From a virus, in the IMG/VR virus record IMGVR_UViG_3300046535_001092, positions 33,164 through 97,163 of that record: a DNA stretch of 64,000 nt. One strand, written 5' to 3'. Below are positions 1 through 64,000 of this stretch, one piece after another; positions within the stretch are counted from its first letter, which is position 1, and each line of letters opens with the position of its first letter. Made by a program: the position numbers and the translations under genes. The notes beneath the pieces are model-generated. The model saw only the letters and a program-made list of their open reading frames with translations. It searched no databases and was not told the DNA's origin.

Positions 1-1
1 C

Positions 2-277
2 ACTAAGTTGTTGAGTGTGAAGGCTAGTGACTTCAATGCCCTAATCAACGCATATAACGAGTTTGACATGATCCCTGAAGGGGGATTTGAGGCTGGCAGG
101 CTCACCCTTAAAGAGGAGGGATCTTGTAAGGATGCTGACTACGGGAAGGTTATCCTTGAGATTAAGGGAGAGCCTGACTTAGAGATGTGGCTTGTGACCT
201 GGCACTACATTGCTAGTCGTAGAGGTAGATTTACTAAGTTGAAGTCTCGGTTTACAGTGGAGAAGAAGAATGGTTAG
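2..277 (+). CDS. hypothetical protein, 5' end outside window
   Basis: The reading frame is open to the left edge, so the true start is probably upstream; the first possible start inside is TTG at 8. About 90 residues are visible, rich in charged residues, with no motif I recognise. The stop overlaps the next gene by 8 bases, which indicates one operon with the following small genes and the amidoligase cluster. Function unknown. Confidence 0.6.
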   Translation, partial: TKLLSVKASDFNALINAYNEFDMIPEGGFEAGRLTLKEEGSCKDADYGKVILEIKGEPDLEMWLVTWHYIASRRGRFTKLKSRFTVEKKNG

Positions 278-473
278 AAGGACTTGCTATTCTATCGGAT
301 ACACCTTAACTATTGGAGCTAATAGGTATGACAAACATACCTTAGTAGCTGCTAATAGTCTTTCTGAGGTAGAAAGCTTATTCAGGGAGAGTGTTATTGG
401 TCCTTGGACTTCCTTTAAGATAACCTCAGTCCAAAGTCAAGGTTCCATAGTTGTTGGAGGGGAAGATGCCTAA
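270..473 (+). CDS. hypothetical protein, paralogue of the next gene
   Basis: This 67-residue protein begins at an ATG that overlaps the preceding stop. Its middle (HTLVAANSLSEVESLF) lines up with the middle of the next protein (SVLVIAESFAEAEDLF), and both start with a YxV/YxL beta strand, so the two are probably tandem duplicates. A short beta-alpha fold is likely. No known function; its position suggests an accessory to the downstream amide-ligase genes. Confidence 0.65.
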   Translation: MVRRTCYSIGYTLTIGANRYDKHTLVAANSLSEVESLFRESVIGPWTSFKITSVQSQGSIVVGGEDA

Positions 474-672
474 AGATGTCAAGAGCGTCTATAAGGTCTG
501 CTACTACGCTAGTGATGGGTTTGGTCGTAGTGAGACTACCTCTAAGAGCGTGTTGGTTATAGCAGAGAGCTTTGCAGAGGCAGAGGACTTGTTCTGGGAT
601 AATAAGCCTACTAAGGCTGAGACTGTCTGGTGGGTTGGGTGTGAGGGTAGAGTGCATGCAGGTAAGGTTTAG
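466..672 (+). CDS. hypothetical protein, paralogue of the preceding gene
   Basis: I place the start at ATG 466 because GGAGG at 456-460 sits five bases upstream; a TTG at 451 lies inside the preceding gene and has no such site. The 68-residue product (MPKDVKSVYK...) shares the pattern VLVIAESFAEAEDLFW with the gene before it and overlaps it by 8 bases. Function unknown. Confidence 0.65.
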   Translation: MPKDVKSVYKVCYYASDGFGRSETTSKSVLVIAESFAEAEDLFWDNKPTKAETVWWVGCEGRVHAGKV

Positions 673-704
673 GGAGATTCGTGTAAGTAAGATTGGAGGT
701 TAGG

Positions 705-1856
705 ATGGCTAGTTGTTTACAGGCACACAACGTATATCTAGGTTGTGACCCTGAACTTTTCGTCGTTCGGAATGGTAAGGTGATTGGAGGGGAGAAGGTT
801 ATTAGCGAGAATGGCCTCCCTTACATGAGTCGGAAGGATCCTACTAAGCCATGGGGTGGGACCATGGACGATACTAAGTGTAAGTTTGTACTCGATGGAG
901 TGCAGATTGAGATGACCACATCCCCCTTCAGTTGTAGGGAGGTTATGGGCGATACGATTGCATGCGCCTTTGCAACCCTCAAGGAGCATCTCAAGAAGTA
1001 TGATGCAAAGCCATGCTTTGATGCGGTTGTTGAGGTTGATCCTGAGGAGATGGCTACCCTGAGTGAGAAGGCTAGAATCTTTGGATGTGCTCCTTCTGAG
1101 AACATCTATGGTCCTCAACCGATTGAAGTGGATCCTACAGTCTATCTTAAGAGAGCTGCAGGTGGTCATATCCATCTTGGACTGTTCAATCCTATCTTTG
1201 CTGGGATCGACTCAAAGATTGACTACCGGACTAGACTGGTTCCTATCCTTGACATCCTTGTGGGTAATACCTCAGTCATGGTGGACAGAGATCCTGGGGC
1301 TGTGGAGCGTAGAAAGGCTTATGGCAGAGCGGGAGAGTTTAGACTGCCCAAGCATGGACTTGAGTACCGTACCCTGTCTAACTTCTGGATTAAGGACTAT
1401 AGACTGTTGTCCTTTGTGATGGGACTGTCGAGACTGTCTGTGGCTGTGCTTGGTAGCACACTACAGCGGACTATGTTCGACAATCCTAAGTATAGAGGGA
1501 TCGCTGAGTATGCTCAATACTTAGATCAGCCTGACTATGAGGCTGAGTTGCTGAAGAAGGTTGACATTGAGCAGATTCGGGCTGCCATCAACAAGAATGA
1601 CTTAGATTTGGCTCAGAAGAACTTCGAAGGCGTCAAAGCCTTCCTTGCTGATCATGTTAGACGTCATACAAACATGGGTTTGAATTGGGAGACTGTGCCT
1701 AACTTTGAGTACTTTGTGAGTGAGGTTAATCGTGAGGGTCTTGGGAGATTCTTCAAGGAGGATCCTATTGAACACTGGACTAACCTCCCACTAAGTTTGG
1801 ACAGACAGAATAGAGGTTGGGAACACTTCATCTCTACACTACCACGACGAGGTTGA
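705..1856 (+). CDS. COOH-NH2 ligase (phage amidoligase, glutamine-synthetase fold)
   Basis: Predicted ATP-dependent ligase joining a carboxyl to an amine. The 383-residue protein has the hallmarks of the phage COOH-NH2 ligase family known from phiEco32-like phages: GCDPELF near residues 13-19, DGVQIEM near 64-70, GGHIHLG near 153-159 and EYRTLSNFW near 220-228, which match the metal/ATP and substrate strands of glutamine-synthetase-type ligases. ATG 705 is chosen because GGAGG at 695-699 is five bases upstream. One base separates it from a second, different amidoligase, and a glutamine amidotransferase and an ATP-grasp enzyme follow. Family membership is from recognised motifs; the substrate is unknown, possibly a peptide or a cell-wall amino group. 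Confidence 0.85.
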   Translation: MASCLQAHNVYLGCDPELFVVRNGKVIGGEKVISENGLPYMSRKDPTKPWGGTMDDTKCKFVLDGVQIEMTTSPFSCREVMGDTIACAFATLKEHLKKYDAKPCFDAVVEVDPEEMATLSEKARIFGCAPSENIYGPQPIEVDPTVYLKRAAGGHIHLGLFNPIFAGIDSKIDYRTRLVPILDILVGNTSVMVDRDPGAVERRKAYGRAGEFRLPKHGLEYRTLSNFWIKDYRLLSFVMGLSRLSVAVLGSTLQRTMFDNPKYRGIAEYAQYLDQPDYEAELLKKVDIEQIRAAINKNDLDLAQKNFEGVKAFLADHVRRHTNMGLNWETVPNFEYFVSEVNREGLGRFFKEDPIEHWTNLPLSLDRQNRGWEHFISTLPRRG

Positions 1857-1857
1857 T

Positions 1858-2580
1858 ATGGCAGACGCACTAAACATTGACAGATACCTTGGTAAGACCC
1901 TTAATAGGATCTCACTAGTGGGGATTGAGCTTGAAGGTGGGTGGCAAGTACTACCTCCAGGCACACAGCTTGCACATGATGGCAGTGTGAATCTGAGGAA
2001 TGTGGATGTTCCTCTACAGGGAATTGGAGAACTGCCTAGCGAACCCATGCCGCCTATTAAGATGGCTTCATGGGTACGGAAGTTCTATCCGTCCCACACT
2101 AACTCCACTTGTGGCTTGCATATCCATATGAGCTTCAAGAGTGCTCTCCACTATGGTCAGTTGATGATCCCCGAATATCAGGAGACCATCTTTGACTACA
2201 TGATTAAGTGGGCTAAGGAGGAGAAGCTTCCTAAGACGCATGCCCTATGGAAGAGGCTTGATGGAACTAATCAGTACTGTAGGAAGATCTTTACTGCTGA
2301 CCTACAGGCTCAGAAGACTAGCAAGTCTCACGACATGAATCTCCCAGGCAATAGATATACAGCGATTAACTATTGTCATGGTTTGCATGGGACGATGGAA
2401 TGTAGACTATTGCCGATGCTGGAGAATGCTGAGACAGCTATTCGAGCTTTACGACATATCATGGATATTACTAATGCATGCCTTGTGGTAACAGCTAAGA
2501 AGGAGGCCAAGTTGAAGGCGAGTGCAGAGGTTAGAGGTGGAGAGGACGCTTGGGTGGAAGAAAGGAAGGTCATTGTATGA
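1858..2580 (+). CDS. amidoligase_2-type COOH-NH2 ligase
   Basis: A second glutamine-synthetase-fold ligase of 240 residues. Visible motifs are GIELEG at 22-27, DGS at 41-43, CGLHIHMS at 85-92 and HGTMECRLLPM near 177-187, the order seen in Amidoligase_2 proteins (G-x-E-x-E, cGxHvHvs, E-x-R). It starts two bases after the preceding ligase stop, so the two are co-translated. Two non-identical ligases side by side suggest two sequential condensations on one product. Little of the basic C-terminus is conserved in known enzymes. Substrate unknown. Confidence 0.8.
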   Translation: MADALNIDRYLGKTLNRISLVGIELEGGWQVLPPGTQLAHDGSVNLRNVDVPLQGIGELPSEPMPPIKMASWVRKFYPSHTNSTCGLHIHMSFKSALHYGQLMIPEYQETIFDYMIKWAKEEKLPKTHALWKRLDGTNQYCRKIFTADLQAQKTSKSHDMNLPGNRYTAINYCHGLHGTMECRLLPMLENAETAIRALRHIMDITNACLVVTAKKEAKLKASAEVRGGEDAWVEERKVIV

Positions 2581-2678
2581 CAATGTTCACTCATAAGAAG
2601 TGGTATTGGAAGCCAACCATTTGTAGACGACCTAAGTATACGTCACTGTGGTGGCTCAATCTTTATATTTCGTGGTAA
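2577..2678 (+). CDS. 33-residue Trp-rich peptide
   Basis: ATGA overlap with the preceding stop and an AGGAAGGT site eight bases upstream support translation. The peptide is basic and has five tryptophans (KKWYWKP, SLWWLNLYISW). It could be a substrate or small partner of the neighbouring ligases, or a translational-coupling leader for the amidotransferase; nothing in the sequence decides. Its real existence as a protein is only moderately supported. Confidence 0.45.
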   Translation: MTMFTHKKWYWKPTICRRPKYTSLWWLNLYISW

Positions 2679-2700
2679 CAACGAAGGGGAGGGTAAAAGT

Positions 2701-3837
2701 GTGTGCGTGATTATGTTGGTGCAAGACAAGCGCCCTACTGAGGAGATGATTAAGAAGGCATACGAGACCAATAGTCATGGTGCTGGTATTGCCTGGAAGC
2801 GTAATGACGCTGTCATCTGGAGAAAGGGCCTTGATCTTGATGAGATTAAGAGAATGGCAAAGAGTGTGCCTACTCCCTATGTCCTACACTTTAGGATTGC
2901 AAGTGTGGGCGGTCAGGCTAAGCAACTCTGTCATCCCTTCCCGATTGAAGAGGAAGCTCCTCTAGCGACAGAGGGTAAGACTAAGGGCTATGTCCTATTC
3001 CATAATGGACATTGGGGCAAGTGGAGAGACACTCTTCTTGAGCATCTACCTGGTAAGATTCCTGCTGGTAAGTGGTCAGATACTCGTGCCATGGCTTGGA
3101 TGACTGCCTACTATGGTCTTGGCTTCCTTGAGTTTGTGGATGAGAAGGCCATTGCATTCGGACCTGGTGGATTTGAGGTGTTCAAGGCTACCGATTGGAC
3201 AACGATTGAGGGAGTCTATTGCTCTAATTCACTCTTTCAGTATCGTACCCACAGGTATCATGGTGCTCATGTCTCCATTGATCCCATTTGTACATTCGGT
3301 AACTGTACAGTTAGGTCAGGTCTGGATAGTGATAAGAGGTGTAAAGAACACCCTTTAGTTCCAAAGGGGTTGGAAGCGACGGTCAGTGGCCAGAAGGATG
3401 GGAATACGGATTCATCTAAGGCCATCGACATTCAGCCCCTTCTGATTAATGGGGTTGCTAATCCTAAATATAGGGATCCACAAAGGCTTGCAGATGCTGT
3501 TGCAGCCTTTGGTGGCCCTGACCTTAGTAAGGGTCCGGTGGTTGGGTCGTTCTCTCCTGATGCTAGACTGAGATTGCAAGAAGATAAGAGCGAGTCTGGA
3601 GGTACTCGCGGCATGACCCCTTTTGCGATAGCTCAGCAACTCTTCAACGCGGGGAAGCTGAGCAAAGGGGAGTTGAAGAAGGCACGGAAAGCGCAATCCA
3701 AGTTAGATCGCCAGAAACAGAAGCTCTTGATGAAGGCAGTCAAGAAGCAGGTGAAAGAGGAGAAGCGTCGTTTGAAGTTAGCGCAAGAACGGATGCAGCG
3801 AGAACTAATGACACAACCTTGTTTCACGAAGCACTAG
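2701..3837 (+). CDS. class II glutamine amidotransferase-like protein
   Basis: GTG start behind GGGGAGGG puts Cys at position 2, the N-terminal nucleophile of Ntn-type glutaminases after Met removal. HFRIAS (63-68) and FHNGHW (100-105) match the HxRxAS/T and NG motifs of class II GATases. The domain would release ammonia from glutamine for amide synthesis. After about residue 230 it continues with a low-complexity region and a strongly basic Lys/Gln/Arg helix (about 320-370), which may bind nucleic acid or a partner. Lying between two COOH-NH2 ligases and an ATP-grasp gene, it probably feeds or hydrolyses the same product. The lack of a fused synthase domain is typical of phage members. Confidence 0.8.
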   Translation: MCVIMLVQDKRPTEEMIKKAYETNSHGAGIAWKRNDAVIWRKGLDLDEIKRMAKSVPTPYVLHFRIASVGGQAKQLCHPFPIEEEAPLATEGKTKGYVLFHNGHWGKWRDTLLEHLPGKIPAGKWSDTRAMAWMTAYYGLGFLEFVDEKAIAFGPGGFEVFKATDWTTIEGVYCSNSLFQYRTHRYHGAHVSIDPICTFGNCTVRSGLDSDKRCKEHPLVPKGLEATVSGQKDGNTDSSKAIDIQPLLINGVANPKYRDPQRLADAVAAFGGPDLSKGPVVGSFSPDARLRLQEDKSESGGTRGMTPFAIAQQLFNAGKLSKGELKKARKAQSKLDRQKQKLLMKAVKKQVKEEKRRLKLAQERMQRELMTQPCFTKH

Positions 3838-4007
3838 CACCACAGGGGGCTAGAAAGTTGTGTATTGAGGATTTCACGTGGGCCTGTTCTCTCAATCCAA
3901 AAGGACCATCAAAAGGTGGGCGAGTTATTTTGGACGAGGAGGAGATTAAGCGAGAGTCTCGGAGAAAGCAGGCCGAACAGGGTATTCAGGTGATTGGGAG
4001 GCTCTAA
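3819..4007 (+). CDS. small hypothetical protein
   Basis: A 62-residue frame beginning with TTG inside the end of the amidotransferase gene; another TTG at 3858 has GGGGG about nine bases upstream and may be the real start. The C-terminal half is a charged helix (DEEEIKRESRRKQAEQG). No family recognised. It fills the only gap between the amidotransferase and the next gene, which is why I keep it. Confidence 0.4.
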   Translation: MFHEALAPQGARKLCIEDFTWACSLNPKGPSKGGRVILDEEEIKRESRRKQAEQGIQVIGRL

Positions 4008-4010
4008 GGC

Positions 4011-4349
4011 ATGAATCAAGAAGAATTTCTCGCTTTCATGCAGAAGAAGGAGCCTTCCTCTCCACTTCCCACTCAGACTATTGATGGTGAGGTTGATGGT
4101 GAGGTTGTCTATCCTGATCAGCATGCAAAGGATGATGGGGAGTATGCAGATGAGTTTGACGACCCAGAGGCTGCATTGCTATTGACTGTGGAGACTCTAG
4201 AGGATGTAGGTAGGATGTTGGATATGCTAGCAGTCAAGCATACGATTACAGATAGTATTCGTAGGCAGATTGTAGATCAGGCTAATGAGGTGTATCAGGT
4301 TATACACTCCATTGATGGGACCAAGGAACTTGAAAGGTCGGAGGTTTAA
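4011..4349 (+). CDS. acidic hypothetical protein
   Basis: A 112-residue, very acidic protein with a directly repeated GEVDGEV stretch around residues 26-32 and a predicted helical C-terminal half (about 55-105). No family recognised. It sits three bases upstream of the ATP-grasp gene and could act as an adaptor or substrate carrier for it, but that rests on position alone. Confidence 0.65.
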   Translation: MNQEEFLAFMQKKEPSSPLPTQTIDGEVDGEVVYPDQHAKDDGEYADEFDDPEAALLLTVETLEDVGRMLDMLAVKHTITDSIRRQIVDQANEVYQVIHSIDGTKELERSEV

Positions 4350-4351
4350 CT

Positions 4352-5113
4352 ATGTCATTCTATGTGTACTGTAATAGAGCGAGTGATGGGGCAGCCGAGC
4401 TTACGCGTGGGCTGGAAGGAACGCGGCTGCGCAGGTTTGATGGTATGGACTTCTGGCGTAAGGGCAAGCGGATTGTGCCTAAGAAGGGCGATATCATCAT
4501 CTGTTGGGGATCTCCACTTCCTGAGATTGATGGAGTTAGAGTGTTGAATGGTGAGGATGACCATTACAATAAGTATCGGGCTGCGGAGTTTCTCAGCTTC
4601 AAGGGAATCCCCACAATCACAGCTGTTGCACAGTCCAGAAGACCTACCCCAGTAGACGCTAATGGTATGCCTATTGAGTGGGTTCCACGGACGTTCCATC
4701 ATGTTGGTGGGAATGACCTGATTAAGCCTCCATATAAGCCTGACTTCTGGGTTAAAAAGGAGAACTTCGTTAGAGAGTTCAGGGTCCATAGCTTCGCCTC
4801 TAAGTCGATTAGAGCCGGTGTTAAGGTTCATAGAGAGGGGTTTGCTAATCCTAGTCCTTGGATTAGAAGCTTCGATGCAGGCTGGAGAATTAACTATGAC
4901 AACTTCTCCTCTACTAAGCAGCTGAGAAGTCTTGCTCATAAGGCTTGCAAGACCATGAATCTGGTGTTTGGAGCGGTAGACATCGCTGAGAAGGCTGATG
5001 GTACGATGGTGGTATTGGAGATTAATCGTGCTCCAGGGATTGAAGGTAACTCGATTCCTGCCTACTGTGCAGCTATTCAGAAGTGGGCTAAGGGAGAGAG
5101 CGAAGGAGAATAA
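4352..5113 (+). CDS. ATP-grasp ligase
   Basis: 253 residues with ATP-grasp features: the lysine-bearing strand and EFRVH at 142-146, GAVDIA at 207-212 and the Mg-binding LEINRAPG at 222-229, followed by EGNS. The N-terminal 90 residues resemble the pre-ATP-grasp domain (strand IIICWGS). Enzymes of this fold form a carboxyl phosphate and attack it with an amine, as in RimK-type peptide ligation. Together with the two COOH-NH2 ligases and the GATase this makes the classical phage amidoligase set. Product and acceptor are unknown. Confidence 0.85.
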   Translation: MSFYVYCNRASDGAAELTRGLEGTRLRRFDGMDFWRKGKRIVPKKGDIIICWGSPLPEIDGVRVLNGEDDHYNKYRAAEFLSFKGIPTITAVAQSRRPTPVDANGMPIEWVPRTFHHVGGNDLIKPPYKPDFWVKKENFVREFRVHSFASKSIRAGVKVHREGFANPSPWIRSFDAGWRINYDNFSSTKQLRSLAHKACKTMNLVFGAVDIAEKADGTMVVLEINRAPGIEGNSIPAYCAAIQKWAKGESEGE

Positions 5114-5114
5114 T

Positions 5115-5507
5115 ATGAGTGTAAATTCGTTTGAGGAGCTAGATAAGGTCGTTAAGCCTGCAGAGAAGGCTAAAGAGGATCCTTGTGCCACTGCTCTAGT
5201 GGTTAGGACTAAGGAAGGGGAGGTTAGGTATCCGGCTGCTATCCCTTATACCCCAATTACTCGTCCTATCGTGCCTTATGCAGATAGTGGGCTTAGGGTG
5301 CATGATATTGACCTATATAAGCGTAGAAAGTCTAACGAGTATCGCCCAACGACCATTAGGTTTCCTAGAGAGGAACCACAGCAGATTAACATTCTAGGTA
5401 CTCTGCCTGATGGGAAGGGGCATCTTATAGCTATGGTGGATGAGGACGGGATCATTAGACGGAGAATCATGAGCAGAGATGGTCACATTGGGAGTGTAGA
5501 GGATTAA
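5115..5507 (+). CDS. hypothetical protein of amidoligase cluster
   Basis: ATG 5115 follows GAAGGAGAATA and the preceding stop by one base. The 130-residue product has a charged N-terminus, a proline-rich middle (PAAIPYTPITRPIVPY) and a beta-rich C-terminus ending DEDGIIRRRIMSRDG. No family recognised. Co-translation with the ATP-grasp enzyme suggests a dedicated partner. Confidence 0.7.
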   Translation: MSVNSFEELDKVVKPAEKAKEDPCATALVVRTKEGEVRYPAAIPYTPITRPIVPYADSGLRVHDIDLYKRRKSNEYRPTTIRFPREEPQQINILGTLPDGKGHLIAMVDEDGIIRRRIMSRDGHIGSVED

Positions 5508-5510
5508 AGC

Positions 5511-6227
5511 ATGCTACTACAGAACATGACAAGTTGTGGTATTCAGGAGATAGGGTCTATCCATACCCATCCTACAGCTGAGGATGCCCTAATCTCCTTC
5601 TGTAAACAGAAGACAGGATATTCTCCATCTCCTGAGAAGCCTTGCTTGCAGAGTAATCTGCATGAGTTCTACGTGTTTAGTGGGTTTATTGGGATGGATG
5701 GAGCAATCCGAGAGACTGCTCCCTATAACATTGTGCCTGAGTTTGTCAAGCTAATTGAAGACAATAATCTTGGGGAAGTGTGGAAGACTAAGGTTGGACG
5801 GAATAGAGCGGTTCATCCCAATCATACATATCAGGCATATATTTGGAGTCCTGACGTAGAGCGGCTACAGGAGTGGTATCGTGGTACCCTTGTCAAGCCT
5901 ACAGTTAAGGTTGAGGTTAAGGTTGAGACTATGCCTCAGGTTGTTCAGCGTGATGTGATGAACGCAGTTAGAAATATCGCTATGCAGGCTATTCCTGAGT
6001 TTGACAGAGCAGCTAGACTTGGTGCTGCACATGGTAGACAAGCTAATCTAGAGGAACAGACTCAGCATGTACCAGATGCACCTAAGGTTGCTAAGGCTGC
6101 TGTAAAAGAAGAGAGAAAGCTGCCTCAGGCCTACTATGATATCCCTGACAAGCCTGTTAGACGTGCTACAGTAAAGCTGGGGCTGAAGCCAAGAAAGAGA
6201 CTTTTTAGACGAGGAGGAGGGTTCTAA
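5511..6227 (+). CDS. hypothetical protein of amidoligase cluster
   Basis: 238 residues. The N-terminus carries a SCGIQEIGSIHTH stretch and two further Cys, which might bind metal; the middle (about 60-125) looks alpha/beta with VWKTKVGRNRAVHPNHTYQ; after 130 comes a charged, lysine-rich low-complexity tail. I do not recognise the family. It overlaps the next gene by one base, so it is co-translated with the nucleotidyltransferase-like protein. Confidence 0.7.
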   Translation: MLLQNMTSCGIQEIGSIHTHPTAEDALISFCKQKTGYSPSPEKPCLQSNLHEFYVFSGFIGMDGAIRETAPYNIVPEFVKLIEDNNLGEVWKTKVGRNRAVHPNHTYQAYIWSPDVERLQEWYRGTLVKPTVKVEVKVETMPQVVQRDVMNAVRNIAMQAIPEFDRAARLGAAHGRQANLEEQTQHVPDAPKVAKAAVKEERKLPQAYYDIPDKPVRRATVKLGLKPRKRLFRRGGGF

Positions 6228-7033
6228 TGGCATTGCTAGGAAAGTCATTGAGTGTTGCTGAGACTGAGCCATGGGTGCTGGATGAGGGGCTTGCACTGAT
6301 TCGAGCCATTCAGACTGACACTAGAAACTACGGCTACCATATCGCATTGGGTGGTGGAGTTCTTAATAAGGGTAGATCAAGTAAGGATATTGATTTATTC
6401 TTCCTTCCTATGGAGGGTAAGGGTTTCACCATGCTCGATAAGAAGCTGGTGGCATGGCTTATTAGTATGTGGGGTGAGCCTGAGGACATGACTAAGCCTT
6501 CTAAAGAAGGTCCTAAGTATAAGACTGTGAGATCACAGCCAGTGTTAAGAACGTCCCCATGGTCTCTTAACATTGATAACATTGTTGCTACTAATGCTCC
6601 ACCACCCCCAGCCCCAGTAGCACCTAACAATCTAGGTGATGGTCTAACTGAAGCTCAGAGGGAGTATGCTAGATATCAGGAGCATGCTAGACAGATTAGG
6701 GATGAGAACAATAGGATAGAGGCCGAGAGACGAGCTAGACAAGCTGAGAATCTTATACCTGAACAACCTCTCCATCAGTACTATGTGGCTAACTATAATG
6801 CTGATGGGACTATGGACTTTAGAGTTAATCCAGTATTTGCTGAGACTGTAGCTGAGGGTCCAGCTCCTGATCCTATTCCTGGAACCATTGGTGCTGAGAT
6901 GCAGGCAGCTAGTGCTGGTCTAGGTGTAATCACTGAGGCTTCTGTTGAGCCTTATAAGTCTGGAAGTTCTATCTATCGGTATAAGCTGAAGTTTCATCGT
7001 GGTGATGGTAGAATTGACGCGTTCATCGTTTAG
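6227..7033 (+). CDS. nucleotidyltransferase-fold protein with charged linker
   Basis: The first 110 residues have a GGGVLNKGRSSKDIDLFF signature (about 42-59), matching the G-G/S ... D-x-D active site of the polymerase-beta-like nucleotidyltransferases (D54, D56). Such enzymes move NMP groups onto proteins, RNA or small molecules. A proline patch near 125 and a long charged helix (140-175) link to a beta-rich C-terminus. A second gene with the same motif is at 21363. Its place at the end of the amidoligase operon suggests it modifies the ligase product or its carrier; this is inference. Confidence 0.65.
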   Translation: MALLGKSLSVAETEPWVLDEGLALIRAIQTDTRNYGYHIALGGGVLNKGRSSKDIDLFFLPMEGKGFTMLDKKLVAWLISMWGEPEDMTKPSKEGPKYKTVRSQPVLRTSPWSLNIDNIVATNAPPPPAPVAPNNLGDGLTEAQREYARYQEHARQIRDENNRIEAERRARQAENLIPEQPLHQYYVANYNADGTMDFRVNPVFAETVAEGPAPDPIPGTIGAEMQAASAGLGVITEASVEPYKSGSSIYRYKLKFHRGDGRIDAFIV

Positions 7034-7045
7034 GAAGGGGAAGAA

Positions 7046-7531
7046 ATGGCTGAGACAATTAATATGATTAAGAGGGGTGAGACATGTATGCAGATCACCC
7101 TGCATCGGTCTGCGATTGGGCTAAGTGTCCATGTCAAGACCCATCCTGCTATTGAGGACTTCATGAGAAGTCTGGGAGATGGTCTTGTAAAACCAGTTGA
7201 GATCTATGGTAAGTCGTGGATCTCTATGCCTGGGTCCGAGAGAAGTCTGGAGATCTATAATATGGATCGTAGTCTGCCATATGATATGTATCGCCTAGAT
7301 ATCGCTGGTAGACCAATGGAGCAAGAGGGGCAGCTAAATATGAGCTTCCTACGGCTTGCAGGTACAAGTGAGGGTAATGGGGTTACCTTTGGAGTGAAGG
7401 GCGTATATAGTTTGGAGTCCCTTAGAAATCTGAGAGACAAGATTAGTGCCTCTGCTAGACAGCTCTATATCGAGTACCTCCGTCCGGTTGATCTCACTGT
7501 GACTGTGAGTACTCAGGAAATGGCAGGATAG
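7046..7531 (+). CDS. hypothetical protein
   Basis: 161 residues, start supported by GGAAGGGGAAG just upstream. Mixed beta strands, with a C-terminal helix from about residue 120. It contains a SLRNLRDKISASARQLYIEYLRP helix typical of small phage scaffolding or regulatory proteins but no recognised family. It closes the tightly spaced amidoligase operon. Confidence 0.65.
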   Translation: MAETINMIKRGETCMQITLHRSAIGLSVHVKTHPAIEDFMRSLGDGLVKPVEIYGKSWISMPGSERSLEIYNMDRSLPYDMYRLDIAGRPMEQEGQLNMSFLRLAGTSEGNGVTFGVKGVYSLESLRNLRDKISASARQLYIEYLRPVDLTVTVSTQEMAG

Positions 7532-7532
7532 A

Positions 7533-7652
7533 ATGGGTAGAGAAGCAAACGTTACGAAGGAGCGGGTCTGTCCGCTGTGTGCCAAGATTCTAGTTGTTAC
7601 TGGTAAGGAACTTCGGTCACATATTGCAAATTGTAAAGGGTTAGAGGCATGA
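7533..7652 (+). CDS. 39-residue C2HC zinc-finger protein
   Basis: ATG 7533, stop 7650-7652, overlapping the next start by ATGA. Cysteines in CPLCAK plus a downstream LRSHIANC give a CxxC-H-C arrangement that would fold round one zinc. Small C2HC fingers of this type are common in phages and usually bind nucleic acid or a host protein; which applies here is unknown. Confidence 0.6.
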   Translation: MGREANVTKERVCPLCAKILVVTGKELRSHIANCKGLEA

Positions 7653-7840
7653 ACTTTAGACAGTTTCTAAATCAGATTTCTGAGGTAGCTGGACATAGAA
7701 ATGCTGCTACAGAGGTTAGGTTTCTGTTTTGGAATGACATTTGTCCCTACACGGCAGGAGAGCCAGTGAAGGTGGAATGGGATAAGAAGAACAATGAAGT
7801 TACAGTCATTATCGGCCAAGAGCCGAAAGATTTCCTCTAA
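7649..7840 (+). CDS. hypothetical protein
   Basis: 63 residues, translationally coupled to the zinc-finger gene by an ATGA overlap. N-terminal helix followed by beta strands (AGEPVKVEWDKKNNEVTVII). Not recognised. Confidence 0.6.
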   Translation: MNFRQFLNQISEVAGHRNAATEVRFLFWNDICPYTAGEPVKVEWDKKNNEVTVIIGQEPKDFL

Positions 7841-8198
7841 CCTAGAGTTAGAAGGTCTTAGGGTGTTTGCCCTGAGGATCGGAGCGGGCTGGGTGGAAAT
7901 TAGAGCCTCTGAGACTAAGCCAACTGGATACATCTCTAAGGCTACTAAGATGGTGGAGACCCCTGAACTATACTTTGACTCCAATGGCCGTGAACGGTCA
8001 AAGCTTGTCAAGAAGGAATTAGTTATAGAGATGATCCACCATGAGGGAGGGGAGATTCTGTGCTCGCTGAAGACTTCTAAGTTTTCAGCCCTGACCAGGC
8101 TCCCACTCCCACCTAAAGGACACATCACCGAAGTCCCTGCTGAGCAGGCGAGTCGGTTTCTTGACAAATCGTGGAGACGGAAGCATAATCTTTCCTAG
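7794..8198 (+). CDS. hypothetical protein
   Basis: A frame of up to 134 residues. The first 23 codons overlap the previous gene, and a GTG at 7863 behind GAAGG is an alternative start that removes most of the overlap. The core (LRIGAGWVEIRASETKP) is beta-rich; the last 30 residues are basic. Its 3' end carries a promoter-like sequence (8161-8189). Function unknown. Confidence 0.6.
   Translation: MKLQSLSAKSRKISSNLELEGLRVFALRIGAGWVEIRASETKPTGYISKATKMVETPELYFDSNGRERSKLVKKELVIEMIHHEGGEILCSLKTSKFSALTRLPLPPKGHITEVPAEQASRFLDKSWRRKHNLS
8161..8189 (+). promoter_or_regulatory. sigma70-type promoter
   Basis: TTGACA at 8161-8166 and CATAAT at 8184-8189 are separated by 17 bases. It lies inside the last codons of the upstream gene and would drive the run of small genes from 8242. 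The -35 is perfect and the -10 has one mismatch. Confidence 0.6.
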
Positions 8199-8241
8199 CC
8201 TGCGGTGCCGTGGAGGGTTAGGTTGAGAGGGAAGGAGAGGT

Positions 8242-8412
8242 ATGAGTGACTGTAAAGACAATGGTCTATATCATCAGAAGTTGGATCTGTTAATTAGTCT
8301 ACAGAGAGAGTCAAACAGCCAACAGGCTGAGATTATAGAGCAGAATGAAGAGATTATCGAGAAACTGACTGAGATTAACTTGAGTGGCAGAGGGTATGAC
8401 ATTGAGAATTAA
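8242..8412 (+). CDS. 56-residue coiled-coil protein
   Basis: ATG 8242 follows GGAAGGAGAGG. Residues 11-47 form one amphipathic, glutamate-rich helix (QQAEIIEQNEEIIEKLTEI). First gene behind the 8161 promoter. Overlaps the next gene. Function unknown. Confidence 0.6.
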   Translation: MSDCKDNGLYHQKLDLLISLQRESNSQQAEIIEQNEEIIEKLTEINLSGRGYDIEN

Positions 8413-8617
8413 AAGCGTCCAATGTTCATATAGTGGGTGTGGCGATAGACGTAGACACCATGAGAATCCAGAGCCAAGAGGCATTAGAAATACCTTCATC
8501 GTTCCTGGAGATTCTAAAGGACCGTGGTTTTGCTCTATAGAGTGCTCAGCTTATTATAAAGCGGTAGGAGATAATGGAAGACCCAACGCGCCAACAGAAA
8601 ATAGACCTTATCCGTAA
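8396..8617 (+). CDS. small Cys-rich (zinc-binding) protein
   Basis: I use ATG 8396 with GGCAGAGGG upstream rather than GTG 8384. The 73-residue product has CSYSGCG near the N-terminus and WFCSIECS near residue 48, the four-cysteine spacing of a treble-clef or MYM-like zinc knuckle. Overlaps both neighbours. Function unknown. Confidence 0.6.
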   Translation: MTLRIKSVQCSYSGCGDRRRHHENPEPRGIRNTFIVPGDSKGPWFCSIECSAYYKAVGDNGRPNAPTENRPYP

Positions 8618-8726
8618 GCTAATGGATCGTGCTCTAGAGGCTATAGAAAGAGACTATCAAGAGGCTATGGCTAAGATCTACTTTAGTAAGGACTGGGGAC
8701 CGAAAGAAGAGGAAGAGGATCATTAG
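8574..8726 (+). CDS. 50-residue acidic helical protein
   Basis: ATG 8574 preceded by GTAGGAGATA; overlaps the previous gene by 44 bases and ends directly before the deaminase start. Predicted as one long helix with an acidic tail (KEEEEDH). Not recognised. Confidence 0.5.
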   Translation: MEDPTRQQKIDLIRKLMDRALEAIERDYQEAMAKIYFSKDWGPKEEEEDH

Positions 8727-9074
8727 GTGGACAAATCGGTAGACCCTGGACAGCTGGCGATAGACCTACTGTCTAGGTCCATATGTTCCGTACAGGTCGC
8801 AGCGGTCATTGTGGATAGAAAAGGTAGCATATTCGCATGGGGATGGAATTCCTGTGGTTCAGACGGGTATGGTGAACATGCAGAATGTGCTGCCATCAGG
8901 CGGGCAAATCAACGTAGGTTAAAGCATGCTACGATATATGTGGCTGCAAGGCGTAGGGATAGGAAGTGGGACAAGTGCGTAACTGCTAAGCCCTGTCTAT
9001 CTTGTCAGTATAGACTTGATAGATGGGGTCTTAGCGTGGTATTTAGAGATGGTAAAGGAGTGTGGAATGGGTGA
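8727..9074 (+). CDS. cytidine/deoxycytidylate deaminase-like protein
   Basis: 115 residues with the zinc-dependent deaminase signature HAE at 51-53 and PCLSC at 89-93, giving the H-C-C zinc site and the catalytic Glu52. It would deaminate a cytosine nucleoside or nucleotide, or an RNA/DNA base, in the cytoplasm. The GTG start directly abuts the preceding stop. Shorter than most dCMP deaminases (about 150-180), lacking the C-terminal helices, so the substrate is uncertain. Two deoxyribosyltransferase-like proteins, MazG and a DUF5664-type gene further downstream fit a nucleotide-pool role. Confidence 0.8.
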   Translation: MDKSVDPGQLAIDLLSRSICSVQVAAVIVDRKGSIFAWGWNSCGSDGYGEHAECAAIRRANQRRLKHATIYVAARRRDRKWDKCVTAKPCLSCQYRLDRWGLSVVFRDGKGVWNG

Positions 9075-9312
9075 GCCTAGATGGGAACCTAGATATAGTG
9101 GCCCTAAAAAGAGTGGAATCTGTGTTTGTGGTCACTCTTGGGAAGATCACCATCTAGGTATAGTTATGAACTCAGACTATGCAAGAGAGACACAAGAAGG
9201 GTATATACCCCAAGAGTGTGAGTTCTTTGGATTTAACGAGAGTGGCGGATTAGATGATAAGGGTAACTATCATTGTGGTAGTTATAAGGATGTGGGAGTA
9301 GAAAATGGTTAA
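9067..9312 (+). CDS. small Cys/His protein
   Basis: ATG 9067 has GGAG upstream. Within 81 residues there is CVCGHSWEDHH, a later QECEFF and HCGSY, a spacing similar to small zinc ribbons found in many phages. Overlaps the deaminase and the next gene by 8 bases each. Function unknown. Confidence 0.6.
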   Translation: MGEPRWEPRYSGPKKSGICVCGHSWEDHHLGIVMNSDYARETQEGYIPQECEFFGFNESGGLDDKGNYHCGSYKDVGVENG

Positions 9313-9532
9313 TTATGTCTATTTGAGTTTGGCTATTGCTGCTGGTATGGTCCTAGAGGCCCTAATTCTAGGTGCTATCGGTGCAAGCTTTAGATATTGG
9401 CAGTGGAGACGGTCTGAGCCACAGCGCAAGCTAATGGAAGAGAAGATGAGACAGTATTTGGAACAGGCAAGCAAGGCTGCAAGTGAGCAGGACGATCTGC
9501 CCCTATTCCCAACCTCAGGCTCTGTGAACTAA
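9305..9532 (+). CDS. small single-pass membrane protein
   Basis: 75 residues with a transmembrane segment at about 5-30 (LAIAAGMVLEALILGAIGA) followed by a basic stop-transfer RYWQWRR and a charged helical tail. Predicted inner-membrane protein with cytoplasmic C-terminus. Not recognised; could be a superinfection or lysis modulator. Confidence 0.6.
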   Translation: MVNYVYLSLAIAAGMVLEALILGAIGASFRYWQWRRSEPQRKLMEEKMRQYLEQASKAASEQDDLPLFPTSGSVN

Positions 9533-9533
9533 C

Positions 9534-9785
9534 ATGAACTTCAACTCCAGTGGGCGTATTAAGACCTCTGTCTTAGCTAAGATGGCTAGGTTGAATGCAT
9601 CTGTCTTGAGAGAAGATGGTAGGATTGAGAGGATGTGCAATCATGGGATTGGTCATACTGTTGGCAATGCTGCTGATACTCCTAGAGGTGAGTACTTCTG
9701 GAGCCATGGCTGCGACGGCTGTTGTACAGGATGGGAGAAGGATGATGGGACAGTCTATGAGGCTCTTCAACCTACTGAGGACTGA
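9534..9785 (+). CDS. small Cys/His protein
   Basis: 83 residues. MCNHGIGHTVG near 34-44 and SHGCDGCCTGW near 57-67 form a likely metal-binding C-H-H-C-C cluster, a pattern I associate with small uncharacterised phage and actinobacterial proteins. Overlaps the next gene by 29 bases. Function unknown. Confidence 0.6.
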   Translation: MNFNSSGRIKTSVLAKMARLNASVLREDGRIERMCNHGIGHTVGNAADTPRGEYFWSHGCDGCCTGWEKDDGTVYEALQPTED

Positions 9786-9963
9786 GGATGTCTCGGGTGT
9801 GAGTGGAGTGGGAAGGGTAGCTCAAGGAGTGCAATTCCATGATGGTCAGTGTGTTGTCTCATGGTTTGGGGTCTATCATAGTATAGAGGTACATCCCAAT
9901 ATTGAGACTGTAGAGAAGGTTCATGGACATGAAGGAAAGACTAAGGTTGAATGGTTAGACTAA
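9757..9963 (+). CDS. small conserved phage protein
   Basis: 68 residues from ATG 9757. It begins RLFNLLRTEDVSGVSGVG, then VAEGVQFHDG-like and a final KVHGHEGKTKVEWLD. This layout (D-x-SGVSGTG, V-x-F-x-DG, hGHxGKT) is one I know from many phage and prophage small proteins of unknown function. A longer frame starting upstream is ignored because it would overlap the previous gene entirely. Confidence 0.7.
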   Translation: MRLFNLLRTEDVSGVSGVGRVAQGVQFHDGQCVVSWFGVYHSIEVHPNIETVEKVHGHEGKTKVEWLD

Positions 9964-9966
9964 CAT

Positions 9967-9982
9967 CCCCCTGAGCAGGGGG
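9967..9982 (+). other. GC hairpin after small-gene run
   Basis: CCCCCT, loop GAGC, AGGGGG form a perfect six-pair stem three bases after the preceding stop. No run of T follows, so it is more likely an RNA-stabilising or weak attenuating hairpin than a true terminator. Confidence 0.4.
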
Positions 9983-10007
9983 TTAACCGATGGGTGAGGT
10001 GTAACTA

Positions 10008-10079
10008 TTGATTATAGTTGCTATTATCGTGGCGGTGATTGGATTGAGAGTGGTGTTGGAGTATAGAGGAAAGATATAA
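10008..10079 (+). CDS. possible 23-residue membrane peptide
   Basis: TTG start with GAGGTG upstream; the product is almost all one hydrophobic segment (IIVAIIVAVIGLRVVL) with a basic tail. The stop overlaps the next ATG (TAATG), which supports translational coupling. Many similar tiny membrane proteins occur in this genome (13592, 15606, 18616, 21162, 21266). Confidence 0.4.
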   Translation: MIIVAIIVAVIGLRVVLEYRGKI

Positions 10080-10288
10080 TGCAGTATAAGATAGTTTATA
10101 CACATGGATCATGGTATACGTTTCCATATGAAGTGTATAGAAAGTATAGTTTTGGGTGGGCTATAGTTAACACTTACCTTACTCTAAAAGGAGCCAAGCG
10201 TAAGGTAGCTAAGATCGCTAGAGAAGAAGCTAAAAAGAGTGGTAAGGACTCTGACAGTGAAACTATATGGGAAGGGGTTATCGTATGA
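10079..10288 (+). CDS. hypothetical protein
   Basis: 69 residues, Tyr-rich N-terminus (beta) and a basic helix KGAKRKVAKIAREEAKK. Overlaps the next gene by ATGA. Possible nucleic-acid binder; not recognised. Confidence 0.6.
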   Translation: MQYKIVYTHGSWYTFPYEVYRKYSFGWAIVNTYLTLKGAKRKVAKIAREEAKKSGKDSDSETIWEGVIV

Positions 10289-10458
10289 GATTAAAGGTTA
10301 GTAGAGACAGTAATCGTAAGGCGTATCTAAGGGTTCCACGCTCACTTCTACGTAAGATTGGAGTTAAGAATGGAGACACCATTAAGGCCGAGTATGTTCA
10401 GTATAGCCTGCCGCATCCTTCAATTGGACCTGGCTACATCACTATCTTTAGAAAGTAA
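10285..10458 (+). CDS. AbrB/MazE-like small DNA-binding protein
   Basis: 57 residues from ATG 10285. KVSRDSNRKAYLRVPRSLL followed by LGVKNGDTI-like GVKNGDTIKAEY is the swapped-hairpin pattern of SpoVT/AbrB and MazE proteins (R-x-V-x-I-P...G...GD). Such proteins bind DNA as dimers. A second short gene of similar design follows at 10467, so the two may act together. No toxin partner is visible next to them. Confidence 0.55.
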   Translation: MRLKVSRDSNRKAYLRVPRSLLRKIGVKNGDTIKAEYVQYSLPHPSIGPGYITIFRK

Positions 10459-10466
10459 GGTATCTA

Positions 10467-10628
10467 ATGAACGCTAAGGTTAAGCTCGACTACAAGACAG
10501 GGGAGTACTATTTAGTACTCCCTCCAGAGGTTGTTAATCTCCTTAAGTGGGGAGATGGGACTAAGCTTGTAGTGGATGTCCCTACTACACATAAGGATCA
10601 GATTGTGGTACATAGATATGGTAGCTGA
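10467..10628 (+). CDS. AbrB-like small protein, second copy
   Basis: 53 residues. KVKLDYKTGEYYLVLPPEV...LKWGDGTKLVVDV has the same beta-hairpin/PP-x-V/WGDG layout as the preceding protein. Separated from it by eight bases with a GGTATCTA site upstream. Probably a tandem AbrB-fold gene; binding site unknown. Confidence 0.5.
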   Translation: MNAKVKLDYKTGEYYLVLPPEVVNLLKWGDGTKLVVDVPTTHKDQIVVHRYGS

Positions 10629-10845
10629 GTTTATCCTTAAGTATAATGACGGAAGGGAGGCTATGAGGTTTGCCTTCCACCCTAGGTCATTCTTTAGATG
10701 GTTAGCTACTCCTGGACAGGAGATTATCTGTGAGGATGGATATAAGATTAATGAGATTAGTACTATGTGCCATACACCCCTACAAAGCTCTCTTATAACA
10801 GAGTATATACCTGAAGATCCTGAAGATGATTGGAGAGACTATTAA
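10618..10845 (+). CDS. hypothetical protein
   Basis: 75 residues from ATG 10618, inside the end of the preceding gene. Contains AEFILKYNDGREAMRFAFHPRSFF and ends with an acidic DPEDDWRDY. No family recognised; overlap with both neighbours by a few bases. Confidence 0.6.
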   Translation: MVAEFILKYNDGREAMRFAFHPRSFFRWLATPGQEIICEDGYKINEISTMCHTPLQSSLITEYIPEDPEDDWRDY

Positions 10846-10991
10846 TGTCTAAATCCTTATGTCCTACATGTAAATTACCGATTAAAAAGGGTGACATCCA
10901 CGGTATAATGGATGCATCTTATTCTATCTACTGTATAGTGTCTATGATTACTACAAATCCTAAGAAACTAGGAGTTATTAAGAGTGAGTAG
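10845..10991 (+). CDS. 48-residue zinc-ribbon-like protein
   Basis: ATG 10845 overlaps the previous stop (TAATG). CPTCKLPI at residues 6-13 is a half zinc ribbon; a lone Cys at 30 could complete the site only partly. Overlaps the next gene by 8 bases. Function unknown. Confidence 0.5.
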   Translation: MSKSLCPTCKLPIKKGDIHGIMDASYSIYCIVSMITTNPKKLGVIKSE

Positions 10992-11211
10992 ACATAAATA
11001 TGAGGTGTGGTGTAAGGAGTGTGGCTGCATCATGTCTAAGAGAGAAGGGAAGTATGGACAATTCTACGGTTGCACGGGCTATCCTAGATGCAGGAATACG
11101 AGAACTCTTAGGGACGCTGAGGTTGAGGAGACTGAAGAAGATCAATCGCGTCTACGATCAAGGCTGGAGCGTATGGATGACCTCGACACAAATGAAGGAG
11201 AAGAAAGATGA
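10984..11211 (+). CDS. topoisomerase-type C4 zinc-ribbon protein
   Basis: GTG start. The first 45 residues have CKECGC-M-KREGKYGQFYGCTGYPRC, the exact layout of the C-terminal zinc fingers of bacterial topoisomerase I (CxxCG-M-...-G-x-F-x-GC-x-Y-x-C). The rest is an acidic, Arg-rich helix. As a free-standing finger it probably binds single-stranded DNA or RNA. Confidence 0.7.
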   Translation: MSRHKYEVWCKECGCIMSKREGKYGQFYGCTGYPRCRNTRTLRDAEVEETEEDQSRLRSRLERMDDLDTNEGEER

Positions 11212-11396
11212 TAGACGTTACACAGAAGATTATTGACCTCGCCATCAAGCGTGACATAGAAGGTATGAAGAACACATTAGAGATGGCTGGATGGGATCAG
11301 ATCTCCGTGGAGGGCTTTCTAATCGGCTTCACCCGTGGTCAGTGGCGAGCTTCCTACCCCCTAGAAGTCTACTTTCAAGGAGCATCAAATGTCTGA
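11208..11396 (+). CDS. hypothetical protein
   Basis: 62 residues, coupled to the preceding gene by an ATGA overlap. Helical throughout (TQKIIDLAIKRDIEGMKNTL). Not recognised. It is the last gene with the phage's usual base composition before the GC-rich island. Confidence 0.6.
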   Translation: MIDVTQKIIDLAIKRDIEGMKNTLEMAGWDQISVEGFLIGFTRGQWRASYPLEVYFQGASNV

Positions 11397-11817
11397 GTCC
11401 CGCCCCCCTGACGACACCCCGCGCCCGAGTGATGGTGATTCGATGGCGTCTGCCGAATATCCGAATAAGGCAGTCCGGTTGGCTCACGAGCCGACCGCGT
11501 GTAAAGCGCCCATCGAGTCGCCTTCCATCGCCCCTGACGACACCCCCACACGCCTCGATGAGATAGAGAAGCGGTGGCAAGATCAGGCCGACATCAATAC
11601 CGACGTGCAATTCCTGCTGGCCGAAGTCTCCCGTCTCCGCGAGGCAGGAAATGAAATAGCTAAGGAGCTACATGCGGCTATCAATGAGCCCATGTATGCC
11701 GGGACTCGGCGGGATTGGATATGGAGAGCACAAACAGCCGAGGCCGAAGTCTCCCGTCTCCAGCAGGAGAATGCCAGACTGTCTGACATCCTTGAACGTT
11801 ACAGCATCGAAGACTAG
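11389..11817 (+). CDS. GC-rich coiled-coil protein, foreign composition
   Basis: 142 residues, start supported by AAGGAG. The N-terminal 60 residues are Pro/Ser/Asp-rich; the rest is a coiled coil with the motif AEVSRL twice (near 80 and 125). At DNA level CCCCTGACGACACCCC (11406 and 11530) and CCGAAGTCTCCCGTCTCC (11624 and 11743) are duplicated. GC-rich codons (GCC, CGC, CCG) contrast sharply with neighbours that prefer AGA, CTA and GCT, so the gene looks recently acquired. The pattern TRLDEIEKRW-D-D-FLLAEVSRLR resembles short phage/actinobacterial proteins of unknown function. Confidence 0.65.
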   Translation: MSESRPPDDTPRPSDGDSMASAEYPNKAVRLAHEPTACKAPIESPSIAPDDTPTRLDEIEKRWQDQADINTDVQFLLAEVSRLREAGNEIAKELHAAINEPMYAGTRRDWIWRAQTAEAEVSRLQQENARLSDILERYSIED

Positions 11818-11970
11818 GCTGAGGTGCCTGCCCCCGCAGGGGGCGAGGTGCATCAGCCGGGTCGCCCTCTCATCCTTACCCCACCCGCTCCGCAGCGTGG
11901 GGGGTCTGGGGGGAGCGGAGAAAGCTGGGGGGTACTTAGGGGGGTTTGAGTGAGTTAACTCACACAGTAG

Positions 11971-12038
11971 GGGTGATGGGTCACCCATCAGTGCTGCATG
12001 CCCTTTGTTTGCAGAGAGTTGTGGGTGATGGGTCACCC
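11971..12038. repeat. pair of operator-like direct repeats
   Basis: GGGTGATGGGTCACCC occurs at 11971-11986 and 12023-12038, 52 bases apart, i.e. about five helical turns. The first copy sits in a palindrome GATGGGT-C-ACCCATC. Spacing and symmetry suggest a protein-binding site upstream of the 12102 promoter. Confidence 0.6.
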
Positions 12039-12066
12039 CTCAAAATGCTGATGTAACTCAAAGTGT

Positions 12067-12076
12067 ACTGCGCAGT
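12067..12076. promoter_or_regulatory. palindrome ACTGCGCAGT
   Basis: Perfect 10-base palindrome 25 bases upstream of the -35 of the 12102 promoter. Its core CTGCGCAG is also the centre of the 14-base palindrome that lies between -35 and -10 of the 31848-31876 promoter, so both may be sites for the same regulator. Confidence 0.45.
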
Positions 12077-12101
12077 CGACACCACAACATATGGTGGTTT
12101 G

Positions 12102-12130
12102 TTGACATCTGTGGATGGTCGTGCTATCGT
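12102..12130 (+). promoter_or_regulatory. sigma70-type promoter for replication genes
   Basis: TTGACA at 12102-12107, 17-base spacer, TATCGT at 12125-12130. It lies 80 bases before the ATPase gene, with a possible 29-codon leader (12161-12250) running into that gene. Confidence 0.65.
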
Positions 12131-12210
12131 TTGAAATTCGGAATTTGTAAAGATGTAAATATGCCAAATCAACCTATCGTTATCAACGTTCGACAAAGTG
12201 GGGAGAATGA

Positions 12211-13188
12211 TTGGCAGATACTAAAAGGTTTCTCACCCTTGATGACTTGACACATATGCCTCAACCTCAATGGCTTATCGAAGGTCTCTTCGAAGTTAAT
12301 GGTTTGGTAATGTTGGCTGGTCCTCCAGGTAACTATAAGTCCTTCTTGGCCTTAGACTGGCTTCTTTGTATGTCCACGGGACTCAAGTGGTGTAACAGAT
12401 TGACTACACCGGCAAAGACCCTATATGTGTTAGGTGAGGGTAAGGCATCATTGCTAAAGAGAATGGAGACATGGATCACCTACAATGACCTAGGAGAGCG
12501 AGAGATGGAGAGGCTAAAGGAGAACTTCAGAGTCACCTTTAATGTGCCTCAGATGGCATCCAAGGCCTCCACAGATAACCTCCTGAATGACTTAGAGAAT
12601 GAGAACTTCCATCCCTCTGTCATCGTAATTGATACCTTCGCTAGGTCGTTCGTAGGCCTCGACGAAAATAGTCAAAAGGATACCGGCTTATGGATTGAGA
12701 GTGCTGAGCGTCTAAGGGAAAAGGGGATGGCTGTGATATTCCTACACCATACCAAGAAGAATATGGATTATGGCCTCCAGTATCGTGGTTCGTCTGCTAT
12801 AATGGGAGCCATGGACACAGCTATGGTCCTATCTAAGGATGGTCAATCAGCTAGGGTTGTTCTTAAGGTTGTGAAGCAGAAGGACCATGAGGAAGCTAAG
12901 CCTATGACCTTCATTAGACAGGTCATTGGATCGTCTAGAGAAGAGGGATCAGTTGTGCTAGTCCCTGCCCCCTCTATTGACGAGAGGTTTACTGTCGAGG
13001 GTCAGCATATTGATGAGGTTATCAAGCAATTAATTAGAGATGATACCTTCGAATCCGATCGAGCTAGAAGTCGTATCCTAGTCACAAGTTATGGGTTTAC
13101 TGATAGTGCTGCCCAAAGTCGAGTAGCAGCCATGAAGAAACGAATGGAGAAGGAGAAGGATAATGAGCAAGCCCTTGTCACCAGATGA
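12211..13188 (+). CDS. RepA/AAA_25-like hexameric ATPase (helicase)
   Basis: 325 residues of RecA fold: Walker A GPPGNYKS at 37-44, Walker B VIVIDTF near 140, and VIFLHHTKK with RGSSAIMGAMDT, the motif set of AAA_25/RepA-type replicative helicases related to DnaB. It would hydrolyse ATP and translocate on single-stranded DNA during phage replication. TTG start at 12211 has GGAG six bases upstream; no ATG fits. The C-terminal 80 residues look like a winged-helix. It is the first large gene behind the 12102 promoter. Alternative: a recombination ATPase; the polymerase at 22990 favours replication. Confidence 0.8.
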   Translation: MADTKRFLTLDDLTHMPQPQWLIEGLFEVNGLVMLAGPPGNYKSFLALDWLLCMSTGLKWCNRLTTPAKTLYVLGEGKASLLKRMETWITYNDLGEREMERLKENFRVTFNVPQMASKASTDNLLNDLENENFHPSVIVIDTFARSFVGLDENSQKDTGLWIESAERLREKGMAVIFLHHTKKNMDYGLQYRGSSAIMGAMDTAMVLSKDGQSARVVLKVVKQKDHEEAKPMTFIRQVIGSSREEGSVVLVPAPSIDERFTVEGQHIDEVIKQLIRDDTFESDRARSRILVTSYGFTDSAAQSRVAAMKKRMEKEKDNEQALVTR

Positions 13189-13300
13189 CCTAGATTGTCC
13201 TGACTGTGGAACGAAGATGAAGCATAAGTTTACTACGACCTTTTGGACCCGCCACGATACTTATCAGTGTCCTAAATGTGGCAGATGGGAGATGAGATGA
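13163..13300 (+). CDS. 45-residue zinc-ribbon protein
   Basis: CPDCGTKM at residues 12-19 and CPKCGRW at 36-42 give a complete CxxC-CxxC zinc ribbon. Overlaps the ATPase stop region and, by ATGA, the next gene. Small free zinc ribbons like this often attach to replication or transcription machinery; the partner is unknown. Confidence 0.65.
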   Translation: MSKPLSPDDLDCPDCGTKMKHKFTTTFWTRHDTYQCPKCGRWEMR

Positions 13301-13623
13301 GTAAACACTACGTAAAGCCTGAGAGTTGCCGCCCCCCTCATAAGGTCACACACCCTGAAGCCGTAGATGACCTATATGAGTCTATTCTAAATGAGGGATG
13401 GAGGGTGGGAGCACCCTCCCTAGTAGGCTACATTGATGACCATAAGATTCAGCTCCTAAGTGGCACACATCGGCATGCAGCTGCCTCTAGAATTAGTGGG
13501 TTCAGGATTCCAGTCTATATCATCAACAAGTCAGCCGTTCAACATTCTGTAGGCAATCCACTAGCGTGGAAGAGAATCATGGAGTTAGGTGATGAAGAAG
13601 GAACAATGGGAATCTTTAGTTAA
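13297..13623 (+). CDS. ParB/sulfiredoxin-like protein
   Basis: 108 residues from ATG 13297 (ATGA overlap). IQLLSGTHRHAAASRI near residues 52-67 matches the G-x-H-R-x-x-A loop of the ParB/Srx superfamily, after a W-x-x-GAPSLVGY strand. Members bind or hydrolyse nucleotides or nick DNA. No helix-turn-helix part is present, so a ParB-like nuclease or NTP-binding role is more likely than partition. Confidence 0.6.
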   Translation: MSKHYVKPESCRPPHKVTHPEAVDDLYESILNEGWRVGAPSLVGYIDDHKIQLLSGTHRHAAASRISGFRIPVYIINKSAVQHSVGNPLAWKRIMELGDEEGTMGIFS

Positions 13624-13696
13624 GCTAGTTCTAGCTTTCCTAGTGGGTAACGTTCTCGGTCAAGCATTAGTATGGGGGATAAAGTATTGGAAATAA
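13592..13696 (+). CDS. 34-residue membrane protein
   Basis: MKKEQWESLVK followed by a hydrophobic segment (LVLAFLVGNVLGQALVWGI) and a Lys-Tyr-Trp-Lys end. Overlaps both the ParB-like gene and the nuclease gene. One of several tiny membrane proteins in the window; role unknown. Confidence 0.5.
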   Translation: MKKEQWESLVKLVLAFLVGNVLGQALVWGIKYWK

Positions 13697-14820
13697 AGCA
13701 GCTTAGGCTATATTCTAAGTCAAGTGTTGGGGTGGATTGGACCTGTCCTCGTAAGTACTACTATAACTATGAGTATGAAGGTAAGGGGATTGTCTCGCAT
13801 AGTACGTCTTTGCAGTTATTCACTGGTACTAGCTTGCATGATGGGCTGGCTGCTATTGCACTACAGCACATGGCTGGCTCTGTGGATATCGATCTTATTG
13901 GTGAGACTGCTCGGCAGCAGATGCTTGAGGCCCTCCTTCCTAAGACCCAAGGTGAAGTAGATGGTGAGGAATTTGCTATGGAGCAAGCTGCCCTTGTAGA
14001 GGGTCTCCTTAGGGGATTCTATTTGCATGCATGGCCCTTACTTATGCAGCAGTATCCTAATATTAAGATGCTTGAACAGCCCCTTGTGTATAAGCATGAC
14101 GGGGTAGGGATGATGGCTAAACCAGACATTGTCCTCTCAGATAACGATGGAATCAATGTCTATGTCGAATATAAGTCTACGTCTAGTAAGAAAGATACAT
14201 GGATTAATAGCTGGGATACTGCTATCCAGCTCCATTCTACTGTCAAAGCTATTGAAGCAAAGTTAGGAGAGAAGGTTGAAAGTGTCATTGTCCAAGGGCT
14301 TTATAAGGGTTATGAAAGCTACGGTAAGCAATCGTCTCCGTTCTGCTACGCATACAAACGCAACGGTAACCCTCCATTCACGCAGGATCAATACGAGTAT
14401 GCTTACAAGGCCGGGTTCAAGCGGTACCCGACGTGGCAGCTTCCAGGCGGAGTGAAGGAGTGGGTGGAGACTATGCCCTCCCACGTCTTAGCTGAACAGT
14501 TCCCTCAAACTCCTCCTATCTTCATCAATGAACCATTGATTGAGGCCTTCTTTAAGCAGAGAGCCATCAGGGAACATGAGATTCTTACTGCCTCCCAACT
14601 TATGGAGAAGTATAAGGATGATCCTGGTCAGGTCCAATACGAACTTGATAGAGTCTTCCCGCAGAAGTTTGACCAATGTCGTCCATCCTTTGGCTCCCCC
14701 TGCTCCTACCTTAAGTTGTGTCATGGGAGTGTGCAGGATCCTATCGCACAGGGCTACAGTTGGAGAGACACCGAGCATCAGAGTGAGTTTAGAAAGATTG
14801 CAGAAGGGATGACAGACTAA
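13672..14820 (+). CDS. Cas4/RecB-type PD-(D/E)XK nuclease with Fe-S cysteines
   Basis: 382 residues. Cys25 (TCPRKYYYNY) and a C-terminal cluster C336-x7-C344-x5-C350 give the four cysteines that hold a 4Fe-4S cluster in Cas4/AddB nucleases; between them lie FTGTSLHDGL (about 50-59), KPDIV (D152) and YVEYKST (E166, K168), the PD-ExK catalytic set. It should process DNA ends with a 5'-3' or 3'-5' polarity for replication or recombination. A TTG at 13687 with GGGGGA upstream may be the true start, which would shorten the overlap with 13592. No CRISPR genes are near, so a phage recombination role is likely. Confidence 0.8.
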   Translation: MGDKVLEIKQLRLYSKSSVGVDWTCPRKYYYNYEYEGKGIVSHSTSLQLFTGTSLHDGLAAIALQHMAGSVDIDLIGETARQQMLEALLPKTQGEVDGEEFAMEQAALVEGLLRGFYLHAWPLLMQQYPNIKMLEQPLVYKHDGVGMMAKPDIVLSDNDGINVYVEYKSTSSKKDTWINSWDTAIQLHSTVKAIEAKLGEKVESVIVQGLYKGYESYGKQSSPFCYAYKRNGNPPFTQDQYEYAYKAGFKRYPTWQLPGGVKEWVETMPSHVLAEQFPQTPPIFINEPLIEAFFKQRAIREHEILTASQLMEKYKDDPGQVQYELDRVFPQKFDQCRPSFGSPCSYLKLCHGSVQDPIAQGYSWRDTEHQSEFRKIAEGMTD

Positions 14821-14821
14821 G

Positions 14822-15307
14822 ATGCCTACTATTGCAGAGCTATTTACTGTAGGGTTTCCTGCAGTTCTTCAAAATATGAAGGGTGGAAGGAGATGGGTTG
14901 ACCGTGACCTAGAGGCCCTCCAACAGCGTGGGAGAATCCTCCTCCTGCATCATCTAGGTATTCATGTAGAGCTATATAATGATAGGGGACCTAATAGAAT
15001 CTATCCAATAGTAGAAGTTAGAGTCCCTATTGTGTGGACTAAGAGGGATGACAATCAGACTGATAATGAGATTATCAGTCTTACCGCTCGGCTAATTGAG
15101 AATGGTATACACTCCCATGATGATATCCTCCTGGAGAGAATTAGGAATCATAGGGCATATGTAGCTGAGCAATATCGCTACATGATCTCTCAACCTGTAG
15201 AGGTTGAGGGTACTAATGGAGGTATTATGTGCATGCTATCTACAGCTGCAGCCTTTGTCCCAGATGAGACCTCCCTAGACATACCAGAAGAATTTGAGGA
15301 TTACTAA
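14822..15307 (+). CDS. hypothetical protein
   Basis: 161 residues, one base after the nuclease stop and sharing one base with the resolvase start. Helical with LTARLIENGIHSHDDILLERIRNHRAYVAEQYRYM; acidic C-terminus. No family recognised. Being sandwiched between two nuclease genes suggests a DNA-processing partner. Confidence 0.65.
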   Translation: MPTIAELFTVGFPAVLQNMKGGRRWVDRDLEALQQRGRILLLHHLGIHVELYNDRGPNRIYPIVEVRVPIVWTKRDDNQTDNEIISLTARLIENGIHSHDDILLERIRNHRAYVAEQYRYMISQPVEVEGTNGGIMCMLSTAAAFVPDETSLDIPEEFEDY

Positions 15308-15609
15308 TGTCACCAAACCGTAACTATATCGCAGGGAGAGCGTTTGAGTATAAGATCATGGCTCAATGGAAGGCTAAAGATAATATTGTCATGCGAACTG
15401 CTGGCAGTCATGGGCCTTTTGACGTTATTGCTATTGACCCAGGACATGTTTGTACCCTGATCCAATGCAAAAGGGTCGCTAAGATGGGTCAGGCTAATGC
15501 TCTTATTGAGAAGTGGAAGACCAATCCCCCTATCAAACAGGGGAACTATCATTTGTGTCTGGAGGTATATGTGAGTGAGGATAGGGAGCAGATGAGGGTG
15601 GTGCTATGA
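15307..15609 (+). CDS. Hjc-like Holliday junction resolvase
   Basis: 100 residues with the complete archaeal-type Hjc signature: NYIAGRAFEY (E14), RTAGSHGPFDVIAI (S34, D39) and LIQCKR (Q53, K55), the E-R-D-Q-K active site of a two-metal resolvase. It would cut four-way junctions during recombination or before packaging. Slightly shorter than archaeal Hjc (about 135). Follows the Cas4-like nuclease gene in the same operon. Confidence 0.85.
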   Translation: MSPNRNYIAGRAFEYKIMAQWKAKDNIVMRTAGSHGPFDVIAIDPGHVCTLIQCKRVAKMGQANALIEKWKTNPPIKQGNYHLCLEVYVSEDREQMRVVL

Positions 15610-15695
15610 TTAAAGGTATATTATTTGTTATAGCTGTAGTAGTGTGGGTTTATGTCTTGGTTACTGGAATTGATGGTGAGGAGTCAGATGTTTAA
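15606..15695 (+). CDS. 29-residue membrane peptide
   Basis: ATGA overlap with the resolvase; residues 4-20 (GILFVIAVVVWVYVLVT) are hydrophobic, then an acidic end (GIDGEESDV). Also overlaps the next gene start. Probable single-pass membrane protein. Confidence 0.5.
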   Translation: MIKGILFVIAVVVWVYVLVTGIDGEESDV

Positions 15696-16605
15696 GTTTA
15701 TTATGAGTAGAGTTGGGTTAGAAGTGTTGGGTGGGGTTGCGGCTACTGTGTTAGGTGTGTGGCTACACTCCCACTTTGGACCTGTTGCTATGCAGGTTGT
15801 GCAGACCACTCCCACAGTTCAGACAGTGTATGTGGATAGACCTACTATTGACACTAAGGTGGTTAATCAGGTAGTGAAGGACCCTAAGGAACAGGCTATC
15901 ATTAAGGAACTATTGTCAGAGAATAGGGCTTTGAAGGTGACTGTTACCACACTTACTGATACTGTGGCTGAGCTTAAACAGACAGGCGGGACTACGAATG
16001 GTGGGGTGATTACCCCTGTTCCAGTGGACACTGCTGCAACAGAACCACTTCCTGCCCATCCCCTGTTCAACTTTAAGGATTGGCAGTTATCAGCCACCTA
16101 TAATGATATTCAGTTTAGTTACACTCTAGATCAGAAGTTTCATATCATCTCCACAACTGGTAGGGAGGTTGATGGTAGGAAGGTTAGTATTGTACAGTTG
16201 TTCCAGGAGGGGCCTAATGGGGAGAGGCTAGCTATCCCGGCCACCACTACAGCCATTCAGTCTGACCTAACTACTAACCATTGGATGTTCAATCCTAGAA
16301 TCCAGGGTGGATTGGCTCTTACCTTTAAGGATAAAGTTAATGAGGCAGGTGGAATCGTAGGCCTACAGTGGCTCAAGTATGGTAAGGGATCATCTGCCGA
16401 GGATGTCTCCCTCTCTCTGCTCACACCTACAGTGTTCCTGTCTAAGTCTATTAGGGAGCTAGGGGTTATGCCTATCTCATATAATCTAGGTCAACTCCCT
16501 CATCAGCCCTTCACCAACTTGTGGGTATCCCCATATATCGGTGTAGTGGATAGCGGGGGTGTGGATATTAGTAGGGTTGGTGTGGTGCTAAGTGCTACAT
16601 TCTAA
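15688..16605 (+). CDS. membrane-anchored beta-rich protein
   Basis: I use ATG 15688 with GGAG upstream; a longer start at 15652 is possible. 305 residues: a hydrophobic segment near 10-30 (LEVLGGVAATVLGVWLHSHFG), a heptad coiled coil (about 70-105), a proline/threonine linker, then a beta-rich domain to the end with many 10-residue strands. Resembles an exported structural or spanin-like envelope protein. Host interaction is a guess; not recognised. Confidence 0.65.
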   Translation: MFKFIMSRVGLEVLGGVAATVLGVWLHSHFGPVAMQVVQTTPTVQTVYVDRPTIDTKVVNQVVKDPKEQAIIKELLSENRALKVTVTTLTDTVAELKQTGGTTNGGVITPVPVDTAATEPLPAHPLFNFKDWQLSATYNDIQFSYTLDQKFHIISTTGREVDGRKVSIVQLFQEGPNGERLAIPATTTAIQSDLTTNHWMFNPRIQGGLALTFKDKVNEAGGIVGLQWLKYGKGSSAEDVSLSLLTPTVFLSKSIRELGVMPISYNLGQLPHQPFTNLWVSPYIGVVDSGGVDISRVGVVLSATF

Positions 16606-16617
16606 AGGAGAAAAAGG

Positions 16618-17070
16618 ATGAACGAACTATTACAGGCGACGTTGGATTGGAAGAAGGCTAACCCAGACCCAGAGGATGACTTCTTCTTTGAGAAGGAAGC
16701 TCTAACATTAGGCCAGTGGAACACGGGATCTACTACAGACGAGGCTAGAACCATGACTTGGGGCTACCAATCCCCACACTACGAGGATATCACCAGGTCT
16801 ACTAATCCCTTCTGGAGAAATACTCAGGTTGAGCCTCCTGGTCCTATTGTTCACCTTGACTGGTCTGGCTGGCGGGAGCGAGATAATCTTCCCGGCTTCA
16901 GAGGGAACTGGCAGGCAGTCCTACCAGACGGTGATCTAGTCAACTCTCCAGTAAACATTAGTGCTAGCGACTATAACAATGTTCCCTTTAGGGAGAGAGC
17001 CTATATGAATGCCTTTGAGATTGCTACTAACCTAGTTAGGGAAGCTTACCCTAATGCTAGAATCGGCTAA
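16618..17070 (+). CDS. hypothetical protein
   Basis: 150 residues, start behind AAAGGAGAAAAAGG. Trp-rich beta segments (WGYQSPHYEDITR, LDWSGWRERDNLPGF) followed by a C-terminal helix. Not recognised; ends shortly before a strong promoter. Confidence 0.65.
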   Translation: MNELLQATLDWKKANPDPEDDFFFEKEALTLGQWNTGSTTDEARTMTWGYQSPHYEDITRSTNPFWRNTQVEPPGPIVHLDWSGWRERDNLPGFRGNWQAVLPDGDLVNSPVNISASDYNNVPFRERAYMNAFEIATNLVREAYPNARIG

Positions 17071-17072
17071 GA

Positions 17073-17102
17073 TTGACCCCCTAGCATGCGATGTGCTATA
17101 AT
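17073..17102 (+). promoter_or_regulatory. sigma70-type promoter for secreted-protein genes
   Basis: TTGACC at 17073-17078, 18-base spacer, perfect TATAAT at 17097-17102. Begins directly after the preceding stop and 37 bases before the two secreted-protein genes, so these form a separately controlled unit that could be expressed from a prophage or early. Confidence 0.75.
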
Positions 17103-17138
17103 ATAGGTCTTTCGTTAACCTTAAGGAGATAGCTAAGA

Positions 17139-17465
17139 ATGAAGAAACTGTTTGTTATGTTGATGTTACTGGTAAGCACAGCTGTATGTGCTCAAAGTAT
17201 GGTCGTTACTGGAAAGGTTACAAACCTAGTCGCTGTAGCAGTAACTACAGCCGAGGGAGATCAGGTTATTGAGACAGATGTTACAGTTGTCGATTCTAAG
17301 GGGAAGGGTACTACATTTAGGGTTAGAGGAGGAGATCTGAATGGCCTAACCTTAAGAGCTAGTTACGAACAGGTTCCCAAGAAGGGCGAGAATATGAAAG
17401 TTCACCTTGCTATGAAGAACGGTCACTATAGACTAGAGCATGGTCAACAGAGTGTGGAGAAGTAA
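17139..17465 (+). CDS. secreted small protein
   Basis: 108 residues with a clear Sec signal peptide (MKKLFVMLMLLVSTAVCA, probable cut after AQS). The mature part is beta-rich, with KVTNLVAVAVTTAEG and a GKGTTFRVRGGDL turn, like OB-fold periplasmic proteins. AAGGAG nine bases upstream. Its stop shares one base with the start of the metalloprotease, so they are co-expressed; it may be a chaperone, inhibitor or immunity factor for it. Confidence 0.7.
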   Translation: MKKLFVMLMLLVSTAVCAQSMVVTGKVTNLVAVAVTTAEGDQVIETDVTVVDSKGKGTTFRVRGGDLNGLTLRASYEQVPKKGENMKVHLAMKNGHYRLEHGQQSVEK

Positions 17466-18598
17466 TGTTTAAGAAACTACTACCGATTGCTATGCTCCTA
17501 AGCTGTGTCGTTGGGCTTGGGGCTTATGTCTCAAATGGTGTATTTTGGCCCAATGTTCCTGTAAAGTATTATATTAATACGGCTAATACTTCAGGAATGA
17601 ATCCTGCCACAGTTGTCTCAGATATTCAGGCAGGAGGTAATGCTTGGGCTACACAGGCTAGCTCAGGTGCTACCCTATCTTATCAAGGTACAACAAGTGA
17701 TCCTTGCACATTTGCTTATGATCAGAAGAATCATGTGTGCTTTAGGGTAGATTCTGGTGGGTGGATTGCTTATACCCAAATCTACACATTCACTGGTCAG
17801 ACAGCTATTCTTGATGCTGATATGATTGTGAACACTACCTATCCATTATTTACAGATGATCAACAATGTAATGGTGGATATTCTATTAAGAATACAGTTA
17901 CACATGAGTTTGGACATCTGTTTGGTCTAGGTCACTCAGCTGATCCTACAGCTACAATGTATCCTACTGCTAATGCTTGTGAGACAAGCAAAGAGGTGCT
18001 ATCAGCCGATGATATTGCTGGTATCCTTTCTCTATACCCTACAGCTGGACCTCCTCCACCTGCTGCACCAGTCTTAACCTCTGTTTCTCCATCTAGTGGC
18101 GCTCAGGGTACTACAGTTCCAGTAACATTGAGTGGTTCTAACTTTGTTATTAGTGGGACCTCTCCAAATATTAGTGGTAGTGGAGTTACATTTAGCAATA
18201 TTGTAGCAAATAACACTACATCTATGACGGCTAACTTTGTGATTAGCTCAGCAGCAGTTGCAGGTGCAAGAACAGTCACTGTAACCACATCAAGTGGAAC
18301 GAGTGGAACACAGCCATTTACAGTCACGGTTCCTCCTCCACCATCTGCTCCAGCTACCCCATCTAACCCCTCACCTGCCAACATGGGTACGGTTAGACAT
18401 AACTCCAACACTACTCTCACATGGGTTGCTGCGGGAGCTACCAGATACACAGTTGTACTTGATGGAGTTGCCCACGCAGTCACCCCCGCCAGTTATAAGG
18501 CCGGTAAGGTTAGCGTAGGAGTACATACATGGTCAGTTACAGCTACTAATAACACTGGTAGCACGAATGGTCCAACCTGGACATTTACATCTAACTAA
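17465..18598 (+). CDS. secreted metzincin (matrixin-like) protease with IPT/TIG domain
   Basis: 377 residues: signal peptide (1-20), then a catalytic domain with HEFGHLFGLGH (H147, E148, H151, H157), the zinc site HExxHxxGxxH of metzincins, and a Met-turn TMYP at 164-167. Residues 205-290 form an IPT/TIG beta domain (SVSPSSGAQGTTVPVTLSG) and the last 85 a second beta-sandwich of FN3 type. It should cleave proteins outside the inner membrane. Such proteins are bacterial rather than viral, so this is likely a captured host gene for envelope penetration or lysogenic conversion. Confidence 0.85.
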   Translation: MFKKLLPIAMLLSCVVGLGAYVSNGVFWPNVPVKYYINTANTSGMNPATVVSDIQAGGNAWATQASSGATLSYQGTTSDPCTFAYDQKNHVCFRVDSGGWIAYTQIYTFTGQTAILDADMIVNTTYPLFTDDQQCNGGYSIKNTVTHEFGHLFGLGHSADPTATMYPTANACETSKEVLSADDIAGILSLYPTAGPPPPAAPVLTSVSPSSGAQGTTVPVTLSGSNFVISGTSPNISGSGVTFSNIVANNTTSMTANFVISSAAVAGARTVTVTTSSGTSGTQPFTVTVPPPPSAPATPSNPSPANMGTVRHNSNTTLTWVAAGATRYTVVLDGVAHAVTPASYKAGKVSVGVHTWSVTATNNTGSTNGPTWTFTSN

Positions 18599-18615
18599 GG
18601 AACCTAGGGAGTTAA

Positions 18616-18687
18616 ATGTTCACCTTAAATAATCTATTGATTGTGTTAGCTGTTCTAGGGATTATCTACTTATTCCGTAGACTCTAA
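18616..18687 (+). CDS. 23-residue membrane peptide
   Basis: MFTLNNLLIVLAVLGIIYLFRRL, with GGAG-like AGGGAGTT upstream and one hydrophobic segment ending in a basic Arg-Arg. It follows the protease after 17 bases. Plausible toxin-like or small membrane regulator; support is moderate. Confidence 0.5.
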   Translation: MFTLNNLLIVLAVLGIIYLFRRL

Positions 18688-18699
18688 CTTCTTATGTAT

Positions 18700-18788
18700 G
18701 GTCGTGTGAGGACCCCCCACTGGGGGTGATACCTCTCAAACCATGGGGCTAAATGCCCTGGACGACCCCGGAGGTACTGAGACCCTCC
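18700..18788 (+). ncRNA. candidate structured RNA (three-way junction)
   Basis: The 89 bases can fold as a nested junction: outer helix 18700-18705 with 18762-18767 (GGTCGT/ACGACC); arm one 18708-18735 (GAGG/CCTC continuing into ACCCCC/GGGGGT with loop CACT); arm two 18741-18761 (CCA/TGG plus GGGC/GCCC, loop TAAAT). A third hairpin (18770-18774 with 18784-18788) follows, and then a terminator at 18800. No gene covers it on the + strand, and the pairing is too regular to be chance-looking. Class unknown: it is not a tRNA and lacks the hammerhead core. Confidence 0.5.
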
Positions 18789-18799
18789 ACCTATTGTGT

Positions 18800-18840
18800 C
18801 CCCAACCTCTTGCACCACGAGGGGTTGGGGATTGTTATTT
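18800..18840 (+). terminator. Rho-independent terminator
   Basis: CCCCAACC (18800-18807) pairs with GGTTGGGG (18823-18830), followed by ATTGTTATTT. It ends the secreted-protease unit and, if real, the structured RNA just upstream. Confidence 0.65.
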
Positions 18841-18861
18841 GTGGGCAGATCGTGGTAAGAT
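18832..18861 (+). promoter_or_regulatory. possible weak promoter
   Basis: TTGTTA at 18832-18837, 18-base spacer, TAAGAT at 18856-18861, just before the next gene and right after a terminator. Three mismatches to consensus make it tentative. Confidence 0.35.
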
Positions 18862-18873
18862 TGGAGAGTGAAA

Positions 18874-19056
18874 ATGAGCAAGGTTCCTGAGGTCCTCCCC
18901 ACCTTCTTAGTGAAGGCTATGTGGAGAGCGACAGCGATTAAAATGAAGGTAGTAGCTAAGGATGAAGAGGATGCTTGGGACAAGGCTGCGAAACTTGTAA
19001 AGAAGATGGAAGGGGGAAGTTCTTGTATAGAGATAAAGGTAATGGGGACGATCTAG
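18874..19056 (+). CDS. small hypothetical protein
   Basis: 60 residues from ATG 18874, GGAG seven bases upstream. Predicted helix-strand; K-rich (AIKMKVVAKDEEDAWDKAAKLVKKM). First gene after the terminator. Not recognised; the pattern KVVAKDEEDAWDKAAKLV resembles small phage proteins that follow a beta-alpha fold. Confidence 0.6.
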   Translation: MSKVPEVLPTFLVKAMWRATAIKMKVVAKDEEDAWDKAAKLVKKMEGGSSCIEIKVMGTI

Positions 19057-19082
19057 CACAAACTCCAATCACCTTAGGGTTT

Positions 19083-19259
19083 ATGGTTGCTATTGAAACT
19101 ACAATTCTTGACTCAGAGAGGGTCATTGCTGAAGTAGTAAGCCAAGCTATTATGAAAGAGTTTGGTTTGAGAGGTATTGATATTAAGAGTCTAGATGTAG
19201 CTGAACTCGGTCCAATTGATTGTTATAATGATGACGAATTAGATGAAGAGGATGAATGA
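19083..19259 (+). CDS. small hypothetical protein
   Basis: 58 residues from ATG 19083 (an upstream start would overlap the previous gene). Acidic C-terminus DDELDEEDE. Linked to the ATPase by ATGA overlap at 19256. Not recognised. Confidence 0.55.
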   Translation: MVAIETTILDSERVIAEVVSQAIMKEFGLRGIDIKSLDVAELGPIDCYNDDELDEEDE

Positions 19260-20152
19260 GAAAACGTACCATTCTGATGTACTCCCGCTCTAGAGGGGGT
19301 AAGACTACTCAGATAGCTGAGCTTGCTGAGTATGTCTACAAGACCACAGGTAAGAAAACCCTCGTCTACTCGATTGACAAGGGCGGCATTGGGCCTATGA
19401 TCCCCCATATTGAAGTGGGCATGGTAGACTTGGTCTTACTAGAGAATAGTGACCCATGGATTTTCCTCTCAAAGTTGTCTAAGGGACATGTTAGGGATGC
19501 TAGTGGTAAGTGGGTTGAAGCTGACCTCTCTAAGTATGGTATGATTGCTAACGAATCCCTAACCGGATTTGGTGATGCATTCATGAACTCCCTCGCAGAC
19601 AAGAGTGCCCAAGGAGTTAACATTGGAGGACAAGCTAATGTCTCCTTCAATATCCAAGACGGGACCGAGAGTTTGAAGATTGGTGGTTCCAACATGGCCC
19701 ACTACAACGTAGTTCAGACTAGAATCTTAGACGAAGTATGGCGCTCACAGAAGTTGAATGTCCCATACATTGTATGGACAGCCTCGGCATCCAAAGAGGA
19801 TGATGAGAATGCAGGCGGGAAAGTGATTGGGCCAGCCGTAGTTGGTAAGAAATTGACTGCGGAGATGCCTAGACACTTCGACCTAACCTTCAGATTGGAT
19901 TGTCTCCCTGCTCAAATGGGCAAACCAGAGCGACATATCCTCTACCTCGGGAACACCGTTGACCTAGCTGCAGGTAATGCAGTAGGCTTAGGTAACACCC
20001 GAGTCCCCCTGAATCCTGGGGTGAAGGAAATGGATTCAAGCATTGAACCGGCTTCGCTCGTGAAGGCACTCTCGATGATTGAACAGGCAGAAGGTGCAGC
20101 GAAGGAAGCACTGATTAAGAGAATGGAGGCATCGAAGTTTGTAGCTAAGTAG
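19256..20152 (+). CDS. P-loop ATPase, Sak4/RecA-like recombination protein
   Basis: 298 residues. The Walker A SRSRGGKTT at 10-18 and conserved strand YSIDKGG and VWTASASKEDD match the AAA_24/Sak4 group of phage single-strand annealing and recombination ATPases. It likely acts on DNA with the protein of the next gene. A strong promoter separates the two, so the partner may be expressed in excess. Alternative: a terminase-unrelated ATPase of packaging is unlikely given size. Confidence 0.7.
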   Translation: MRKRTILMYSRSRGGKTTQIAELAEYVYKTTGKKTLVYSIDKGGIGPMIPHIEVGMVDLVLLENSDPWIFLSKLSKGHVRDASGKWVEADLSKYGMIANESLTGFGDAFMNSLADKSAQGVNIGGQANVSFNIQDGTESLKIGGSNMAHYNVVQTRILDEVWRSQKLNVPYIVWTASASKEDDENAGGKVIGPAVVGKKLTAEMPRHFDLTFRLDCLPAQMGKPERHILYLGNTVDLAAGNAVGLGNTRVPLNPGVKEMDSSIEPASLVKALSMIEQAEGAAKEALIKRMEASKFVAK

Positions 20153-20155
20153 GTC

Positions 20156-20184
20156 TTGACAACGTGTGAAGTTGTGAGTATGAT
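20156..20184 (+). promoter_or_regulatory. strong sigma70-type promoter
   Basis: Perfect TTGACA at 20156-20161, 17-base spacer, TATGAT at 20179-20184. Best match in the window, directly upstream of one gene that ends in its own terminator, so that product is probably abundant. Confidence 0.8.
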
Positions 20185-20222
20185 AGTCAAATCGTAAACA
20201 TTGTTTAGGAGAGTAGAAAAAT

Positions 20223-20801
20223 ATGGCAGATCTAAGCGCACTAGGCGGTCTACAGGCAGTTGAACCACTCGACCTCGCAAACTACGTTGATGCGAAGGAG
20301 TCGACTTTTCGTCTTGCCCCCAAGGGTGTCTATACCCTCCAGGCCCCACCATCGTTCCCAACGGCTGCGTTCTCTAGAACTAAGTCAGGGAACCTCTCAA
20401 TCCAGGTTGATCCGACGATTGCTGGACCCTCGAACGAAGGTTACACAATCCGGTTCGTAAAGATTTCTGGCAAGCAGTTCGACCGCTCAGGCCAGAAGGT
20501 CTCCCAGATTGGTGACTATCTCCGTGCTTGTGGGTACAAGGGTACTCTTCGTAATGAGCAGGAGCAGGCTGACGCAGTTGAGTCAACAGCGAATCAGGTC
20601 TATCAGGCCAAGATTGATTGGAGAGCCTTTAACAAGAAGACCGGCTTCACAGTTGAGGGTATGGAGCGTTTCCCAAAGCGGGAAGACGGCACCTACCAGT
20701 CATGGATTGAGGACCCCACAGATAAGGATGAGAATGGTAAGGCTGTCAGAGTGCCTGCTAGACTCTACATCCCACTCAATGGGTTCATTCCCGCCCTCTA
20801 A
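20223..20801 (+). CDS. abundant DNA-metabolism protein, possible ssDNA-binding
   Basis: 192 residues, start behind AGGAGAG. Segments such as GVYTLQAP, LSIQVDPTI, YTIRFVKISGKQF and QVYQAKIDWRAF suggest an OB-fold-rich beta protein with extended loops; the acidic tip typical of SSB is not obvious. Its own strong promoter and terminator and the preceding Sak4-like ATPase point to a stoichiometric DNA-binding partner. Not firmly recognised, so function is inference. Confidence 0.55.
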   Translation: MADLSALGGLQAVEPLDLANYVDAKESTFRLAPKGVYTLQAPPSFPTAAFSRTKSGNLSIQVDPTIAGPSNEGYTIRFVKISGKQFDRSGQKVSQIGDYLRACGYKGTLRNEQEQADAVESTANQVYQAKIDWRAFNKKTGFTVEGMERFPKREDGTYQSWIEDPTDKDENGKAVRVPARLYIPLNGFIPAL

Positions 20802-20833
20802 TAGCTTCGCTGTTAGAGTCGTGTAAGGTTGAC

Positions 20834-20868
20834 GGGGTAGGGGAATTGTCCTCTACCCCATTTGTGTC
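20834..20868 (+). terminator. Rho-independent terminator
   Basis: Ten-pair stem (20834-20843 with 20850-20859, one G-T pair, loop AATTGT) followed by ATTTGTGTCTT. It bounds the single-gene unit driven by the 20156 promoter. Confidence 0.7.
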
Positions 20869-20890
20869 TTAGGGGGTCCTAAAGGTAAAG

Positions 20891-21154
20891 ATGGATAACA
20901 TTGGAAAAAGTGAAGCAACAGGTGAGGATATTGAGAAGATTATTTCTAAGTTAGAGCCAGTTCTAGAGAAGGAACCCCGTACCCATGTTCTCATGGCCTG
21001 TCTAGCCATTGCATTGATTGCTAATGACCCAGACATTACCACCGAGAGGCTCGTGACTGGGGTAAGGGACTTGAGTCAGTGGATTTGCCTCTACCTAGAT
21101 GATTCTAGTGGAGCTACCCAGTTCATCCCTACAGATAAAGCTAAACTAAACTAA
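20891..21154 (+). CDS. hypothetical helical protein
   Basis: 87 residues with predicted helices (EDIEKIISKLEPVLEKEPRTHVLMACLAIALIAND). Not recognised. Starts 31 bases after the terminator stem, with a GGTAAAG upstream site. Confidence 0.6.
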   Translation: MDNIGKSEATGEDIEKIISKLEPVLEKEPRTHVLMACLAIALIANDPDITTERLVTGVRDLSQWICLYLDDSSGATQFIPTDKAKLN

Positions 21155-21161
21155 GGTTAAT

Positions 21162-21263
21162 ATGATATTATTTGGAGTTGGGTTCGTAGTTGGAACACTT
21201 CTAGGAGGATTCGTAGCTATTGTAGCTATAGATAACTCTATTGGCCTGTTAAGAAGGAGATAG
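21162..21263 (+). CDS. 33-residue membrane protein
   Basis: ATG 21162, nearly all hydrophobic (LFGVGFVVGTLLGGFVAIVAI) with glycine spacing and a basic LLRRR end. First of two adjacent tiny membrane proteins. Confidence 0.55.
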   Translation: MILFGVGFVVGTLLGGFVAIVAIDNSIGLLRRR

Positions 21264-21265
21264 AT

Positions 21266-21361
21266 ATGTTTTATATTGTTATGTTAGTGTTAGGTATTGC
21301 TATTGGTTACTATGGTGTCGAGACAATCATCACCTACATTAAGAGTCTATTGAGTAAATAG
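21266..21361 (+). CDS. 31-residue membrane protein
   Basis: ATG 21266 behind AAGGAGATAG; one hydrophobic segment (FYIVMLVLGIAIGYYGVETII) and a short basic tail. Adjacent to another tiny membrane protein; could form a two-component lysis or exclusion pair, but no evidence beyond position. Confidence 0.5.
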   Translation: MFYIVMLVLGIAIGYYGVETIITYIKSLLSK

Positions 21362-21362
21362 T

Positions 21363-22067
21363 ATGCATGTAGATCTAGAGTTAGTCTTCAACTTGATGAG
21401 GTTCTACCAAGTAGGTATTATAGGTAGTGCTACAAGAAACTATGAGGGTGCTAAGGATATTGATGTCCTCTTCCTCCACTTCTCAGAGTTTAGTGATGCA
21501 TGTATAAGGTTTGGGGTTAAGTATCAGGGATGGGATGCTCATAATGGTCACATTAGGATAACTAAACTTGAGCGACCTGAGATTGATAAGCCTATCCAAC
21601 TCATTAACCTTGCATCTGTGTCTAGTTTTGAGGAGCATCCCCACCAAGTCCTTCTACCTGATGGCTCTCTCCTAAATGAGGGCCATTATTATGTTAAGGA
21701 AGATGGATGGAAGTATGACAAAGTGATTAAACTAGATAGGCGTAAGGAGTCTAAGCAGGTGATTGCGATGGACTTCGATGGAACCATTAGGGACTGGGAC
21801 ACCTCCAAGCCCCTACCTGGGGTGAAGGATGCCATCAACCTCCTCAGGGAGCATGGCTTTAAGGTCCTCATACACAGTGCAAACACTGTCAAGTTCATCG
21901 AGCAGTGGATGAATGATAATGATATTAGATATGATGGGATCTGGTCTGGAGCGGGTAAGCCCGTTGCAAGCATATATGTGGATGACCGAGGATTTAAGCT
22001 GCAGGACTGGTCTACAGATCTAGCACATATCCTAGAGACTCTAGCTAATGAAGGGGTTAGGTGGTAA
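21363..22067 (+). CDS. nucleotidyltransferase-HAD phosphatase fusion
   Basis: 234 residues. N-terminal GIIGSATRNYEGAKDIDVLF (about 18-37; D32, D34) is the nucleotidyltransferase GS...DxD motif. From about 130 a HAD domain follows: AMDFDGTIRDWD (D137, D139), LIHSAN, then GKPVASIYVDDRG. HAD hydrolases remove phosphate; together they look like an end-processing or nucleotide-modification enzyme comparable to polynucleotide kinase-phosphatase logic. The pairing is unusual. A stand-alone related transferase is at 6227. Confidence 0.75.
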   Translation: MHVDLELVFNLMRFYQVGIIGSATRNYEGAKDIDVLFLHFSEFSDACIRFGVKYQGWDAHNGHIRITKLERPEIDKPIQLINLASVSSFEEHPHQVLLPDGSLLNEGHYYVKEDGWKYDKVIKLDRRKESKQVIAMDFDGTIRDWDTSKPLPGVKDAINLLREHGFKVLIHSANTVKFIEQWMNDNDIRYDGIWSGAGKPVASIYVDDRGFKLQDWSTDLAHILETLANEGVRW

Positions 22068-22073
22068 CAAGAA

Positions 22074-22274
22074 ATGATAGATAGTGCTAATCAGTCTATG
22101 GGCGATAGAGTTTTTGATATCGTGGAGAAGATTCATCGACTTAGGAATGATGTTACTATGGCTAAGTTAAATGCAGCCTTTACTATGGAGTTAGAAGAAA
22201 GGCTACAGATAGCAGCTGACATTCTAACTAAGGTTGAGAAGGTCCTTATGGAAATTGAAGGCAATAATGAATGA
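22074..22274 (+). CDS. small helical protein
   Basis: 66 residues, two amphipathic helices (RVFDIVEKIHRLRNDVTMAKLN; ELEERLQIAADILTKVEKVLMEIE) forming a likely coiled-coil hairpin. Not recognised. Overlaps the Dam methylase start by 8 bases. Confidence 0.6.
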   Translation: MIDSANQSMGDRVFDIVEKIHRLRNDVTMAKLNAAFTMELEERLQIAADILTKVEKVLMEIEGNNE

Positions 22275-22755
22275 GCCTAAACATAATCGTGGGAGGAGTG
22301 TTCAAGAGGTCTGTACCCCTCATGAGTTTCTAGAAGCTCTCAAGAAGAAGCTAGGAATGAATGGCGGTAACTTCTATTATGACCTAGCAGCGACAGAGGA
22401 GAATAAGGTTACACGACTATGCTATACACCCGAGCAGGATTCCCTGGTTCAGAGTTGGTACAGTTATGGTATATGGAACTTCTGCAATCCTCCATATGGA
22501 GATATCACTCCTTGGGTCCAGAAGGCCTATCTGGAATGTAGAAACCATAATGCTCATACTGCCATGCTTGTGCCAGCAAGTGTGGGATCTAATTGGTGGA
22601 GAGATAATGTGGATGGCAAAGCCGATGTCCTCTTCCTCAATGGTCGTATTACATTCGTAGGCCATAATGCTCCCTATCCTAAGGACTGTGCTATACTTCT
22701 CTATGCTCCCTTCTTAAATGGTAACTATAGTGTATGGAGTTGGAACAATGACTAA
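22267..22755 (+). CDS. phage Dam-type DNA N6-adenine methyltransferase
   Basis: 162 residues. FYYDLAATEENKV (37-49) is the S-adenosylmethionine loop, and NFCNPPYGDITPWVQKA (71-87) contains the NPPY motif (74-77) of N6-adenine methylases, followed by MLVPASVGSNWW. This matches the phage Dam family. It would methylate adenine in phage or host DNA, possibly GATC, to evade restriction or mark DNA. No cognate endonuclease is near. Confidence 0.9.
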   Translation: MNEPKHNRGRSVQEVCTPHEFLEALKKKLGMNGGNFYYDLAATEENKVTRLCYTPEQDSLVQSWYSYGIWNFCNPPYGDITPWVQKAYLECRNHNAHTAMLVPASVGSNWWRDNVDGKADVLFLNGRITFVGHNAPYPKDCAILLYAPFLNGNYSVWSWNND

Positions 22756-22990
22756 GAAGCATGATGATTATGACTATGGTGATAACTTCGATGTCGATAG
22801 TGACTACGAAGCCTACAATGATTATATGGACTACCTAGACGAGAACGCGGAAAGATATGACCATGTAGATGGCTATAGTGTTGACCAGTATAAGGCTGAG
22901 ATTACCCTAAGACTCGTTGAGGCTATTGATGATTTCCTAACCGTAGGCACCGTCTCCGAGCTATTAAAGATTGTAGCGGAAAACACTTAA
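22748..22990 (+). CDS. acidic Tyr/Asp-rich small protein
   Basis: 80 residues from ATG 22748. The first 50 are a DYDYGDNFDVDSDYEAY low-complexity acidic run, the rest a helix. Such acidic proteins may mimic DNA; nothing decisive. Shares one base with the polymerase start (22990). Confidence 0.6.
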   Translation: MTKKHDDYDYGDNFDVDSDYEAYNDYMDYLDENAERYDHVDGYSVDQYKAEITLRLVEAIDDFLTVGTVSELLKIVAENT

Positions 22991-25785
22991 TGCTGCCTAA
23001 ACCATCTTCGTGTATTGGTTGTAGTTTATATGAGAAGCCCCACGGTAAGACTATGGGCTTCTCCATACCCTGTGGGACAGGTAGGAACGGAGTACTTATT
23101 GTAGCAGAGGCCTTGGGAGAGCACGAAGAGAAAGAAGGAATGGCCCTAGTTGGGAAGACTGGTCAGACCCTCTTCCAACAGCTAGCTAGGGTAGGGATCG
23201 AGAGGGATGACTTCACCATCTTCAACACAGTTGCATGCAGACCCCCCAATAATAAGCTTGCTAAGATGGTCTATGAGCAGGATGCTATTGCCCACTGTGC
23301 TCCTAACCTCGACAAAGCCATTGAGGATGCCCACACAATCGCTAAGGCTAATGGTAAGAACTTCGTAATATTAACTCTCGGAGTCATCGCCTTTAAGAGG
23401 GTGATGGGATTGGACTATAAGAAGGATGCGAACTTCCTTAAAGCGGATTATATTGGATACCCTCATTGGAGTGACAAGTATGCTTGCTGGGTTATGGCTA
23501 CTGACCATCCCTCTTACCTCCTACGCGGGAATACTCATCTATGGCCTGTCCTGCAGTTTGTATTTAAGCGGGCTTTGGAGATTGCTGATGGGGGCCTTAC
23601 ACTCTACGACCGACCATACGATCTAGACCCTACCCCCACAGGATTCGATGAGTGGATCAAAGGCTACGAACGTAGTCTAGTAGAGGACAAAGAGAATCCC
23701 CTCTCCTATGACATTGAAACCCCATATAAGAAGAAGAAGTCTGAGGATGACCTAGCTAATGAGGATGATGCTGATCATACAATTCTTAGGATATCTTTTA
23801 GTTATTTTAGCAGTGGAAGTACTCATACTTGTAGTATTAAATGGAGTGCTGAGTATCTGGCAGGGATTGAACGACTATTTAAAATAGCCCCTTTCGTCCT
23901 GGGGTGGAACAGTGATAATTATGATTACCCCAGAGTCTCGCGCCACGTTAAGATTCATGGCATTAGCGTTGATGGCATGGTTGCTTGGCATATTCTTAAT
24001 TCGTCTCTCCCTAAAGGACTGGGGTTCGTTACTCCATACTATGTTCAGAACACTCTGATGTGGAAGCATCTGTCAGAGTCTCAGCCTGCCTTCTACAATG
24101 CGAAGGATGCTGATATGGCCCTACAGAACTACCTAGGGATTAAGAAGGATCTGATTAGGAATAAGCTGTGGGAAGTGTTTGAGATCCATGTCCTCAGGAT
24201 CAATGAGGCCCTCAACTATATGACAGGGATTGGGGTGTTGAGAGACACCAAGATGAGGGATGAAGCAGAGCTTCGCCTGCAGGGTGTGTTAGATGGTATT
24301 GAGAAGAAGATGGAGGACGTGGTTCCTGTCGAGGCCAGGAAGCTGAAGTTCTATAAGAAGACTCCTAAGGTTATCAAGGAAGGGATGTTTGAAGTTGAGA
24401 AAGACTATCCAGTCAAATACTGCGGAGTATGTGGGGTCTATAGACCAACTAAAGGACATGCTAAAGTTTGTCCTACTTATGTTGTTGTTGAGATACTTGA
24501 GAGACAAAAGGTCTGGGCAGAACCCTTAGAGTTTAAGATCTCTAAGCTAGGCATGACCAACTACCAGAAGTCTCTCAGGCATATGGCAGTTGTTAATAGG
24601 AGAGAGCAGAAGGTTACGTTCGATGAGGATGCTATTGTTAGACTAATGAAGGACTATCCTAAGGATCCCCTTTATCCCCTCATTATTAGCCATAGGAAGA
24701 CTCAGAAACTCCTCTCCACCTATGTAGGTGTAACTCAGGAGAGTGGGAGAGTAAGGGGAGGGATGCCAGTAGGTAAGGACGGACGCATTCATGCCACCTA
24801 CACCCATAACCCATCAACATTGAGGTTTGCATGTGAAGATCCTAATTTACAGAATCTACCGAGACCTAATCCGAGTGATCCTAACGATCCTGTTAATATC
24901 ATTAGGAATCTTATTATTGCCTCTCCTGGCAATATACTTTATGCTAGAGACTTCTCTGGCATCGAGGCTGTACTCACGGGATACTTTGCCATGGACCCCA
25001 AATACATTCGTATTGCTAAGAGGGATATCCATACGTATTACACGGTGCATGCCTTATATGAGCTTGAGGGTGGGGCTAGAATAAAGGCTAGCGACCTCCC
25101 CGACCTAGACTGGCCTGATGACCGTCTATTCCCCTACCTAGAACAGCTCAAGAAAGAGTTCAAGCGGGAGAGAAATAGTCTATATAAGCATCTGGTTCAT
25201 GCTGCTAACTTCATGCAGAGTCCTAAGGGTGCTCAGGAGAAGATCTTCTCAGAGACCAGGATTGAGTATCCTATTAAGACAGTAGCAAAGGTAATGGATG
25301 TCTACTACTCTCTATTCCCGTCTATTCGTAGATGGCATAAGGCAGTGTTAGATGAGGCCGAGAAGGATGGATACTTACGCAACCCGTACGGTTACGTCCA
25401 TAGATTTTCAAAAGTCTACGACTATACGAGAGAGTATGGTGAATGGGTTAAGAAAAGTGGCCCGGATAGTAACAAGGTAATCGCGTTTAAGCCTCAGTCT
25501 ACTGCAGCTGGTATTATCAAGGAGGCTATCCTAGAGCTATTCTTCAATCGGTTTGAAGAGGCTGGTCAATACCTTAGGTTGCAGGTCCATGACGAGCTTC
25601 TTAGTGAGATTCCTAGAGGAGAGTGGGAGAGGGTAGACGGGATTATGAGAGAGGTTATGGAGAGACCTAACCCACAGATGAGGATGCCTGAGAGTTGGGG
25701 TATGGGCGAATACCTCTCAATATTGACTGAGGCTAAGGCTGACCTTTCTGAGGTTAGTCGGTGGGGGAGTATGAAAGGACTATGA
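22990..25785 (+). CDS. family 4-type uracil-DNA glycosylase fused to DNA polymerase A
   Basis: 931 residues. N-terminal ~200: C8, C11, C83 and C103 (a 4Fe-4S set), VAEALGEHEEKEGMALVGKTG (38-58) and HPS at 173-175, matching family 4 UDG. Then a DEDD exonuclease: DIET (241-244), GWNSDNYDYP (305-314) and YNAKDADM (369-376). C-terminal polymerase palm: DFSGIEA (D654), KHLVHAANFMQSPKG (K733, H737) and QVHDELL (H867-D868-E869). One chain would remove uracil, proofread and copy DNA. Motif B has H where PolA usually has K-x-x-x-F/Y. A C-x-x-C pair near 478 also suggests a small zinc site. Length exceeds normal PolA. Confidence 0.9.
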   Translation: MLPKPSSCIGCSLYEKPHGKTMGFSIPCGTGRNGVLIVAEALGEHEEKEGMALVGKTGQTLFQQLARVGIERDDFTIFNTVACRPPNNKLAKMVYEQDAIAHCAPNLDKAIEDAHTIAKANGKNFVILTLGVIAFKRVMGLDYKKDANFLKADYIGYPHWSDKYACWVMATDHPSYLLRGNTHLWPVLQFVFKRALEIADGGLTLYDRPYDLDPTPTGFDEWIKGYERSLVEDKENPLSYDIETPYKKKKSEDDLANEDDADHTILRISFSYFSSGSTHTCSIKWSAEYLAGIERLFKIAPFVLGWNSDNYDYPRVSRHVKIHGISVDGMVAWHILNSSLPKGLGFVTPYYVQNTLMWKHLSESQPAFYNAKDADMALQNYLGIKKDLIRNKLWEVFEIHVLRINEALNYMTGIGVLRDTKMRDEAELRLQGVLDGIEKKMEDVVPVEARKLKFYKKTPKVIKEGMFEVEKDYPVKYCGVCGVYRPTKGHAKVCPTYVVVEILERQKVWAEPLEFKISKLGMTNYQKSLRHMAVVNRREQKVTFDEDAIVRLMKDYPKDPLYPLIISHRKTQKLLSTYVGVTQESGRVRGGMPVGKDGRIHATYTHNPSTLRFACEDPNLQNLPRPNPSDPNDPVNIIRNLIIASPGNILYARDFSGIEAVLTGYFAMDPKYIRIAKRDIHTYYTVHALYELEGGARIKASDLPDLDWPDDRLFPYLEQLKKEFKRERNSLYKHLVHAANFMQSPKGAQEKIFSETRIEYPIKTVAKVMDVYYSLFPSIRRWHKAVLDEAEKDGYLRNPYGYVHRFSKVYDYTREYGEWVKKSGPDSNKVIAFKPQSTAAGIIKEAILELFFNRFEEAGQYLRLQVHDELLSEIPRGEWERVDGIMREVMERPNPQMRMPESWGMGEYLSILTEAKADLSEVSRWGSMKGL

Positions 25786-26192
25786 TTTATTTAATAGGTA
25801 GTCTAAGGAATCCTAAGATCCCTGAGATAACTAATAGACTAAGTGAGGCTGGACATGAAGTGTTCTCGGATTGGTATGCTGCTGGAGAGCATGCTGATGA
25901 TGCTTGGAGGGATTATGAAAAAGGTAGAGGTAGAAGTTACATCCAGGCTCTTAGAGGATATGCTGCGAAGAACGTATATGAGTTCGATAGAAGGCACTTG
26001 GAGAGAGCGGATACTGTTATCCTGGCTGCCCCTGCCGGTAAGTCTGGTCATCTTGAACTTGGCTGGGCGTTGGGACAGGGTAAGAATGGTTATTACCTCC
26101 TTGACTCGCCGGATAGATGGGATGTAATGCTACAGTTCTGCACAGGAGTATACACAGATATTGAGGACTTAATAGATGAACTTAAAGATTGA
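25782..26192 (+). CDS. nucleoside 2-deoxyribosyltransferase-like protein
   Basis: 136 residues from ATG 25782 (ATGA overlap with the polymerase). IYLIGSLRNPKI (2-13), DWYAAGEHADDAW and a closing SGHLELGWALGQGK (E near 92) match the N-deoxyribosyltransferase fold, which swaps bases between deoxynucleosides or hydrolyses dNMPs. Joined to the polymerase operon, it may remodel the dNTP pool or make a modified nucleotide. A related but distinct gene is at 28361. Confidence 0.8.
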   Translation: MIYLIGSLRNPKIPEITNRLSEAGHEVFSDWYAAGEHADDAWRDYEKGRGRSYIQALRGYAAKNVYEFDRRHLERADTVILAAPAGKSGHLELGWALGQGKNGYYLLDSPDRWDVMLQFCTGVYTDIEDLIDELKD

Positions 26193-26322
26193 CCTCCTCC
26201 CTATTGCAATGAACACATGTATGACCTTTGGTTATGCCTATAAAGGTAATGAGCCTGGGAAGACAGTCTATTGGTTAGGTGCGACTGTGATTACCCTCGG
26301 TCTATATATGATGAAAGGATAA
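26176..26322 (+). CDS. 48-residue membrane protein
   Basis: ATG 26176 inside the end of the preceding gene; two short hydrophobic stretches (IDLLPIAMNTCMTFGYAY; VYWLGATVITLGLYMM). The wording FGYAYKG...KTVYWLGA resembles a short family common in phages. Inner-membrane protein, function unknown. Confidence 0.55.
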   Translation: MNLKIDLLPIAMNTCMTFGYAYKGNEPGKTVYWLGATVITLGLYMMKG

Positions 26323-26324
26323 GC

Positions 26325-26570
26325 ATGCCGTATATTGGAGTGGATAGAAGGGCGGCTCTAATTAATGGAGCACCTATGGAGACCCCAGGCGAATTAAACT
26401 ATATGATTACCAGCCTAATATTAGAGTATCAGGGGCTGAAGGGGTTGTCGTACCAGACAATTAATGATATAATCGGTGCCCTAGGCGGGGCCTCCCATGA
26501 GTATTATCGAAGAGTGGCTGTGCCCTACGAGTATCAGAAACAGTTAGATAATGGAGATGTATTTCTATGA
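26325..26570 (+). CDS. conserved small phage protein
   Basis: 81 residues from ATG 26325 (MPYIGVDRRAAL). The pattern ETPGELNYMITSLILEY-x-SY-x-NDIIGALGGASHEYYRRVAVPYE is a widely seen phage/prophage protein of unknown function, usually near nucleotide-metabolism genes. ATGA overlap with the next gene. Helical. Confidence 0.7.
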   Translation: MPYIGVDRRAALINGAPMETPGELNYMITSLILEYQGLKGLSYQTINDIIGALGGASHEYYRRVAVPYEYQKQLDNGDVFL

Positions 26571-26905
26571 AGATTGCATTCAGTTCTGCACCGTTCGGTA
26601 AGGTTGGAAGTGATGACTTTAAACAGGTAGGGGAGCTTATTGCTCAGCCTAATGGCTACTCGATTCTTAAGTGGGGTCCAACCACAGGGAATGGACAGTC
26701 TCCCATCAACCCAGGCACCATCTTAGGAATCAATCCTGAGGGGGTATATTCGGCAGGGGATGCCTCCCTTATTGGTAATGGGCAGCAGTTCAAGCTTGTG
26801 AGCGGCTCACTTGTTATTAGGCCTAATATTAACATTAATGATGGGTCTATTCTTATTCCTGGGGCACCTACGGTAGCGTATGTGATTGCCGCTAGGGAGC
26901 TATAA
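26567..26905 (+). CDS. beta-rich protein, tandem paralogue 1
   Basis: 112 residues. MKIAFSSAPFGKVGSDDFKQVG is nearly repeated in the next gene (MKLLFSSVPFGKAGSDDFKQVG), as is the end (YVIAAREL). Gly/Asn/Pro-rich turns and RPN strands indicate a beta sandwich. Shares one base with its paralogue. Precedes a glycoside hydrolase, so carbohydrate binding is plausible. Confidence 0.65.
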   Translation: MKIAFSSAPFGKVGSDDFKQVGELIAQPNGYSILKWGPTTGNGQSPINPGTILGINPEGVYSAGDASLIGNGQQFKLVSGSLVIRPNININDGSILIPGAPTVAYVIAAREL

Positions 26906-27210
26906 TGAAGCTCCTCTTTAGTTCAGTGCCATTTGGTAAGGCCGGGAGCGATGATTTCAAACAAGTAGGGGATACTCAGCCTAATGGAACAGTGCAGTGG
27001 GGACCTACTGATGCGAATGGCAGGGTACCTAATAACCCCCAAACGGTGTTAAGTGTCCAGCCTGATGGGGCTTATCAGACGAGACCACTAGGGTCTAATG
27101 GCCCATTTGAGGTCATGAAGTTTACCGGCTCTGAGTTGATTGTTAGACCTAATACAGGGGACTTTGGTGGCCCCACCACTGGGTATGTGATTGCAGCGAG
27201 GACATTATGA
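26905..27210 (+). CDS. beta-rich protein, tandem paralogue 2
   Basis: 101 residues, about half identical by eye to the preceding protein, ending GPTTGYVIAARTL. Overlaps the hydrolase start by ATGA. The duplicated pair may be carbohydrate-binding accessory modules encoded beside the hydrolase. Not recognised. Confidence 0.65.
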   Translation: MKLLFSSVPFGKAGSDDFKQVGDTQPNGTVQWGPTDANGRVPNNPQTVLSVQPDGAYQTRPLGSNGPFEVMKFTGSELIVRPNTGDFGGPTTGYVIAARTL

Positions 27211-28361
27211 GTAATAGTTTGATTCTTCTATCAGGGGGTAGTGGGGGAGGGGGTGGAAATGCAGGTCAAAAGGGTAGGATCTGGATTGATAACCTAGTCT
27301 TCAGGGATGCCTCAGGAGCCATTTGGCCTTGGAGAGGGGTAACAGCCTTTACCCTCTATTTGAAGTGGCTACAGGGCAGGGAAGGGGCTGTAGACCCCCT
27401 CCTAAGCAACTGGCTAGCCAACTGTCCAGGTCTCAACGTGGTTAGGGTCCTAGGGATGGTCAATAGCTTCGCACACCTCCATCCTCAGGAGTGGCCTGAC
27501 TACTACTCCCAACTTAAGCCCTTCGCCGACCACCTACTCAATGTGTGGGGGATCCGGGTGGAGTTCGTTATCTTTGCAGATAGCGGGGATATCATGCCAG
27601 ATCCTAACCAGCAGAATGTTCATGCCTCCATTATAGTAGATACCCTAAGTGGGTGTGAGAATGTCTTCATCGAGGTTGCTAACGAGCCTTCACAGCATAC
27701 TAACCTGGATGGTGGGGATGCTAGAGCCTTTGATATCTACTATAGTATTAGAAGTAGAGGGTTGCTGGTGGCTACAGGGGCTGGAGATGGAGATTATCCT
27801 GGTGACTATATCACTGTCCATACTCCTAGAGATGATCAGTGGCCTAGAAAGGCTAAGGATCTCCTAGATGTCAGAGACATTACTCATAGTCCATGTGTGG
27901 GGGATGAGCCTATGGGCTGTGCAGAGGTCTTCATTGATGGTAAGAGAGACACCAACCCACGCAACTTTGCTGATTATGCCGCTACTGCTCAGTTAGAGGG
28001 AGCAGGAGCCACCTTCCACTCAGACGCAGGGATCAATGGGGAAGTCTTTGGACCTGTGACGGCTGCATGCGCTAAGGCATGGTTCGCAGCGGCTGCCTGG
28101 GTACCACCTCAGGCTCAGCTGGAGCAGTTCCTACGTGGACAGGTCAACACCCCATGTATGTGGACTCATGCCCCAGGAGATGAACCTGGACCCTGCCAGC
28201 ACGATGATAGTATCGAGATTAGAAGCTATGGTAAGATCATCGGGAGTGAGTGCTGGGTTACTCAGGTTCAGACCCAGAGAGCTAGTCCTACCGTATGTGG
28301 TGGGTGGGCTATTGATAGTGTTGGACCCTCAACTGGTCTGACTAAGTTTAGGAGAGTTTGA
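27207..28361 (+). CDS. GH5/clan-A-type glycoside hydrolase-like protein
   Basis: 384 residues. After a glycine-rich start (SGGSGGGGG) a TIM-barrel-like sequence follows: WRGVTAFTLYLKW, NVVRVLG, VEFVIFADSGD (near 115), FIEVANEPSQHTNL (near 155-168) whose NEP resembles the acid/base of clan GH-A, and ATGAGDGDY. It likely cleaves a polysaccharide, possibly as a depolymerase. No signal peptide. Located outside the structural block, so it may act in the cytoplasm or be injected. The nucleophile Glu is not identified with certainty. Confidence 0.65.
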   Translation: MSNSLILLSGGSGGGGGNAGQKGRIWIDNLVFRDASGAIWPWRGVTAFTLYLKWLQGREGAVDPLLSNWLANCPGLNVVRVLGMVNSFAHLHPQEWPDYYSQLKPFADHLLNVWGIRVEFVIFADSGDIMPDPNQQNVHASIIVDTLSGCENVFIEVANEPSQHTNLDGGDARAFDIYYSIRSRGLLVATGAGDGDYPGDYITVHTPRDDQWPRKAKDLLDVRDITHSPCVGDEPMGCAEVFIDGKRDTNPRNFADYAATAQLEGAGATFHSDAGINGEVFGPVTAACAKAWFAAAAWVPPQAQLEQFLRGQVNTPCMWTHAPGDEPGPCQHDDSIEIRSYGKIIGSECWVTQVQTQRASPTVCGGWAIDSVGPSTGLTKFRRV

Positions 28362-28774
28362 TGAAAATATATATTGCAGGGCCTTGGGTCCAGAAAGAGG
28401 ACATTGCTAAGATTGCTTTACAGGTTGAAGCCGAAGGCCATAAGATTACCCATAAGTGGTGGGAAGTAGAGAATGGTGAAGAGTTAGAGGCTAATAGAGA
28501 GCCTGCAGAGCTAAGAAGGCAGGGACAGCTAGACCTAGCAGGTGTAATGAATGCTGATACTGTTCTGCTAATTAATAGTATGAAGAGTGAGGGTAAGGCT
28601 GTTGAACAGGGTATTGCCTTAGGGCAGGATATACCTATCATTGCTGTGGGTAAGAGAGGGGAACACTCTAATAACGTATTTCATTACCTACCTAACTATA
28701 GATGGGTTGATGATGTTGAACATGCCATTGAAGAACTTCAGTGGATTGATGCTGTAAAGGGGATGAATGTCTAA
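28361..28774 (+). CDS. second deoxyribosyltransferase-like protein
   Basis: 137 residues. KIYIAGPWVQKEDI (2-15), HKITHKWWE, and a closing GKAVEQGIALGQDIPIIAVG have the order of the 2-deoxyribosyltransferase/DUF4406 fold; D-x-A-D-T-V-L is the conserved strand. Sequence differs clearly from 25782, so substrates may differ. Followed by MazG and a dNTP-hydrolase-like gene. Confidence 0.7.
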   Translation: MKIYIAGPWVQKEDIAKIALQVEAEGHKITHKWWEVENGEELEANREPAELRRQGQLDLAGVMNADTVLLINSMKSEGKAVEQGIALGQDIPIIAVGKRGEHSNNVFHYLPNYRWVDDVEHAIEELQWIDAVKGMNV

Positions 28775-29087
28775 GGATCTATTAGCTAAACATTATGACG
28801 AAGTCGTGAGTAAGACCTGGAACTATGCACATAGATGTGAGACCGAGAGGGACCATACTACTAATGCAGTCCTAGGGTTGGTGGGTGAGGCTGGTGAGGT
28901 AGCTGATGCCCATAAGAAGCTATGGTTCCATGCCCCCAAGGATAGATTACATGATATCAAGCTAGAGTTAGGGGATGTTCTCTACTATCAGTCCAAGCTC
29001 CATAATATTTATGGGGTGACTATGGAGGAGTTGCTGGCTATGAACAAGGCTAAGTTGTTTGAGCGATATGAGGTTATTTCCATTTGA
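28767..29087 (+). CDS. MazG-like nucleoside triphosphate pyrophosphohydrolase
   Basis: 106 residues. GLVGEAGEVADAHKK (37-51) and ELGDVLYYQSKL (72-83) are the metal-binding E-x-x-E and E-x-x-D motifs of the MazG fold. It would convert NTPs or dNTPs to monophosphates. ATG overlap with the previous gene (8 bases). Together with its neighbours it points to remodelled nucleotide pools or ppGpp control. Confidence 0.85.
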   Translation: MSKDLLAKHYDEVVSKTWNYAHRCETERDHTTNAVLGLVGEAGEVADAHKKLWFHAPKDRLHDIKLELGDVLYYQSKLHNIYGVTMEELLAMNKAKLFERYEVISI

Positions 29088-29103
29088 AGGTAGGAGGATG
29101 TCG

Positions 29104-29592
29104 ATGGCGTACACACAGGATCTAGAGAGAATCACTAACCCCAAGCAAGATGAGACCTCCAAACCTTCCAACCCTAAGGACATCATAGGGAGTGATAAGC
29201 TCCCTTTACACCTTTGGCCGGAGACAGCTACCGCGATGGGCTGCCTCGGCCTTTTGGATGGGATGCTCAAGTATGGCAGGAACAACTGGAGAGCCGTGGG
29301 AGTCAGGCCATCTATCTATGTAGATGCTTTGAAGAGACATGTGAATGCGTGGTTCGACGAGGGGGAGGAGATGGACCCAGACTCTGGCCTACCTCACTTA
29401 GCGCATGCACTAGCCTGCCTAGCAATCATCGTAGACTCCCAAGCTACAGGTAATATGAATGATGATAGGATGATTAGGGGAGGCTACCGAAGGTTGGTGA
29501 ACACCCTCACCCCTCATGTTAAGCGCCTAAAGGATCTACATAAGGACAAGAGTCCATATCACTATAGTATTAAGGATAACAAAGATGTTTGA
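29104..29592 (+). CDS. DUF5664-type protein (predicted dATP/dGTP diphosphohydrolase-like)
   Basis: 162 residues from ATG 29104; AGGAGG at 29092-29097 gives a spacing of six here and zero for the other ATG at 29098. KPSNPKDIIGSDKLPLHLWP, GMLKYGRNNW, DALKRHVNAWFDEGEEMDPDSGLPHLAHALACLAII match the DUF5664 family, annotated as dATP/dGTP diphosphohydrolase-like. It probably acts on nucleotide pools with MazG. Function within phage not established. Confidence 0.7.
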   Translation: MAYTQDLERITNPKQDETSKPSNPKDIIGSDKLPLHLWPETATAMGCLGLLDGMLKYGRNNWRAVGVRPSIYVDALKRHVNAWFDEGEEMDPDSGLPHLAHALACLAIIVDSQATGNMNDDRMIRGGYRRLVNTLTPHVKRLKDLHKDKSPYHYSIKDNKDV

Positions 29593-29710
29593 AATCGTAC
29601 GAGTCGGTGACTATGTATTTAGAATTGACCTAAGATCTGGTCAGACTTGGAAGCTTATGGGATACGGTCTAGAGGCTCCAGTTTGGGTAGAGGTAAAGGA
29701 AAAAGGATGA
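29585..29710 (+). CDS. 41-residue hypothetical protein
   Basis: ATG 29585 overlaps the preceding stop by 8 bases; a predicted beta sheet of three strands. Not recognised. Confidence 0.5.
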   Translation: MFEIVRVGDYVFRIDLRSGQTWKLMGYGLEAPVWVEVKEKG

Positions 29711-29811
29711 GCGATGACAAAGGTATCCGAGACCACCTAAAGGATCTCACAGATAGAATTAGAGAGACAGATCTACTGGAGCGTATTAAGAAGTTGGAGA
29801 GAAAGAAATGA
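29707..29811 (+). CDS. 34-residue charged helical peptide
   Basis: ATGA overlap with the preceding gene; DRIRETDLLERIKKLERKK is a short basic coiled coil. Not recognised. Confidence 0.45.
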   Translation: MSDDKGIRDHLKDLTDRIRETDLLERIKKLERKK

Positions 29812-29972
29812 CTGATGAACAGCTGTTAGAGGTAGTAGAGGCCATCGAGGAGAGACTCGATAGGCTAGAGTACAAAGTGTTTATGCGCCTATGGGATAGT
29901 CCTAAGCGTGTAAGGGAGGACCTAGAGAAGATTAAGAAGATCCAATCTAGGGTTAAGAAAGTCAGTAGATAA
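29808..29972 (+). CDS. 54-residue coiled-coil protein
   Basis: ATGA overlap. LLEVVEAIEERLDRLEYKVFMRLW and REDLEKIKKIQSRVKKV are two amphipathic helices. Last + strand gene, ending one base before the convergent terminator. Confidence 0.55.
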   Translation: MTDEQLLEVVEAIEERLDRLEYKVFMRLWDSPKRVREDLEKIKKIQSRVKKVSR

Positions 29973-30018
29973 TAAAAAAGGCCCCAACCAAGTTAATGGA
30001 AGGGGCCTTTAGTTTTTG
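29973..30018. terminator. bidirectional terminator between converging blocks
   Basis: AAAGGCCCC (29977-29985) pairs with GGGGCCTTT (30002-30010). A-rich sequence lies to the left and T-rich (AGTTTTT) to the right, so it can stop transcription from both directions. It marks the boundary of the + and - strand gene blocks. Confidence 0.8.
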
Positions 30019-30033
30019 TAGGGTGCGTCTAGG

Positions 30034-30705
30034 TTACTTACGCTCGGTGATGAACTTGATTAGGGTGTCCTGGGGGATTCCTGCAGACATCGAGCAGAAC
30101 CCTTGATACTCAATAGGCACACCGAAGGGGTTACTGATTCTGCAGAACCCTCCAGTAATCATACCCACCAACTCACCTCTCTGATTAAGAACAGGTGCCC
30201 CACTATTTCCATTAGCAGATGCGAGGTTAAGGATCATGCGACCTCCAGGCCAGTTGGTTGCCTGGAAGCCGATATGGGCAATAGTGCCTGGGGTAAAGAT
30301 GAGTTCGCTGAAGAATAGAGGGAAGCCTAGGACATAGACTGAGTCTCCCTGCTTAACCTTCTTATCTGCTAGCTCAAGACGAGGAGTAGACTTCCCACCC
30401 TTGAACATCGCTATGTCTTTAGGAATATTAGCTACAATAACCTGTGCTGGAACCCCACCTATCTTATAGCCGTCCATAAGGACAACTGAGGGGGCCTCCT
30501 CGGTGGTTACACAGTGTCCCGCACTCATCCAGACAATCTCTCCCTGTGATACGGTGGAGTAGGCTGTACACATAGCTTGTAGTTCGCCCATATCGTTGAA
30601 CCTCTCTAGGAGAGCAACAGACTCTGAGGGCTGTCCTGCTGAAAGATTAAGGGGCTGAAGGGCAAGGGCAATTCCAAGGAGCAGGGAGAAGAGTCTGAAC
30701 TTCAA
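30034..30705 (-). CDS. secreted trypsin-like serine protease
   Basis: 223 residues with signal peptide (1-23, ending LSAG). SAGHC (H64), DIAMF (D97) and NGNSGAPV (S168) are the catalytic triad of chymotrypsin-fold proteases; VLGFPL and GMITGGFC are family landmarks. TTG start at 30705 behind GGAGG. It should degrade envelope proteins or process a virion protein outside the inner membrane. Its SD lies in a hairpin (30711-30725). Shares a short operon with an exonuclease and an unknown gene; ends at the 29973 terminator. Confidence 0.85.
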   Translation of the reverse strand: MKFRLFSLLLGIALALQPLNLSAGQPSESVALLERFNDMGELQAMCTAYSTVSQGEIVWMSAGHCVTTEEAPSVVLMDGYKIGGVPAQVIVANIPKDIAMFKGGKSTPRLELADKKVKQGDSVYVLGFPLFFSELIFTPGTIAHIGFQATNWPGGRMILNLASANGNSGAPVLNQRGELVGMITGGFCRISNPFGVPIEYQGFCSMSAGIPQDTLIKFITERK

Positions 30706-30710
30706 GGGGG

Positions 30711-30725
30711 CCTCCTTTCAGGAGG
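30711..30725 (-). promoter_or_regulatory. hairpin sequestering ribosome site of protease
   Basis: CCTCCT and AGGAGG with a three-base loop form a perfect six-pair stem; the second arm on the - strand (GGAGG) is the ribosome site five bases before the TTG start. Opening this stem would control protease translation, for example by ribosomes finishing the upstream gene. Confidence 0.55.
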
Positions 30726-30727
30726 TG

Positions 30728-31045
30728 TCAACTGGCTGGGGGAACGCTTGTCGAGGGGGATCGCTTCTTTCTGGGCTTAGTTAGATTGAATGGGGTAACG
30801 GACTTAATCATAGCCCGAGGAATGAAGGTACGGCCACGGAAGACATCATGGCCGTCCTGAGTTGATCGTTCATTAGCTACGCTTACCCCTATTGCATCCT
30901 CTTGGATAAGCCAGCCCATTGTTTCTACCGGCATAGGCTCATGGGTAGAGATGATTCCATGAGCGGTTGTGAAGTTCTCCTGATCCTGCCAAGCATCATC
31001 CCAAATCACGACTACGAACTGTCGCTTGACTGTTGGAGAGGTCAT
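30728..31045 (-). CDS. conserved phage hypothetical protein
   Basis: 105 residues: VVVIWDDAWQDQENFTTAHG, STHEPMPVETMGWLIQEDAIGVSVANE and FRGRTFIPRAMIKSV. This layout (D-A-W, TxGWL-x-D, GRTFIP) occurs in many phages with unknown role. Shares one base with the exonuclease gene; a basic C-terminal tail (KPRKKRS). Not assigned. Confidence 0.65.
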   Translation of the reverse strand: MTSPTVKRQFVVVIWDDAWQDQENFTTAHGIISTHEPMPVETMGWLIQEDAIGVSVANERSTQDGHDVFRGRTFIPRAMIKSVTPFNLTKPRKKRSPSTSVPPAS

Positions 31046-31815
31046 TAGAGCACCCGAGTTGTGGTAGCTGCAGTCTCAGGCTTAACTGTTCTGAACCATC
31101 CCCCACACCCCTGGCACTGGAAGCGTTGGTAGATCCTAGAGATAGCCTTATGCACCCCTCTAGACTGGACCTTCTTCGAGCCGCATCTCGGGCATCCTTC
31201 GGTCTGACCGAACAGCTGTCTATTGATATGGTTCTGGCAGAAGGGCTGGAGCTTCTGGAATACCTTCTTTAGAAGTACCACATCTTGTTTGTTATATGTG
31301 ACCATCTCCTTGATGGCCTTAGGGTCACCTTTCAAGGCTCCTAACCATAGACCCTTAGTTGTTTGGATCTTCCTGCCTAGTCCTAGGTAGTGACCTAGAT
31401 AGTCTAACTTATTTGAGTTAAACTTGAAGCGATTCTTAGCAATCTTATACGTGTCTATGGAGGGGATAACAGGTAGAGGTGAGAGTCCATGGAACAGCAT
31501 GCGGGTTTCAACATACTTGGTATCGAAGCTATCACCGTTGTGAGCCACGAGACAATCGGCTGAGGATAGAACTTCATGTAACTTCTCACATACTCCCTTA
31601 TCGTTATGTGGATCTTTCTTAAACATGCTAGGGAAGTCTAGTAGGGAGACTGAGTGTACCTTCTCCTCACCTTCCCACTGCCATGCTGCTGAGATTAGAT
31701 GTCTCTCCTGATAGATATTGGAGGGATCAATGAAATCGTTATATTTAAGGTCGAAGACCGATACTAGTTCTAACGAAGTCTCGATATCCCAATACAATAC
31801 TCTAGGTTTTGCCAT
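31045..31815 (-). CDS. DEDD-family 3'-5' exonuclease with zinc ribbon
   Basis: 256 residues. WDIET (D10, E12), AHNGDSFDT (D98) and YNKQDV (Y174, D178) give the DEDDy exonuclease motifs; residues 218-242 carry CPRCGSKK...CQGCGG, a zinc ribbon. It would trim DNA or RNA ends, or proofread separately from the polymerase. Start at 31815 with AAGGAG six bases upstream and promoter 31848-31876. Separate from the + strand replication set, which is odd for a replicative exonuclease. Confidence 0.8.
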   Translation of the reverse strand: MAKPRVLYWDIETSLELVSVFDLKYNDFIDPSNIYQERHLISAAWQWEGEEKVHSVSLLDFPSMFKKDPHNDKGVCEKLHEVLSSADCLVAHNGDSFDTKYVETRMLFHGLSPLPVIPSIDTYKIAKNRFKFNSNKLDYLGHYLGLGRKIQTTKGLWLGALKGDPKAIKEMVTYNKQDVVLLKKVFQKLQPFCQNHINRQLFGQTEGCPRCGSKKVQSRGVHKAISRIYQRFQCQGCGGWFRTVKPETAATTTRVL

Positions 31816-31847
31816 TCAAACTCCTTAAAATTGGTGCAAACTCCCCG

Positions 31848-31876
31848 ATTCTACCACAGCTGCGCAGCTGGGTCAA
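31848..31876 (-). promoter_or_regulatory. sigma70-type promoter with palindromic operator
   Basis: On the - strand TTGACC (31876-31871) and TAGAAT (31853-31848) are 17 bases apart. The spacer is a perfect palindrome CAGCTGCGCAGCTG (31857-31870), so a bound dimer would block RNA polymerase. It drives the exonuclease-protease operon. Confidence 0.75.
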
Positions 31877-32097
31877 GCTTCCTCGTCGGTCTCCAGGCTC
31901 ATCGTCAGGTTACCCCCATCCAATGTCCCACGTAGTCGTATGGTGCCCATAAAGAATGACCTGGAAAAGGGGATAAACTCGGTATAGACCTCTAAGGCCC
32001 ATATGAGTTCGGTCTCGTCTCTCGACCAGACCTTAGAGCATGCATGTTTAGAACACTCTCTGTCCTCGCTCCAGTACCAATCTTTAGTCATGTCCAT
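31873..32097 (-). CDS. hypothetical protein
   Basis: 74 residues: SEDRECSKHACSKVWSRDETEL contains two Cys that may be linked; the remainder is beta-rich. It ends at 31873 inside the promoter of the exonuclease operon. Not recognised. Confidence 0.6.
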   Translation of the reverse strand: MDMTKDWYWSEDRECSKHACSKVWSRDETELIWALEVYTEFIPFSRSFFMGTIRLRGTLDGGNLTMSLETDEEA

Positions 32098-32107
32098 ACC
32101 TACGTCA

Positions 32108-32209
32108 TCAATGGAACTTATCCGTATTATACTTAGCTTCTCCCCATATTAACCATATATAAAGTAGGAAGATTATGATACCTGCACCTATAAATATACC
32201 TGCTAACAT
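32108..32209 (-). CDS. 33-residue membrane protein
   Basis: A segment LAGIFIGAGIIIFLLYIWLIW spans the membrane, then a charged tail (GEAKYNTDKFH). Its ATG shares one base with the preceding gene's stop. Found by reading the small gap; moderate confidence. Confidence 0.5.
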   Translation of the reverse strand: MLAGIFIGAGIIIFLLYIWLIWGEAKYNTDKFH

Positions 32210-32559
32210 TATCGTGTAATTCCTAATCTCTTGAGAGTCTCAATTAGCTTGAGAGCACGAGAGGGATCTTCTACAGGCTTCTGACCTGAGCCTTGTGGAG
32301 GGAGATTGATATCTCCTCTCATCATTCCTGCTGCACTCGTCATAGGGTTGTTCTTAGGGTCTACGAGGCGTGGGTCGATGAGGGGGGTCTGACCTGGGAG
32401 TCCCTGCCTGTCTATTTTCCTCTGTCCTTGTCCCCACTGGTCAGGTGTAATGTCTGTAGTGACTTGAGGAGAAGCATCCTGGTTACCTGATAGGTTTCTA
32501 ATATTCCTTATTAGGACATTGATGAGGGGTTCATGAGGCGGCTGTACATTACTTGGCAT
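32209..32559 (-). CDS. hypothetical proline-rich protein
   Basis: 116 residues, Pro/Gln/Asn-rich and largely disordered (GQGQRKIDRQGLPGQTPL); a short helix ends it (ALKLIETLKRLGI). Overlaps the metallopeptidase-like gene by 11 bases. Probably a virion-associated component given its location, but unassigned. Confidence 0.6.
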   Translation of the reverse strand: MPSNVQPPHEPLINVLIRNIRNLSGNQDASPQVTTDITPDQWGQGQRKIDRQGLPGQTPLIDPRLVDPKNNPMTSAAGMMRGDINLPPQGSGQKPVEDPSRALKLIETLKRLGITR

Positions 32560-33184
32560 TTTGTTTCCTAGAGGCTAAGAGTTGAAGCATGATCTCACGG
32601 GCATTGGGAGGGAGTTGGTTAGGGATACCAAAGGTTCTATGTCTAGCTATCTGTCCAGCTTCTTCAGGGGTCTTCTCATCTCCATAGCCAGCAGCGTGTG
32701 CGGCTTCATGTACCACAGTGGGGAGGAGTTCTCCTGGGTTTGTTCCTACATGGTCAAGAGGTAGGTCTGAGGGGTGACCTTGTGCAGATATGCGAGGATT
32801 AAGGCTGATACTAGAGGGCCATAGACCAAACTTAGTTGTACCTAGGAGGTTGAGCTTGGGGAAATCCTCAGGCTTCCACTTAGTATTATTCTCCTCATTA
32901 GACCTATCTATGTAGTGCATAGCATCGTCTGTGGGGCCATACTGGACCTTACCAATCATCCCTTGGAGTGATGGAGCAAACCTTAGAAGCTGTTGGATGA
33001 TCCTAGAGGCATCTGCTCCATTGACTGTGGGGAGAGGCTGGAAGTTGGAGGCATTAGGGACAAGGGCATGATCTTCCCCACCTGGCATAGTGACGGTGTT
33101 TATGCGGGGCAAAGCCAGTTTCTGCTTACCTGTGGGTTCGTCTAGGATCTCTAATAGACGTTGAGTGTTAGGACCTTGGGGCAT
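32549..33184 (-). CDS. putative zinc metallopeptidase of the structural block
   Basis: 211 residues. LPTVVHEAAHAAGYGDEKTPEEAG (near 153-176) has HExxH with a third ligand-like G-Y-G-D-E, a zincin pattern. No signal peptide. The N-terminal half is loop-rich and resembles other phage structural-operon proteins. It could process virion proteins, or cleave peptides in the envelope during injection. Confidence 0.65.
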   Translation of the reverse strand: MPQGPNTQRLLEILDEPTGKQKLALPRINTVTMPGGEDHALVPNASNFQPLPTVNGADASRIIQQLLRFAPSLQGMIGKVQYGPTDDAMHYIDRSNEENNTKWKPEDFPKLNLLGTTKFGLWPSSISLNPRISAQGHPSDLPLDHVGTNPGELLPTVVHEAAHAAGYGDEKTPEEAGQIARHRTFGIPNQLPPNAREIMLQLLASRKQNAK

Positions 33185-33243
33185 CTTTACCTTGGAATCT
33201 TTAGAAGTTTAAGGGCATTAGTCCAGTTAGACTCGCCCTCCAC
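33185..33243. other. short non-coding gap
   Basis: Fifty-nine bases between two - strand genes. It holds no hairpin or promoter that I can see. Confidence 0.5.
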
Positions 33244-34152
33244 CTATCTACCTTGTCCTTGCATCATCTTCAAGATAGCCTGAGAGATAATCTGGTTCTG
33301 ATCTGGTGGGATCCTATTGACTAGGTCATTGATCTGTGGCTGAGGAGGAGTCCCCCTCTGGACTAGATCATCTAACATGTTAGGCTTACTAGGATCATGT
33401 AAGGGCATGGGTGGGATAGACTGAGGCCCATTGAATGTAGATGGGTCTCTATTGACTAGGTCATCCATCCCTGGAGGCATAGCAGCTGATGGTGGATTGC
33501 CTAGGTCAGGAAGTCCCTGTCCTGGTGCTGGGGGCATCTGGAAGTCTGTACCTCTACCACTAAACCCTCCGGTGCCTGGACCGTCCATAGCGAGAGGGGG
33601 CTTCTCAGGAATCATGATAGGCTTGAGGACCTTCTCTAGGAATCCAGCATGCTTATCTAGGGACTTGTGGTGAGCATCTTTAGTGTCTAGATAGCGTTGT
33701 AGGAGTTGCTGTTGGAGATTCTCTGGAGTCATATCCCCAGCGGTGGGGGTAGCTCCATGAGAGGGCATGGGGGCTATGGGCTGTGTGAGGTGGTCATCGA
33801 CAGGGTGGGAGATAGCCATACCGTCTGGGGCTTGTGGGATTGGAGGTGTCATAGTTGTTGGCATCCATTGGCCCCCATCGAAGGGACCGAGTGAGTATTT
33901 ACTTTCGTGGGAGAAGGTTGGGTGACCGTGCTGCTTATAGGTGTCTACGAAGTGTCTACCTGCAGATTGAGGCACAATGAGACCGTTCGTGTCCTTGAAT
34001 AGTCCACGATAGTCGTAGTAGGAGTCAGGCTCATCTGCATCATGTATGCCTGAGGCCTTAAGCCACTGTTGGTAGTGGAGTTCCTCTATAGGTGAGAGGT
34101 GGGTGACTTCGGGGTTATTGTTCGGGTTGGGTGGAGGGAGGGGTTTGGGCAT
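33244..34152 (-). CDS. phage polyvalent/virion protein with HPTFSxES segment
   Basis: 302 residues. The N-terminal 100 include YYDYRGLFKD and HFVDTYKQHGHPTFSHESKYS, a segment I know from many phage structural-operon proteins of unknown role. The rest is Pro/Gln-rich and disordered. Overlaps the next gene by 38 bases. Likely a protein that lines or accompanies the virion. Confidence 0.65.
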   Translation of the reverse strand: MPKPLPPPNPNNNPEVTHLSPIEELHYQQWLKASGIHDADEPDSYYDYRGLFKDTNGLIVPQSAGRHFVDTYKQHGHPTFSHESKYSLGPFDGGQWMPTTMTPPIPQAPDGMAISHPVDDHLTQPIAPMPSHGATPTAGDMTPENLQQQLLQRYLDTKDAHHKSLDKHAGFLEKVLKPIMIPEKPPLAMDGPGTGGFSGRGTDFQMPPAPGQGLPDLGNPPSAAMPPGMDDLVNRDPSTFNGPQSIPPMPLHDPSKPNMLDDLVQRGTPPQPQINDLVNRIPPDQNQIISQAILKMMQGQGR

Positions 34153-36460
34153 TTTGACCTTGTTGATGTTGCCAGATCATGTAGAGTGAGGTGAGGAGGG
34201 GGAGACCCTTCTCCTTGATTTGTGCCTTCAGTTCAGGGGAGATCCTAGTGATCCATGATTCAAAGCTATTGGTATTCTTCTGTCCGAAGATGGGATGGTC
34301 CTGTTGTCTTTTTAGGAGATCAACTAATCTACGCTCATTTCTTAAGGTGTTATTACCTTCTGTACCGGCTAGTTTGGGCCATACAGATGCTACCTGTCTA
34401 GGATCATTAGCTGTGACGCCTAGGGGATTAAACTCTTGGTCGTGAGGGACCTCGACAATCTGCCCAAAGTTTCCACCAGCATAGATCTGATTCTTATTCG
34501 TGGGGGGAGCCTCGATAGGTGCCTTCTCCACGCCCTTAGCCTCAGAGAAGGGCTTGAGGATTCTATTTACCCTACCTGCCTCTTGGACATCATAGTAGGA
34601 CTTCATGCCCTCGGCCCTAGGCTGGTAGACACCAAACTCAGGCGAAGCTTGTATGCGTTTCCATGCCTTGTCTGCACTAACCTTATGACCACCCTGGTCA
34701 TAGAGGAGAGCACCTAGACCCTCCCTGGTCTTAATATGACCACTTACATTATTGATAAGACCTCGTCTAATGGCTTCCTCTCCAATATCTGGGATACCTT
34801 GACCACGTCCTCCAACCTGAGGCTGGAACCTAACGTTCCATCCCTCCTCAGTGGGGTGCTTCTCCCAGGTTAGTTGTTGGGTACCATAGCGTTTGACCTG
34901 TTGGTCACCTGTAGTCCATCCATACCATGACTTCTCTGGGTCATTAACCACATCCATGATATGTTGCTTGGTTACAAGATCAGGCCAGGATTCCTTGAAG
35001 GGCTTATCTGGAACTGCGTCCATACTATTATGATCCATATCTAGCTGGTTGAGTTGGTGCTCATTCGCTAGATACTTCTTGACCATGTCTCTGAGGTCTT
35101 CATTACCAGGAGTGTTAAGGCCATACTCTTGCATTGCATAGTCATAACCACGCTGTCTGGCTGTCCAACTAACATTACCTAGATAGTCAGCTGGATGGTC
35201 TCCTCCAGTTACAGGTGAGCCTGCGAGAGCCTCTTGAAGATCCTGATACATAGCCATATGGTCTGCAGATAGCTTGTCTATCTGTCTTTGTCTGTCTGGA
35301 TCCTGGTAGCCAAACTCCTTACCGGCTTGGTGGAGGTCTGACTGAGACTCCTCATTGAACTGCCCTAACTCGCCTGAGCCAGTAGGCTTGTCCTGTGTGA
35401 ATCTGTCCATAGCGCTCTCTGGAACGGCTAGTCTACGGTCGGTATGCCGAGTGTGTGCCATGATGTCGGGATCAGAGAAGTGCCCACCAGTATATTGAGC
35501 ATTGTAGGGCTGCTGCATCTGCTGCATCTTCATGCGTCTATATTCTTCAGCTATGTTCCCGTAGTCTTCTGGCCTTTCTGACATAACATCAGCTAGAACA
35601 CTCTCATTAGGATTATACCCATACTTCTTCTGATACCAGGTTGAGAACTCTTGAGGATCAATCTCTAGTGGCTTAGGGCCTTTGAGCTTGATTAGAGTCT
35701 CGGTGTAGTTGGTGCCTCCAGGTTGTCTGAGATCTTTTCTATCTGCATATTGGGCAGGCCTGTAGTTCATGTCCTGCATCTTCTCAGCCTTCCAGATACC
35801 TACAGATGTCTTATAGGTCTCAGGGTGCTCGCTGGCATTAGGTGCAAGATGTTGATCATATCGCTTGTAATACCAATCTCTAAACTCAGGCTGCTCCAGG
35901 ACATCCCTTACTGGTGCCCTAGATAGGGGGTGCTCTGGGCCACCTAGTCTAGATACCTCCACGTCTAGAGGATTGTCTTTAAGGTGATTGAGGATATCCT
36001 CCCTACTAATTTTGGGTGCTCTCTGGTCAGCCAGGAACCCTGGTAAACCTCTAGTGGCTATTTCCTCGCCTGAGGCCATGTTTTTGGCTACGGAGAGGGC
36101 ACGGTTGGGAGCTACCATGGAGGGTAACTCTTCCATAGACCTAGTTAGCCTAGAGTAGGTCCCAGGGATCCCCTTAAGACCGCCCACGAGGGGCAAGGCT
36201 GCCCCTAGGGTGGCGAAGGCATTAGTGGTAGTCCTACCGGCAGGCCCCTGGTCTCCTAGCCCTGTAATGCCCTTGAAGGCCTCCATAGCCTGGTCCACCC
36301 CCTTACCCATATATCGCTGGGCAGGAGACAGCTTGGCCTGTGCCCTCTTAGCCACCTCATCCTGAAGGGCTTGCTGGTCAGGAGTTAATGGCTCAGGGGT
36401 GGGCGGTAGGTTAAAGCCTAACTTAGATAGTAGGATCTGAGTAAGGGTAGGGTCAGGCAT
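34115..36460 (-). CDS. large polyvalent-type protein
   Basis: 781 residues. About 80-110 is a hydrophobic segment (LGAALPLVGGLKG). A repeated block (about 190-230 and 275-315; FRDWYYKRYD / FSTWYQKKYG with PETYKTSVGIWK / PEDYGNIAEEYR) is followed by GGTNYTETLIKLKG, GGHFSDPDIMAHTRHTDRR, EESQSDLHQAGKEFGY and WTTGDQQVKRYG, which together are the large-polyvalent-protein-associated domain. Such proteins are injected with DNA and antagonise host defences or rework host macromolecules. Last of the big - strand proteins before the smaller ones. Confidence 0.7.
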   Translation of the reverse strand: MPDPTLTQILLSKLGFNLPPTPEPLTPDQQALQDEVAKRAQAKLSPAQRYMGKGVDQAMEAFKGITGLGDQGPAGRTTTNAFATLGAALPLVGGLKGIPGTYSRLTRSMEELPSMVAPNRALSVAKNMASGEEIATRGLPGFLADQRAPKISREDILNHLKDNPLDVEVSRLGGPEHPLSRAPVRDVLEQPEFRDWYYKRYDQHLAPNASEHPETYKTSVGIWKAEKMQDMNYRPAQYADRKDLRQPGGTNYTETLIKLKGPKPLEIDPQEFSTWYQKKYGYNPNESVLADVMSERPEDYGNIAEEYRRMKMQQMQQPYNAQYTGGHFSDPDIMAHTRHTDRRLAVPESAMDRFTQDKPTGSGELGQFNEESQSDLHQAGKEFGYQDPDRQRQIDKLSADHMAMYQDLQEALAGSPVTGGDHPADYLGNVSWTARQRGYDYAMQEYGLNTPGNEDLRDMVKKYLANEHQLNQLDMDHNSMDAVPDKPFKESWPDLVTKQHIMDVVNDPEKSWYGWTTGDQQVKRYGTQQLTWEKHPTEEGWNVRFQPQVGGRGQGIPDIGEEAIRRGLINNVSGHIKTREGLGALLYDQGGHKVSADKAWKRIQASPEFGVYQPRAEGMKSYYDVQEAGRVNRILKPFSEAKGVEKAPIEAPPTNKNQIYAGGNFGQIVEVPHDQEFNPLGVTANDPRQVASVWPKLAGTEGNNTLRNERRLVDLLKRQQDHPIFGQKNTNSFESWITRISPELKAQIKEKGLPLLTSLYMIWQHQQGQNAQTPPSTQPEQ

Positions 36461-36469
36461 GATGTAGGG

Positions 36470-37459
36470 TTATCTAGTAGCTCCATTATCTTTGTTAAAG
36501 TAGTTACCAGCTCCACCTGCAATCTTACTCATGGTATCTCCGAAGCCTGCTCCTAGACCTGAGCCTGCTCCACCACCAACCATACTGCCAATAGCGCCAC
36601 CTATGCCGCCTGTAGCACCACCGGCACCACTAGCAACTCTACCAGCAGCGTTGAGGGCATTACCAAAGTCTCCACCGACACCACCTTGCTGCTGGTTGTA
36701 CCAGTCGTTCTTCCCACTTTTATAGGTAGGACCAAGGAGGCTCTTGAGGAAGCCTGGATCGTGTGGATCAAACTTGCGGGGCTGACCACCTGGAGGGGTA
36801 CCTGGCCCTTGCTGGGGAGGATTAATACCCGCAGCTTTACCCATGGCGTCCATGAATGAACCTCCACCTCCACCCATAGTATGCATGACAGGTTCATAAC
36901 CAGCATCAGTCATACGCTGATATAGGACATTCAACTCATTTCTCGTGGGGTCGTTGGGATTAGATCCCGAGATGGGAGTAGGGTAATTCTGACTCTCCTT
37001 TTGAAGTTCATTGATACGATCAATAGTGTTCTGAAAGTCCTGGTCACTGAGGGGGGCTGTACCCTTACCATTGTTCATCCAGTCTTTATTGCCACCGGGA
37101 GCACTCCCTCCACCACCCGGCATCTGGAAGATGGGTGGGAATGGGAAGGTTCCTCCGCCACCACCTGGAAGTGGGAAGGGACGTGGTGCGTTGGGATCCT
37201 TGATGACATCTGGCGCTCTCTGGATATCTCCTGGTTGGGGAATTCTGCCTGTCATCCCGCCTGGGCCTGTGTCAGGCACGACGGAGCCATCTGGGTTGTG
37301 CATGGTTCCATCAGGATCTTGATAGGAGCCATTCCCACCTGGAGCAGGACCATTCATTCCACCATTGAACCACTTCATGAAATCTGGAGGAAGATTGCTA
37401 TTATCATTCCCGCCAGAAGGGTCGAACTGTCGTTGCAACATTTGATCAAAGAGTGACAT
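36470..37459 (-). CDS. glycine/proline-rich protein
   Basis: 329 residues. The first 170 and last 90 are low-complexity (GPGGMTGRI; AGGVASGAGGATGGIGGAIG), with one ordered-looking piece near 150-190 (FQNTIDRINELQKESQNYPTP, YQRMTDAGYEP). Possibly a membrane-inserting glycine-rich virion protein. Not recognised. Confidence 0.6.
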   Translation of the reverse strand: MSLFDQMLQRQFDPSGGNDNSNLPPDFMKWFNGGMNGPAPGGNGSYQDPDGTMHNPDGSVVPDTGPGGMTGRIPQPGDIQRAPDVIKDPNAPRPFPLPGGGGGTFPFPPIFQMPGGGGSAPGGNKDWMNNGKGTAPLSDQDFQNTIDRINELQKESQNYPTPISGSNPNDPTRNELNVLYQRMTDAGYEPVMHTMGGGGGSFMDAMGKAAGINPPQQGPGTPPGGQPRKFDPHDPGFLKSLLGPTYKSGKNDWYNQQQGGVGGDFGNALNAAGRVASGAGGATGGIGGAIGSMVGGGAGSGLGAGFGDTMSKIAGGAGNYFNKDNGATR

Positions 37460-37469
37460 AATTTAAGTC

Positions 37470-38099
37470 CTAAAGAGAGCACGGGGTAAGAGGTCCCCAG
37501 AGTGCATATTTATATTGAAGGTGGGATAGGATCTTGGAGGGATAGAGTCTATTCTCTGTCATGGCTGAAGGGGATCTTGAGGAGTACCGTTCCACCGATC
37601 CGAACCATCTGTTAGTGTCTCCGCCACTTTGTTTAGTAAGTGTTTTATCACGGTTGAGATTGCCCTCACCGCCATTATAAGCTGAGAGGGTGAAGCCCCA
37701 TTGGTTGCAAGCATCAGAGGCGGTAGATTGTCTATCATATAAGTACTTATCATATATGGCTAGGGCACGGATAGCCCATTGAGGCTCTAGGGGATTGTTA
37801 AGACTTAGAGTTTCTGGGAATCTTCTGGAGATCCAGTCAGCGGTGGAGGGAGTGAACTGTGCCAATCCTGAGGCATAGACTGAACGAGCAGTCGTGTCCC
37901 AAGAAGATTCTGCCTCAATTTGTCCGGCCATCGTAGCGACGGGTGCAGAGAGTCCCCACACGAAGCGTGTATTAGTAATGACCATTCTTTCATACTGTCT
38001 AGCCTTAGACGGAACTGAGTTAGAGGCCAAGGGAGAGGGCAAGAAGGACCCCAACGACAACGATAGCACGAGCAAGGAGACGGGCAGCACCAAAGGCAT
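37470..38099 (-). CDS. endolysin, lytic-transglycosylase (SLT) fold, signal-anchor
   Basis: 209 residues. I choose ATG 38099 because AAGGTGG lies six bases upstream; a longer start at 38129 has no ribosome site. A hydrophobic N-terminal segment (LVLPVSLLVLSLSLGSFL) can export or anchor the enzyme. QIEAESSWDTTARS..ASGLAQFTPSTADW has the catalytic Glu and the SGLxQF motif of SLT transglycosylases; NQWGFTLSAYNGGEGNL is the third motif. It cleaves peptidoglycan glycans. Its start overlaps the holin-like gene. Confidence 0.85.
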   Translation of the reverse strand: MPLVLPVSLLVLSLSLGSFLPSPLASNSVPSKARQYERMVITNTRFVWGLSAPVATMAGQIEAESSWDTTARSVYASGLAQFTPSTADWISRRFPETLSLNNPLEPQWAIRALAIYDKYLYDRQSTASDACNQWGFTLSAYNGGEGNLNRDKTLTKQSGGDTNRWFGSVERYSSRSPSAMTENRLYPSKILSHLQYKYALWGPLTPCSL

Positions 38100-38298
38100 C
38101 AGCATCCACCTTATCAATAGGGGTAACATATTTGAATAGTTCTCGGTCTGCTGTATAGCCTAGGCATACCCCTAAGGTAATCTGGAGTATCTTAAAGAGA
38201 AGGACTCCTACCTGCTGTGGTGCTAGATATCCTATTAATAGTAAGGCTACCGTAGATATCCACAACCATCCACCTAATCTTCTCACGGTATCTATCAT
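38020..38298 (-). CDS. putative holin
   Basis: 92 residues from ATG 38298 with three hydrophobic segments (WLWISTVALLLIGYLAP; LLFKILQITLGVCLGYTADR; LLARAIVVVGVLLALSL). The layout with YTADRELFKY resembles the phage-holin-2/3 group. Next to and overlapping the endolysin by 80 bases, as in many lysis cassettes. It would open the inner membrane. Confidence 0.7.
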   Translation of the reverse strand: MIDTVRRLGGWLWISTVALLLIGYLAPQQVGVLLFKILQITLGVCLGYTADRELFKYVTPIDKVDADAFGAARLLARAIVVVGVLLALSLGL

Positions 38299-38299
38299 A

Positions 38300-38497
38300 T
38301 TAGGCCTTGGGGAATTTAGGGAAGAGATTACGCAGCTTTCCCTGTTGTGTTGGCTCACGATATCTAGAGACATCTCTAGGAACCAAAGTTCCTGTAGAAG
38401 GAATAGAAGGGTTCTTAGTAGACTGTTTGAACCTCCGCTTAAGCATCTCTCCTAGGAGGGGGGATTTATGTGCTGCAGATTTAATTGGGTCGATCAT
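38300..38497 (-). CDS. small basic protein
   Basis: 65 residues, strongly basic (KSAAHKSPLLGEMLKRRFKQ..RYREPTQQGKLRNLF). Overlaps the Cys-rich protein by 4 bases. Unrecognised; may bind nucleic acid or belong to the virion. Confidence 0.6.
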   Translation of the reverse strand: MIDPIKSAAHKSPLLGEMLKRRFKQSTKNPSIPSTGTLVPRDVSRYREPTQQGKLRNLFPKFPKA

Positions 38498-38901
38498 TGC
38501 TGTTCTCCTTCAGCCCCTTCGGTGGGTGGGGGAGCACCCTGAGCTTGTGCTTGCATTGCCTCTTGGCCTTCATCATCTCCACCTTGTTCAGGTTGATCAT
38601 GGCCTGGCTGGAAGTTGTTGCAACAGCCTTGAGGATCGATAGGACCCGCTACAACCATGCATGCAGATGGAGCAGAGAAGAAGTGACAATGCTGACATTC
38701 GAATGGACCACTCTCTGATCCCATATAGCCAGCATGCTGCGGATCAATCTTAGAGTCATCACTATTATCTGCACCCTGATCATCTACTGGGGTGACATCT
38801 GTGGCTTCAGGATCTCCCTGTGCCTCAGGTGGTGGTGCAGACTGTGAGGGGTCATCCTGAGGTGGTGGTGGGGTAGGCTGTGGGGGAGCTATTCTTAGCA
38901 T
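38494..38901 (-). CDS. Cys-rich protein with disordered tails
   Basis: 135 residues. The core FECQHCHFFSAPSACMVVAG...PQGCCNNF has C-x-x-C, then C and CC, the cysteine pattern of a small family in phage structural operons resembling high-potential iron-sulfur proteins. Pro/Gln-rich tails on both sides. Possible 4Fe-4S protein in or near the virion. Confidence 0.6.
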   Translation of the reverse strand: MLRIAPPQPTPPPPQDDPSQSAPPPEAQGDPEATDVTPVDDQGADNSDDSKIDPQHAGYMGSESGPFECQHCHFFSAPSACMVVAGPIDPQGCCNNFQPGHDQPEQGGDDEGQEAMQAQAQGAPPPTEGAEGEQQ

Positions 38902-38903
38902 AA

Positions 38904-39296
38904 TTAATCTCTCTTACGGAGGTCAGTGCTACCAATCTCGATGCGTGGGTAGGCTAGTAGAAGCCTATCGACAGAGTCATTCCACTTCTTTAGTATAGCC
39001 TGATTCTCTCTAGTACTCTGAGCCACCTGCTCTATGATTGTAGCAATCTGTTGGTGGGTTACTTTCTGACCGTCCTCTAGAGCATCTAGGTGCTCAGTGA
39101 GGGAGCTAATCTGGTTATTCATAACTGCTGATTGAATCCTAATCTGTTCAGCTACTTCTATAAGGTCTCTCTTGTCTGTCTCGAGTGCGCCGATCCTTTG
39201 GGTTACGCTAGCATATGCAACACCGGATAGGCTCACCACAACAACTAAAAGGAAACCAATTATCTTGTTCGTGAGGTTATCCATTGCCTTCTTCAT
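38904..39296 (-). CDS. membrane-anchored coiled-coil protein (spanin-like)
   Basis: 130 residues: a hydrophobic segment near 11-30 (IIGFLLVVVVSLSGVAYASV), then a long coiled coil to about 115. This is the layout of an i-spanin, which spans the periplasm in the last step of lysis, and it lies next to holin and endolysin. No outer-membrane lipoprotein partner seen, so the assignment is tentative. Confidence 0.55.
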   Translation of the reverse strand: MKKAMDNLTNKIIGFLLVVVVSLSGVAYASVTQRIGALETDKRDLIEVAEQIRIQSAVMNNQISSLTEHLDALEDGQKVTHQQIATIIEQVAQSTRENQAILKKWNDSVDRLLLAYPRIEIGSTDLRKRD

Positions 39297-39297
39297 T

Positions 39298-39741
39298 TCA
39301 GTGTCTGCTTAACATTGCTTGAAGCAGGACGGGGTTAGGGGACCAGTTGTTTGCATACGCTCCTTGGATTTTCTGTGCATTCTCAAAGCGGTCAACTGCT
39401 GGGGGGACTTTGCTGGAGGCGTTCGGTGGGGTAGGAGGAAGAGGTGCACCCGCTGGTGGCCCACCTGGTGGTGGGGGTTGGGGGGCACCCGCCCCTGCCC
39501 CTTGTGGGGGTGGGGGCATACCTTGTGGAGGTGCTCCTGGTGGGGGAGGTCCTCCTGGGCCTGGGGGTCCACCCTTGTCAGGGGGAGGAGCAGCCCATAG
39601 TCCGTTAGCAATAGTCTTAGGTAGAGGGGGAGGGCCTTGTGGGGGTTGAGGAGGTCCACCTTGAGGGGGTGGAGGCCCGCCAGGTGAGGGTGGCTGTGCG
39701 GCCATAGCCCTCTGCATCATCTGTTGTTGAAGTGGGTCCAT
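39298..39741 (-). CDS. proline-rich protein
   Basis: 147 residues, mostly PPPGGPP low complexity (about 18-110), then a short helix PAVDRFENAQKIQGAYANNW. Shares one base with the 1618-residue gene. Function unknown; such proteins may be linkers or membrane-active. Confidence 0.6.
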   Translation of the reverse strand: MDPLQQQMMQRAMAAQPPSPGGPPPPQGGPPQPPQGPPPLPKTIANGLWAAPPPDKGGPPGPGGPPPPGAPPQGMPPPPQGAGAGAPQPPPPGGPPAGAPLPPTPPNASSKVPPAVDRFENAQKIQGAYANNWSPNPVLLQAMLSRH

Positions 39742-42700
39742 TAGTATCTCTTAAGGAAGCCTAGGTCTACTGAAGACCCTGCTGGTGTCTCTGCTGATCC
39801 TGATGGAACAGTCTCACCTTTGGTTGGTAGTGTGTTGCGAAGACCAGGAATACCTGCTTGTGCTCTATTGGTGAGGTATTCGATTGGTGTTAGGTTATCT
39901 GAGGTTGTTTCTACTTCTCTAGGTTCGAAGAGTTTGTCTGACCCTTCCTTACGGTCTAGGGCCTCAGCTATAGGTCGAGTGACGTTAGTATAGCGAGAGA
40001 GGTAGTTCTTGGGAAAGGATGCCAAGTCTAGGACATCCTGGGCTGTTCTTAGTCCTGGAACATCTTTGAAAGCAGCCTTCGAAGCCCCGCTAATTTGAGA
40101 CTTCCAATTTTTTCCTCTATTAGATCCCATAGCCATACCTGCAGCAATTGGTAGACCATAGACGTTGGTCATGGCTCCAATTAGGGAGGCTGTCCTAGGG
40201 TGTTCTTTGACCCAGTCTTGTGGGGTGAGAGCGCCAGCGGCAACACCAACTCCAGTTCCAATACCTGCTTTCTTAACAACATTCATAGCAGCTTCTGGGG
40301 AGTCAGCTTGGAGGAGGTCAAGTAGACCTAGAGGAGAACGTTCGATACCAGCTGAGAGGCGGTTGAGGCCGATTCTAGCTAGGGGTTCGATGTTCTTGAG
40401 AATGGGATGAGATTGTAGGACCCCATAATAGCGTCCTGAGATAGGACCATCAGGCACCTTGGTGAAGGAATATTCTCCGATTTGTTCGGGGGAGAACCCT
40501 GTCCTACCCATATTACTTTTAAGGGCATTAGTAAACCCAGCCATTGTACGATGGATTGGGTTCTTTTGCAAGGCTGCTTCTAGGCCTGAGGCCTCCTCGG
40601 TGATGGGGGAGTTGAAGCCCTGCATGAAGTCAGCCTTGGCATTAGCTAGGCCACCATTCCTCATATTCTCGATGAATGGTTTGATCATCCTAGGGTTCTC
40701 TAGAAGGGAGGTAAGAATAGCCCCACTGTTAGAGGAACCATGACGCATCATAGATTCAGGGGAGAGCAGTCCAGCCATCTGGACCTTATTAAGGGTATCG
40801 ATGCCTTTCTCAAACTTGTTCTGATTCTCGACAAGCTGCTCAGCATTATTAAAGCCCTTACCATAGAAGGCTCTACCTAGGGATGGAAGCATATAGCCAG
40901 CCCCAGCACCTAAGAGGCCACTGGAGATTCTACCTAGAGGATCGGCTCCTTCTCCTGAGCCTAGAGGATCCTGTCTAGCACCCTCTTCACCGCCTACAGC
41001 ACCTAGACCGAGACGAACTGCAAGGAGTGGATCGATACCACCCTTGTCAGACTGTGCTCTGGCCCATGCGGTTAATGCTGCACGTCTAGCTTCTGGAGGA
41101 ATGTCTGGTTGGTCTAGTTCAAGGTTACCTGCTTGGGCTGTGAGGTCATCTACGCCCTTTAAGGTTTGGGCGTCGATAGCCTCCGGGCCTTGAGCAGCCG
41201 CTGCAGCCTTCTTAGCGTCTCTAGCTGCTTTGGCCGCGATAGTGGCTTTAGAAGTTTGAGCAGTTGTATCTGCAGCCTGAGCTGTGGAGACATTGGGGTT
41301 AATCTCCGGTGAGACCTCTTGGTTGAGGAATTTACGAAGGGTATCTGGACCCCCACTCTTGGTCTCTAAGCCTGCCTTACGAGCAGCATCCCCTACGGAG
41401 ATGCCTAGGTAACGCTTAGCTAGAGGATTGATGTTGGGGTCAGTCTGAGCCGTTCTAGAGGCCATTCCTGCAGCATCTAGGGGACTTCTGGCAACCATAC
41501 GCATTGGGATGGCACCTTGAGGTAGATCCTCAGCGGGACCCTCAGCGATTGGGGAGGTTGATGGAGCAGGGACATCTGGTGGTGGAGCAGCACCTGGAGC
41601 GATAGCCTTGAGTTCCTCTGCGACTGCGGGAGGAACCTCAGGGGCAGCAGGAGCAGGGGGAGTTGGAGGTGGTTGTGGTGCAATGGGAGCTGCACCTTGA
41701 GCTGGTGGTGGAGGAGCTTCAGGCGGAAGGGGAGGCTTAGCCATCTGCTCAAAGAGATCCTGACCACCTGGAGGAGGTGGAGGTTCTGGCATACCTGGTA
41801 GGGCAGCTTGAGCCTCTGGAGGTGGCTGAGAGATACCTGGGATCTTACCCTTCTCAAAGTTAATCTTACCAACCTGAGGGGTCTTGTTCTCGATGTTGGA
41901 GACGGCTTCTAGAGTTGGAAGGGAGGGTTCTACCTCGGCTTTGCCTAAGGTGGGTGGTGGAGTCTCGGCATCAATTCCAGGCTCATGTAGTTCGTCTGGT
42001 TCGGGGATGTCGAATGGAGCCTCATCTGGAAGCTTATTAGCAGCTGCTTTAGCAGCATTCTGCTCATCTAGAAGTTTAGATACTTCGTTATAATCAATAG
42101 GTGGTCTGGGGTTATCATTATATGGGAAGCTAGTACCATACTCACCCTTTAGTCTACCTTGAGCTATCTTACGGATAGCATTCATGGTGGCGTTGGTCTT
42201 GGAGCCTGGTTTAGCCTTTAGAAGTCTATCAGCTTGGGCAATGACTTGTCCTCTGGTTCCATAGCCACCCTCACCAATAACATCATGGTAGATGGGTGCT
42301 CCACCAGAACCAGCTACAATATCAGCCTGACCTCCTGCAGCGTTACCTGTTAATGCAGCTTTACCCTCTAGTTGGTTCCATGTTCTAGGGGTATAGTCCA
42401 CGGTGCTCATCTCGTCGATGAATCTTTTAACCTCACGCTCTTCCTCTGGAGATAGAGGAGTGTGTGGAGGCTGTGGGACCCTGGTCTTAACAGGTTTACC
42501 AGTCTTAGGATTAATCTTGGGATGGTCTACGACTGGAGATGGGTTAGCCTCTGGTGAGGTAACTCCTGGCATATCTGGTGGAACCTCAGCCGCTGCTGGA
42601 GCGGGAGGGGTGGATGGTGGGGGTTCTGGAGCTGCTGCTACTGGAGCGGCTGGTGGTTCGTCTGCAGGTGGAGGAATATCCTCTACCTTAGATGCAATAG

Positions 42701-44597
42701 GATACTTAGAGTTGATGTCGTCTAGAGCAGAAGCAGGAGGATTACCATTCTCAGCTAGTCTAACAGCTTTCTCGTGAGGGATACCCTTATTCATCCATGC
42801 ATCGTAGATGGCACGGGCACGAGTACCTTCGGGTGGAGCTTCGGCTGTGGGCGTACGACCCTGTGGACCGACTGAGGGTTGATTGGTCTTGACGCCAGCT
42901 ACATCGCTAGGCGTACGAGTAGCCTGACGGTCAAGGATATCATTCCTGACTCTAGCTGCTTTAGCTTCGGGAGTGGGGGCTGGTGCTGGAGCAGGAGGTG
43001 GTGGGGGTGGTTCGTCTGGAGGAGGTGCAGCTGCTACTGGAGGTGGTTCCTCAGCTGGTGGCTCTTTACCTTCTACCTGTGCCTTACCCTTTTCAGACAT
43101 CTGGTCAAGCATCTCAGGCGACTTGTAAGGTGCCGGAGGTTCGCCTGCGGGGGCGGTAGGGGCTGGCTTAGGCTTGATGGGAGCTGGGCCTGAGGCTGGG
43201 GCTGCACCAACTTCGGGGGGAACCTCTTTCGGGAAGATTCCCATAGCAGCATTAGCGATGGCCTTGTCTGGGGTTGCACCTTTGGCGATCCAGGCATCAT
43301 AGCTTCGTCTGGCAGCTGAGTCACCTTCGGGTGGGGGAACTAGACTATCTAGGTCCTCTTCACCTTCGGCAGGCTTGAACGTGCTTGTAAGGGTCTGTTT
43401 ACCACCTGGGACTTTAGTAGAGTAGGTATCTTTGACAACCTTGTTCTCAACCATGTCACCTGCGGCCAGCGCATCATCAATCCGTCTCTTAGCCTCAGCC
43501 TCTGTCTCAGCTGTCGCCTTAGCCTTAATAGACTTATCTAGTCCTGCAGCCTGATCTCTAGCATCAGCCATCTTCTTGGCTTCGATCTTAGCATCTTCAG
43601 CTGCTTGCATAGATTCAGCTGTAGAGTGGGCCTTAGCCACTTCGACCTTTGTGTCAACGGCCTTAGAGACTGGCTTAGGAAGCTTAGGGGAGGCAGCATT
43701 CTCGCGGGCTAGGATCTCGGCTGCAGTCTTATGTTCGAGAGTGGTGAGGGGACGGTTGGAATTGGCAGCTGTAACGATGTCCTCTGTGTTGGGGAGGGCT
43801 GGCTTATTGTAGGGTGCCTCGAATCTATTCTTGATAGCCTGACGAATAGGGGTACGCTCACCTGGGCGGTAGGGAGCATTCTTGGCTGAGACCTTAGCTA
43901 CAGGAGGGGCTGGTGGTGGTGCAGATGGACCTCCTGGGGGTGGGGGAGGATTGCCTCCTGGAGGGCCTGGACGAAGCTGTAGGTCAGAGCCTGGAGGGGC
44001 TGGGTGGAGGGGGAGGTCGAAGTCTGGAGGAGCACCTGGACCAGGGGGTGGGGGAGGTGGGGGAGGAGTCTTAGGCTCGACAATGGGATTCTTATCTACG
44101 AAGGTTGGACCACCATGGATACCATGAGCCACACCTACTCCACCCATGAGGGCGTTAGCACCACCCATGACACGCTCTAGTGGCTTCTTCTCGGTGTCTA
44201 GGGCCTGTGCCGCACCATGAGTGCCGATGAGAGCATTAGCTCCCATAGAGGCTGCTTTGACCGGGAGGCTCGCTCCACCTGAGCCAAACATAGCAAGGAT
44301 ATTGGCTACGGTTTCTGGGTTGATGGAATTAGCCGCACCTGTAACGAACCCCTTTAGCTGCTCCCTAACCTTGTCGTGCAGGAATTTGTTAGGGTCTTCG
44401 GCTGGGTTGGCGATGTCCTTGGTTTGGGCTGAGCTGGCAAACTTCTCCAAAGCTTCCTTAGCCTTAGGGAAGTGCTCGGTGATCGGAGTTTCAGCAAACT
44501 TCTCTACAGACTTCACTCCAGGCTTGACAAAGTTCATCACCTTGTCGATGAGAGACTGTTCGTCTGGAGGTAGAGGGACATTCTTATTACGAGGCAT
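39741..44597 (-). CDS. very large proline-rich protein
   Basis: 1618 residues, the largest gene. N-terminal 1-160 has helical/hydrophobic stretches (AMFGSGGASLPVKAASMGAN); 170-240 and 480-560 are Pro-rich; several helices occur between. A motif RSYDAWIAKGATPDKAIANAAMG (about 428-450) recurs as RAIYDAWMNKGIPHEKAVRLAENG (about 590-612), an internal duplication. From about 750 there are FPYNDNPRPPIDYNEV and large low-complexity segments; the last 350 residues look ordered. Size, position and composition resemble internal virion or ejection proteins; unassigned. Confidence 0.65.
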   Translation of the reverse strand: MPRNKNVPLPPDEQSLIDKVMNFVKPGVKSVEKFAETPITEHFPKAKEALEKFASSAQTKDIANPAEDPNKFLHDKVREQLKGFVTGAANSINPETVANILAMFGSGGASLPVKAASMGANALIGTHGAAQALDTEKKPLERVMGGANALMGGVGVAHGIHGGPTFVDKNPIVEPKTPPPPPPPPGPGAPPDFDLPLHPAPPGSDLQLRPGPPGGNPPPPPGGPSAPPPAPPVAKVSAKNAPYRPGERTPIRQAIKNRFEAPYNKPALPNTEDIVTAANSNRPLTTLEHKTAAEILARENAASPKLPKPVSKAVDTKVEVAKAHSTAESMQAAEDAKIEAKKMADARDQAAGLDKSIKAKATAETEAEAKRRIDDALAAGDMVENKVVKDTYSTKVPGGKQTLTSTFKPAEGEEDLDSLVPPPEGDSAARRSYDAWIAKGATPDKAIANAAMGIFPKEVPPEVGAAPASGPAPIKPKPAPTAPAGEPPAPYKSPEMLDQMSEKGKAQVEGKEPPAEEPPPVAAAPPPDEPPPPPPAPAPAPTPEAKAARVRNDILDRQATRTPSDVAGVKTNQPSVGPQGRTPTAEAPPEGTRARAIYDAWMNKGIPHEKAVRLAENGNPPASALDDINSKYPIASKVEDIPPPADEPPAAPVAAAPEPPPSTPPAPAAAEVPPDMPGVTSPEANPSPVVDHPKINPKTGKPVKTRVPQPPHTPLSPEEEREVKRFIDEMSTVDYTPRTWNQLEGKAALTGNAAGGQADIVAGSGGAPIYHDVIGEGGYGTRGQVIAQADRLLKAKPGSKTNATMNAIRKIAQGRLKGEYGTSFPYNDNPRPPIDYNEVSKLLDEQNAAKAAANKLPDEAPFDIPEPDELHEPGIDAETPPPTLGKAEVEPSLPTLEAVSNIENKTPQVGKINFEKGKIPGISQPPPEAQAALPGMPEPPPPPGGQDLFEQMAKPPLPPEAPPPPAQGAAPIAPQPPPTPPAPAAPEVPPAVAEELKAIAPGAAPPPDVPAPSTSPIAEGPAEDLPQGAIPMRMVARSPLDAAGMASRTAQTDPNINPLAKRYLGISVGDAARKAGLETKSGGPDTLRKFLNQEVSPEINPNVSTAQAADTTAQTSKATIAAKAARDAKKAAAAAQGPEAIDAQTLKGVDDLTAQAGNLELDQPDIPPEARRAALTAWARAQSDKGGIDPLLAVRLGLGAVGGEEGARQDPLGSGEGADPLGRISSGLLGAGAGYMLPSLGRAFYGKGFNNAEQLVENQNKFEKGIDTLNKVQMAGLLSPESMMRHGSSNSGAILTSLLENPRMIKPFIENMRNGGLANAKADFMQGFNSPITEEASGLEAALQKNPIHRTMAGFTNALKSNMGRTGFSPEQIGEYSFTKVPDGPISGRYYGVLQSHPILKNIEPLARIGLNRLSAGIERSPLGLLDLLQADSPEAAMNVVKKAGIGTGVGVAAGALTPQDWVKEHPRTASLIGAMTNVYGLPIAAGMAMGSNRGKNWKSQISGASKAAFKDVPGLRTAQDVLDLASFPKNYLSRYTNVTRPIAEALDRKEGSDKLFEPREVETTSDNLTPIEYLTNRAQAGIPGLRNTLPTKGETVPSGSAETPAGSSVDLGFLKRY

Positions 44598-45799
44598 TAT
44601 TTGGCTCCAATAGCTGTCATGGCTTCTCTAACCTTCTCACGATATAACTCGGGATCTTCGCCTGGGGGTGCAGTATATAGTCCGGCGTCGAAGAACTGGT
44701 CTACGGTGAGGGACTTCTTTCTACCGTTATTGTCTTGGATCATCCCACGAACATCTGCCTGGACATTTCTATCTGTGATGGAGTTGATTAGGGCTGCAGC
44801 AACCTGAGGCTTGTCTTGAGGTTTAGCTGAGGAGAACTTAGATGCAAGAGCTTTATCGTAGAGGCCTAGGGTAGCTGCACGAGGAGCAGGCTCATTGCCC
44901 TTCCTAAGGGTCTTTGGGTTCATGTCGGTTGGGAATGCAGCTCCAGGTTTAACCCAGACTGTCTTATGGTTACCTTGGGCATCATCGTATTGGAAGAACT
45001 CTGGGGCTGGACCCTGGGGACCAACAGGTGGTCTAGACCGAATAACTGGTCGTTCACCCTTCTTGCCCATAATAACATGACCATTTTCATCTTTGGCAGT
45101 CTCATACTTACCTGTAGCTTCGTTGAAAGTCATGAGGGGTTCTTCAAGCTCCGCTGGGGTGGGCTTGGGATGGAAGATGGCTTCTGCTGGAGGATTCTCA
45201 CCTTTCTGCATAACAGATCTCATCATGATCCATCGTTCGAGGTCGGTTCCCTGTTGAAATTCTGGAGACTTAGTAAGGGCCTGTAGTTTACTATTTCTAT
45301 CCTGCTCCATGCGATAGTCAGCTGAACCCTTATAGGTCTTGGTGATGGGGACTGAGGAATCTGCAACGGAGGGGGATTGGGTGTCCTGCATGGGAGCTAC
45401 TTGACCTAGTGGGGCACCTACTCCTGTCATCTGCTTGGATGGGAGTGTGGCTCCTCCAGTTACATCTACGGAAGATGGGTCAATCTGTTGGAGTCTATCG
45501 GCTGTAGCTCCAGTGACAGCACCTGGGGGAATTCTATTCTGGAAGACCTGATCTGCTTTCTCTTTACGCTCTAAGGCTAGAGCATTCCTCTCCTCAGCTA
45601 GAGACTTGGCATTCTCATCTCTATATGAGATCATACTCTCTTTATCCCTACGGTCAAGCTCATCGAGCATAGCTTGTCTAGCATCCATACGCTTACGGGC
45701 GAGGATGTTCTGGAGCTGTGTAGAGACAGCTAGACCAGGTGAGACATACTGATGGTATGCTGAGTATGGTTCAGGATCTTCGTAATCGTTGTTTGCCAT
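44597..45799 (-). CDS. structural-block protein with long coiled coil
   Basis: 400 residues. A coiled coil at about 35-90 (ARKRMDARQAMLDELDRRDKESMISYRDENAKSLAEERN in pieces), Pro/Gln-rich middle, then a helical C-terminus (QVAAALINSITDRNVQADVRGMI). Probably virion-associated. Not recognised. Shares one base with the 1618-residue gene. Confidence 0.65.
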   Translation of the reverse strand: MANNDYEDPEPYSAYHQYVSPGLAVSTQLQNILARKRMDARQAMLDELDRRDKESMISYRDENAKSLAEERNALALERKEKADQVFQNRIPPGAVTGATADRLQQIDPSSVDVTGGATLPSKQMTGVGAPLGQVAPMQDTQSPSVADSSVPITKTYKGSADYRMEQDRNSKLQALTKSPEFQQGTDLERWIMMRSVMQKGENPPAEAIFHPKPTPAELEEPLMTFNEATGKYETAKDENGHVIMGKKGERPVIRSRPPVGPQGPAPEFFQYDDAQGNHKTVWVKPGAAFPTDMNPKTLRKGNEPAPRAATLGLYDKALASKFSSAKPQDKPQVAAALINSITDRNVQADVRGMIQDNNGRKKSLTVDQFFDAGLYTAPPGEDPELYREKVREAMTAIGAK

Positions 45800-45807
45800 T
45801 GTTAACC

Positions 45808-47001
45808 TTAGGAGAAGATACCCTTAATGAAGTGTCCAGCCTGAGACATCCAGTTGGGATCAGCTTGGGAGAGTGCACCAATGCCTCCGGTGATTAGGGA
45901 GCCTGCATTGGCAATGTTGTCGGCTGTGGTTGGACCTTCCGGCCACACACTTCCACCTGGAGCTAGTCTCTGGGTAAGCATGGGTTCTAGGGTGCCTGCA
46001 GCCTGCTTCTGTGCAGCTGAGGGGGCTAGGAAGCCTGCCCCCATGTCGGGGAGTTTAATCTGCTTACCATTGAAGGAGCCAATGGTTGGGGGTTGGTAGC
46101 CGTGGGTTTGGTTGGTAAGGTAGTTGGTAACCATCAACTTACGTAGGGCGTCAGACTCGTTAGAGTTACGAGCAGTCTGGGCCGCGATTCTATCTCTATC
46201 TAGGTTACGTTGATTGTTAACGTTGGTGTCAGCATAGGTGCCTAGAGACTTGGAGATCTGGTCCCAGGCATCTGAGGCAGTCTTTCCCTTCTTCATGAGG
46301 TCTTCGATCTGCTGACCAATCTGTGCTTTACCTGCGGCAGCTCCCACACCACCTACGGCAGGGTTAGTGCCTCCTGCTGTTAGGGCACCATTGTTGAGGG
46401 CTACCTCACCACCTGCGGAGTCTGTAAGGGGGCCTGAGGCAAGTGGAGCTAGACTTGCTGCTCCACCAGCACCTCCTGCAGCAGCACCTGCGGCGGCTGC
46501 GGCACTGAAGTCTGCTCCAGCTGTCGAGGCGAGGCCTGTGCTAGCAAGAGGAAGGGAGATAGGGGTTGAGGCTAGGGTTCCTCCGGCTGCTGCGCTTCCT
46601 GAGGCACCACCCATCGCTCCAGCGTTTCCGGCCATAAGAGCTGGAGCTACTACGCCACCAAGTCCTGCACCGAAACCTACCTGTAACCATGACTCTGGAT
46701 GGGACCAGAAGCCGTGATGCTCCTTAGTGTCCCAATCACCTGTTGTGGTGTTGAACTCTTTGAAGTGATCTTCATCTCCATTGATCTCAGAGCCATGAGA
46801 ATAGTCTGCGAATGCCTGAGGATTATCTTTATTTAATCCTATCATGCCACCGCCGATATCCTCAATTTCTTCTGGGGTTGTGCCAGGATTGGGGACGAAT
46901 GGCTTGCCGCTATTTACTTGATCGTAAAAGCCAGCCCTCTTCCTAATATCATACCACTTAGCAAGAGCCTGTTCGGTTGTTAGTCCTGTATATAGTCCCA
47001 T
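45808..47001 (-). CDS. Ala/Gly-rich hydrophobic structural-block protein
   Basis: 397 residues. An ordered start (TTEQALAKWYDIRKRAGFYD) is followed by a long Gly/Ala-rich hydrophobic region at about 110-210 that could enter membranes, and a C-terminal helix-rich part with ARNSNESDALRKLMVTNYL. Resembles ejection proteins that form a channel in the host envelope; this is inference. Confidence 0.6.
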   Translation of the reverse strand: MGLYTGLTTEQALAKWYDIRKRAGFYDQVNSGKPFVPNPGTTPEEIEDIGGGMIGLNKDNPQAFADYSHGSEINGDEDHFKEFNTTTGDWDTKEHHGFWSHPESWLQVGFGAGLGGVVAPALMAGNAGAMGGASGSAAAGGTLASTPISLPLASTGLASTAGADFSAAAAAGAAAGGAGGAASLAPLASGPLTDSAGGEVALNNGALTAGGTNPAVGGVGAAAGKAQIGQQIEDLMKKGKTASDAWDQISKSLGTYADTNVNNQRNLDRDRIAAQTARNSNESDALRKLMVTNYLTNQTHGYQPPTIGSFNGKQIKLPDMGAGFLAPSAAQKQAAGTLEPMLTQRLAPGGSVWPEGPTTADNIANAGSLITGGIGALSQADPNWMSQAGHFIKGIFS

Positions 47002-47013
47002 TATATTATCCTG

Positions 47014-48120
47014 TTAGATTCCTGGAGGGGTGCCTGTGGAGTTGAGCCAGTTCCAACGGTTCGCCCAGTTCTGGGAATCGAGACCGAGTTGGCCCGAAGC
47101 AAGCATTGCATTGATTTCGCCTAGCTCCTTCTGTAGGGCTAGTTGCTGATCGGCTGTGAGGAGGGTGCCCATCTCTTGGAGGGCCTGAGTGATTTCACCT
47201 CTACGGGCTGTTAGCTCATTTTGCATGAGGGAGGCCTGGAGGGAGCCTGTAGCCTGAGCTGCGTGTTCTGAGGAGAGTCTACGCTCAGCACCTAGATTAG
47301 CATCAGGACCCTCTGATTCAGCCAGCTGGTCAATGTAGTCTCTAGCACCTCTAGTCTGCTGGGCACCAAAGGCGTTGACCTGGTTGGCAATGATTGGGTC
47401 TTTAGGGTCTAAGGCTAGAGACTGTGAGGCCCTGCTCATGAGCATGTTGTAAAGATCATTTGAGCGGGGGTCTCGGCCTGAGGTGAACATCGAAGAGATA
47501 TCTCCGAAACTAGATCCTGCTTGTCCATTAAGACTGCCTGCACCACCGGCACCGCCTCCGCCCCAAGCATCACCATTAGCATTAGAGACAAGTTTCCAAT
47601 TACCCTGACTATCATTAACACGATATAGCACACCATTAATATAAAGGGAGTCTCTACGACCATATTCGTCAGTTGGGCCATCTTGGGTAATATAGCCCTT
47701 CTGCTGTAGGCTATTCTTAAGCTGGTCAATCCCTGTATGATCTTTGTTATCATTGCTAAGCGCGTTGTTTGGTAACGACTTTGCAATATCGTTAAAGTCA
47801 TTCGAAAGTTTTGTGTTATCCACCTGTGGCATCGGGATGGTACCAGAGGTCGAACCATCGGGATTCTTCGTGCCACCTTGGATAGGAGTCGTACTACCAC
47901 TACCAGCTGGAACGCCACCAGAGCCAGGTTGTGGGGTTGTTGTACCTGGATAAGTTCCACTTGTACTTGTAGAAGGAGTAGTAGTAGTGTCAGGCGGTTG
48001 GGTAACTGGCCCATTAGATCCAAACCCACCAGGTCTTAGCCCTGTAGGTGAGGAGGTAGGCTGGGTCGTATTAGTGGTACGCTGGTTAGCTCGGGTAATT
48101 GTAGGATCGTCTAGGGCCAT
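47014..48120 (-). CDS. structural-block protein, disordered N-term, helical C-term
   Basis: 368 residues. The first 110 are Thr/Pro/Gly-rich; 120-180 are ordered (YITQDGPTDEYGRRDSLYINGVLYRVND), the last 170 are helices (SRASQSLALDPKDPIIANQVNAF). It may be an internal virion or ejection protein. No family recognised. Next to three tandem paralogues. Confidence 0.65.
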   Translation of the reverse strand: MALDDPTITRANQRTTNTTQPTSSPTGLRPGGFGSNGPVTQPPDTTTTPSTSTSGTYPGTTTPQPGSGGVPAGSGSTTPIQGGTKNPDGSTSGTIPMPQVDNTKLSNDFNDIAKSLPNNALSNDNKDHTGIDQLKNSLQQKGYITQDGPTDEYGRRDSLYINGVLYRVNDSQGNWKLVSNANGDAWGGGGAGGAGSLNGQAGSSFGDISSMFTSGRDPRSNDLYNMLMSRASQSLALDPKDPIIANQVNAFGAQQTRGARDYIDQLAESEGPDANLGAERRLSSEHAAQATGSLQASLMQNELTARRGEITQALQEMGTLLTADQQLALQKELGEINAMLASGQLGLDSQNWANRWNWLNSTGTPPGI

Positions 48121-48129
48121 TATAATTCC

Positions 48130-48669
48130 TTAAGAGGTTGGCTCGATATTGTAGGACACAATGATCGTTAGGGTATTTGCAGCGTTGCCGCCAGTGAGCA
48201 CACCTGAACCATTGTTATCCATGAAGACTTGTAGGGGTGAGTTATCGTTAGATGCCTTTGCAATGGTGGCTGCAACGGAGATCGACCCATTTGCACTTGG
48301 AAAGATGGCTACTGGGGACAAGTCCACACAACTCACGTAACCGAGGGCAAGGAAGGTGCTTACATCCGTAATAGCTCCTGCCGTGCTATTGTTGACAAGG
48401 GGGTTACACATGTAGTCGGTTGTGGTGTTCTGAACCCCTATAGCAGCAAAGGTCGTATTAATGTTCGTGTAGGCCCCAGCTGCAAAACTTCCTGTTAGGG
48501 AGACGGCTATGGGCTTAATCCTAAAACCAGATCCAGGTGCTGAGACAATGTCAATTGGAGTTGTAGGGAGTGCTTTGATTTCGGCATTCGTTAGGATGGC
48601 CCGGACAATATGATGTCTGGCTGTGCCACCAGCACTATCAGCCGAAAATATAGTAGAAAGACTTGCCAT
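48130..48669 (-). CDS. tandem beta protein 3 of 3
   Basis: 179 residues. LTNAEIKALPTTPIDIVSAPG starts a conserved block and LTGGNAANTLTIIVSYNIEP ends it; the other two neighbours have ALPTTPI and LTGGNAAN too. The middle is variable beta strand. Probably a trimeric or jelly-roll decoration or spike; role unknown. Shares one base with the next copy. Confidence 0.7.
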   Translation of the reverse strand: MASLSTIFSADSAGGTARHHIVRAILTNAEIKALPTTPIDIVSAPGSGFRIKPIAVSLTGSFAAGAYTNINTTFAAIGVQNTTTDYMCNPLVNNSTAGAITDVSTFLALGYVSCVDLSPVAIFPSANGSISVAATIAKASNDNSPLQVFMDNNGSGVLTGGNAANTLTIIVSYNIEPTS

Positions 48670-49178
48670 TAGACAGGCTCCGCAACATAGTAAAGGGTAA
48701 CTCGTAGGGTGTTGGCAGCATTGCCTCCGGTAAGGTTACCGCTACCGTTGTTATCCATAGAGATTCTGATAACCTGGTTATCAACATCGGGGATACCAGG
48801 TGAAGCTGTGGGATAGTTCCACTCAGTAGAGCCAGAAGCAGCTCCTGAACCTAAGATAGTGGCTAGATTAACCAAGTCAATTGGGTGGTTCTGGGCGTTA
48901 CCAAAGATAGCTGATACTGCTGTGGCCGCTGTATTCATGCTATTGTCATTGACACAGAGGGGGGCCATTACCCAGTAGCCACTAGGAACATCTAATTGGA
49001 CTGTAGAATATGTGGTGTTAATGTTGGTGTAGGCACCTGCAGCAAACTTCGTTTCAGCTGTCCCACCTAGGATACGTGTACGGAATCCTGAACCCTGAGC
49101 CGCAATCACAGTGATTGGTGTGGTAGGAAGGGCCTTAATTTGTGCGTCAGTGAGAATAGTGATTGAACGTTTTAACAT
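48669..49178 (-). CDS. tandem beta protein 2 of 3
   Basis: 169 residues, paralogue of its neighbours: ILTDAQIKALPTTPITVIAAQG at the start and MDNNGSGNLTGGNAANTLRVTLYYV at the end, with NNGSG shared with copy 3. A duplicated family diverging in the central part, as seen in surface-exposed proteins. Confidence 0.7.
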   Translation of the reverse strand: MLKRSITILTDAQIKALPTTPITVIAAQGSGFRTRILGGTAETKFAAGAYTNINTTYSTVQLDVPSGYWVMAPLCVNDNSMNTAATAVSAIFGNAQNHPIDLVNLATILGSGAASGSTEWNYPTASPGIPDVDNQVIRISMDNNGSGNLTGGNAANTLRVTLYYVAEPV

Positions 49179-49182
49179 GATG

Positions 49183-49839
49183 TTATGGGAGGGTAATGGT
49201 TTTATAGTCTACAATGACTACTAGACTATTAGCAGCATTTCCACCTGTGAGGTTACCTAAAGCTGCGTTAGAGATAGTAAGTTTTAAGGCTGTATTTGCA
49301 TTAGTAACTGACTGCCCAACAAAGGTTGTTATACCCCAATCATTAAAGTCTTCATTCTCAGAGGATGGACAAGTGATTGACTGGATAACACCTGTAGTTG
49401 ATGTAAGAAGATCACTTAATTGGGTAAACCCTGCAATTGTCGAGTCATTCCCAATATAGTTACTAGCATCATCTACCCACTTAGCGAACATATAACCATC
49501 TGGACTGATGTTTGTATAAGCAGTTGCTCCTGCCTTAAATACGAAGGTGATAAGGGAGGGCCAGATAATCTTGCCTGCCCCAGGCGCTGCTACTAGGGTG
49601 ATAGGGGTGGTTGGGAGGGCTAGGATATTGGCGTTAGTGAGGGTGACTGTGGCTGAGCCTGAACCTGTGGAGCCTGTTCCACCAATCTGGAACCATGCAC
49701 CACTATACCAGATGAACACACTCCCGGTGTCAGTCTCATAGAATTCTACGAGGATGTTGACAGGGGGGTTGGGGACGAACGCTAGTCTGTCAGCGTTGGT
49801 GCCATAAGTGAGGAATTTGTCTAAGGTAGTATCTGACAT
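49183..49839 (-). CDS. tandem beta protein 1 of 3
   Basis: 218 residues. After an N-terminal 65-residue extension (SDTTLDKFLTYGTNADRLAF, VNILVEFYETDTGSVFIWY) the repeat-family core begins VTLTNANILALPTTPITLVAAPG and ends GNLTGGNAANSLVVIVDYKT. It differs from the other copies by this extension. Surface or decoration protein by analogy. Confidence 0.7.
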   Translation of the reverse strand: MSDTTLDKFLTYGTNADRLAFVPNPPVNILVEFYETDTGSVFIWYSGAWFQIGGTGSTGSGSATVTLTNANILALPTTPITLVAAPGAGKIIWPSLITFVFKAGATAYTNISPDGYMFAKWVDDASNYIGNDSTIAGFTQLSDLLTSTTGVIQSITCPSSENEDFNDWGITTFVGQSVTNANTALKLTISNAALGNLTGGNAANSLVVIVDYKTITLP

Positions 49840-49840
49840 A

Positions 49841-50341
49841 TTATGGTACGAATGGGACTAGGACTGGATGACCTAGGCCGTCTGAGATGAATGTTAGAGG
49901 TTCTACGCCTGTGGCTAGGGGGATGTATGAGACGGAGGAACCTGTGGCTGAGAGGGTGAGGTTGGTCATGTCTAGACCAACACCTAGAGCAATTTGTTGC
50001 CAGTCTCCTCCACCAAATAACTCACCTCTACCTAGGAGGACAGAGTTTGTAGTAGCCTGGGTGAAATGGTTATAGGCGAGTCTAGACTTAACACCTGTAG
50101 CTACGTTAACTTTATCCCAGGTAGGTTTAAAGTGAAGCCCCGTGTTAGAAACATATTGGGGAACAATGGTCTTATTTCCACCAATAGCATCACCTGTAAG
50201 GGTGCCATCATCATTGAAAGCTACTGCCCATTGCCTGGAGATAGCAAGTCTAAGCTGTTCGAACTCTTCTGCTACGAAGGTTCTAGCCTGTTCCCAGGGG
50301 AGGTTAAGGTAGTCGCTAAAGATACCGCCAAAGGTTGACAT
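49841..50341 (-). CDS. tail- or head-associated beta protein
   Basis: 166 residues. N-terminal helix with EQARTFVAEEFEQLRLAISR, then a beta-rich part ending with YIPLATGVEPLTFISDGLG. Sits directly after the stopper gene (shared base). Possibly a tail-tip, needle or connector component; not recognised. Confidence 0.65.
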   Translation of the reverse strand: MSTFGGIFSDYLNLPWEQARTFVAEEFEQLRLAISRQWAVAFNDDGTLTGDAIGGNKTIVPQYVSNTGLHFKPTWDKVNVATGVKSRLAYNHFTQATTNSVLLGRGELFGGGDWQQIALGVGLDMTNLTLSATGSSVSYIPLATGVEPLTFISDGLGHPVLVPFVP

Positions 50342-52224
50342 TAGGTGTCCGAAATCTCAATCTGAAGAGTTTTCATAGAGGACATATCAAGGTTATCGAA
50401 CACCTTGATAACAGTGTTCTCATTGTTCTCAGGAACGAGATCAGTAACTACGCTGTTAACTTCTTTGCCAAAGTCCCTGATGAATCTGACATTGAGGGTG
50501 GTGCCTGGGTCATCTACTGGGAGGGCTAGGAGTGCTGCAGTCATGGCTCCCCACCGATTAAGGAGACCATTAGCGATGTAGGGGCGGGTTAAAATCTTAG
50601 CCTTATAGTCCACGCCATTGTCTTGGTTGGTGATGTCGATACGCTGGATGAAGTTAGGCGCAACGTAGCCGCCATAGGGCCTAAACGACAAATGTGGCAC
50701 CCCTGCATCGTCCTCAATAATCTCTGGGACAATGGTAGAGCACCATGCTTCTGTAATAGCCCCTGTAACTACGGACCAACCACAGTGGGTACCATCTGGC
50801 TTGGATTCGATCTCAGTAATCTGAGAGACTAGACCAAAAGCTGGTGCGTTTGATCCGTCATATGCTACCCACCACTTTACCTGGCGTAGGTCAGGGTAGT
50901 AGACGCCGTGAGCGATAACCTTAGTGGCTGAGGTGTTGATGTGAAGCCAGGTATCATTAAGGTCTTGCATGTACTGCAAGCCTCCTGAGCCAATTCTGGC
51001 TGGTCCAGCTTGTGGGTCGAGGAAGTAAACACATGCTCTACCATATTCGTCTACTCCGTTTACGATAGAACCAATGATTGCACCACGGGAAGGAGAGATT
51101 AGAAATGACTCGTAGGCACCATCTAACTTACCTGTACGCTGAATCTTATAGATTCTATTATGTTTGAATGCGTAAAAGGAGCCGTTGATGGGGGCTGAGA
51201 TGCCTGTAAGCTGACCGCCATCTAACCAGTCTAGGTCGATAAAGTTATCAGTTCGTAGTGGGATACGCTCATCGTTACCAAATCCTGTAGCTGCATAGAC
51301 TGGTGTCCAGTAGAGTCTGGAATCATGCTCAGGATCTTCCCAGGAACCACCAAAGATAACCCGGTCCTGATCCTGGGTACAGAACCGGACAGAGGGAATG
51401 AGGTCATAGTCGCCAATTTCAGCTGAGAGTTCACCTAAGTTGGCATAATCAGTGGCTGGAATTGTAGTGTCTGTGTAGGTAGTTGTTCCAATTGGAACGG
51501 TAGCAATAACATAGAAGTCACCATCTCCATCAGATGCTTCTACTTCCCAAAAATTCTCACCTTCGTCTACGATAGCTGGGCGAGTGATAATAACTCCTGC
51601 TCCAGCACCAGAAGGGGTGAACGATAACTCAGGGGACGGCTCACTTCTTCTTAGAATCTTAACTCCCACCTTCTCAATGAACCTAACACGGTAGATGCGG
51701 ACATCGGTAAATGCTCCACCACCTGTATCTACTGCTGTGGGAGCTAGGATTGGTTCAGCGATGCCTGTTCTACGAATAGTGGTTCCATCCCATACGTGCA
51801 TTCTGTCTACACCACTCTTGTAGGCTACGAACCACTTACCGTGGATGGAGGTAGTTTGGATCTGATAGATATATGGGTTATTCGTATTGATATCATCCTT
51901 AACTGTGGGGATGGTCCACACGTTCATATTGCGGTAGGCGATAGAGTAGGAGGTACCTTCGGTAGCAGCAATGGCCCATAGCCAGCTGTCTTTAATCTCG
52001 GCAAACTTAGGCTGATAAGTTGATAGAGATACAACAACTGCCTCATCATCAAGACTAGAGTCACCTAGATCAATAGGCTCCATACCTCTTCTACGCTCAC
52101 CTAGAGTTGAGCTGAAGAACTCTACGTTCTCCGCCAACACGCATTGGTTGTCTGGGAGAGCATGAGCTGGGTCTGTATTATTCATGCCGCCTTTGATGTT
52201 AGCGATGATTAGGTCTTTAGGCAT
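50341..52224 (-). CDS. stopper/tail-hub protein (P22 gp10-like)
   Basis: 627 residues. The start MPKDLIIANIKGGMNNTDPAHALPDNQCVLAENVEFFSSTLGERRRG in pieces shows GGMNNTDP, DNQ and AENVEF, typical of the tail-hub/stopper proteins of podoviruses, which close the head and attach the tail needle. It is beta-rich with long insertions. It lies next to the adaptor gene as in P22-type genomes. Assignment from layout and the N-terminal motif. Confidence 0.75.
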   Translation of the reverse strand: MPKDLIIANIKGGMNNTDPAHALPDNQCVLAENVEFFSSTLGERRRGMEPIDLGDSSLDDEAVVVSLSTYQPKFAEIKDSWLWAIAATEGTSYSIAYRNMNVWTIPTVKDDINTNNPYIYQIQTTSIHGKWFVAYKSGVDRMHVWDGTTIRRTGIAEPILAPTAVDTGGGAFTDVRIYRVRFIEKVGVKILRRSEPSPELSFTPSGAGAGVIITRPAIVDEGENFWEVEASDGDGDFYVIATVPIGTTTYTDTTIPATDYANLGELSAEIGDYDLIPSVRFCTQDQDRVIFGGSWEDPEHDSRLYWTPVYAATGFGNDERIPLRTDNFIDLDWLDGGQLTGISAPINGSFYAFKHNRIYKIQRTGKLDGAYESFLISPSRGAIIGSIVNGVDEYGRACVYFLDPQAGPARIGSGGLQYMQDLNDTWLHINTSATKVIAHGVYYPDLRQVKWWVAYDGSNAPAFGLVSQITEIESKPDGTHCGWSVVTGAITEAWCSTIVPEIIEDDAGVPHLSFRPYGGYVAPNFIQRIDITNQDNGVDYKAKILTRPYIANGLLNRWGAMTAALLALPVDDPGTTLNVRFIRDFGKEVNSVVTDLVPENNENTVIKVFDNLDMSSMKTLQIEISDT

Positions 52225-52227
52225 AAG

Positions 52228-52950
52228 TTAAGCCCACATACCAATACGTGAGAACCACTGGCGATACCAGAGTTGATTAGGTCGATTTTTGCCTTGATAG
52301 AGGTCGAGGTAGGCTGACTTGGCAATGAACATGCGGAGGTCGGAAAGTCTAAGCTGGTAACTTTGCTCTCTAACCTGAGCTAGTTCAGGCTTTTCCATCT
52401 TATTTAGTTCATCTGCCATAGCACCTTCGATGAGGATGTCATGGTAGTCAGTAGGCATGAAGGGGACTGCGTCATCTTCTAGGATGGGAGCTACGTCGTA
52501 GCCTTCAAAGTTGAGGGTCTGAGAGTCTACAGTGGAGTCGCCAGTGGGAGTGGCAAAGCTGTCCAGGCGGATAGTGGACATGCCAGCACCCATGCGCTTG
52601 AGTGCCCATCCTCTGGCGGGCCGCTCTAGATCTCTCATGTTATCTAGCTCGTCAAAGGTAAGTTCTTTGAGAACTAAGATACCTTCAGGGTCATCTCCTG
52701 TGCCGATGGTGGTAATCTTCATGATCTTCTCTAGGCCAATAACATCCATCTCTGGAAGATTAGGCCATCGAGCCGTGTCATTAGGATCTACTATGAGGGT
52801 GAAGGTCGCTCTTCTAGATGTGATTAGGCCAATAGAGGAAGTTGTCTTCTTGTAACGTTCATTAACCCTCTGACCTACACGAACTCTAGCATCCTCAGAG
52901 GTGAGGTTAAGTCTAGTCATTACGTCTTGTACGATTTCGTCAAAGGTCAT
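52228..52950 (-). CDS. head-tail adaptor protein (P22 gp4-like)
   Basis: 240 residues. Helical N-terminus (DEIVQDVMTRLNLTSEDARVRVGQRVNERYKKTTSSIGL), a central beta part, and DVAPILEDDAVPFMPTDYHDILIEGAMADELNKM, which matches the gp4 adaptor of podoviruses (P-x-Y-H-x-x-I--GA). It attaches to the portal and receives the stopper. Three bases from the next gene. Confidence 0.75.
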   Translation of the reverse strand: MTFDEIVQDVMTRLNLTSEDARVRVGQRVNERYKKTTSSIGLITSRRATFTLIVDPNDTARWPNLPEMDVIGLEKIMKITTIGTGDDPEGILVLKELTFDELDNMRDLERPARGWALKRMGAGMSTIRLDSFATPTGDSTVDSQTLNFEGYDVAPILEDDAVPFMPTDYHDILIEGAMADELNKMEKPELAQVREQSYQLRLSDLRMFIAKSAYLDLYQGKNRPNQLWYRQWFSRIGMWA

Positions 52951-52962
52951 TAGAGGGTCCTA

Positions 52963-53097
52963 TTACTTCTTCTTGTTAGACTTGCCAGCTTTACTTAAGG
53001 CGATAGCAACTGCCTGCTTCTGAGGCTTACCAGCTTGCATCTCGGCCTTGATATTGTAACTGACTACTGATTTACTTGATCCATTGAGTAGCGGCAT
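52963..53097 (-). CDS. 44-residue small phage protein
   Basis: MPLLNGSSKSVVSYNIKAEM...AGKPQKQAVAIALSKAGKSNKKK. The core GKPQKQAVAIALSKAGK is a well-known small phage structural-operon protein of unknown function. Basic C-terminus. Found by reading the gap between larger genes. Confidence 0.65.
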   Translation of the reverse strand: MPLLNGSSKSVVSYNIKAEMQAGKPQKQAVAIALSKAGKSNKKK

Positions 53098-53099
53098 GG

Positions 53100-55238
53100 T
53101 TAAGCTCTTTCTTCTTCGCGTGTCTTGATGTCGAATCTAATGAGTTCCCAACGTGGGACTGTGGAGATAGAAGGGGGTGGAACTGGAGGTACCGGAGGTA
53201 GAATTGCCTTCCTAGTGATCCATATTGGGCAAGACTGTGAAGCTCCAAATCGAGCTGTGGGGGCTATGGTAATTTGTGGAAGGAAGGCGGCGTTGGTATC
53301 TCCCCCAGGTGCGTAGCGAGCAAACTCATAATTCGGGATGAGATCACCAGTGGTAGAGATAGTTGAAACATCACTCACCTTAACATTGCGGTACTCGCTG
53401 AAACCACTCTGAGTATAGCTGCCAAGAAAGTTGAAGGCTTCCTGAATCCAAACCCAGTAGGAATTGGGATCGTCTAAGGCGTGAGTAAGGCGGTCTAGGA
53501 GGTTAGGTATGGCTAGTGAGCTAACTAATGCCCCCGCTGGGGTGTAGGTGTTGACAAGACCATCGTGGTTATTCTTGACAAAGGGGACTACGATATTTCC
53601 GTCCTGTAGGACTAGAATGTCGCAGGAACCACCTGAGATGTTTGGCCTAGTGTGGTAACCTACAGGGGCAGCCGTAAGGTCAGACATTGCAATGTTATTG
53701 ACAAGGTCCCATCTCTTAATAGCGTTGTCGGTATTGGTTCCAACTGTATAGTAGAGGATGGTGTCGTCTAATGATACAGCCATTCCCATAAACACAAAAC
53801 CTGTAATTGGGATATCCCAAATCGTAGCACCAGGTAACCCAGTAACAGAGTCAATAGTCGTAACTTTAGCTAATGTATTGCTCATTGCCTGTCCGACATA
53901 GAACGTATCGCTTCGATTACTTGTTACAAGGTAACCCCTATTGGTCATCGGAGGAACAGCTATTCTGCTGAAGAGGAGGTTTAGATCCGCATCATACATG
54001 AATAGGTATTCATTCGCGTCGATGACATCATCACCACTTAGAAGTAGAGTACCATTCGGCAGGCATTCTGTGTTGTTGGCGATAGGGAAGAGGTTCTTAA
54101 ACTTAAGAGGTTGCCCTGTTGATGCACTTAGGAGAGCTAGAGGAAGCCCAAACTCACCATCTCCGTCATCTGTAATAGCAAGAGAGCCTATTGGCACAAC
54201 TTCATCAGGTGCTTTTAGTCCTGTATATAATAGGACGGCAGGGGTAACCGCTGTACCACCATGCGAGTGTACTTGGCAGTAGTAGGTATGGCCTTCAAAG
54301 ACTGGGACTTGGATGGGAGCATTGAAGTTGCTACCATTGATAAACACTATGTAGTAGACACCATTGTTAGCGTTGTCTAAGCCATCATAGATATAGGTTT
54401 CTGGAACGTAGCCTGTGTTAAAGGTGCCATAGTTACAGAGACCAATGACCGTGTCACCTGCTACTGCGGTGTACTTAAACCATACATCGTGGGTGGTAGT
54501 GTCTCTTACATTCTCTACATAGGCTACAGGGAGAGCACCTAGGTCAATAGCGGTGGCAGGGGTAAGGTTGGGGATACCGCTGACAATGATTGGACCGTCA
54601 GATAAGGTAGCAGTTCCGACTAGTGTCCAGGTTCTATTGTTACCTGATACATCTGTGAGATCGGCTGGACCTGTGAGAGGGGTGTCACAGAAGGGAGTCG
54701 CGTGGACGGCTGTAGCCGAGCACATTTCCGCTTTGATCTCGGTGGCCGTGAGCTTAGCTTGGAAGGAACGGTAGTATTGGAAGGCAAGATTAGGTGAGAC
54801 ACCCGTTAAATCAAATCCAAGTCTTTCAGCAGCAAATGTAGCCGCACTAAGGTCTACAGCAGTGGCAGCCTGAAAGAGATTCCCATTCATATAGTATGAA
54901 GCTATATGAGTAGTGGCATCGTAGGTTACTGCAATGTGCGCCCAGATAGTTTGAATCTGAGTAGCAGGGTTTGTACTCGTTGTTGTCGGGACATTATTTT
55001 GTGAGAATAGAATTAAGTTGTCACTTAATGCTTCTGTAGAAAGATTAGAAGAGCTAATAGTTACTGCTGCTGCAGCAAATGTAGCATCTCCTAGAACTGA
55101 TGCAGTCCTATTGTTCCCACTAACACGAGGTCCAGTAAAAGTCACCCAGTACATGAACGTGAAGTCACTCGCAGGACTGAGGAAGCTGCCAGTTGTGCGG
55201 GCAAGGCCATTCCCTGTAGTGGTAAACTTAATCGCCAT
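53100..55238 (-). CDS. LamG-containing surface/fibre protein
   Basis: 712 residues. Residues 1-175 form a LamG/concanavalin-like domain (FMYWVTFTG, HIAVTYDATTHIASYYMNG); 215-340 a PPC-like beta sandwich (ATAIDLGALPVAYVENVRD, DVWFKYTAVAGDTVI); 350-650 repeated strands resembling a propeller. The last residues (STVPRWELIRFDIKTREEERA) recur in the next gene. Probably an adsorption or carbohydrate-binding appendage, exported with the virion. Shares one base with the 978-residue gene. Confidence 0.7.
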   Translation of the reverse strand: MAIKFTTTGNGLARTTGSFLSPASDFTFMYWVTFTGPRVSGNNRTASVLGDATFAAAAVTISSSNLSTEALSDNLILFSQNNVPTTTSTNPATQIQTIWAHIAVTYDATTHIASYYMNGNLFQAATAVDLSAATFAAERLGFDLTGVSPNLAFQYYRSFQAKLTATEIKAEMCSATAVHATPFCDTPLTGPADLTDVSGNNRTWTLVGTATLSDGPIIVSGIPNLTPATAIDLGALPVAYVENVRDTTTHDVWFKYTAVAGDTVIGLCNYGTFNTGYVPETYIYDGLDNANNGVYYIVFINGSNFNAPIQVPVFEGHTYYCQVHSHGGTAVTPAVLLYTGLKAPDEVVPIGSLAITDDGDGEFGLPLALLSASTGQPLKFKNLFPIANNTECLPNGTLLLSGDDVIDANEYLFMYDADLNLLFSRIAVPPMTNRGYLVTSNRSDTFYVGQAMSNTLAKVTTIDSVTGLPGATIWDIPITGFVFMGMAVSLDDTILYYTVGTNTDNAIKRWDLVNNIAMSDLTAAPVGYHTRPNISGGSCDILVLQDGNIVVPFVKNNHDGLVNTYTPAGALVSSLAIPNLLDRLTHALDDPNSYWVWIQEAFNFLGSYTQSGFSEYRNVKVSDVSTISTTGDLIPNYEFARYAPGGDTNAAFLPQITIAPTARFGASQSCPIWITRKAILPPVPPVPPPSISTVPRWELIRFDIKTREEERA

Positions 55239-58174
55239 TAAGCCCTCTCCTCATCTCTAGGCTTAGCATCGAACCTATGAAGTTCCCATCTAGGGATTGT
55301 GGAGATAATGGGGTTAGGAGGGTTAGGTGGAGCGAATGGGTTAGCTCGATAGAGGACTATGGAGGTGCAAGAAGCATAACCTAGCTGTGTCCAAACATCC
55401 ACAACCTGTGCTCCGGTCTGCATGTCGAACTTGAAGAGGGAGGTGGAGTCCTGGTCGAGGACCCAGAAGAATCTACCGTCATCTTGAAGTTCTACGTCTG
55501 CTAAGGAGAGGGAACGATCTGGAGCATTAGTCGTATAGGTTGTTACAATGTTACCAGCTAGATCTGTACGGTAGATATTAGAGCCGTTGGTGTAGAGCAT
55601 CCCTCCATTAGGTGTGGTCGCGGTGATGGGTAGGGGGAAGACACCTTTGAGACCTGGGTTAGGACCGGTACCGACAGGGACTGTGGCAAAGTCGGGGAGT
55701 TGAGTATTACCTGCTACATCATAAGCTTTGATCTTGACACCACCGTTAGGTAGATACCATCCACCTGAGGTGTAATAGAAGATAGTACCAGTTGCTGGAT
55801 CAAGCTGACCATAGTTGGATCCACCGACTTCCATAGCAGTTGTGCCAATGGTAGCTTCTGGGAATGGAGCACCTGGTTGATCATCAGCATGGATACAGTC
55901 TATGGTGTTAAGATCCCCTGTCCCATTAAGAGCTACAGTATCTTGGTAAGAGAAGAGGTTATCATCTACGTGCTTGAAGCCATCTCCGAACCATCCCGCT
56001 GTGAGCATACCTGTATCGCGGGCAATATCGATGGCTGCGAGGTGGACATTATGAAAAAATGGATAGGTGCCGAAGTGTGAGCCTAGTGGGTCGCTCATGA
56101 AATCGATTTCAGCTGTGCCAATGTTAAGGGTGGCGAGGTCTACGATTTCAATAAAATCATAACCCTGGCCGAAGATCGCACAGTAGAGCCTAAGACCTGT
56201 ATGATCTGGGGGACCATTGAAGTCCGTCATTGGACGAAGAGTGTAGTCGATGGCTAGCCCAGAGACAGCGAGTCCACCGAAACCGCTAGTAATGGCAGCA
56301 AGAACACCGTCTTTTGTGTAGCGGGCTACGAAACTTGCAGAGCCTAGAATAACATCCCCATCAGCTAGATCTTGTGCATAGAGGACTTGGAACCGAACCA
56401 TTCCGCCTGCAGAGGGTGAATGGTAAATATCACTATAACCTTCGACATAGAAGTAGTAGGTAGTACCAGCTACAGCATTAAAAATGCTATTAGAACAAGA
56501 AGTGATAGGAGTGTGTGTTGTGCCGTCAAGGAGGGTAACTCCTGGTCCACCATTGCCTGTCCAGACATGGATATTTGTAGGCTGGACACTGCCAATTGTG
56601 TGAGGAATGACTTGACCATCACGCTCAGCTGTCCACTTATACCATAATGAACGAGTACCCTGATCGGTAGTGCGGTTGTCTAGGAAGCCACTATCGAATG
56701 GAAGGGTGCCGATATCCTGGGCAGTAGCAAAGGTGTTATTAGGAAGCGGGGTAATCGTGACTGTCTGCTCGACAAAGGTATGAGAGAAGTCAAAGTAGGA
56801 TAGTCTCGGGAAACCATCGTTCTGCTCTGCATCTCCAGCAGTTGCATCAGCACATCCAGGACTATTGATATCTAGAACACCATTACCTGCAATAGCAAGG
56901 CCACGATAGTTAGAGCAGCCATAGTGCATCCTTGCTACGTTCCATTTATTAGGTGGGAAGACAGGTGCTGGAAAGGAGGTAGCATTGGTTGCATGATAAC
57001 CAAGTTCAATACAGACTCTATCACCAGCTTGACAAACTACTGAGTTGAGTGTCTGAGCACCTATAAGGTCACTGAAGGTAAGAGTGATAGGATTCCAAGG
57101 CTTGGTGTCTGTATACTTGTCTAATAGGGTTCCTCTAATAGTGCAGGAGTCACCAACTGAGACATACATGTGGACTCTAAAATAACCTGTAGGGATTGGG
57201 TTACCCGTAGATGTATCATTTCTAACAATACCTACAGCAACACATAGGTTGAAGGTGCCATCTATGGTTTGAGCGGCTAGAGGAGGAGTGAAGTATCTAA
57301 ACTGGAGTTCGTTAACTGTGTCTTTGTTTGTAGAGATCTGGTAAGCTTGGATGATTCCCCCATCACTCTTAAACTGGGAGAGTTCAAAGGGTCTATGCCA
57401 GTTAGAATATCCACCTGGTCCATCAGCGTTGCCGTCCCACTCACCATGCAGGGGACCATAGATGAAGGTTGGAAGACCTCTCGTAGAAAGGTAGTAGCGA
57501 GTACCGGATGAGGTTGAGGTGATGTCTTGCTGAAAGACAGCAATGATCCCTACGTTATCACCTGTGACTGTACATTTCCATACATCAGTTGTACCTGGAA
57601 CAGCTTTAGTTACACAGCCACTTGTAAGAGATGCCGCTGTCGCATTGCCACCAGTGTTCTGGGCAAGATGGTTAATAGAAATATCTGCGTAGACTTGAAC
57701 AGCTGGAAACTGATAGGGTTGAAAGATGTTGCCAAAGTTGTTGGCTGAGCCAGCTGCAACCATCCCAAAGATAAGTTGATGTGGTAGAGTTGTAGTAACA
57801 GCTGGGGCAATGTTAGCTGGGGCTGTAGCATTGGCTTGGGAGACAGCACTTACTACAATATCTCCACTTGTAAGACCGCCTGTGAAGGTGACGATATGTC
57901 CCTGTGCAGCTGTGGCTAGTCCTGTGATTGAGTAGCTAGCACCTTCGCCTGAGGCCCTCCTCCAGTACATCTCCCCACGAATAGCGCTACTAATATTCTG
58001 AGCTACAAGGGTCCAACCTGCAGGCATGGTCGCGTAGCTCGTCCCCTTGTGGGAGAGGCACATGATCATGATATCACCATCAACTGTAGTGTTTGGTTTG
58101 GTGATAGAGAGGGAGGTTGTTCCGGTGGCTGAGATTGAGCGCTGTTTGATTCCCCAGCCTGGGGCGATAGGCAT
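55238..58174 (-). CDS. large surface/fibre protein, paralogue of the 712-residue one
   Basis: 978 residues. The N-terminal ~470 is beta-rich and contains KPNTTVDGDIMIMCLSHKG, whose start resembles the fibre-like proteins at 61577 and 63351. Residues 480-590 hold the PPC-like domain (NNTFATAQDIGTLPF, SLWYKWTAERDGQVI) shared with the 712-residue protein, followed by propeller-like strands and the same tail STIPRWELHRFDAKPRDEERA. Likely receptor-binding or glycan-binding. Confidence 0.7.
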   Translation of the reverse strand: MPIAPGWGIKQRSISATGTTSLSITKPNTTVDGDIMIMCLSHKGTSYATMPAGWTLVAQNISSAIRGEMYWRRASGEGASYSITGLATAAQGHIVTFTGGLTSGDIVVSAVSQANATAPANIAPAVTTTLPHQLIFGMVAAGSANNFGNIFQPYQFPAVQVYADISINHLAQNTGGNATAASLTSGCVTKAVPGTTDVWKCTVTGDNVGIIAVFQQDITSTSSGTRYYLSTRGLPTFIYGPLHGEWDGNADGPGGYSNWHRPFELSQFKSDGGIIQAYQISTNKDTVNELQFRYFTPPLAAQTIDGTFNLCVAVGIVRNDTSTGNPIPTGYFRVHMYVSVGDSCTIRGTLLDKYTDTKPWNPITLTFSDLIGAQTLNSVVCQAGDRVCIELGYHATNATSFPAPVFPPNKWNVARMHYGCSNYRGLAIAGNGVLDINSPGCADATAGDAEQNDGFPRLSYFDFSHTFVEQTVTITPLPNNTFATAQDIGTLPFDSGFLDNRTTDQGTRSLWYKWTAERDGQVIPHTIGSVQPTNIHVWTGNGGPGVTLLDGTTHTPITSCSNSIFNAVAGTTYYFYVEGYSDIYHSPSAGGMVRFQVLYAQDLADGDVILGSASFVARYTKDGVLAAITSGFGGLAVSGLAIDYTLRPMTDFNGPPDHTGLRLYCAIFGQGYDFIEIVDLATLNIGTAEIDFMSDPLGSHFGTYPFFHNVHLAAIDIARDTGMLTAGWFGDGFKHVDDNLFSYQDTVALNGTGDLNTIDCIHADDQPGAPFPEATIGTTAMEVGGSNYGQLDPATGTIFYYTSGGWYLPNGGVKIKAYDVAGNTQLPDFATVPVGTGPNPGLKGVFPLPITATTPNGGMLYTNGSNIYRTDLAGNIVTTYTTNAPDRSLSLADVELQDDGRFFWVLDQDSTSLFKFDMQTGAQVVDVWTQLGYASCTSIVLYRANPFAPPNPPNPIISTIPRWELHRFDAKPRDEERA

Positions 58175-58176
58175 GG

Positions 58177-58353
58177 TTAGGGTTGGTCCTTATACTTCTC
58201 TATGAACTTATGAGCGTGAGAGACTAGATCTTTGACTGGAGTGCCTGGGGCATACATCCTACGAATGGTGTGGACAATAAGACCCATCTTCTTGGTTTTA
58301 GTGGCGTCTTTAACAGTCATGTACTGAATGGAGCGGGGGGATCCTATCGGCAT
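58177..58353 (-). CDS. 58-residue basic protein
   Basis: MPIGSPRSIQYMTVKDATKTKKMG, then a helix IVHTIRRMYAPGTPVKDLVSHAHKFIEKY. ATG 58353 lies 55 bases from a good promoter (58408-58436), so it leads the transcript for the downstream structural genes. Not recognised. Confidence 0.55.
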   Translation of the reverse strand: MPIGSPRSIQYMTVKDATKTKKMGLIVHTIRRMYAPGTPVKDLVSHAHKFIEKYKDQP

Positions 58354-58450
58354 TGGAGTGAGTGGATGAGGGGGTTGATGAGGAAAAGGCGGCAGGTAAT
58401 GACAAATATTATACCATAAATGACCCAGAATAGCAAGTATTTAGAGGGCA
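58354..58450. other. non-coding gap with - strand promoter
   Basis: Ninety-seven bases without a gene. It holds the 58408-58436 promoter and no clear terminator before it. Confidence 0.5.
58408..58436 (-). promoter_or_regulatory. extended -10 promoter for structural genes
   Basis: On the - strand TTGCTA (58436-58431), 17-base spacer, and TATAAT (58413-58408) preceded by TGG, an extended -10. It sits before 58353 and could boost the tail and structural genes that follow. Confidence 0.65.
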
Positions 58451-58771
58451 TTAACTGGTTCTCACACCTGGCTTTACGGTGAATGTGCCTATCGACAAAA
58501 CAGAGTAGTCATCGGTATTGGTACGGACTACGTCATAGACATAGGATCCTGGCTGGATTGAGGTGTTGTCTCTATCTATGATGACTTTGAAAGTGCCATT
58601 GGTAGGATCTACAAGGCTTCCATCAATGGAGCAGATGGCCGAGTTTGAGGTGTAACTTTTCTTCAGGGTGAAGGCGACAGTCCAATCAGTGATATCTTCA
58701 ACTGGACTCATAGTGAAGTCGAGTTCGATGTCTTCACCCTTGTAGATTATGATGTCTTGGACTTTAGCCAT
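58451..58771 (-). CDS. BppU-like baseplate/tail beta protein
   Basis: 106 residues. DIIIYKGEDIELDFTM, DWTVAFTLKKS, GTFKVIIDRDNTSIQPGSYVYDVVR resembles the N-terminal Ig-like domain of BppU and related tail proteins, which attach receptor-binding parts to the baseplate. Four bases after the repeat protein gene. Confidence 0.65.
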   Translation of the reverse strand: MAKVQDIIIYKGEDIELDFTMSPVEDITDWTVAFTLKKSYTSNSAICSIDGSLVDPTNGTFKVIIDRDNTSIQPGSYVYDVVRTNTDDYSVLSIGTFTVKPGVRTS

Positions 58772-58774
58772 AGT

Positions 58775-61576
58775 TTAGCAGTGTGACTTGAGGGTGACTG
58801 TGGTGCCGTCTTCAGCGATTAGGATGATATCTGTGTCGCCATGAGCACGGAGGGTGACGGTAGTTCCATCTGCAGCAATCATGTTAAAGGAGGTGAGGCT
58901 TGCTGCGAGTAGGTGGATGTTGGTGGAGTCTACCCCTATGAGTGGGATGACTACGCAGGGAGGAGCAGGAACTGGCGGTGGAACGAAGGGGATTGGGAGC
59001 CAGAACCCTGTCCATGGAGCCTCATACACTCGTGTTGGGATACGACGGATGTCTGGGCTTAGGAAGCTTGGAGTGTCACGATTTACCCTCTGGTCGAACT
59101 GTGGGAAGATGGTGACAGGTGTTACACGCTTGTAGTAGTTGTAGACAGGCTGTGAGAGGGTGAAGTGATCGGTTTGTCTAACTGCGACATCCGGTGGGTA
59201 CTTCGCCGCTACTTCATAACGTAAGAACTGCTTGAGTAAGTATGATCTAAACTCTGGTTGAAGAAGAGTGAAGTGATCGGTCTGTCGAGTGGTGTTATCA
59301 ACAGGATACTTAGCTTCAACTTCATATCTAGGCCACTGCTTTAGGAGATAAGATCTAAGCTCAGGCTGGGATAGGAGGAATTCGAAGGTTGCCTGAGTTG
59401 TAGCTCCTGGGATTGGGTTGATTGAGCCTACAATATAGCGGTTACGTTCCTTGTTTAGGTATGAACGTCTCTCAGGTTGACCTAGAAGGAACTCGTAGAG
59501 TTGTTGGGAGGTTGCCCCTTCTAGCCTCTTAACTACATCAACTAGATAGCGGTTGAGGTTCTTGAGGGCGTAGCGAGCTTGGTCAGGCTCGTTGGTTGGG
59601 AAAATGTAAGAGTTGTTGTCCCTAGTAGCTCCGTCGAGTCGTGGTGGGGCTGGAACCTGGTATCTCTCTAATTCCTTGAGTAGGTAGGATCTAACTTCGG
59701 GCTGACCTAGAAGGAACTCATAACTTTGAATGTTAGGAGTGGTTCCTAGGATGGGCATGATTGCCTGAGTGATAAACCTATTTAGCTGAAGCTCTCTGTA
59801 CGAAGCCATCTCTGGCTGAGAGACTGGAGGAATAGGTGAGGTGTCCTGAGACGTAGCACCTTCTAGCCTCTTAACTACGTCTACGATGTAGCGGTTGAGG
59901 GTAGACTTCTCTAGGTAGCTCCAGATTTCTGGCTGACTTAGAAGGAATTCATAGGTCTGCTGAGCAGTTGGCTCCTGAGGAGACTTGATTGCCGCTGTAA
60001 TATAGCGGTTGAGTTGGAGAAGAGCATAGCGACGTAGTTCAGGTTGATTTGGGAAGAACTCAAACGAACCCTGAGTAGTTGCCCCTTCTAGTCGTGGAAG
60101 GGCATCTACGATACGTCTAGCAATCGGATACCAGCGGTCGGGGATAGAGCCGTTGATTAGGGATGGGATTAGCTGCTGAGAGGTAGCTCCATCGAGACGG
60201 GGCGGAGCACCTACAAGGTAGCGACTACGTTGAGTTAGCCTAGAGAACCAGTTAATCTCTGGTTGGTCTGGGAAGAACTCATACTTCTGTTGAGAGGTTG
60301 CACCATCAAATCTCTTGATGGGATCAACGATGTATCTATTTCTCTGGATGAAGCGGAGGAACTGTGTAGTCTCAGGCTGACCTGGGAAGAACTCATATGT
60401 CTGTTGGGCAGTGGGTTCCTGTGGACTCTTAATTGCTCCAACGATGAACCTATTGAATTGCAGACGTAGATACTGTGATAGCTCTGGTTGGGAGACAGGT
60501 GGAACTGGGAATGTTTGTTGAGAGGTTGCACCTTCGAAGCTCTTGACTGTGTCAACGATGTAACGGTTCCGTTGGATGAACCGTAGGAATGAGCTAGTCT
60601 CTGGCTGTGATGGGAAGAACTCGTAAGTTTGCTGAGAGGTGGCTCCTTCGAATCTTGGAAGTGCATCTACAATCCTACGAGCAATTGGATACCATCTGTC
60701 AGGGATGGAACCATTGATTAGAGAGGGAATGAGTTGCTGATTAGTTGCACCCTCAGTGCGTGGGGGTGGGGCTGTGTTGAAGCGGAGGAACTGCTTAAGT
60801 CTATCGTAACGAGATTGATCGGGCTGGCTCTGGGTATATGGTGGATGTGTGTCGGTTACTGTTGTTACGTCAAGGGCTGCTCTAGATGTATTGTAGACGA
60901 ATTGACGCTCCTCAGCACCTATGATGAGAGTAACAGAGGAGCCTGTAACTGCTGTTACTGTATCAGTAACTGTTGAGGGGTGGATGAGGATAGATGGCTG
61001 AACAAAGGGACGCTCATCGATTCCAAAGATGATGAGAAGGGGAACACCTGCTACGCTATCAGTGACTGTGGCTCCGCTGTGGATGGAGATGGGTGGAGCG
61101 AAGACGAACTGATTATCCTTCTTACCTCTTGGGGTGTTCGTTGGGAGGTTGAAGACATCTGTTTGAGTAGGTGCAGTTACGGTGACATGGATGGCAGCTG
61201 GAGAAGCAGGGTAGACAAACTGAGTTTCCTCAGGTCCCATGCTTAGGAGTAGGAGGACCCCTGTGACATCACTCGGAATAATAATAATTGGGTCTACTTG
61301 AGGAGTTGGCCCAGTAAAGGATCTACGAATATTTTTAACAAGCTCAAATCTATTTATCTGGGGTTGAGAGATAGTAGATGGGAGCGTTGGGTGAGACTGT
61401 TGAACAGTTGCACCCTGATGAATCTGTGGAGCTGCAGCTACAATATAACGGTTATACTGAAGAAGAGTATACTGAGACCGTTCAGCAAATCCTACTGGTG
61501 GAGTAGGGTGGGTTTGTTGGCGTGTTGCGCCTTGCTGCTCAGCGAGGGAGCGTGGAGCTGGAAGCTGGCGTAACAT
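58775..61576 (-). CDS. repeat protein with about 18 copies of a 40-residue unit
   Basis: 933 residues. Through most of the chain (about 1-80 and 255-830) a unit of the form QPE-x3-YL-x-LQ-x-NRYIV-x5-EGATSQQ-x-YEFF recurs about 18 times with variations; a LINGSIPDRWYPIARRIVDALPR block occurs twice. Residues 95-245 hold three copies of another motif (LLIIFGxDERxFVQP-type), and the end has two DGTTVTL repeats. DNA repeats lie at 60100-60200 and 60655-60760. Likely a long fibrous tail or surface protein; no recognised family. Confidence 0.7.
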   Translation of the reverse strand: MLRQLPAPRSLAEQQGATRQQTHPTPPVGFAERSQYTLLQYNRYIVAAAPQIHQGATVQQSHPTLPSTISQPQINRFELVKNIRRSFTGPTPQVDPIIIIPSDVTGVLLLLSMGPEETQFVYPASPAAIHVTVTAPTQTDVFNLPTNTPRGKKDNQFVFAPPISIHSGATVTDSVAGVPLLIIFGIDERPFVQPSILIHPSTVTDTVTAVTGSSVTLIIGAEERQFVYNTSRAALDVTTVTDTHPPYTQSQPDQSRYDRLKQFLRFNTAPPPRTEGATNQQLIPSLINGSIPDRWYPIARRIVDALPRFEGATSQQTYEFFPSQPETSSFLRFIQRNRYIVDTVKSFEGATSQQTFPVPPVSQPELSQYLRLQFNRFIVGAIKSPQEPTAQQTYEFFPGQPETTQFLRFIQRNRYIVDPIKRFDGATSQQKYEFFPDQPEINWFSRLTQRSRYLVGAPPRLDGATSQQLIPSLINGSIPDRWYPIARRIVDALPRLEGATTQGSFEFFPNQPELRRYALLQLNRYITAAIKSPQEPTAQQTYEFLLSQPEIWSYLEKSTLNRYIVDVVKRLEGATSQDTSPIPPVSQPEMASYRELQLNRFITQAIMPILGTTPNIQSYEFLLGQPEVRSYLLKELERYQVPAPPRLDGATRDNNSYIFPTNEPDQARYALKNLNRYLVDVVKRLEGATSQQLYEFLLGQPERRSYLNKERNRYIVGSINPIPGATTQATFEFLLSQPELRSYLLKQWPRYEVEAKYPVDNTTRQTDHFTLLQPEFRSYLLKQFLRYEVAAKYPPDVAVRQTDHFTLSQPVYNYYKRVTPVTIFPQFDQRVNRDTPSFLSPDIRRIPTRVYEAPWTGFWLPIPFVPPPVPAPPCVVIPLIGVDSTNIHLLAASLTSFNMIAADGTTVTLRAHGDTDIILIAEDGTTVTLKSHC

Positions 61577-62302
61577 TTAGACCATATGCCAATCATGGCG
61601 GTAGTGATTAGATGGTTGCTGAACAGGGAAGTAGGGTTCTAGGGCTGTTAAGGTTGAGATGTCTACTTCGATAGCGCCAGAGGAGAATGCAGATGGTGAT
61701 GTGCCTCCCCATGTAATAGTGGCCGAGGTTTCTCCAGAGTCTATAGTTGCTACGTCTAGTCCAGTCGCGGGAACGTTATAGCCTAGGTCAGCTCGTGAAG
61801 TGTAGGCAGGAGAACTACGAACTGTAGTGCCAGCTGTGTTCGATCCGTTGAAGACGTAGGTGATGATAGGATTGGCTGGAGCTGGGGTAAAGGTGAAGGC
61901 GGGGGCTGGGGTGCCTGAAGCAACGTTTGATTGGAAGGTAGACTGTCTGATGAGAGGTAGGCCAGTTCGGGTTGTTGAGGTAACCTTGAGGACAACACCT
62001 CCTCCTCCTGTGCTACTTGCTCCAGTGATGGTAAAGACTGTGGAGGTGGCTGAGCCAACTCTAGAGTTTCGCATGAAGATGAAAGCAGAGTCAGCACTAG
62101 TGTTCTTGACTGAGGCAGCACCTGTGATATTAGTATAGACTCCGAGGGTATCCGTGTTGTTATCAGAGACTGTAGGAGTGGTGACAATGCCTGAGTTACC
62201 ACAGACAATAATAATCATATCCCCAACAGCGGGAGTGGCTGTAATGGTATGGGAACCTGTTGTGGTATTCCATGCGTTGCCTAGGGAGGTAACTGCGGCC
62301 AT
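61577..62302 (-). CDS. surface/fibre protein, Thr/Ala-rich beta fold
   Basis: 241 residues. ITATPAVGDMIIIVCGNSG, DTLGVYTNI and repeated STSxVFT strands form a beta sandwich. Its front half resembles the partial protein at the right edge of the window (63351) by layout. It ends PVQQPSNHYRHDWHMV. Likely an adhesin; unassigned. Confidence 0.65.
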   Translation of the reverse strand: MAAVTSLGNAWNTTTGSHTITATPAVGDMIIIVCGNSGIVTTPTVSDNNTDTLGVYTNITGAASVKNTSADSAFIFMRNSRVGSATSTVFTITGASSTGGGGVVLKVTSTTRTGLPLIRQSTFQSNVASGTPAPAFTFTPAPANPIITYVFNGSNTAGTTVRSSPAYTSRADLGYNVPATGLDVATIDSGETSATITWGGTSPSAFSSGAIEVDISTLTALEPYFPVQQPSNHYRHDWHMV

Positions 62303-63351
62303 TATCTACGTCTACGCTGAATCATGATTGTAGGGCGGGCGATATAACCTAAGGATGCGGCACCTGAGCTAAATGGTGTTAGCGCACCCCATGAGAGAAA
62401 CGTTGAAGAAACTTTCTGGTTGTTGTAGCTGGCGGTGATGTAGTCGTCCGACCGCTTGATGGTCGAGACACGGACCTCGTCAAGATCCCCGTCGAAATAG
62501 ACTTCATCTAGTGATTGCCGGTTCCCTAAATCAAGTATCCCTGCGGCGGTCCCAGTTCCACCCGTTGCGCCAGCAGACGCTGATCCATTGTTCCACGTCT
62601 TGATGCCACCAGCACCTGTGCGCTGAAGGACGATGTGTAGCCAGCCACTCTGACCTATGTTGGCGTCGAGCGAACCTCTCACCTGCGTGATCACGCCCGT
62701 CGCATTATACTGCTGGATCTCGGCTCCTCCAGATGTATTACCGATAGCAAAAATGCCGCCAAAGGGAGTCGGCGCCACACCGCTATACTTGACAATAACC
62801 TCCATCGTGAAATCACCAGAACCGAGGTTCGTGGAAACCCCCTCCATGTATTGTGATGACGCCGCAACAAAGTGGGCGGCTCCTCCAGCAACTTCTGCTG
62901 CTGAGGCCGTTGCGCCGTGATTCGTGAGCGTATGACCGCCGCTCACTGAGCTATTCAGGCCGAGTGTGGTGCCATCGCCGAAATGGTAAACTTCCAAGAA
63001 GCTGCTGTCCCACGCCGAGGTTGAGGAACCATCAGTTGAGAGACTAGAATTACCAAAGGCTAGATAGAAGACTACGTTTGTTGAGGCGTCAAGGGTGGGA
63101 ATCTTGACATGCATCTCTAGCTGTCCTGTGATAGGAGTGTAGACTACAAGCTCAAAGGTAAGGGCTGTGGTGAGGGTGATGTCTGAATAGGGCCGGATGT
63201 CGAAGCCACTGCTATTGAGGACATACCCACCATTACCTGTAGTTTTAAGATCGGCGTCGGTGACATAGATTGCGACTGGGAAATCAGTAGAGTTCGATGA
63301 CCCACATTGGGTGTGATCTATTGTTACTGATTTGTAGTAAGTGAAAGCCAT
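62302..63351 (-). CDS. DUF2341-LamG surface protein
   Basis: 349 residues. The N-terminal 110 match DUF2341 (YYKSVTIDHTQCGSSNSTDFPVAIYV, ... LAFGN); 125-310 is a LamG/concanavalin domain (EVYHFGDG, FTMEVIVKYSG, WLHIVLQRTG, DEVRVSTIKRSDDYI). The C-terminus ends IARPTIMIQRRRR, echoed in the next gene. The middle (about 62440-63010) is clearly richer in GC than its flanks, so the LamG part may have come by recombination. Carbohydrate-binding or host-surface role. Confidence 0.75.
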   Translation of the reverse strand: MAFTYYKSVTIDHTQCGSSNSTDFPVAIYVTDADLKTTGNGGYVLNSSGFDIRPYSDITLTTALTFELVVYTPITGQLEMHVKIPTLDASTNVVFYLAFGNSSLSTDGSSTSAWDSSFLEVYHFGDGTTLGLNSSVSGGHTLTNHGATASAAEVAGGAAHFVAASSQYMEGVSTNLGSGDFTMEVIVKYSGVAPTPFGGIFAIGNTSGGAEIQQYNATGVITQVRGSLDANIGQSGWLHIVLQRTGAGGIKTWNNGSASAGATGGTGTAAGILDLGNRQSLDEVYFDGDLDEVRVSTIKRSDDYITASYNNQKVSSTFLSWGALTPFSSGAASLGYIARPTIMIQRRRR

Positions 63352-64000
63352 TATCTACGTCTACGGTATTGGATGGTAGGGCCTAGTGAGATAAAGCCTG
63401 CTGAACCTGACCCAGAAATAAATGAAGCAATTGTTACTTTACCGTCGCCAACTGACCATGTGACATTTTCAGAGGTCGCTGTGGTTTGGATTAGGTAGGC
63501 AATGCCATTTCCTATATGTTGGGCTGTAACGTTAGGTACGGCTATACCAGTAAATCCACTATCTACAGTCGCTGTAGCAGAGTCTATCGAACTCATCCCA
63601 GATACGACAACCTCATTATTCTGGGTAGGTGTAATACTTCCCGATTGGCCCGAGAAGTTTGAATTAAATTGATCTAGTGGTGATCCTGAGGCCCCAGAGA
63701 ATGCCACTACACCTATTGATGGAAATGAGCCAGCGCCAGGGCTAGTGAGTGTAAAAGTATGGCTTGAGTCTATAGTAGGTGAAACACAATAGTATAGTCT
63801 ATCGGTGCTATCTGTATTACCAATACTGACAATGGAGGTCCATGTATTTGACTTACTATCACTAAGTATTGGTTCTGTGGCACCGGAGTACCAAGAAGAA
63901 CTAATAACTATAAGGTTGGCTCCAGTTGTATTGATGGCCCCGGTTGTTATATTAATGCTATCTGTTGAACCAGCGATTACCGAGGCAATAAAACTATATG
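63351..64000 (-). CDS. surface/fibre protein, 5' end beyond window
   Basis: The frame stays open from 63351 to 64000 without a stop, so the gene extends outside; the GTG at 63707 is not needed as a start. At least 216 residues, Ser/Thr/Ile-rich beta strands, with INITTGAINTTGANLIVISSSWY. The end SLGPTIQYRRRR matches that of the downstream neighbour, suggesting a shared attachment tag. Likely an adhesin. Confidence 0.7.
   Translation of the reverse strand, partial: YSFIASVIAGSTDSINITTGAINTTGANLIVISSSWYSGATEPILSDSKSNTWTSIVSIGNTDSTDRLYYCVSPTIDSSHTFTLTSPGAGSFPSIGVVAFSGASGSPLDQFNSNFSGQSGSITPTQNNEVVVSGMSSIDSATATVDSGFTGIAVPNVTAQHIGNGIAYLIQTTATSENVTWSVGDGKVTIASFISGSGSAGFISLGPTIQYRRRR

Follow-up and report, generated by a model that had tools for sequence, protein, structure and literature searches.

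What does a dense run of putative amide-bond-forming genes in a phage genome make, and do these genes belong together? The question is raised by a 64,000-nt stretch of viral DNA (hereafter the window) within a 97-kb contig. If the operon holds the enzyme set predicted for phiEco32-like phages, as the original prediction proposed, its enzymes should belong to the corresponding families, keep their active sites and stay together in relatives. All genes named in that prediction were found on the + strand, closely packed and most with good Shine-Dalgarno (SD) sites (Table 1). The operon does not end at 7033 as had been proposed; it continues to 7531 through a gene that had been missed, as had a second reading frame of the class II glutamine amidotransferase (GATase) gene. 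Judged by sequence, the operon represents a diverged version of the amidoligase cassette found in the phages phiEco32, LUZ24, 7-11, PA11 and RIO-1.

Table 1. Genes and putative frameshift elements of the operon (positions in the window).
Feature	Position	Strand	Basis
Ligase 1: COOH-NH2 ligase (PF14395), GS/GCS fold	705..1856	+	PF14395, PHROG 3815, motifs, model
Ligase 2: Amidoligase_2-type ligase	1858..2580	+	Iterated profile, invariant residues
33-aa Trp-rich peptide gene	2577..2678	+	Start overlaps ligase 2 end; homologue in L014
Class II GATase, 0-frame product, 378 aa, Lys-rich C-terminal tail	2701..3837	+	Invariant residues, family profile
Internal SD-like GGAGGT	3598..3603	+	14 nt upstream of slippery heptamer
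Putative -1 slippery heptamer C_CCT_TTT	3618..3624	+	In phase, common to five genomes
Stem GCTCAGC/GCTGAGC and possible H-type pseudoknot to GTTGAAGA	3631..3663	+	6 nt after heptamer
GATase -1 frame extension: low-complexity linker and conserved tail; predicted fusion 435 aa	3624..4007	+	Openness, tail homology
Small acidic protein	4011..4349	+	Acidic ORF ahead of ATP-grasp in relatives
RimK-like ATP-grasp ligase	4352..5113	+	PHROG 2599, RimK match, invariant residues
Small protein	5115..5507	+	Homologue in L015, weak match in L014
Multicopy small-protein family member	5511..6227	+	In 14/90 loci; more copies in same contig
Minimal nucleotidyltransferase-like protein	6227..7033	+	Motif invariant in four genomes
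Constant fifth cassette gene of lineage	7046..7531	+	In 14 genomes

Ligase 1 was recognized directly by PF14395 (2.4e-10, 40.5 bits; cut-off 25) and PHROG 3815 (6.8e-36). It retains the DPE, GGHIH, RR..YG and EYRTLSNFW motifs. Foldseek matched its structure model (pLDDT 87.8) to YbdK, gamma-glutamylmethylamide synthetase, GS and plant glutamate-cysteine ligase with a probability of about 1.0 but low TM-scores (0.3-0.4). The model has its fold in common with these enzymes, although a PDB search detected no sequence similarity between ligase 1 and any of them. Taken alone, ligase 2 gave weak direct matches (Amidoligase_2 0.08, 13.2 bits versus the Pfam cut-off of 22) and no relatives in annotated phages by tblastn. 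When an iterated profile was used, every one of the nine reference phages gave its annotated amidoligase as a match (1e-39 or better), and G22, E24, E26, H88, H90, R166, Y167, E181 and R183 are invariant.

The GATase had no Pfam GATase match by its own sequence, but an iterated profile connected it with nine GATases of phages (1e-32 or better). The family profile in turn matched GlmS/PurF in the PDB at 1e-10. C2, R65, G70, H78, N102 and G103 are invariant across 14 aligned GATases, and the protein carries an SDTR motif resembling SDTE. One profile search of genome contigs yielded no chromosomal relatives of this family. The ATP-grasp ligase matched PHROG 2599 (1.2e-24) and, through its family profile, RimK in the PDB (1.5e-8); E142, H146 and N225 are invariant and E223 nearly so. 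That is, family membership of both ligases, the GATase and the ATP-grasp bore out the phiEco32-like enzyme set, and catalytic motifs or invariant residues aligned in all four, with no catalytic loss.

We then surveyed 90 phage loci. In 65 of these, all four enzymes were neighbours, no more than about 10 kb apart, so related phages keep these genes together rather than scattered. Among the closest known systems, which include UFV-P2 (PMC3890496), are phiEco32-, LUZ24- and RIO-1-like phages, whose amidoligase or 'peptidoglycan modification' cassette is treated in PMC5498523 and PMC10580990 (the latter citing Iyer 2009). As in the window, the phiEco32/LUZ24/RIO-1 cassette combines a PF14395 ligase, an Amidoligase_2, a class II GATase and an ATP-grasp near replication genes. 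However, identity between the enzymes studied here and the reference-phage proteins aligned with them is only about 14-32%, an extra nucleotidyltransferase is present and the GATase gene appears to be read in two frames. A γ-glutamyl cyclotransferase (GGCT) was found nearby in 45/90 loci, including the relatives L026 and L028, and a C26-type γ-glutamyl hydrolase in 44/90. These two enzymes are the best pointers to γ-glutamyl chemistry, yet no match to either turned up in the 97-kb contig, itself possibly incomplete.

The roughly 190-aa PHROG 4877 protein, which elsewhere is encoded between the ligases, is likewise absent from the contig. It occurs in only 30/90 loci and is therefore not strictly defining for the cassette. 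Its slot in this lineage holds the unrelated 7046-7531 protein; homology between the two was rejected (hhalign probability 0.1-0.3%). The 7046-7531 gene lies directly before ligase 2 in 12 of its 14 genomes and forms the operon 3' end in the window and L020. Its structure model (pLDDT 65, moderate) had no fold match in the PDB. A defence-system reading of the locus was rejected, the only PADLOC match being a weak one to Cas5d that we took as chance.

The remaining small genes proved less constant. The original prediction had asked whether the genes at 4011, 5115, 5511 and 6227 always co-occur; they do not, being patchy, dispersed or unalignable among relatives. The 4011 protein had no homologue by sequence and is conserved only as an acidic ORF before the ATP-grasp (L014, L015, L020, L025, L026 and L028). 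Its C-termini are not conserved, and a role as amino-group carrier protein was rejected on that ground. The 5115 gene was found in two lineage genomes, with its homologue in L015 and a further weak phmmer match in L014, while the 5511-6227 family is multicopy and dispersed, with two further copies upstream in the contig (contig positions 31068-31442 and 25606-25965). The nucleotidyltransferase-like gene is present in 4/14 lineage genomes and had no match in annotated phages (including by tblastn). Its motif (GGGVLNKGRSSKDIDLFFLP ... RIDAFIV) is conserved in these four genomes, with GG..N.G.S.KD.DL.FLP ... RID.FI invariant. The 33-aa peptide has a homologue in the same slot of L014 (13174-13281; phmmer 2.9e-5) and was found in no other relative; being limited to two genomes, it was rejected as the cassette substrate.

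Between the GATase stop codon and the next gene lies an apparent gap (3838-4010). We found this gap to be coding in the -1 frame relative to the GATase. The frame opens just upstream of a slippery heptamer, continues past the 0-frame stop to a conserved tail and ends at 4007. We predict that programmed -1 frameshifting yields GATases of 378 and 435 residues. The heptamer is strictly C_CCT_TTY and in phase in all five dual-frame genomes (the window, L014, L015, L020 and L025), and it sits 3-54 nt downstream of the point where the -1 frame becomes open. GGNGGT precedes it by 14 nt in the window and three of these diverged relatives and by 15 nt in L025, that is, at the limit of the 9-14 nt spacing at which SD sequences are reported to stimulate -1 shifts, or one base past it (PMC5009743). 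SD sequences as strong occur at 0.3-0.8% of positions in four of the GATase genes and at 10% in L015, and the SD-plus-heptamer pattern was found once in the whole 97-kb contig. Sequencing error was rejected as the source of the frame change because the identical frame relation recurs in five separate contigs.

In the window, the downstream RNA offers a good structure candidate: the pairing score of the stem was reached by 0/100 codon shuffles, whereas plain folding energy downstream of the heptamer was ordinary (z -0.57). The four relatives have no equivalent stem or pseudoknot, and RNA structure was rejected as a common frameshift signal for want of conservation across the five genomes. Known bacterial -1 frameshifting (dnaX, IS elements, phage tail assembly chaperones) is matched in its XXXYYYZ heptamer, in an internal SD spaced as for -1 shifts and in the C-terminal extension. 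In contrast to these cases, the signal lies in a class II GATase gene, the heptamer is CCCTTTY, the dual-coding overlap spans about 150-250 nt and no downstream structure is conserved.

Openness of the -1 frame gave P 0.0002-0.0046 per genome in Monte Carlo tests and weaker values under a stricter codon-permutation null (P = 0.40, 0.007, 0.05, 0.50 and 0.05); since the five genomes share ancestry, their tests depend in part on one another. Homologues of the window tail are found in the -1 tails of L020 (0.0014) and L015 (1.2e-5), and a weak similarity extends to the in-frame tail of L028, whereas that of L025 went unrecognised by the tail profile (E 0.31). In L026 and L028 the tail is in frame with the GATase. 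In L096, the closest relative of this GATase, the default is reversed, with the long tail in the main frame and the Lys-rich tail in the other. Could the -1 ORF instead be a small gene in its own right, reached by reinitiation or from a weak start codon? Coupled small genes are frequent in the operon, and the window offers a TTG (3858), equipped with a good SD, from which a separate 49-aa gene might be read. However, the five genomes have no start codon at a shared position, and L014 has none at all. A separate gene would also leave unexplained 46-80 codons of -1 openness before the stop, the shared heptamer and SD, and the in-frame and reversed arrangements of L026, L028 and L096. We consider it improbable.

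Under the frameshifting reading, most ribosomes would terminate at 3837 and produce the 378-aa enzyme with the Lys-rich tail. Some would slip back one base at C_CCT_TTT (3618-3624), aided by GGAGGT 14 nt upstream and, in the window, perhaps also by the downstream pseudoknot, and terminate at 4007 to give the 435-aa enzyme with linker and conserved tail. Speculatively, the two tails might dock the glutaminase to different partners. A bolder version is tentative and, to us, somewhat doubtful: programmed -1 frameshifting would set the ratio of isoforms, each tail plugging the ammonia source into a different ligase. L096 would arrive at both isoforms although its default frame is the opposite one, through a +1-type shift at ACC UUU CGC, and selection would therefore keep the two-isoform output and not the mechanism.

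What might the enzymes make together? The two GS/GCS-fold ligases and the RimK-like ATP-grasp would use ATP to activate carboxylates for coupling to amines, while the GATase would cleave glutamine, feeding ammonia or glutamate. Given the frequency of GGCT and C26 hydrolase genes nearby, γ-glutamyl chemistry is our best guess, and the most likely output would be isopeptides or γ-glutamyl-type amides, formed either on an envelope component or on a small molecule. No activity is reported for any phage cassette member in the literature searched; substrate and product are therefore guesses. To the reading as a whole, a diverged cassette for γ-glutamyl-type amides with its GATase in two frameshift forms, we assign a probability of roughly 0.6.

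Three other functions were weighed. D-Glu γ-linkages occur in peptidoglycan, in line with the idea that the cassette alters host stem peptides and so blocks superinfection, but GGCT-type enzymes require a free alpha-amino group on the γ-glutamyl residue, which stem-peptide D-Glu does not have. This function has been put forward for RIO-1-like phages and phiEco32, which carry the same cassette (PMC5498523; PMC10580990, citing Iyer 2009); the literature searched held no experiment on it, and we regard it as unlikely. Slightly less likely still is RimK-like glutamylation of a protein, such as one of the ribosome, the phage or the host surface. RimK is the closest solved structure to the ATP-grasp, and proteomics of phage SU10 detected products of the GATase, ATP-grasp and YtfP families (PMC4281155). 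However, no candidate substrate is constant (the 33-aa peptide is limited to two genomes, and the acidic protein at 4011 cannot be aligned), and the two additional GS-fold ligases would be left unexplained. Decoration of bases with amino acids or polyamines is known from other phages, but a hypermodification pathway attaching amino groups to DNA bases is very improbable here: the proteins scanned in this partly annotated genome included no modified-nucleotide synthesis gene.

Many lytic phages have been known since about 2009 to carry the amidoligase cassette, yet the literature searched reports no product for it. Its association with γ-glutamyl-cleaving enzymes narrows which chemistry to test. 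The two predicted C-termini of the GATase gene appear to be new relative to the known cassette. A programmed frameshift in a phage metabolic enzyme gene would be unusual, the phage examples in the literature searched being tail-assembly genes. Two isoforms that differ in their tails would suggest more than one partner for the glutaminase. The GATase frameshift, if true, offers a direct experimental handle on the cassette.

The GATase gene of the cassette is organized in two frames. In the window and in four related viral loci (L014, L015, L020 and L025), the -1 frame relative to the GATase opens just 5' of an in-phase slippery heptamer, CCCTTTY, and stays open beyond the GATase stop, with an overlap of 150-280 nt; in the window it crosses most of an apparently empty stretch and ends three bases ahead of the next gene. 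When the GATase frame 3' of the heptamer was rewritten at random with synonymous codons, the probability of an open -1 frame was 0.0011 (window), 0.0002 (L020), 0.0016 (L015), 0.0046 (L014) and 0.0004 (L025); the +1 frame was closed in all five. Under a stricter null, in which the observed codons were only permuted, the values were 0.40, 0.007, 0.05, 0.50 and 0.05, respectively. The tail 3' of the GATase stop is conserved (window versus L015, 1.2e-5; versus L020, 0.0014). Leave-one-out profiles recovered most tails, L014 at 0.07 only, and one of them matched the in-frame C-terminus of the GATase of a further relative, L028 (0.003). The Lys-rich 0-frame tail is likewise conserved.

An SD-like GGNGGT element lies 14 nt 5' of the heptamer in the window, L014, L015 and L020, and 15 nt in L025; SD-stimulated -1 shifts have been placed at 9-14 nt (reviewed in PMC5009743). 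Four of the GATase genes have SD matches of equal quality at 0.3-0.8% of their positions, and that of L015 at 10%. The combination of SD and heptamer is found at a single place in the entire contig. Since L025 encodes APGV rather than SGG at the element, the constraint on it looks to be on RNA, not protein. Only the window has a 7-bp stem 6 nt 3' of the heptamer, with a possible pseudoknot, and none of 100 codon shuffles was as good. Simple folding energies were ordinary in all five genomes.

Could the -1 frame ORF instead be a separate gene? This main rival could use a TTG at window 3858 as its start, but no start codon is shared among the genomes and L014 lacks any. The sequences establish the dual-frame arrangement and its common signal, and the probable reading is that the GATase is extended by programmed -1 frameshifting. 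We infer that ribosomes shift at the heptamer and that both GATase forms are functional. The closest GATase relative found, L096 (51% identical over the matched part), is arranged in reverse: its main GATase frame leads directly into the long tail, whereas the +1 frame encodes the Lys-rich one (1e-5), at a motif similar to that of influenza PA-X +1 frameshifting.

Features of the window, its source contig and locus L096
Feature	Position	Strand	Remarks
Probable -1 frame extension of GATase	window 3588-4007	+	CCCTTTY site, upstream GGNGGT, conserved tail
Apparently empty stretch after GATase	window 3838-4010		
L096 reversed arrangement	contig 3300036859_000186, around 4754		Lys-rich tail in +1 frame at ACC TTT CGC
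5511 family, three copies in one phage	window 5511-6227; contig 31068-31442; contig 25606-25965		..CCG..EI.. / ..W.W..
Operon 3'-end protein	window 7046-7531		
Cytidine-deaminase-like ORF	window 8727-9074		HAE...PC..C, by eye
Matrixin-type metallopeptidase	window 17465-18598		PF00413 6.9e-15; weak TIG-domain match
Family A DNA polymerase	window 22990-25785		N-terminal uracil-DNA-glycosylase domain (PF03167 5e-15); PF00476 1.6e-30

The lineage relatives sharing the window's layout (L014, L015, L020, L025, L026, L027, L028, L175/L204, L179, L181, L182, L189 and L194) all hold the operon 3'-end protein family. It lies directly 5' of ligase 2 in 12 of 14 genomes, and at the operon 3' end in the window and L020. 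Homology to the ~190-aa protein occupying that slot in other phages was ruled out, and a PDB fold search gave no match. The nucleotidyltransferase was found in four genomes. The 5511 small-protein family is multicopy, with up to three copies per locus in relatives; one copy, tested against Pfam and PHROG, had no match. The short cytidine-deaminase-like ORF downstream of the cassette was also seen by eye in L020, L025 and L028.

The source contig is linear, viral and 97,163 bases long (the window being bases 33164-97163). The window is assigned to a phage because it encodes a DNA polymerase of family A together with an ATPase of the primase/helicase type and has a match to an internal virion protein. 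Searches of the window for tRNA and Rfam families found none. This phage genome also carries a metallopeptidase gene.

Ligase 1 belongs to the COOH-NH2 ligase family PF14395. Its AlphaFold model (pLDDT 87.8) matched YbdK, γ-glutamylmethylamide synthetase, glutamine synthetase and plant glutamate-cysteine ligase in the PDB (Foldseek probability near 1.0, TM-scores just 0.3-0.4), all makers of γ-glutamyl amide bonds. Ligase 2 and the GATase were too divergent for single-sequence searches; iterated profiles built through 80 viral loci linked both to annotated genes of nine phages (E-values 1e-32 or better). The GATase family profile matched GlmS and PurF, RimK was the top match of the ATP-grasp profile, and all four enzymes keep their catalytic motifs. 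Among 90 loci holding a PF14395 ligase, many cut by contig ends, 70 had ligase 2, 84 the GATase, 78 the ATP-grasp and 65 all four. Family identities, intact motifs and conserved clustering are established at the sequence level. At least two PF14395-type ligases, without Amidoligase_2 within the fetched stretch, occur in L033, L039, L045, L049, L050, L075, L076 and L092, which suggests that either family can fill the second ligase slot.

A γ-glutamyl cyclotransferase accompanies 45 of the 90 loci and a class I GATase-like gene 44, the PA11 copy of which belongs to Peptidase_C26, a γ-glutamyl hydrolase family; neither gene is present in the window's contig. Because the cyclotransferase and the C26-type hydrolase both cleave γ-glutamyl bonds, γ-glutamyl chemistry would be the most economical guess for the cassette. 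For phage SU10, mass spectrometry of the proteome revealed proteins of the cassette type, which were assigned to the early gene products (PMC4281155). Any purpose given to the cassette product is conjectural; the same gene set has been termed, as a hypothesis, a peptidoglycan modification cassette that may act against superinfection (PMC5498523, PMC10580990).

Follow-up and report, generated by a model that had tools for sequence, protein, structure and literature searches.

The gap behind the secreted-protease gene of this phage most probably holds the 3' untranslated trailer of an accessory cassette together with the intrinsic terminator at its end. The window, i.e., the whole stretch of 64,000 nucleotides analysed here, is part of a 97-kb viral record, in which the element is flanked by a metalloprotease gene (17465-18598) on one side and by a small gene at 18874 on the other. 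The original prediction had described a three-way junction, a hairpin and a Rho-independent terminator after the protease unit, and sequence and folding bear out that all three are present at their places (Table 1). Only the terminator among them is clearly above chance. No evidence of a new RNA emerged, and a processed small RNA is a possible but unsupported reading. Taken as an intrinsic terminator, the element is of importance solely for the annotation of transcription units in this phage.

The protease cassette and its terminator

The cassette begins with a promoter-like site and comprises two longer genes and a short open reading frame (ORF). The metalloprotease was recognized by Pfam family PF00413 (E 6.9e-15) and by NCBIfam family NF041905 (E 5.7e-20, below the cut-off of NF041905), and relatives of it were found neither in the phage collection nor in viral contigs. 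The family that it matches best is that of a myxobacterial sortase-dependent protease, and the gene adjoins the replication module of the phage. The original prediction placed the element correctly after the protease unit, without mentioning the likely 23-aa ORF that follows the protease gene; once this ORF is counted, the noncoding gap extends from approximately 18688 to 18873. Coding scores are uninformative for an ORF of such length. It weakly resembles the tail of a C-terminal sorting signal (TIGR03024, E 0.005, below the cut-off), and it could encode either a membrane peptide in its own right or an anchor that became detached from the protease.

Table 1. Features of the protease cassette, its trailer and the gene that follows (positions in the window).
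Feature	Position	Strand	Evidence or remark
Sigma-70-like promoter, TTGACC-18-TATAAT with TG extension	17073..17102	+	Predicted; 11/12 matches
108-aa protein, signal-peptide-like N-terminus, without family	17139..17465	+	
377-aa secreted matrixin-like (M10) metalloprotease	17465..18598	+	PF00413, NF041905
23-aa membrane-peptide ORF MFTLNNLLIVLAVLGIIYLFRRL, SD-like GGGAG	18616..18687	+	Sequence, translation
Three-way junction, foldable, in 3' UTR	18700..18767	+	Not beyond chance for gap
Small hairpin GGAGG/CCUCC	18770..18788	+	23/200 shuffles as stable
Intrinsic terminator: 15-bp stem, 5-nt loop, T-rich tail	18798..18841	+	z = -5.1
First gene past terminator	18874..19056	+	Kept in relative L004, 53% identity

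A promoter scan revealed no site with at least 9 of 12 matches between the protease gene and the element, and the folded region would therefore be transcribed solely as part of the protease mRNA, namely as its 3' UTR. The promoter before the cassette, with its 11 matches, and the lack of a comparable site in the gap both argue for the trailer reading. Downstream of the terminator are genes for replication, namely for a recombinase (SSAP), an SSB-like protein and a DNA polymerase, which are probably needed early. The window does not contain any tRNA or tmRNA. From this arrangement we infer that transcription would start at the predicted promoter, proceed through the genes for the 108-aa secreted protein, the metalloprotease and the 23-aa membrane peptide, and stop in the T-rich tract past the hairpin at 18798-18832, so that the cassette would be insulated from the replication genes. 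The GC-rich stems of the trailer may slow 3'-5' exonucleases and thereby stabilize the mRNA.

The terminator stem (18798-18832) consists of 15 uninterrupted base pairs with a predicted stability of -26 kcal/mol, and none of 200 shuffled sequences folded as well (z = -5.1). At 15 pairs, it is well past the seven that we required for a stable GC-rich hairpin. The stem is followed by TTGTTATTTGT, a tail that is rich in T up to about 18841, with the T-tract interrupted by G and A; the tract directly behind the stem was scored by the scan as TGTTATTTGT and satisfies the threshold of at least five T in eight positions. In every context that was folded, the stem paired with a probability near 1. The terminator hairpin is real and ordinary, with an imperfect T-tract, and its z value, its uninterrupted pairs and its near-complete pairing support the trailer reading.

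A riboswitch-like element or an attenuator had originally been considered. The near-complete pairing of the stem disfavours one with the terminator as its expression platform, which we regard as extremely unlikely. Two alternative folds of the junction region that differ by only 1.4 kcal/mol would suit such a device, but the terminator forms regardless of context, and no upstream strand is able to displace one of its arms: the strongest upstream duplexes with the arms are interrupted and reach -13.5 and -18.5 kcal/mol, as against -26.0 kcal/mol for the stem itself. Moreover, the element follows rather than precedes the cassette that it would have to control, and an Rfam match is lacking. Just as hard to credit is the idea that the stretch is protein-coding, in a 42-aa ORF on the plus strand (18743-18871) or a 99-aa ORF on the minus strand, with the folds being incidental. 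Each frame is open and has a weakly positive coding score (0.11 and 0.09 bits per codon, with 0.11 for the small gene at 18874), but the start at 18743 lacks a clear Shine-Dalgarno sequence upstream, the ORF on the minus strand starts with TTG and runs against its neighbours, and the 15-bp terminator hairpin would come to lie inside.

Other terminator-like structures were seen elsewhere. The terminator after the SSB-like gene (20834-20890 in the window) has a counterpart in the related contig L002 (1050-1100), where the place is kept and the sequence of the stem is different; TTTGTGTCTTAGG comes after each of them. A hairpin flanked by A-rich and T-rich sequence at 29972-30017, close to a switch of gene direction from plus to minus, is probably a bidirectional terminator.

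Folding of the trailer

The junction is a possible fold at about the level of chance for its gap, and the exact three-way arrangement is probably incidental. Its closing helix P1 (GGUCGU/ACGACC) encloses two inner arms between 18700 and 18767. When the 68 nt are cut out and folded alone, only one of 200 shuffled sequences is as stable (z = -3.16). However, the ends of this cut were picked to suit the fold, and the natural unit is everything between the preceding stop codon and the terminator (18688-18797). For this unit, 62 of 1000 shuffled sequences were at least as stable (z = -1.7), and a junction closed by at least six stacked pairs appeared in 139 of 1000. A tuned cut can look significant while the natural unit does not. 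The proposal of a candidate structured RNA holds in part: the fold can form and its 68-nt cut is unusually stable, but the gap as a whole is not. A folding energy no better than that of shuffled sequences had been named as grounds for giving up the proposal, and this is largely what untuned boundaries yield, the tuned cut being the exception.

Further comparisons place the junction in the context of the window. When 5328 plus-strand windows of 70 nt, spaced 12 nt apart, were ranked by their energy difference from shuffled sequences, that of the junction came about 51st. Among 253 mostly noncoding windows it was eighth, with its own terminator and the one that follows the SSB-like gene among those ranked higher. 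The hairpin at 18770-18788 is unremarkable on its own (Table 1). The reverse strand folds equally (z -3.8 for 18690-18767), since all stems are made of Watson-Crick pairs, and the fold thus shows no preference for the transcribed strand. The 100 nt upstream of the terminator (z -1.92) take seventh place among 36 such regions, each in front of a strong terminator-like site, from four records of related phages. That the whole gap folds at chance level and that the region upstream of the terminator is not exceptional both support the trailer reading; against it stand the stability of the 68-nt cut, which exceeds that of 199 of 200 shuffled sequences, the high GC content of the trailer (62% versus 48% for the window) and the imperfect T-tract. 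As a separate observation, the motif GTCGTGTRAGG is common to the element and a site at 20818; with one mismatch allowed, four matches were counted versus 1.3 expected, and 7 of 100 shuffled sequences contained as many.

The junction also has a competitor. With flanks included, it reaches -66.1 kcal/mol versus -64.7 kcal/mol for a fold with a hairpin formed by 18697-18702 and 18740-18745, and the probability of P1 ranged from 0.3 to 0.9, varying with the length of transcript included. When nascent transcripts starting at 18616 were folded, the alternative hairpin was present before synthesis had reached the 3' strand of the junction; according to these predictions, a near-isoenergetic alternative can form first during transcription. 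One might take the trailer for a bistable RNA of a new class, processed from the protease mRNA or acting within it, be it in trans as a small RNA or by allowing polymerase past the terminator and into the replication genes, and this we consider improbable. A functional trailer RNA would mean that the phage carries an RNA linked to a secreted protease; nothing that we found requires this.

We deem it very unlikely that the folded nascent RNA acts as a put-like antitermination element, i.e., that it modifies RNA polymerase, which would then pass the terminator and reach the replication genes. The element has the appropriate size of about 70 nt, is structured, and lies upstream of a terminator and before genes that are probably needed early, and the putRNA of phage HK022, of about 70 nt as well, works without a dedicated protein (PMC9378689). 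However, a three-way junction 1.6 kb away from the promoter departs from the put pattern, and two folds of nearly equal energy, together with absence in relatives, do not suggest a precise RNA machine.

The locus in related phages

The statement that the element belongs to no known class was upheld: with curated thresholds, Rfam gave no match in the window, and a permissive search of 18590-18900 gave matches at chance level only. Similar DNA in phages and plasmids was limited to short chance pieces. Gapped patterns of the RNA core, exact patterns of a kind that reaches only close relatives, had no hit in viral and genome contigs, and a covariance model built from the single sequence retrieved nothing but itself from the record that contains the window and from three records of related phages. 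A homologue able to show compensatory change was accordingly found neither in viral contigs, phages, plasmids and genome contigs nor in the three related phage records.

Relatives of the phage were sought via the SSAP recombinase, the SSB-like protein, the polymerase, the 108-aa protein and the metalloprotease. Three closely related IMG/VR contigs emerged: L002 (polymerase, 68% identity), L004 (SSAP, 64%, and SSB-like protein, 58%) and L005 (SSB-like protein, 57%). Only L004 spans the syntenic gap. In this contig the homologue of the 18874 gene (8547-8744) begins 52 bases past a gene resembling that for peptidyl-tRNA hydrolase (named by eye), and these 52 bases hold a promoter-like site directly before the homologue. 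Protease cassette, junction and terminator are absent from the syntenic place and from the remainder of the L004 record, and the presence of the promoter-like site without any of them is a further argument for the trailer reading. The cassette promoter and the promoter-like site of L004 have GCATGnGATGnnCTATAA in common. This comparison of two sequences suggests an insertion of the cassette, with the terminator at its end, between the 18874 gene and a promoter that was there before.

A dedicated small RNA, as originally envisaged, is unsupported, given that the gap lacks a promoter with at least 9 of 12 matches, that the junction does not exceed chance for its gap and that homologues were not found in the collections searched. 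Among the alternatives to the trailer reading, a small RNA processed from the 3' UTR is the best, even if it is unlikely. The combination of a structured trailer, a terminator at its end and no promoter of its own is found here as in known cases such as CisR, and an AU-rich single-stranded segment before the junction, CUUCUUAUGUAU, could serve as a cleavage site. Against this, conservation is missing, as no homologues were found, the whole gap folds at chance level, and the same architecture is common to any 3' UTR with a terminator.

The related contigs contain other structured regions. A recurrent junction-plus-terminator architecture was considered and rejected: the stretch at 918-1025 of L005 looks similar, without a convincing sequence relation. 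There, at 915-1025 behind the SSB-like gene, a three-way junction leads straight into a terminator-like hairpin (z -3.7), and another stretch with strong folding extends over 1025-1190 (z -3.3). In L002, about 200 nt (1095-1305) separate the SSB-like gene from its downstream neighbour; this gap folds into one multibranched unit with a long closing helix (z -2.6) and has no convincing match in Rfam. The same contig carries a tRNA at 280-351 (Rfam score 52.6) to which ARAGORN could not assign an anticodon; its anticodon arm, CTTGGTTTTAGCCAAG, would give a loop of six or eight nucleotides, and it is possibly an unusual lysine-like tRNA. In the window itself, a GC-rich intergenic region (11820-12140) with the palindromic repeats GATGGGTCACCCATC and GTGATGGGTCACCC beside promoter-like sites perhaps represents operators or an origin.

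Comparison with known systems

CisR originates in the 3' UTR of the mRNA for a secreted protease, prtV, from which RNase E releases it (PMC13250501). The region studied here shares with it the trailer of a secreted-protease mRNA, the terminator at the end and the lack of a promoter of its own; the likeness is one of architecture, and neither processing, conservation and targets nor a sequence relation is claimed. The put element of HK022, which folds into two stem-loops, is situated downstream of an early promoter (PMC9378689). Like put, the element described here is structured nascent phage RNA of about 70 nt before a terminator, but it is a three-way junction instead of two stem-loops, is far from its promoter and has no homologues in the collections searched.

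With its GC-rich, uninterrupted 15-bp stem, 5-nt loop and T-rich tail past the last gene of a unit, the terminator resembles intrinsic terminators in general; it differs in the interruption of the T-tract by G and A, and is ordinary otherwise. The cassette as a whole resembles the accessory cassettes of phages known as morons, in that a promoter, accessory genes and a terminator lie between conserved modules and are missing in a relative. Unlike in morons, the promoter may be an ancestral one that belongs to the downstream gene, and not an import, as a similar site is present at the syntenic place in L004.

Follow-up and report, generated by a model that had tools for sequence, protein, structure and literature searches.

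One open reading frame in the viral DNA analysed here encodes, according to alignment and structure modelling, a uracil-DNA glycosylase (UDG) domain, a 3'–5' exonuclease and a family A DNA polymerase (PolA) in one chain of three domains, with the catalytic positions of all three kept. The UDG–exonuclease–PolA fusion is already known, and the protein described here is a good new example of it; what is added here is the intact set of UDG residues in the window protein and its two closest relatives (the window clade), as against the eroded domains of SPO1 and of PaBG, the latter being the subject of the only published analysis found. Two further additions are that the UDG stays with the exonuclease in the split-gene proteins tested and that replicases of family C carry a UDG as well. 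The favoured reading, with a probability of roughly 0.6, is that of a replicative phage polymerase of family A with its own exonuclease and a tethered glycosylase of the UDG superfamily that would remove uracil near the fork. The window, i.e. the whole stretch of 64,000 nucleotides analysed, comprises positions 33164–97163 of a 97,163-base IMG/VR virus record, and its relevant features are listed in Table 1.

Table 1. Coordinates in the window of the polymerase gene, its domains and motifs, and genes of nucleotide metabolism
Feature	Position	Strand	Basis
UDG – 3'–5' exonuclease – family A DNA polymerase gene	22990..25785	+	ORF, Pfam, phrog_17, AF2
UDG domain, aa 1–200 (Pfam core aa 34–182)	22990..23589	+	PF03167, TIGR00758, PDB UDG matches
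C8 and C11, first two Cys of predicted [4Fe-4S] site	23011..23022	+	alignment of 80 relatives
UDG motif A, aa 40–46 (EALGEHE; E40, E46)	23107..23127	+	alignment of 80 relatives
N79, catalytic Asn position, and C83, third Cys (NTVAC)	23224..23238	+	alignment of 80 relatives
C103, fourth Cys	23296..23298	+	invariant in 80 relatives
H173-P174-S175, UDG motif B (HPS)	23506..23514	+	alignment of 80 relatives
3'–5' exonuclease, about aa 206–400 (D241, E243, D312, Y369, D373)	23605..24189	+	invariant acids; Klenow alignment
Cys/His insertion C478-X2-C481-X8-H490-X3-C494, aa 478–494	24421..24471	+	alignment, 26 PolA sequences
Family A thumb/palm/fingers, about aa 546–931 (D654, E659, K733, H867-D868-E869)	24625..25782	+	PF00476; alignment
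Fingers motif B, unusual, aa 728–742 (K733, H737, F741, M742)	25171..25215	+	alignment
Nucleoside deoxyribosyltransferase-like gene	25782..26192	+	phrog_12607 E=6e-16; ATG overlaps polymerase stop
Second nucleoside deoxyribosyltransferase-like gene	28358–28774	+	
MazG	28767–29087	+	
dATP/dGTP diphosphohydrolase-like gene	29059–29592	+	
Cytidine/dCMP deaminase-like gene	8727..9074	+	PF00383 E=7.9e-11

One reading frame, three domains

A preliminary description made from the sequence had placed a UDG, an exonuclease and PolA in a single frame and in that order, and had named a stop codon between the parts as one of two results that would undo the claim. The gene is an uninterrupted frame of 931 codons with an ATG start and zero internal stops, and the order is borne out by Pfam UDG and DNA_pol_A matches on one chain, by the acidic residues of the exonuclease and by a model that aligns with Klenow. 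The same full-length frame recurs in two independent contigs, L002 (68% identity) and L022 (65%), which excludes an assembly artefact, and the same architecture occurs in cultured phages; nothing was found in favour of a chimeric assembly or a chance ORF, an explanation whose probability is negligible.

The polymerase assignment is supported by PF00476 (DNA_pol_A; E=1.6e-30, 106.8 bits against a cut-off of 34.3), which places the protein in family A, and by phrog_17 (phage DNA polymerase; E=1.3e-54), matched by aa 29–900 over profile positions 476–1219 with the UDG part included. Among solved structures, the remainder of the chain after aa 200 matches Klenow-type polymerases. D654, E659, K733, H867 and D868, corresponding to the motif A Asp, the motif B Lys and the motif C His-Asp, are invariant in 26 PolA sequences. 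The exonuclease profile PF01612 stays below the Pfam threshold in the 931-aa protein; the acidic residues of DnaQ/Klenow-type Exo I–III are present (D241, E243, D312, D373), three of them (D241, E243 and D373) being invariant in 45 aligned sequences.

Structure prediction for the full chain, proposed earlier as a check, bears out this arrangement: AlphaFold2, run from a 45-row alignment of relatives, gave a confident three-domain model (pLDDT 86.7, pTM 0.83) that aligns with Klenow (1kfd) from residue 206, corresponding to Klenow residue 324 onward (Z 31.7, 517 residues, rmsd 4.7). From residue 205 the model matches Pol I large fragments including their exonuclease domain, with Z of about 28–32; the PDB matches listed by the structure search are polymerases covering aa 205–931, and the best viral models in Foldseek include several phage polymerases of 820–1050 residues, aligned over most of the chain.

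Two features set the window clade apart within the polymerase part. A CX2CX8HX3C insertion, which looks like a small zinc site, sits between exonuclease and palm, and of the 26 PolA sequences none but the window protein, L002 and L022 has C478, C481 and H490. The same three carry a His in motif B of the fingers, at the position presumed to correspond to E. coli Phe762, where the other 23 sequences have Phe (18) or Tyr (5); in addition, Phe occupies the position taken to be that of Tyr766, where 22 sequences have Tyr, and Met or Leu replaces the Gly that follows. This unusual motif B may alter nucleotide selection.

The glycosylase domain

Residues 1–200 had been proposed to be a UDG, and the profile and structure databases agree. 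PF03167 (UDG) matches aa 34–182 with E=5e-15 and 56.2 bits against a curated cut-off of 24.3, placing the domain in the UDG superfamily, and a phmmer search of aa 1–200 against the PDB returned UDGs and one phage polymerase only, the best match being 4zbx (E=6e-15). The fold assigned to the UDG part rests on sequence matches together with the high local pLDDT of the model. The four cysteines and the HPS motif noticed at the outset are likewise in place, as C8, C11, C83 and C103, in register with relatives in the CX2C...C...C order of family 4 UDGs, and as residues 173–175. E40, E46, N79 and H173 align with E41, E47, N80 and H155 of Tth UDG, which are taken to be the catalytic residues of that enzyme.

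These eight positions align with those of both stand-alone and fused relatives; all are retained by the window protein, L002, vir526, ctfzr933, ctLwi270, Rctr197k and phiLo, and in nearly all of the best 80 IMG/VR relatives. Cysteines align with C8 and C11 in 30/31 fused, 29/29 split and 20/20 other relatives, the lone exception being a gap, and C103 and the HP of motif B are invariant throughout, with HPA in L002 and L022. E40 and E46, and likewise N79 and C83, are invariant in 80/80 relatives, but each of these pairs overlaps one of two search patterns that biased the counts towards intact motifs, so that only those for C8, C11, C103 and H173 are unbiased.

Two features of the sequence speak against the favoured reading. 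Motif A deviates in the window clade: the window reads AEALG for GEAPG and has L53 for Phe, L022 has VGEALG with the Phe, and the replacement of Pro by Leu at position 42 is shared by the clade and a few other relatives. The family 4 model TIGR00758 (UDG_fam4, NCBIfam) matches with E=9e-18 but reaches only 64.5 bits against a curated cut-off of 125.3, for which reason the domain is called here a UDG domain carrying residues of the family 4 type, and not a family 4 enzyme. With all cysteine and catalytic positions kept, the domain nevertheless looks catalytically equipped and is probably active. Membership of UdgX was considered and rejected: the KRRIH loop, presumed to be the marker of UdgX, is absent, and TIGR03914 scores 33.3 bits against 189.95.

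Between window and L002, identity is 68% in the UDG, 75% in the exonuclease, 73% in the polymerase and 51% in the middle segment (aa 401–545), with dN of 0.26, 0.21 and 0.24 for UDG, exonuclease and polymerase, respectively; synonymous sites are saturated, and a dN/dS ratio is accordingly not given. Judged by these values, the UDG part is about as constrained as the polymerase.

Distribution of replicase-linked glycosylases

The preliminary description implied that the fusion was unique, which does not hold: a three-domain UDG/exonuclease/PolA protein was modelled in print in 2020 for PaBG gp205 and related jumbo phages (PMC7412058), SPO1 gp31 and many GenBank phages carry it, and a solved example exists (PDB 9qhs). 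The PaBG report was the only paper on the fusion that the literature search found, and the search returned none describing 9qhs. The Pfam architecture was confirmed for SPO1 gp31 (N-terminal part), LysYB1, phiLo, vir526, ctfzr933, Rctr197k, ctVRi840, PMBT14 and Serbin. The only match in bacterial genomes is a distant UDG of stand-alone type (30% identity), and no close relative was found there.

Among the best 80 UDG relatives in IMG/VR, PolA follows in the same ORF in 31 and in a later ORF in 29, whereas the strand concerned lacks PolA at the other 20 loci, so that 60/80 are linked to a replicase by fusion or by a split operon. The split genes overlap by 4–20 bases in about a dozen of the 29 cases, and the upstream protein carried UDG and exonuclease together in all four tested. 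A scan seeded with PolA found a UDG in only 6/80 loci; the link is thus common among phage UDGs of the window type, not among phage PolAs. In the UDG tree the window groups with L002 and L022 (100/100), and the PolA-fused state changes at least seven times on well-supported branches.

UDG domains also occur on replicases of family C (DnaE). A C-terminal UDG follows PHP, pol III alpha, finger and HHH domains in L072:671-4465, in L097:26-4492, an ORF that also carries an intein, and in Pseudomonas phage nickie (L108:2184-5576); L049:51-1646 is a 5'-truncated HHH and UDG piece, and L106 and L107 were picked up by similarity to the L072 C-terminus. The tree unites these six UDGs (92/78) and separates them from the PolA-fused domains. 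In L013/L096:1123-1677 with flanks and in L095:2061-4531, a DnaE-like ORF has a stand-alone UDG gene directly behind its end or overlapping it; behind this gene, L013 has a DnaQ-like exonuclease ORF and an ORF resembling the rest of DnaE.

Genomic setting

The polymerase gene shares bases with both neighbours, its ATG with the stop codon of the preceding ORF (TAATG) and its stop codon with the ATG of the gene that follows (ATGA), indicating a tightly packed operon, and a cluster of nucleotide-metabolism genes extends behind it over 25782–29592 (+). The deaminase-like gene pointed out earlier at 8727 is recognised by PF00383, and the records of L002 and L022 each have a single match to that family too; a dUTPase was detected in none of these three records. 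A deaminase without a detectable dUTPase is compatible with uracil stress or raised dUTP during infection, and is not diagnostic of either. Neither a dUTPase nor thymidylate synthases were found in the record, which may be incomplete, and this lends no support either way to a genome of uracil-DNA. A Z-genome, suggested by MazG, the diphosphohydrolase and weak similarity to DpoZ, was rejected, with no PurZ/adenylosuccinate synthetase in the record or in those of the two relatives, as was an aminoadenine polymerase DpoZ (NF038380, 30.7 against 500 bits).

Several other genes of the window merit mention. A Dam-type N6-adenine methyltransferase gene (PF05869, E=4e-26) lies upstream of the polymerase at 22234–22755 (+), and a similar-looking ORF precedes the polymerase in L002 and L022. 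A separate second exonuclease gene, present despite the polymerase's own exonuclease, lies at 31045–31815 (-) and matches phrog_403 'DNA polymerase exonuclease subunit' (E=6e-69) and RNase_H_2. The adjacent small genes at 26567–26905 and 26905–27210 (+) are clearly duplicated and share FSS.PFGK.GSDDFKQVG, and the product of 17465–18598 (+) is, unusually for a phage, a matrixin-like (M10) metalloprotease, which begins with a signal-like segment and also has a TIG-like domain.

Function and alternative explanations

Uracil is normally removed from DNA by a free enzyme or by one recruited through the clamp. In the favoured reading, the UDG domain would bind an Fe–S cluster and cleave uracil from DNA, removing at or near the fork the uracil that enters by dUTP misincorporation or cytosine deamination, and tethering would allow repair to begin with the replicase at hand. 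The UDG may work as a unit with the exonuclease, given that PolA lies in a later gene in 29/80 relatives and that the four upstream proteins tested carry both. An abasic site in the template stalls or blocks polymerases, and taking uracil out of the template before the fork arrives would produce just such a site. The suggestion in the preliminary description that the polymerase would avoid copying uracil is plausible, but post-replicative clean-up or fork-linked repair is at least as likely; excision on nascent or re-annealed DNA would be more plausible than excision directly ahead of the fork. Neither of two Pfam families of AP endonuclease tested was found in the 97-kb record, and host enzymes would thus be needed to finish repair of the excised site.

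The loss of key residues from the fused UDG of SPO1 and PaBG implies that a role besides catalysis can maintain the domain, and the retention of the fusion in these phages is the main reason for keeping, beside the catalytic reading, the rather unlikely explanation that the UDG is mainly a DNA-holding or processivity module of the poxvirus D4 kind, its catalysis secondary or a relic. SPO1 gp31 and PaBG gp205 keep the domain despite having lost the cysteines and some or all catalytic residues. The poxvirus UNG, a glycosylase that serves the viral polymerase as processivity factor, offers a precedent, with conflicting data on the need for its catalysis (PMC10253040). Pure holding would not require the catalytic and cysteine positions, all of which are kept in the window clade and in nearly all of the 80 relatives. 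A tethered position beside the exonuclease would also suit a uracil sensor, one that halts the polymerase by binding or cleaving uracil in the template, with an effect like that of the read-ahead pocket through which archaeal family B polymerases stall at template uracil (PMC3950489); that mechanism is a binding pocket rather than a glycosylase, and a base excised before the fork arrives would leave an abasic obstacle, which makes a sensor improbable.

There is a similarly slim chance that the substrate is a modified pyrimidine or its precursor (hydroxymethyl-dU, hypermodified thymines), the UDG policing base composition. UDG–PolA genes stand beside thymidylate-synthase-like and/or dCMP-deaminase genes in SPO1, LysYB1, PMBT14, Serbin and ctfzr933, and the deaminase and thymidylate-synthase-like genes occur in 5/42 and 6/42 UDG-linked loci, respectively, against 0/45 UDG-less PolA loci (Fisher p 0.023 and 0.010), counts that are only a hint, being confounded by relatedness and including one thymidylate synthase seed (PaBG) translated out of frame. 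The split-gene class is almost devoid of these genes, and the 97-kb record gave no match to either thymidylate synthase family.

Uracil removal by a tethered glycosylase remains the preferred reading for the window protein. A broader proposal, put forward tentatively and at clearly less than even odds, is that family A and family C replicases of phages, which are unrelated to each other, may have separately acquired a catalytically competent Fe–S-type UDG, forming a replisome-bound base-excision unit for removing uracil at the fork, usually joined to the proofreading exonuclease in family A and C-terminal in family C, with the window protein as an intact case of the former.

Comparison with known systems

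PaBG gp205 and its counterparts in jumbo phages of the Lupandier group carry the same N-terminal UDG, 3'–5' exonuclease and PolA in one protein (PMC7412058). In the alignment almost nothing of the active site is left in the PaBG UDG, the cysteines and catalytic residues that the window protein keeps being absent. SPO1 gp31 likewise has an N-terminal UDG (PF03167, E=2e-22) followed by exonuclease and PolA, but none of the four Cys ligands and a Ser at the position of N79, whereas the window protein has the ligands and N79; PDB entries of UDG/UdgX proteins bear the title 'Phage SPO1 DNA polymerase-related protein'. The Thermus phage phiLo polymerase (PDB 9qhs; solved chain, phiLo residues 34–1175) resembles the window protein in its UDG, exonuclease and PolA and in retaining the cysteines and the E/E/N/H set, but is longer (1175 aa), with long inserts in the alignment and 19% identity. 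The polymerase of vir526 (Caudoviricetes sp., methanogen virus; DBA35002.1, phrog_17) shares the three domains and the intact UDG residues, and differs from the window protein, to which it is 22% identical, in lacking the Cys/His insertion and in having the canonical APG and Phe in UDG motif A.

Poxviruses use a family B polymerase, and D4 is a family 1 UDG not known to have an Fe–S site. The resemblance is one of working principle, a viral replicase with a UDG physically attached, D4 being a separate subunit bound via A20 (PMC10253040), unlike the one-chain window protein.

Together these proteins form a natural series, from intact UDG domains (window clade, vir526 and phiLo) to eroded ones (SPO1 and PaBG), with UDG and exonuclease split from PolA and UDG carried on DnaE as further arrangements. 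If the replicase has its own glycosylase, a single protein would allow a direct test of how excision is coupled to synthesis, and a comparison of the intact, eroded, split and DnaE-linked forms would show what selection keeps: catalysis, the holding of DNA, or both.
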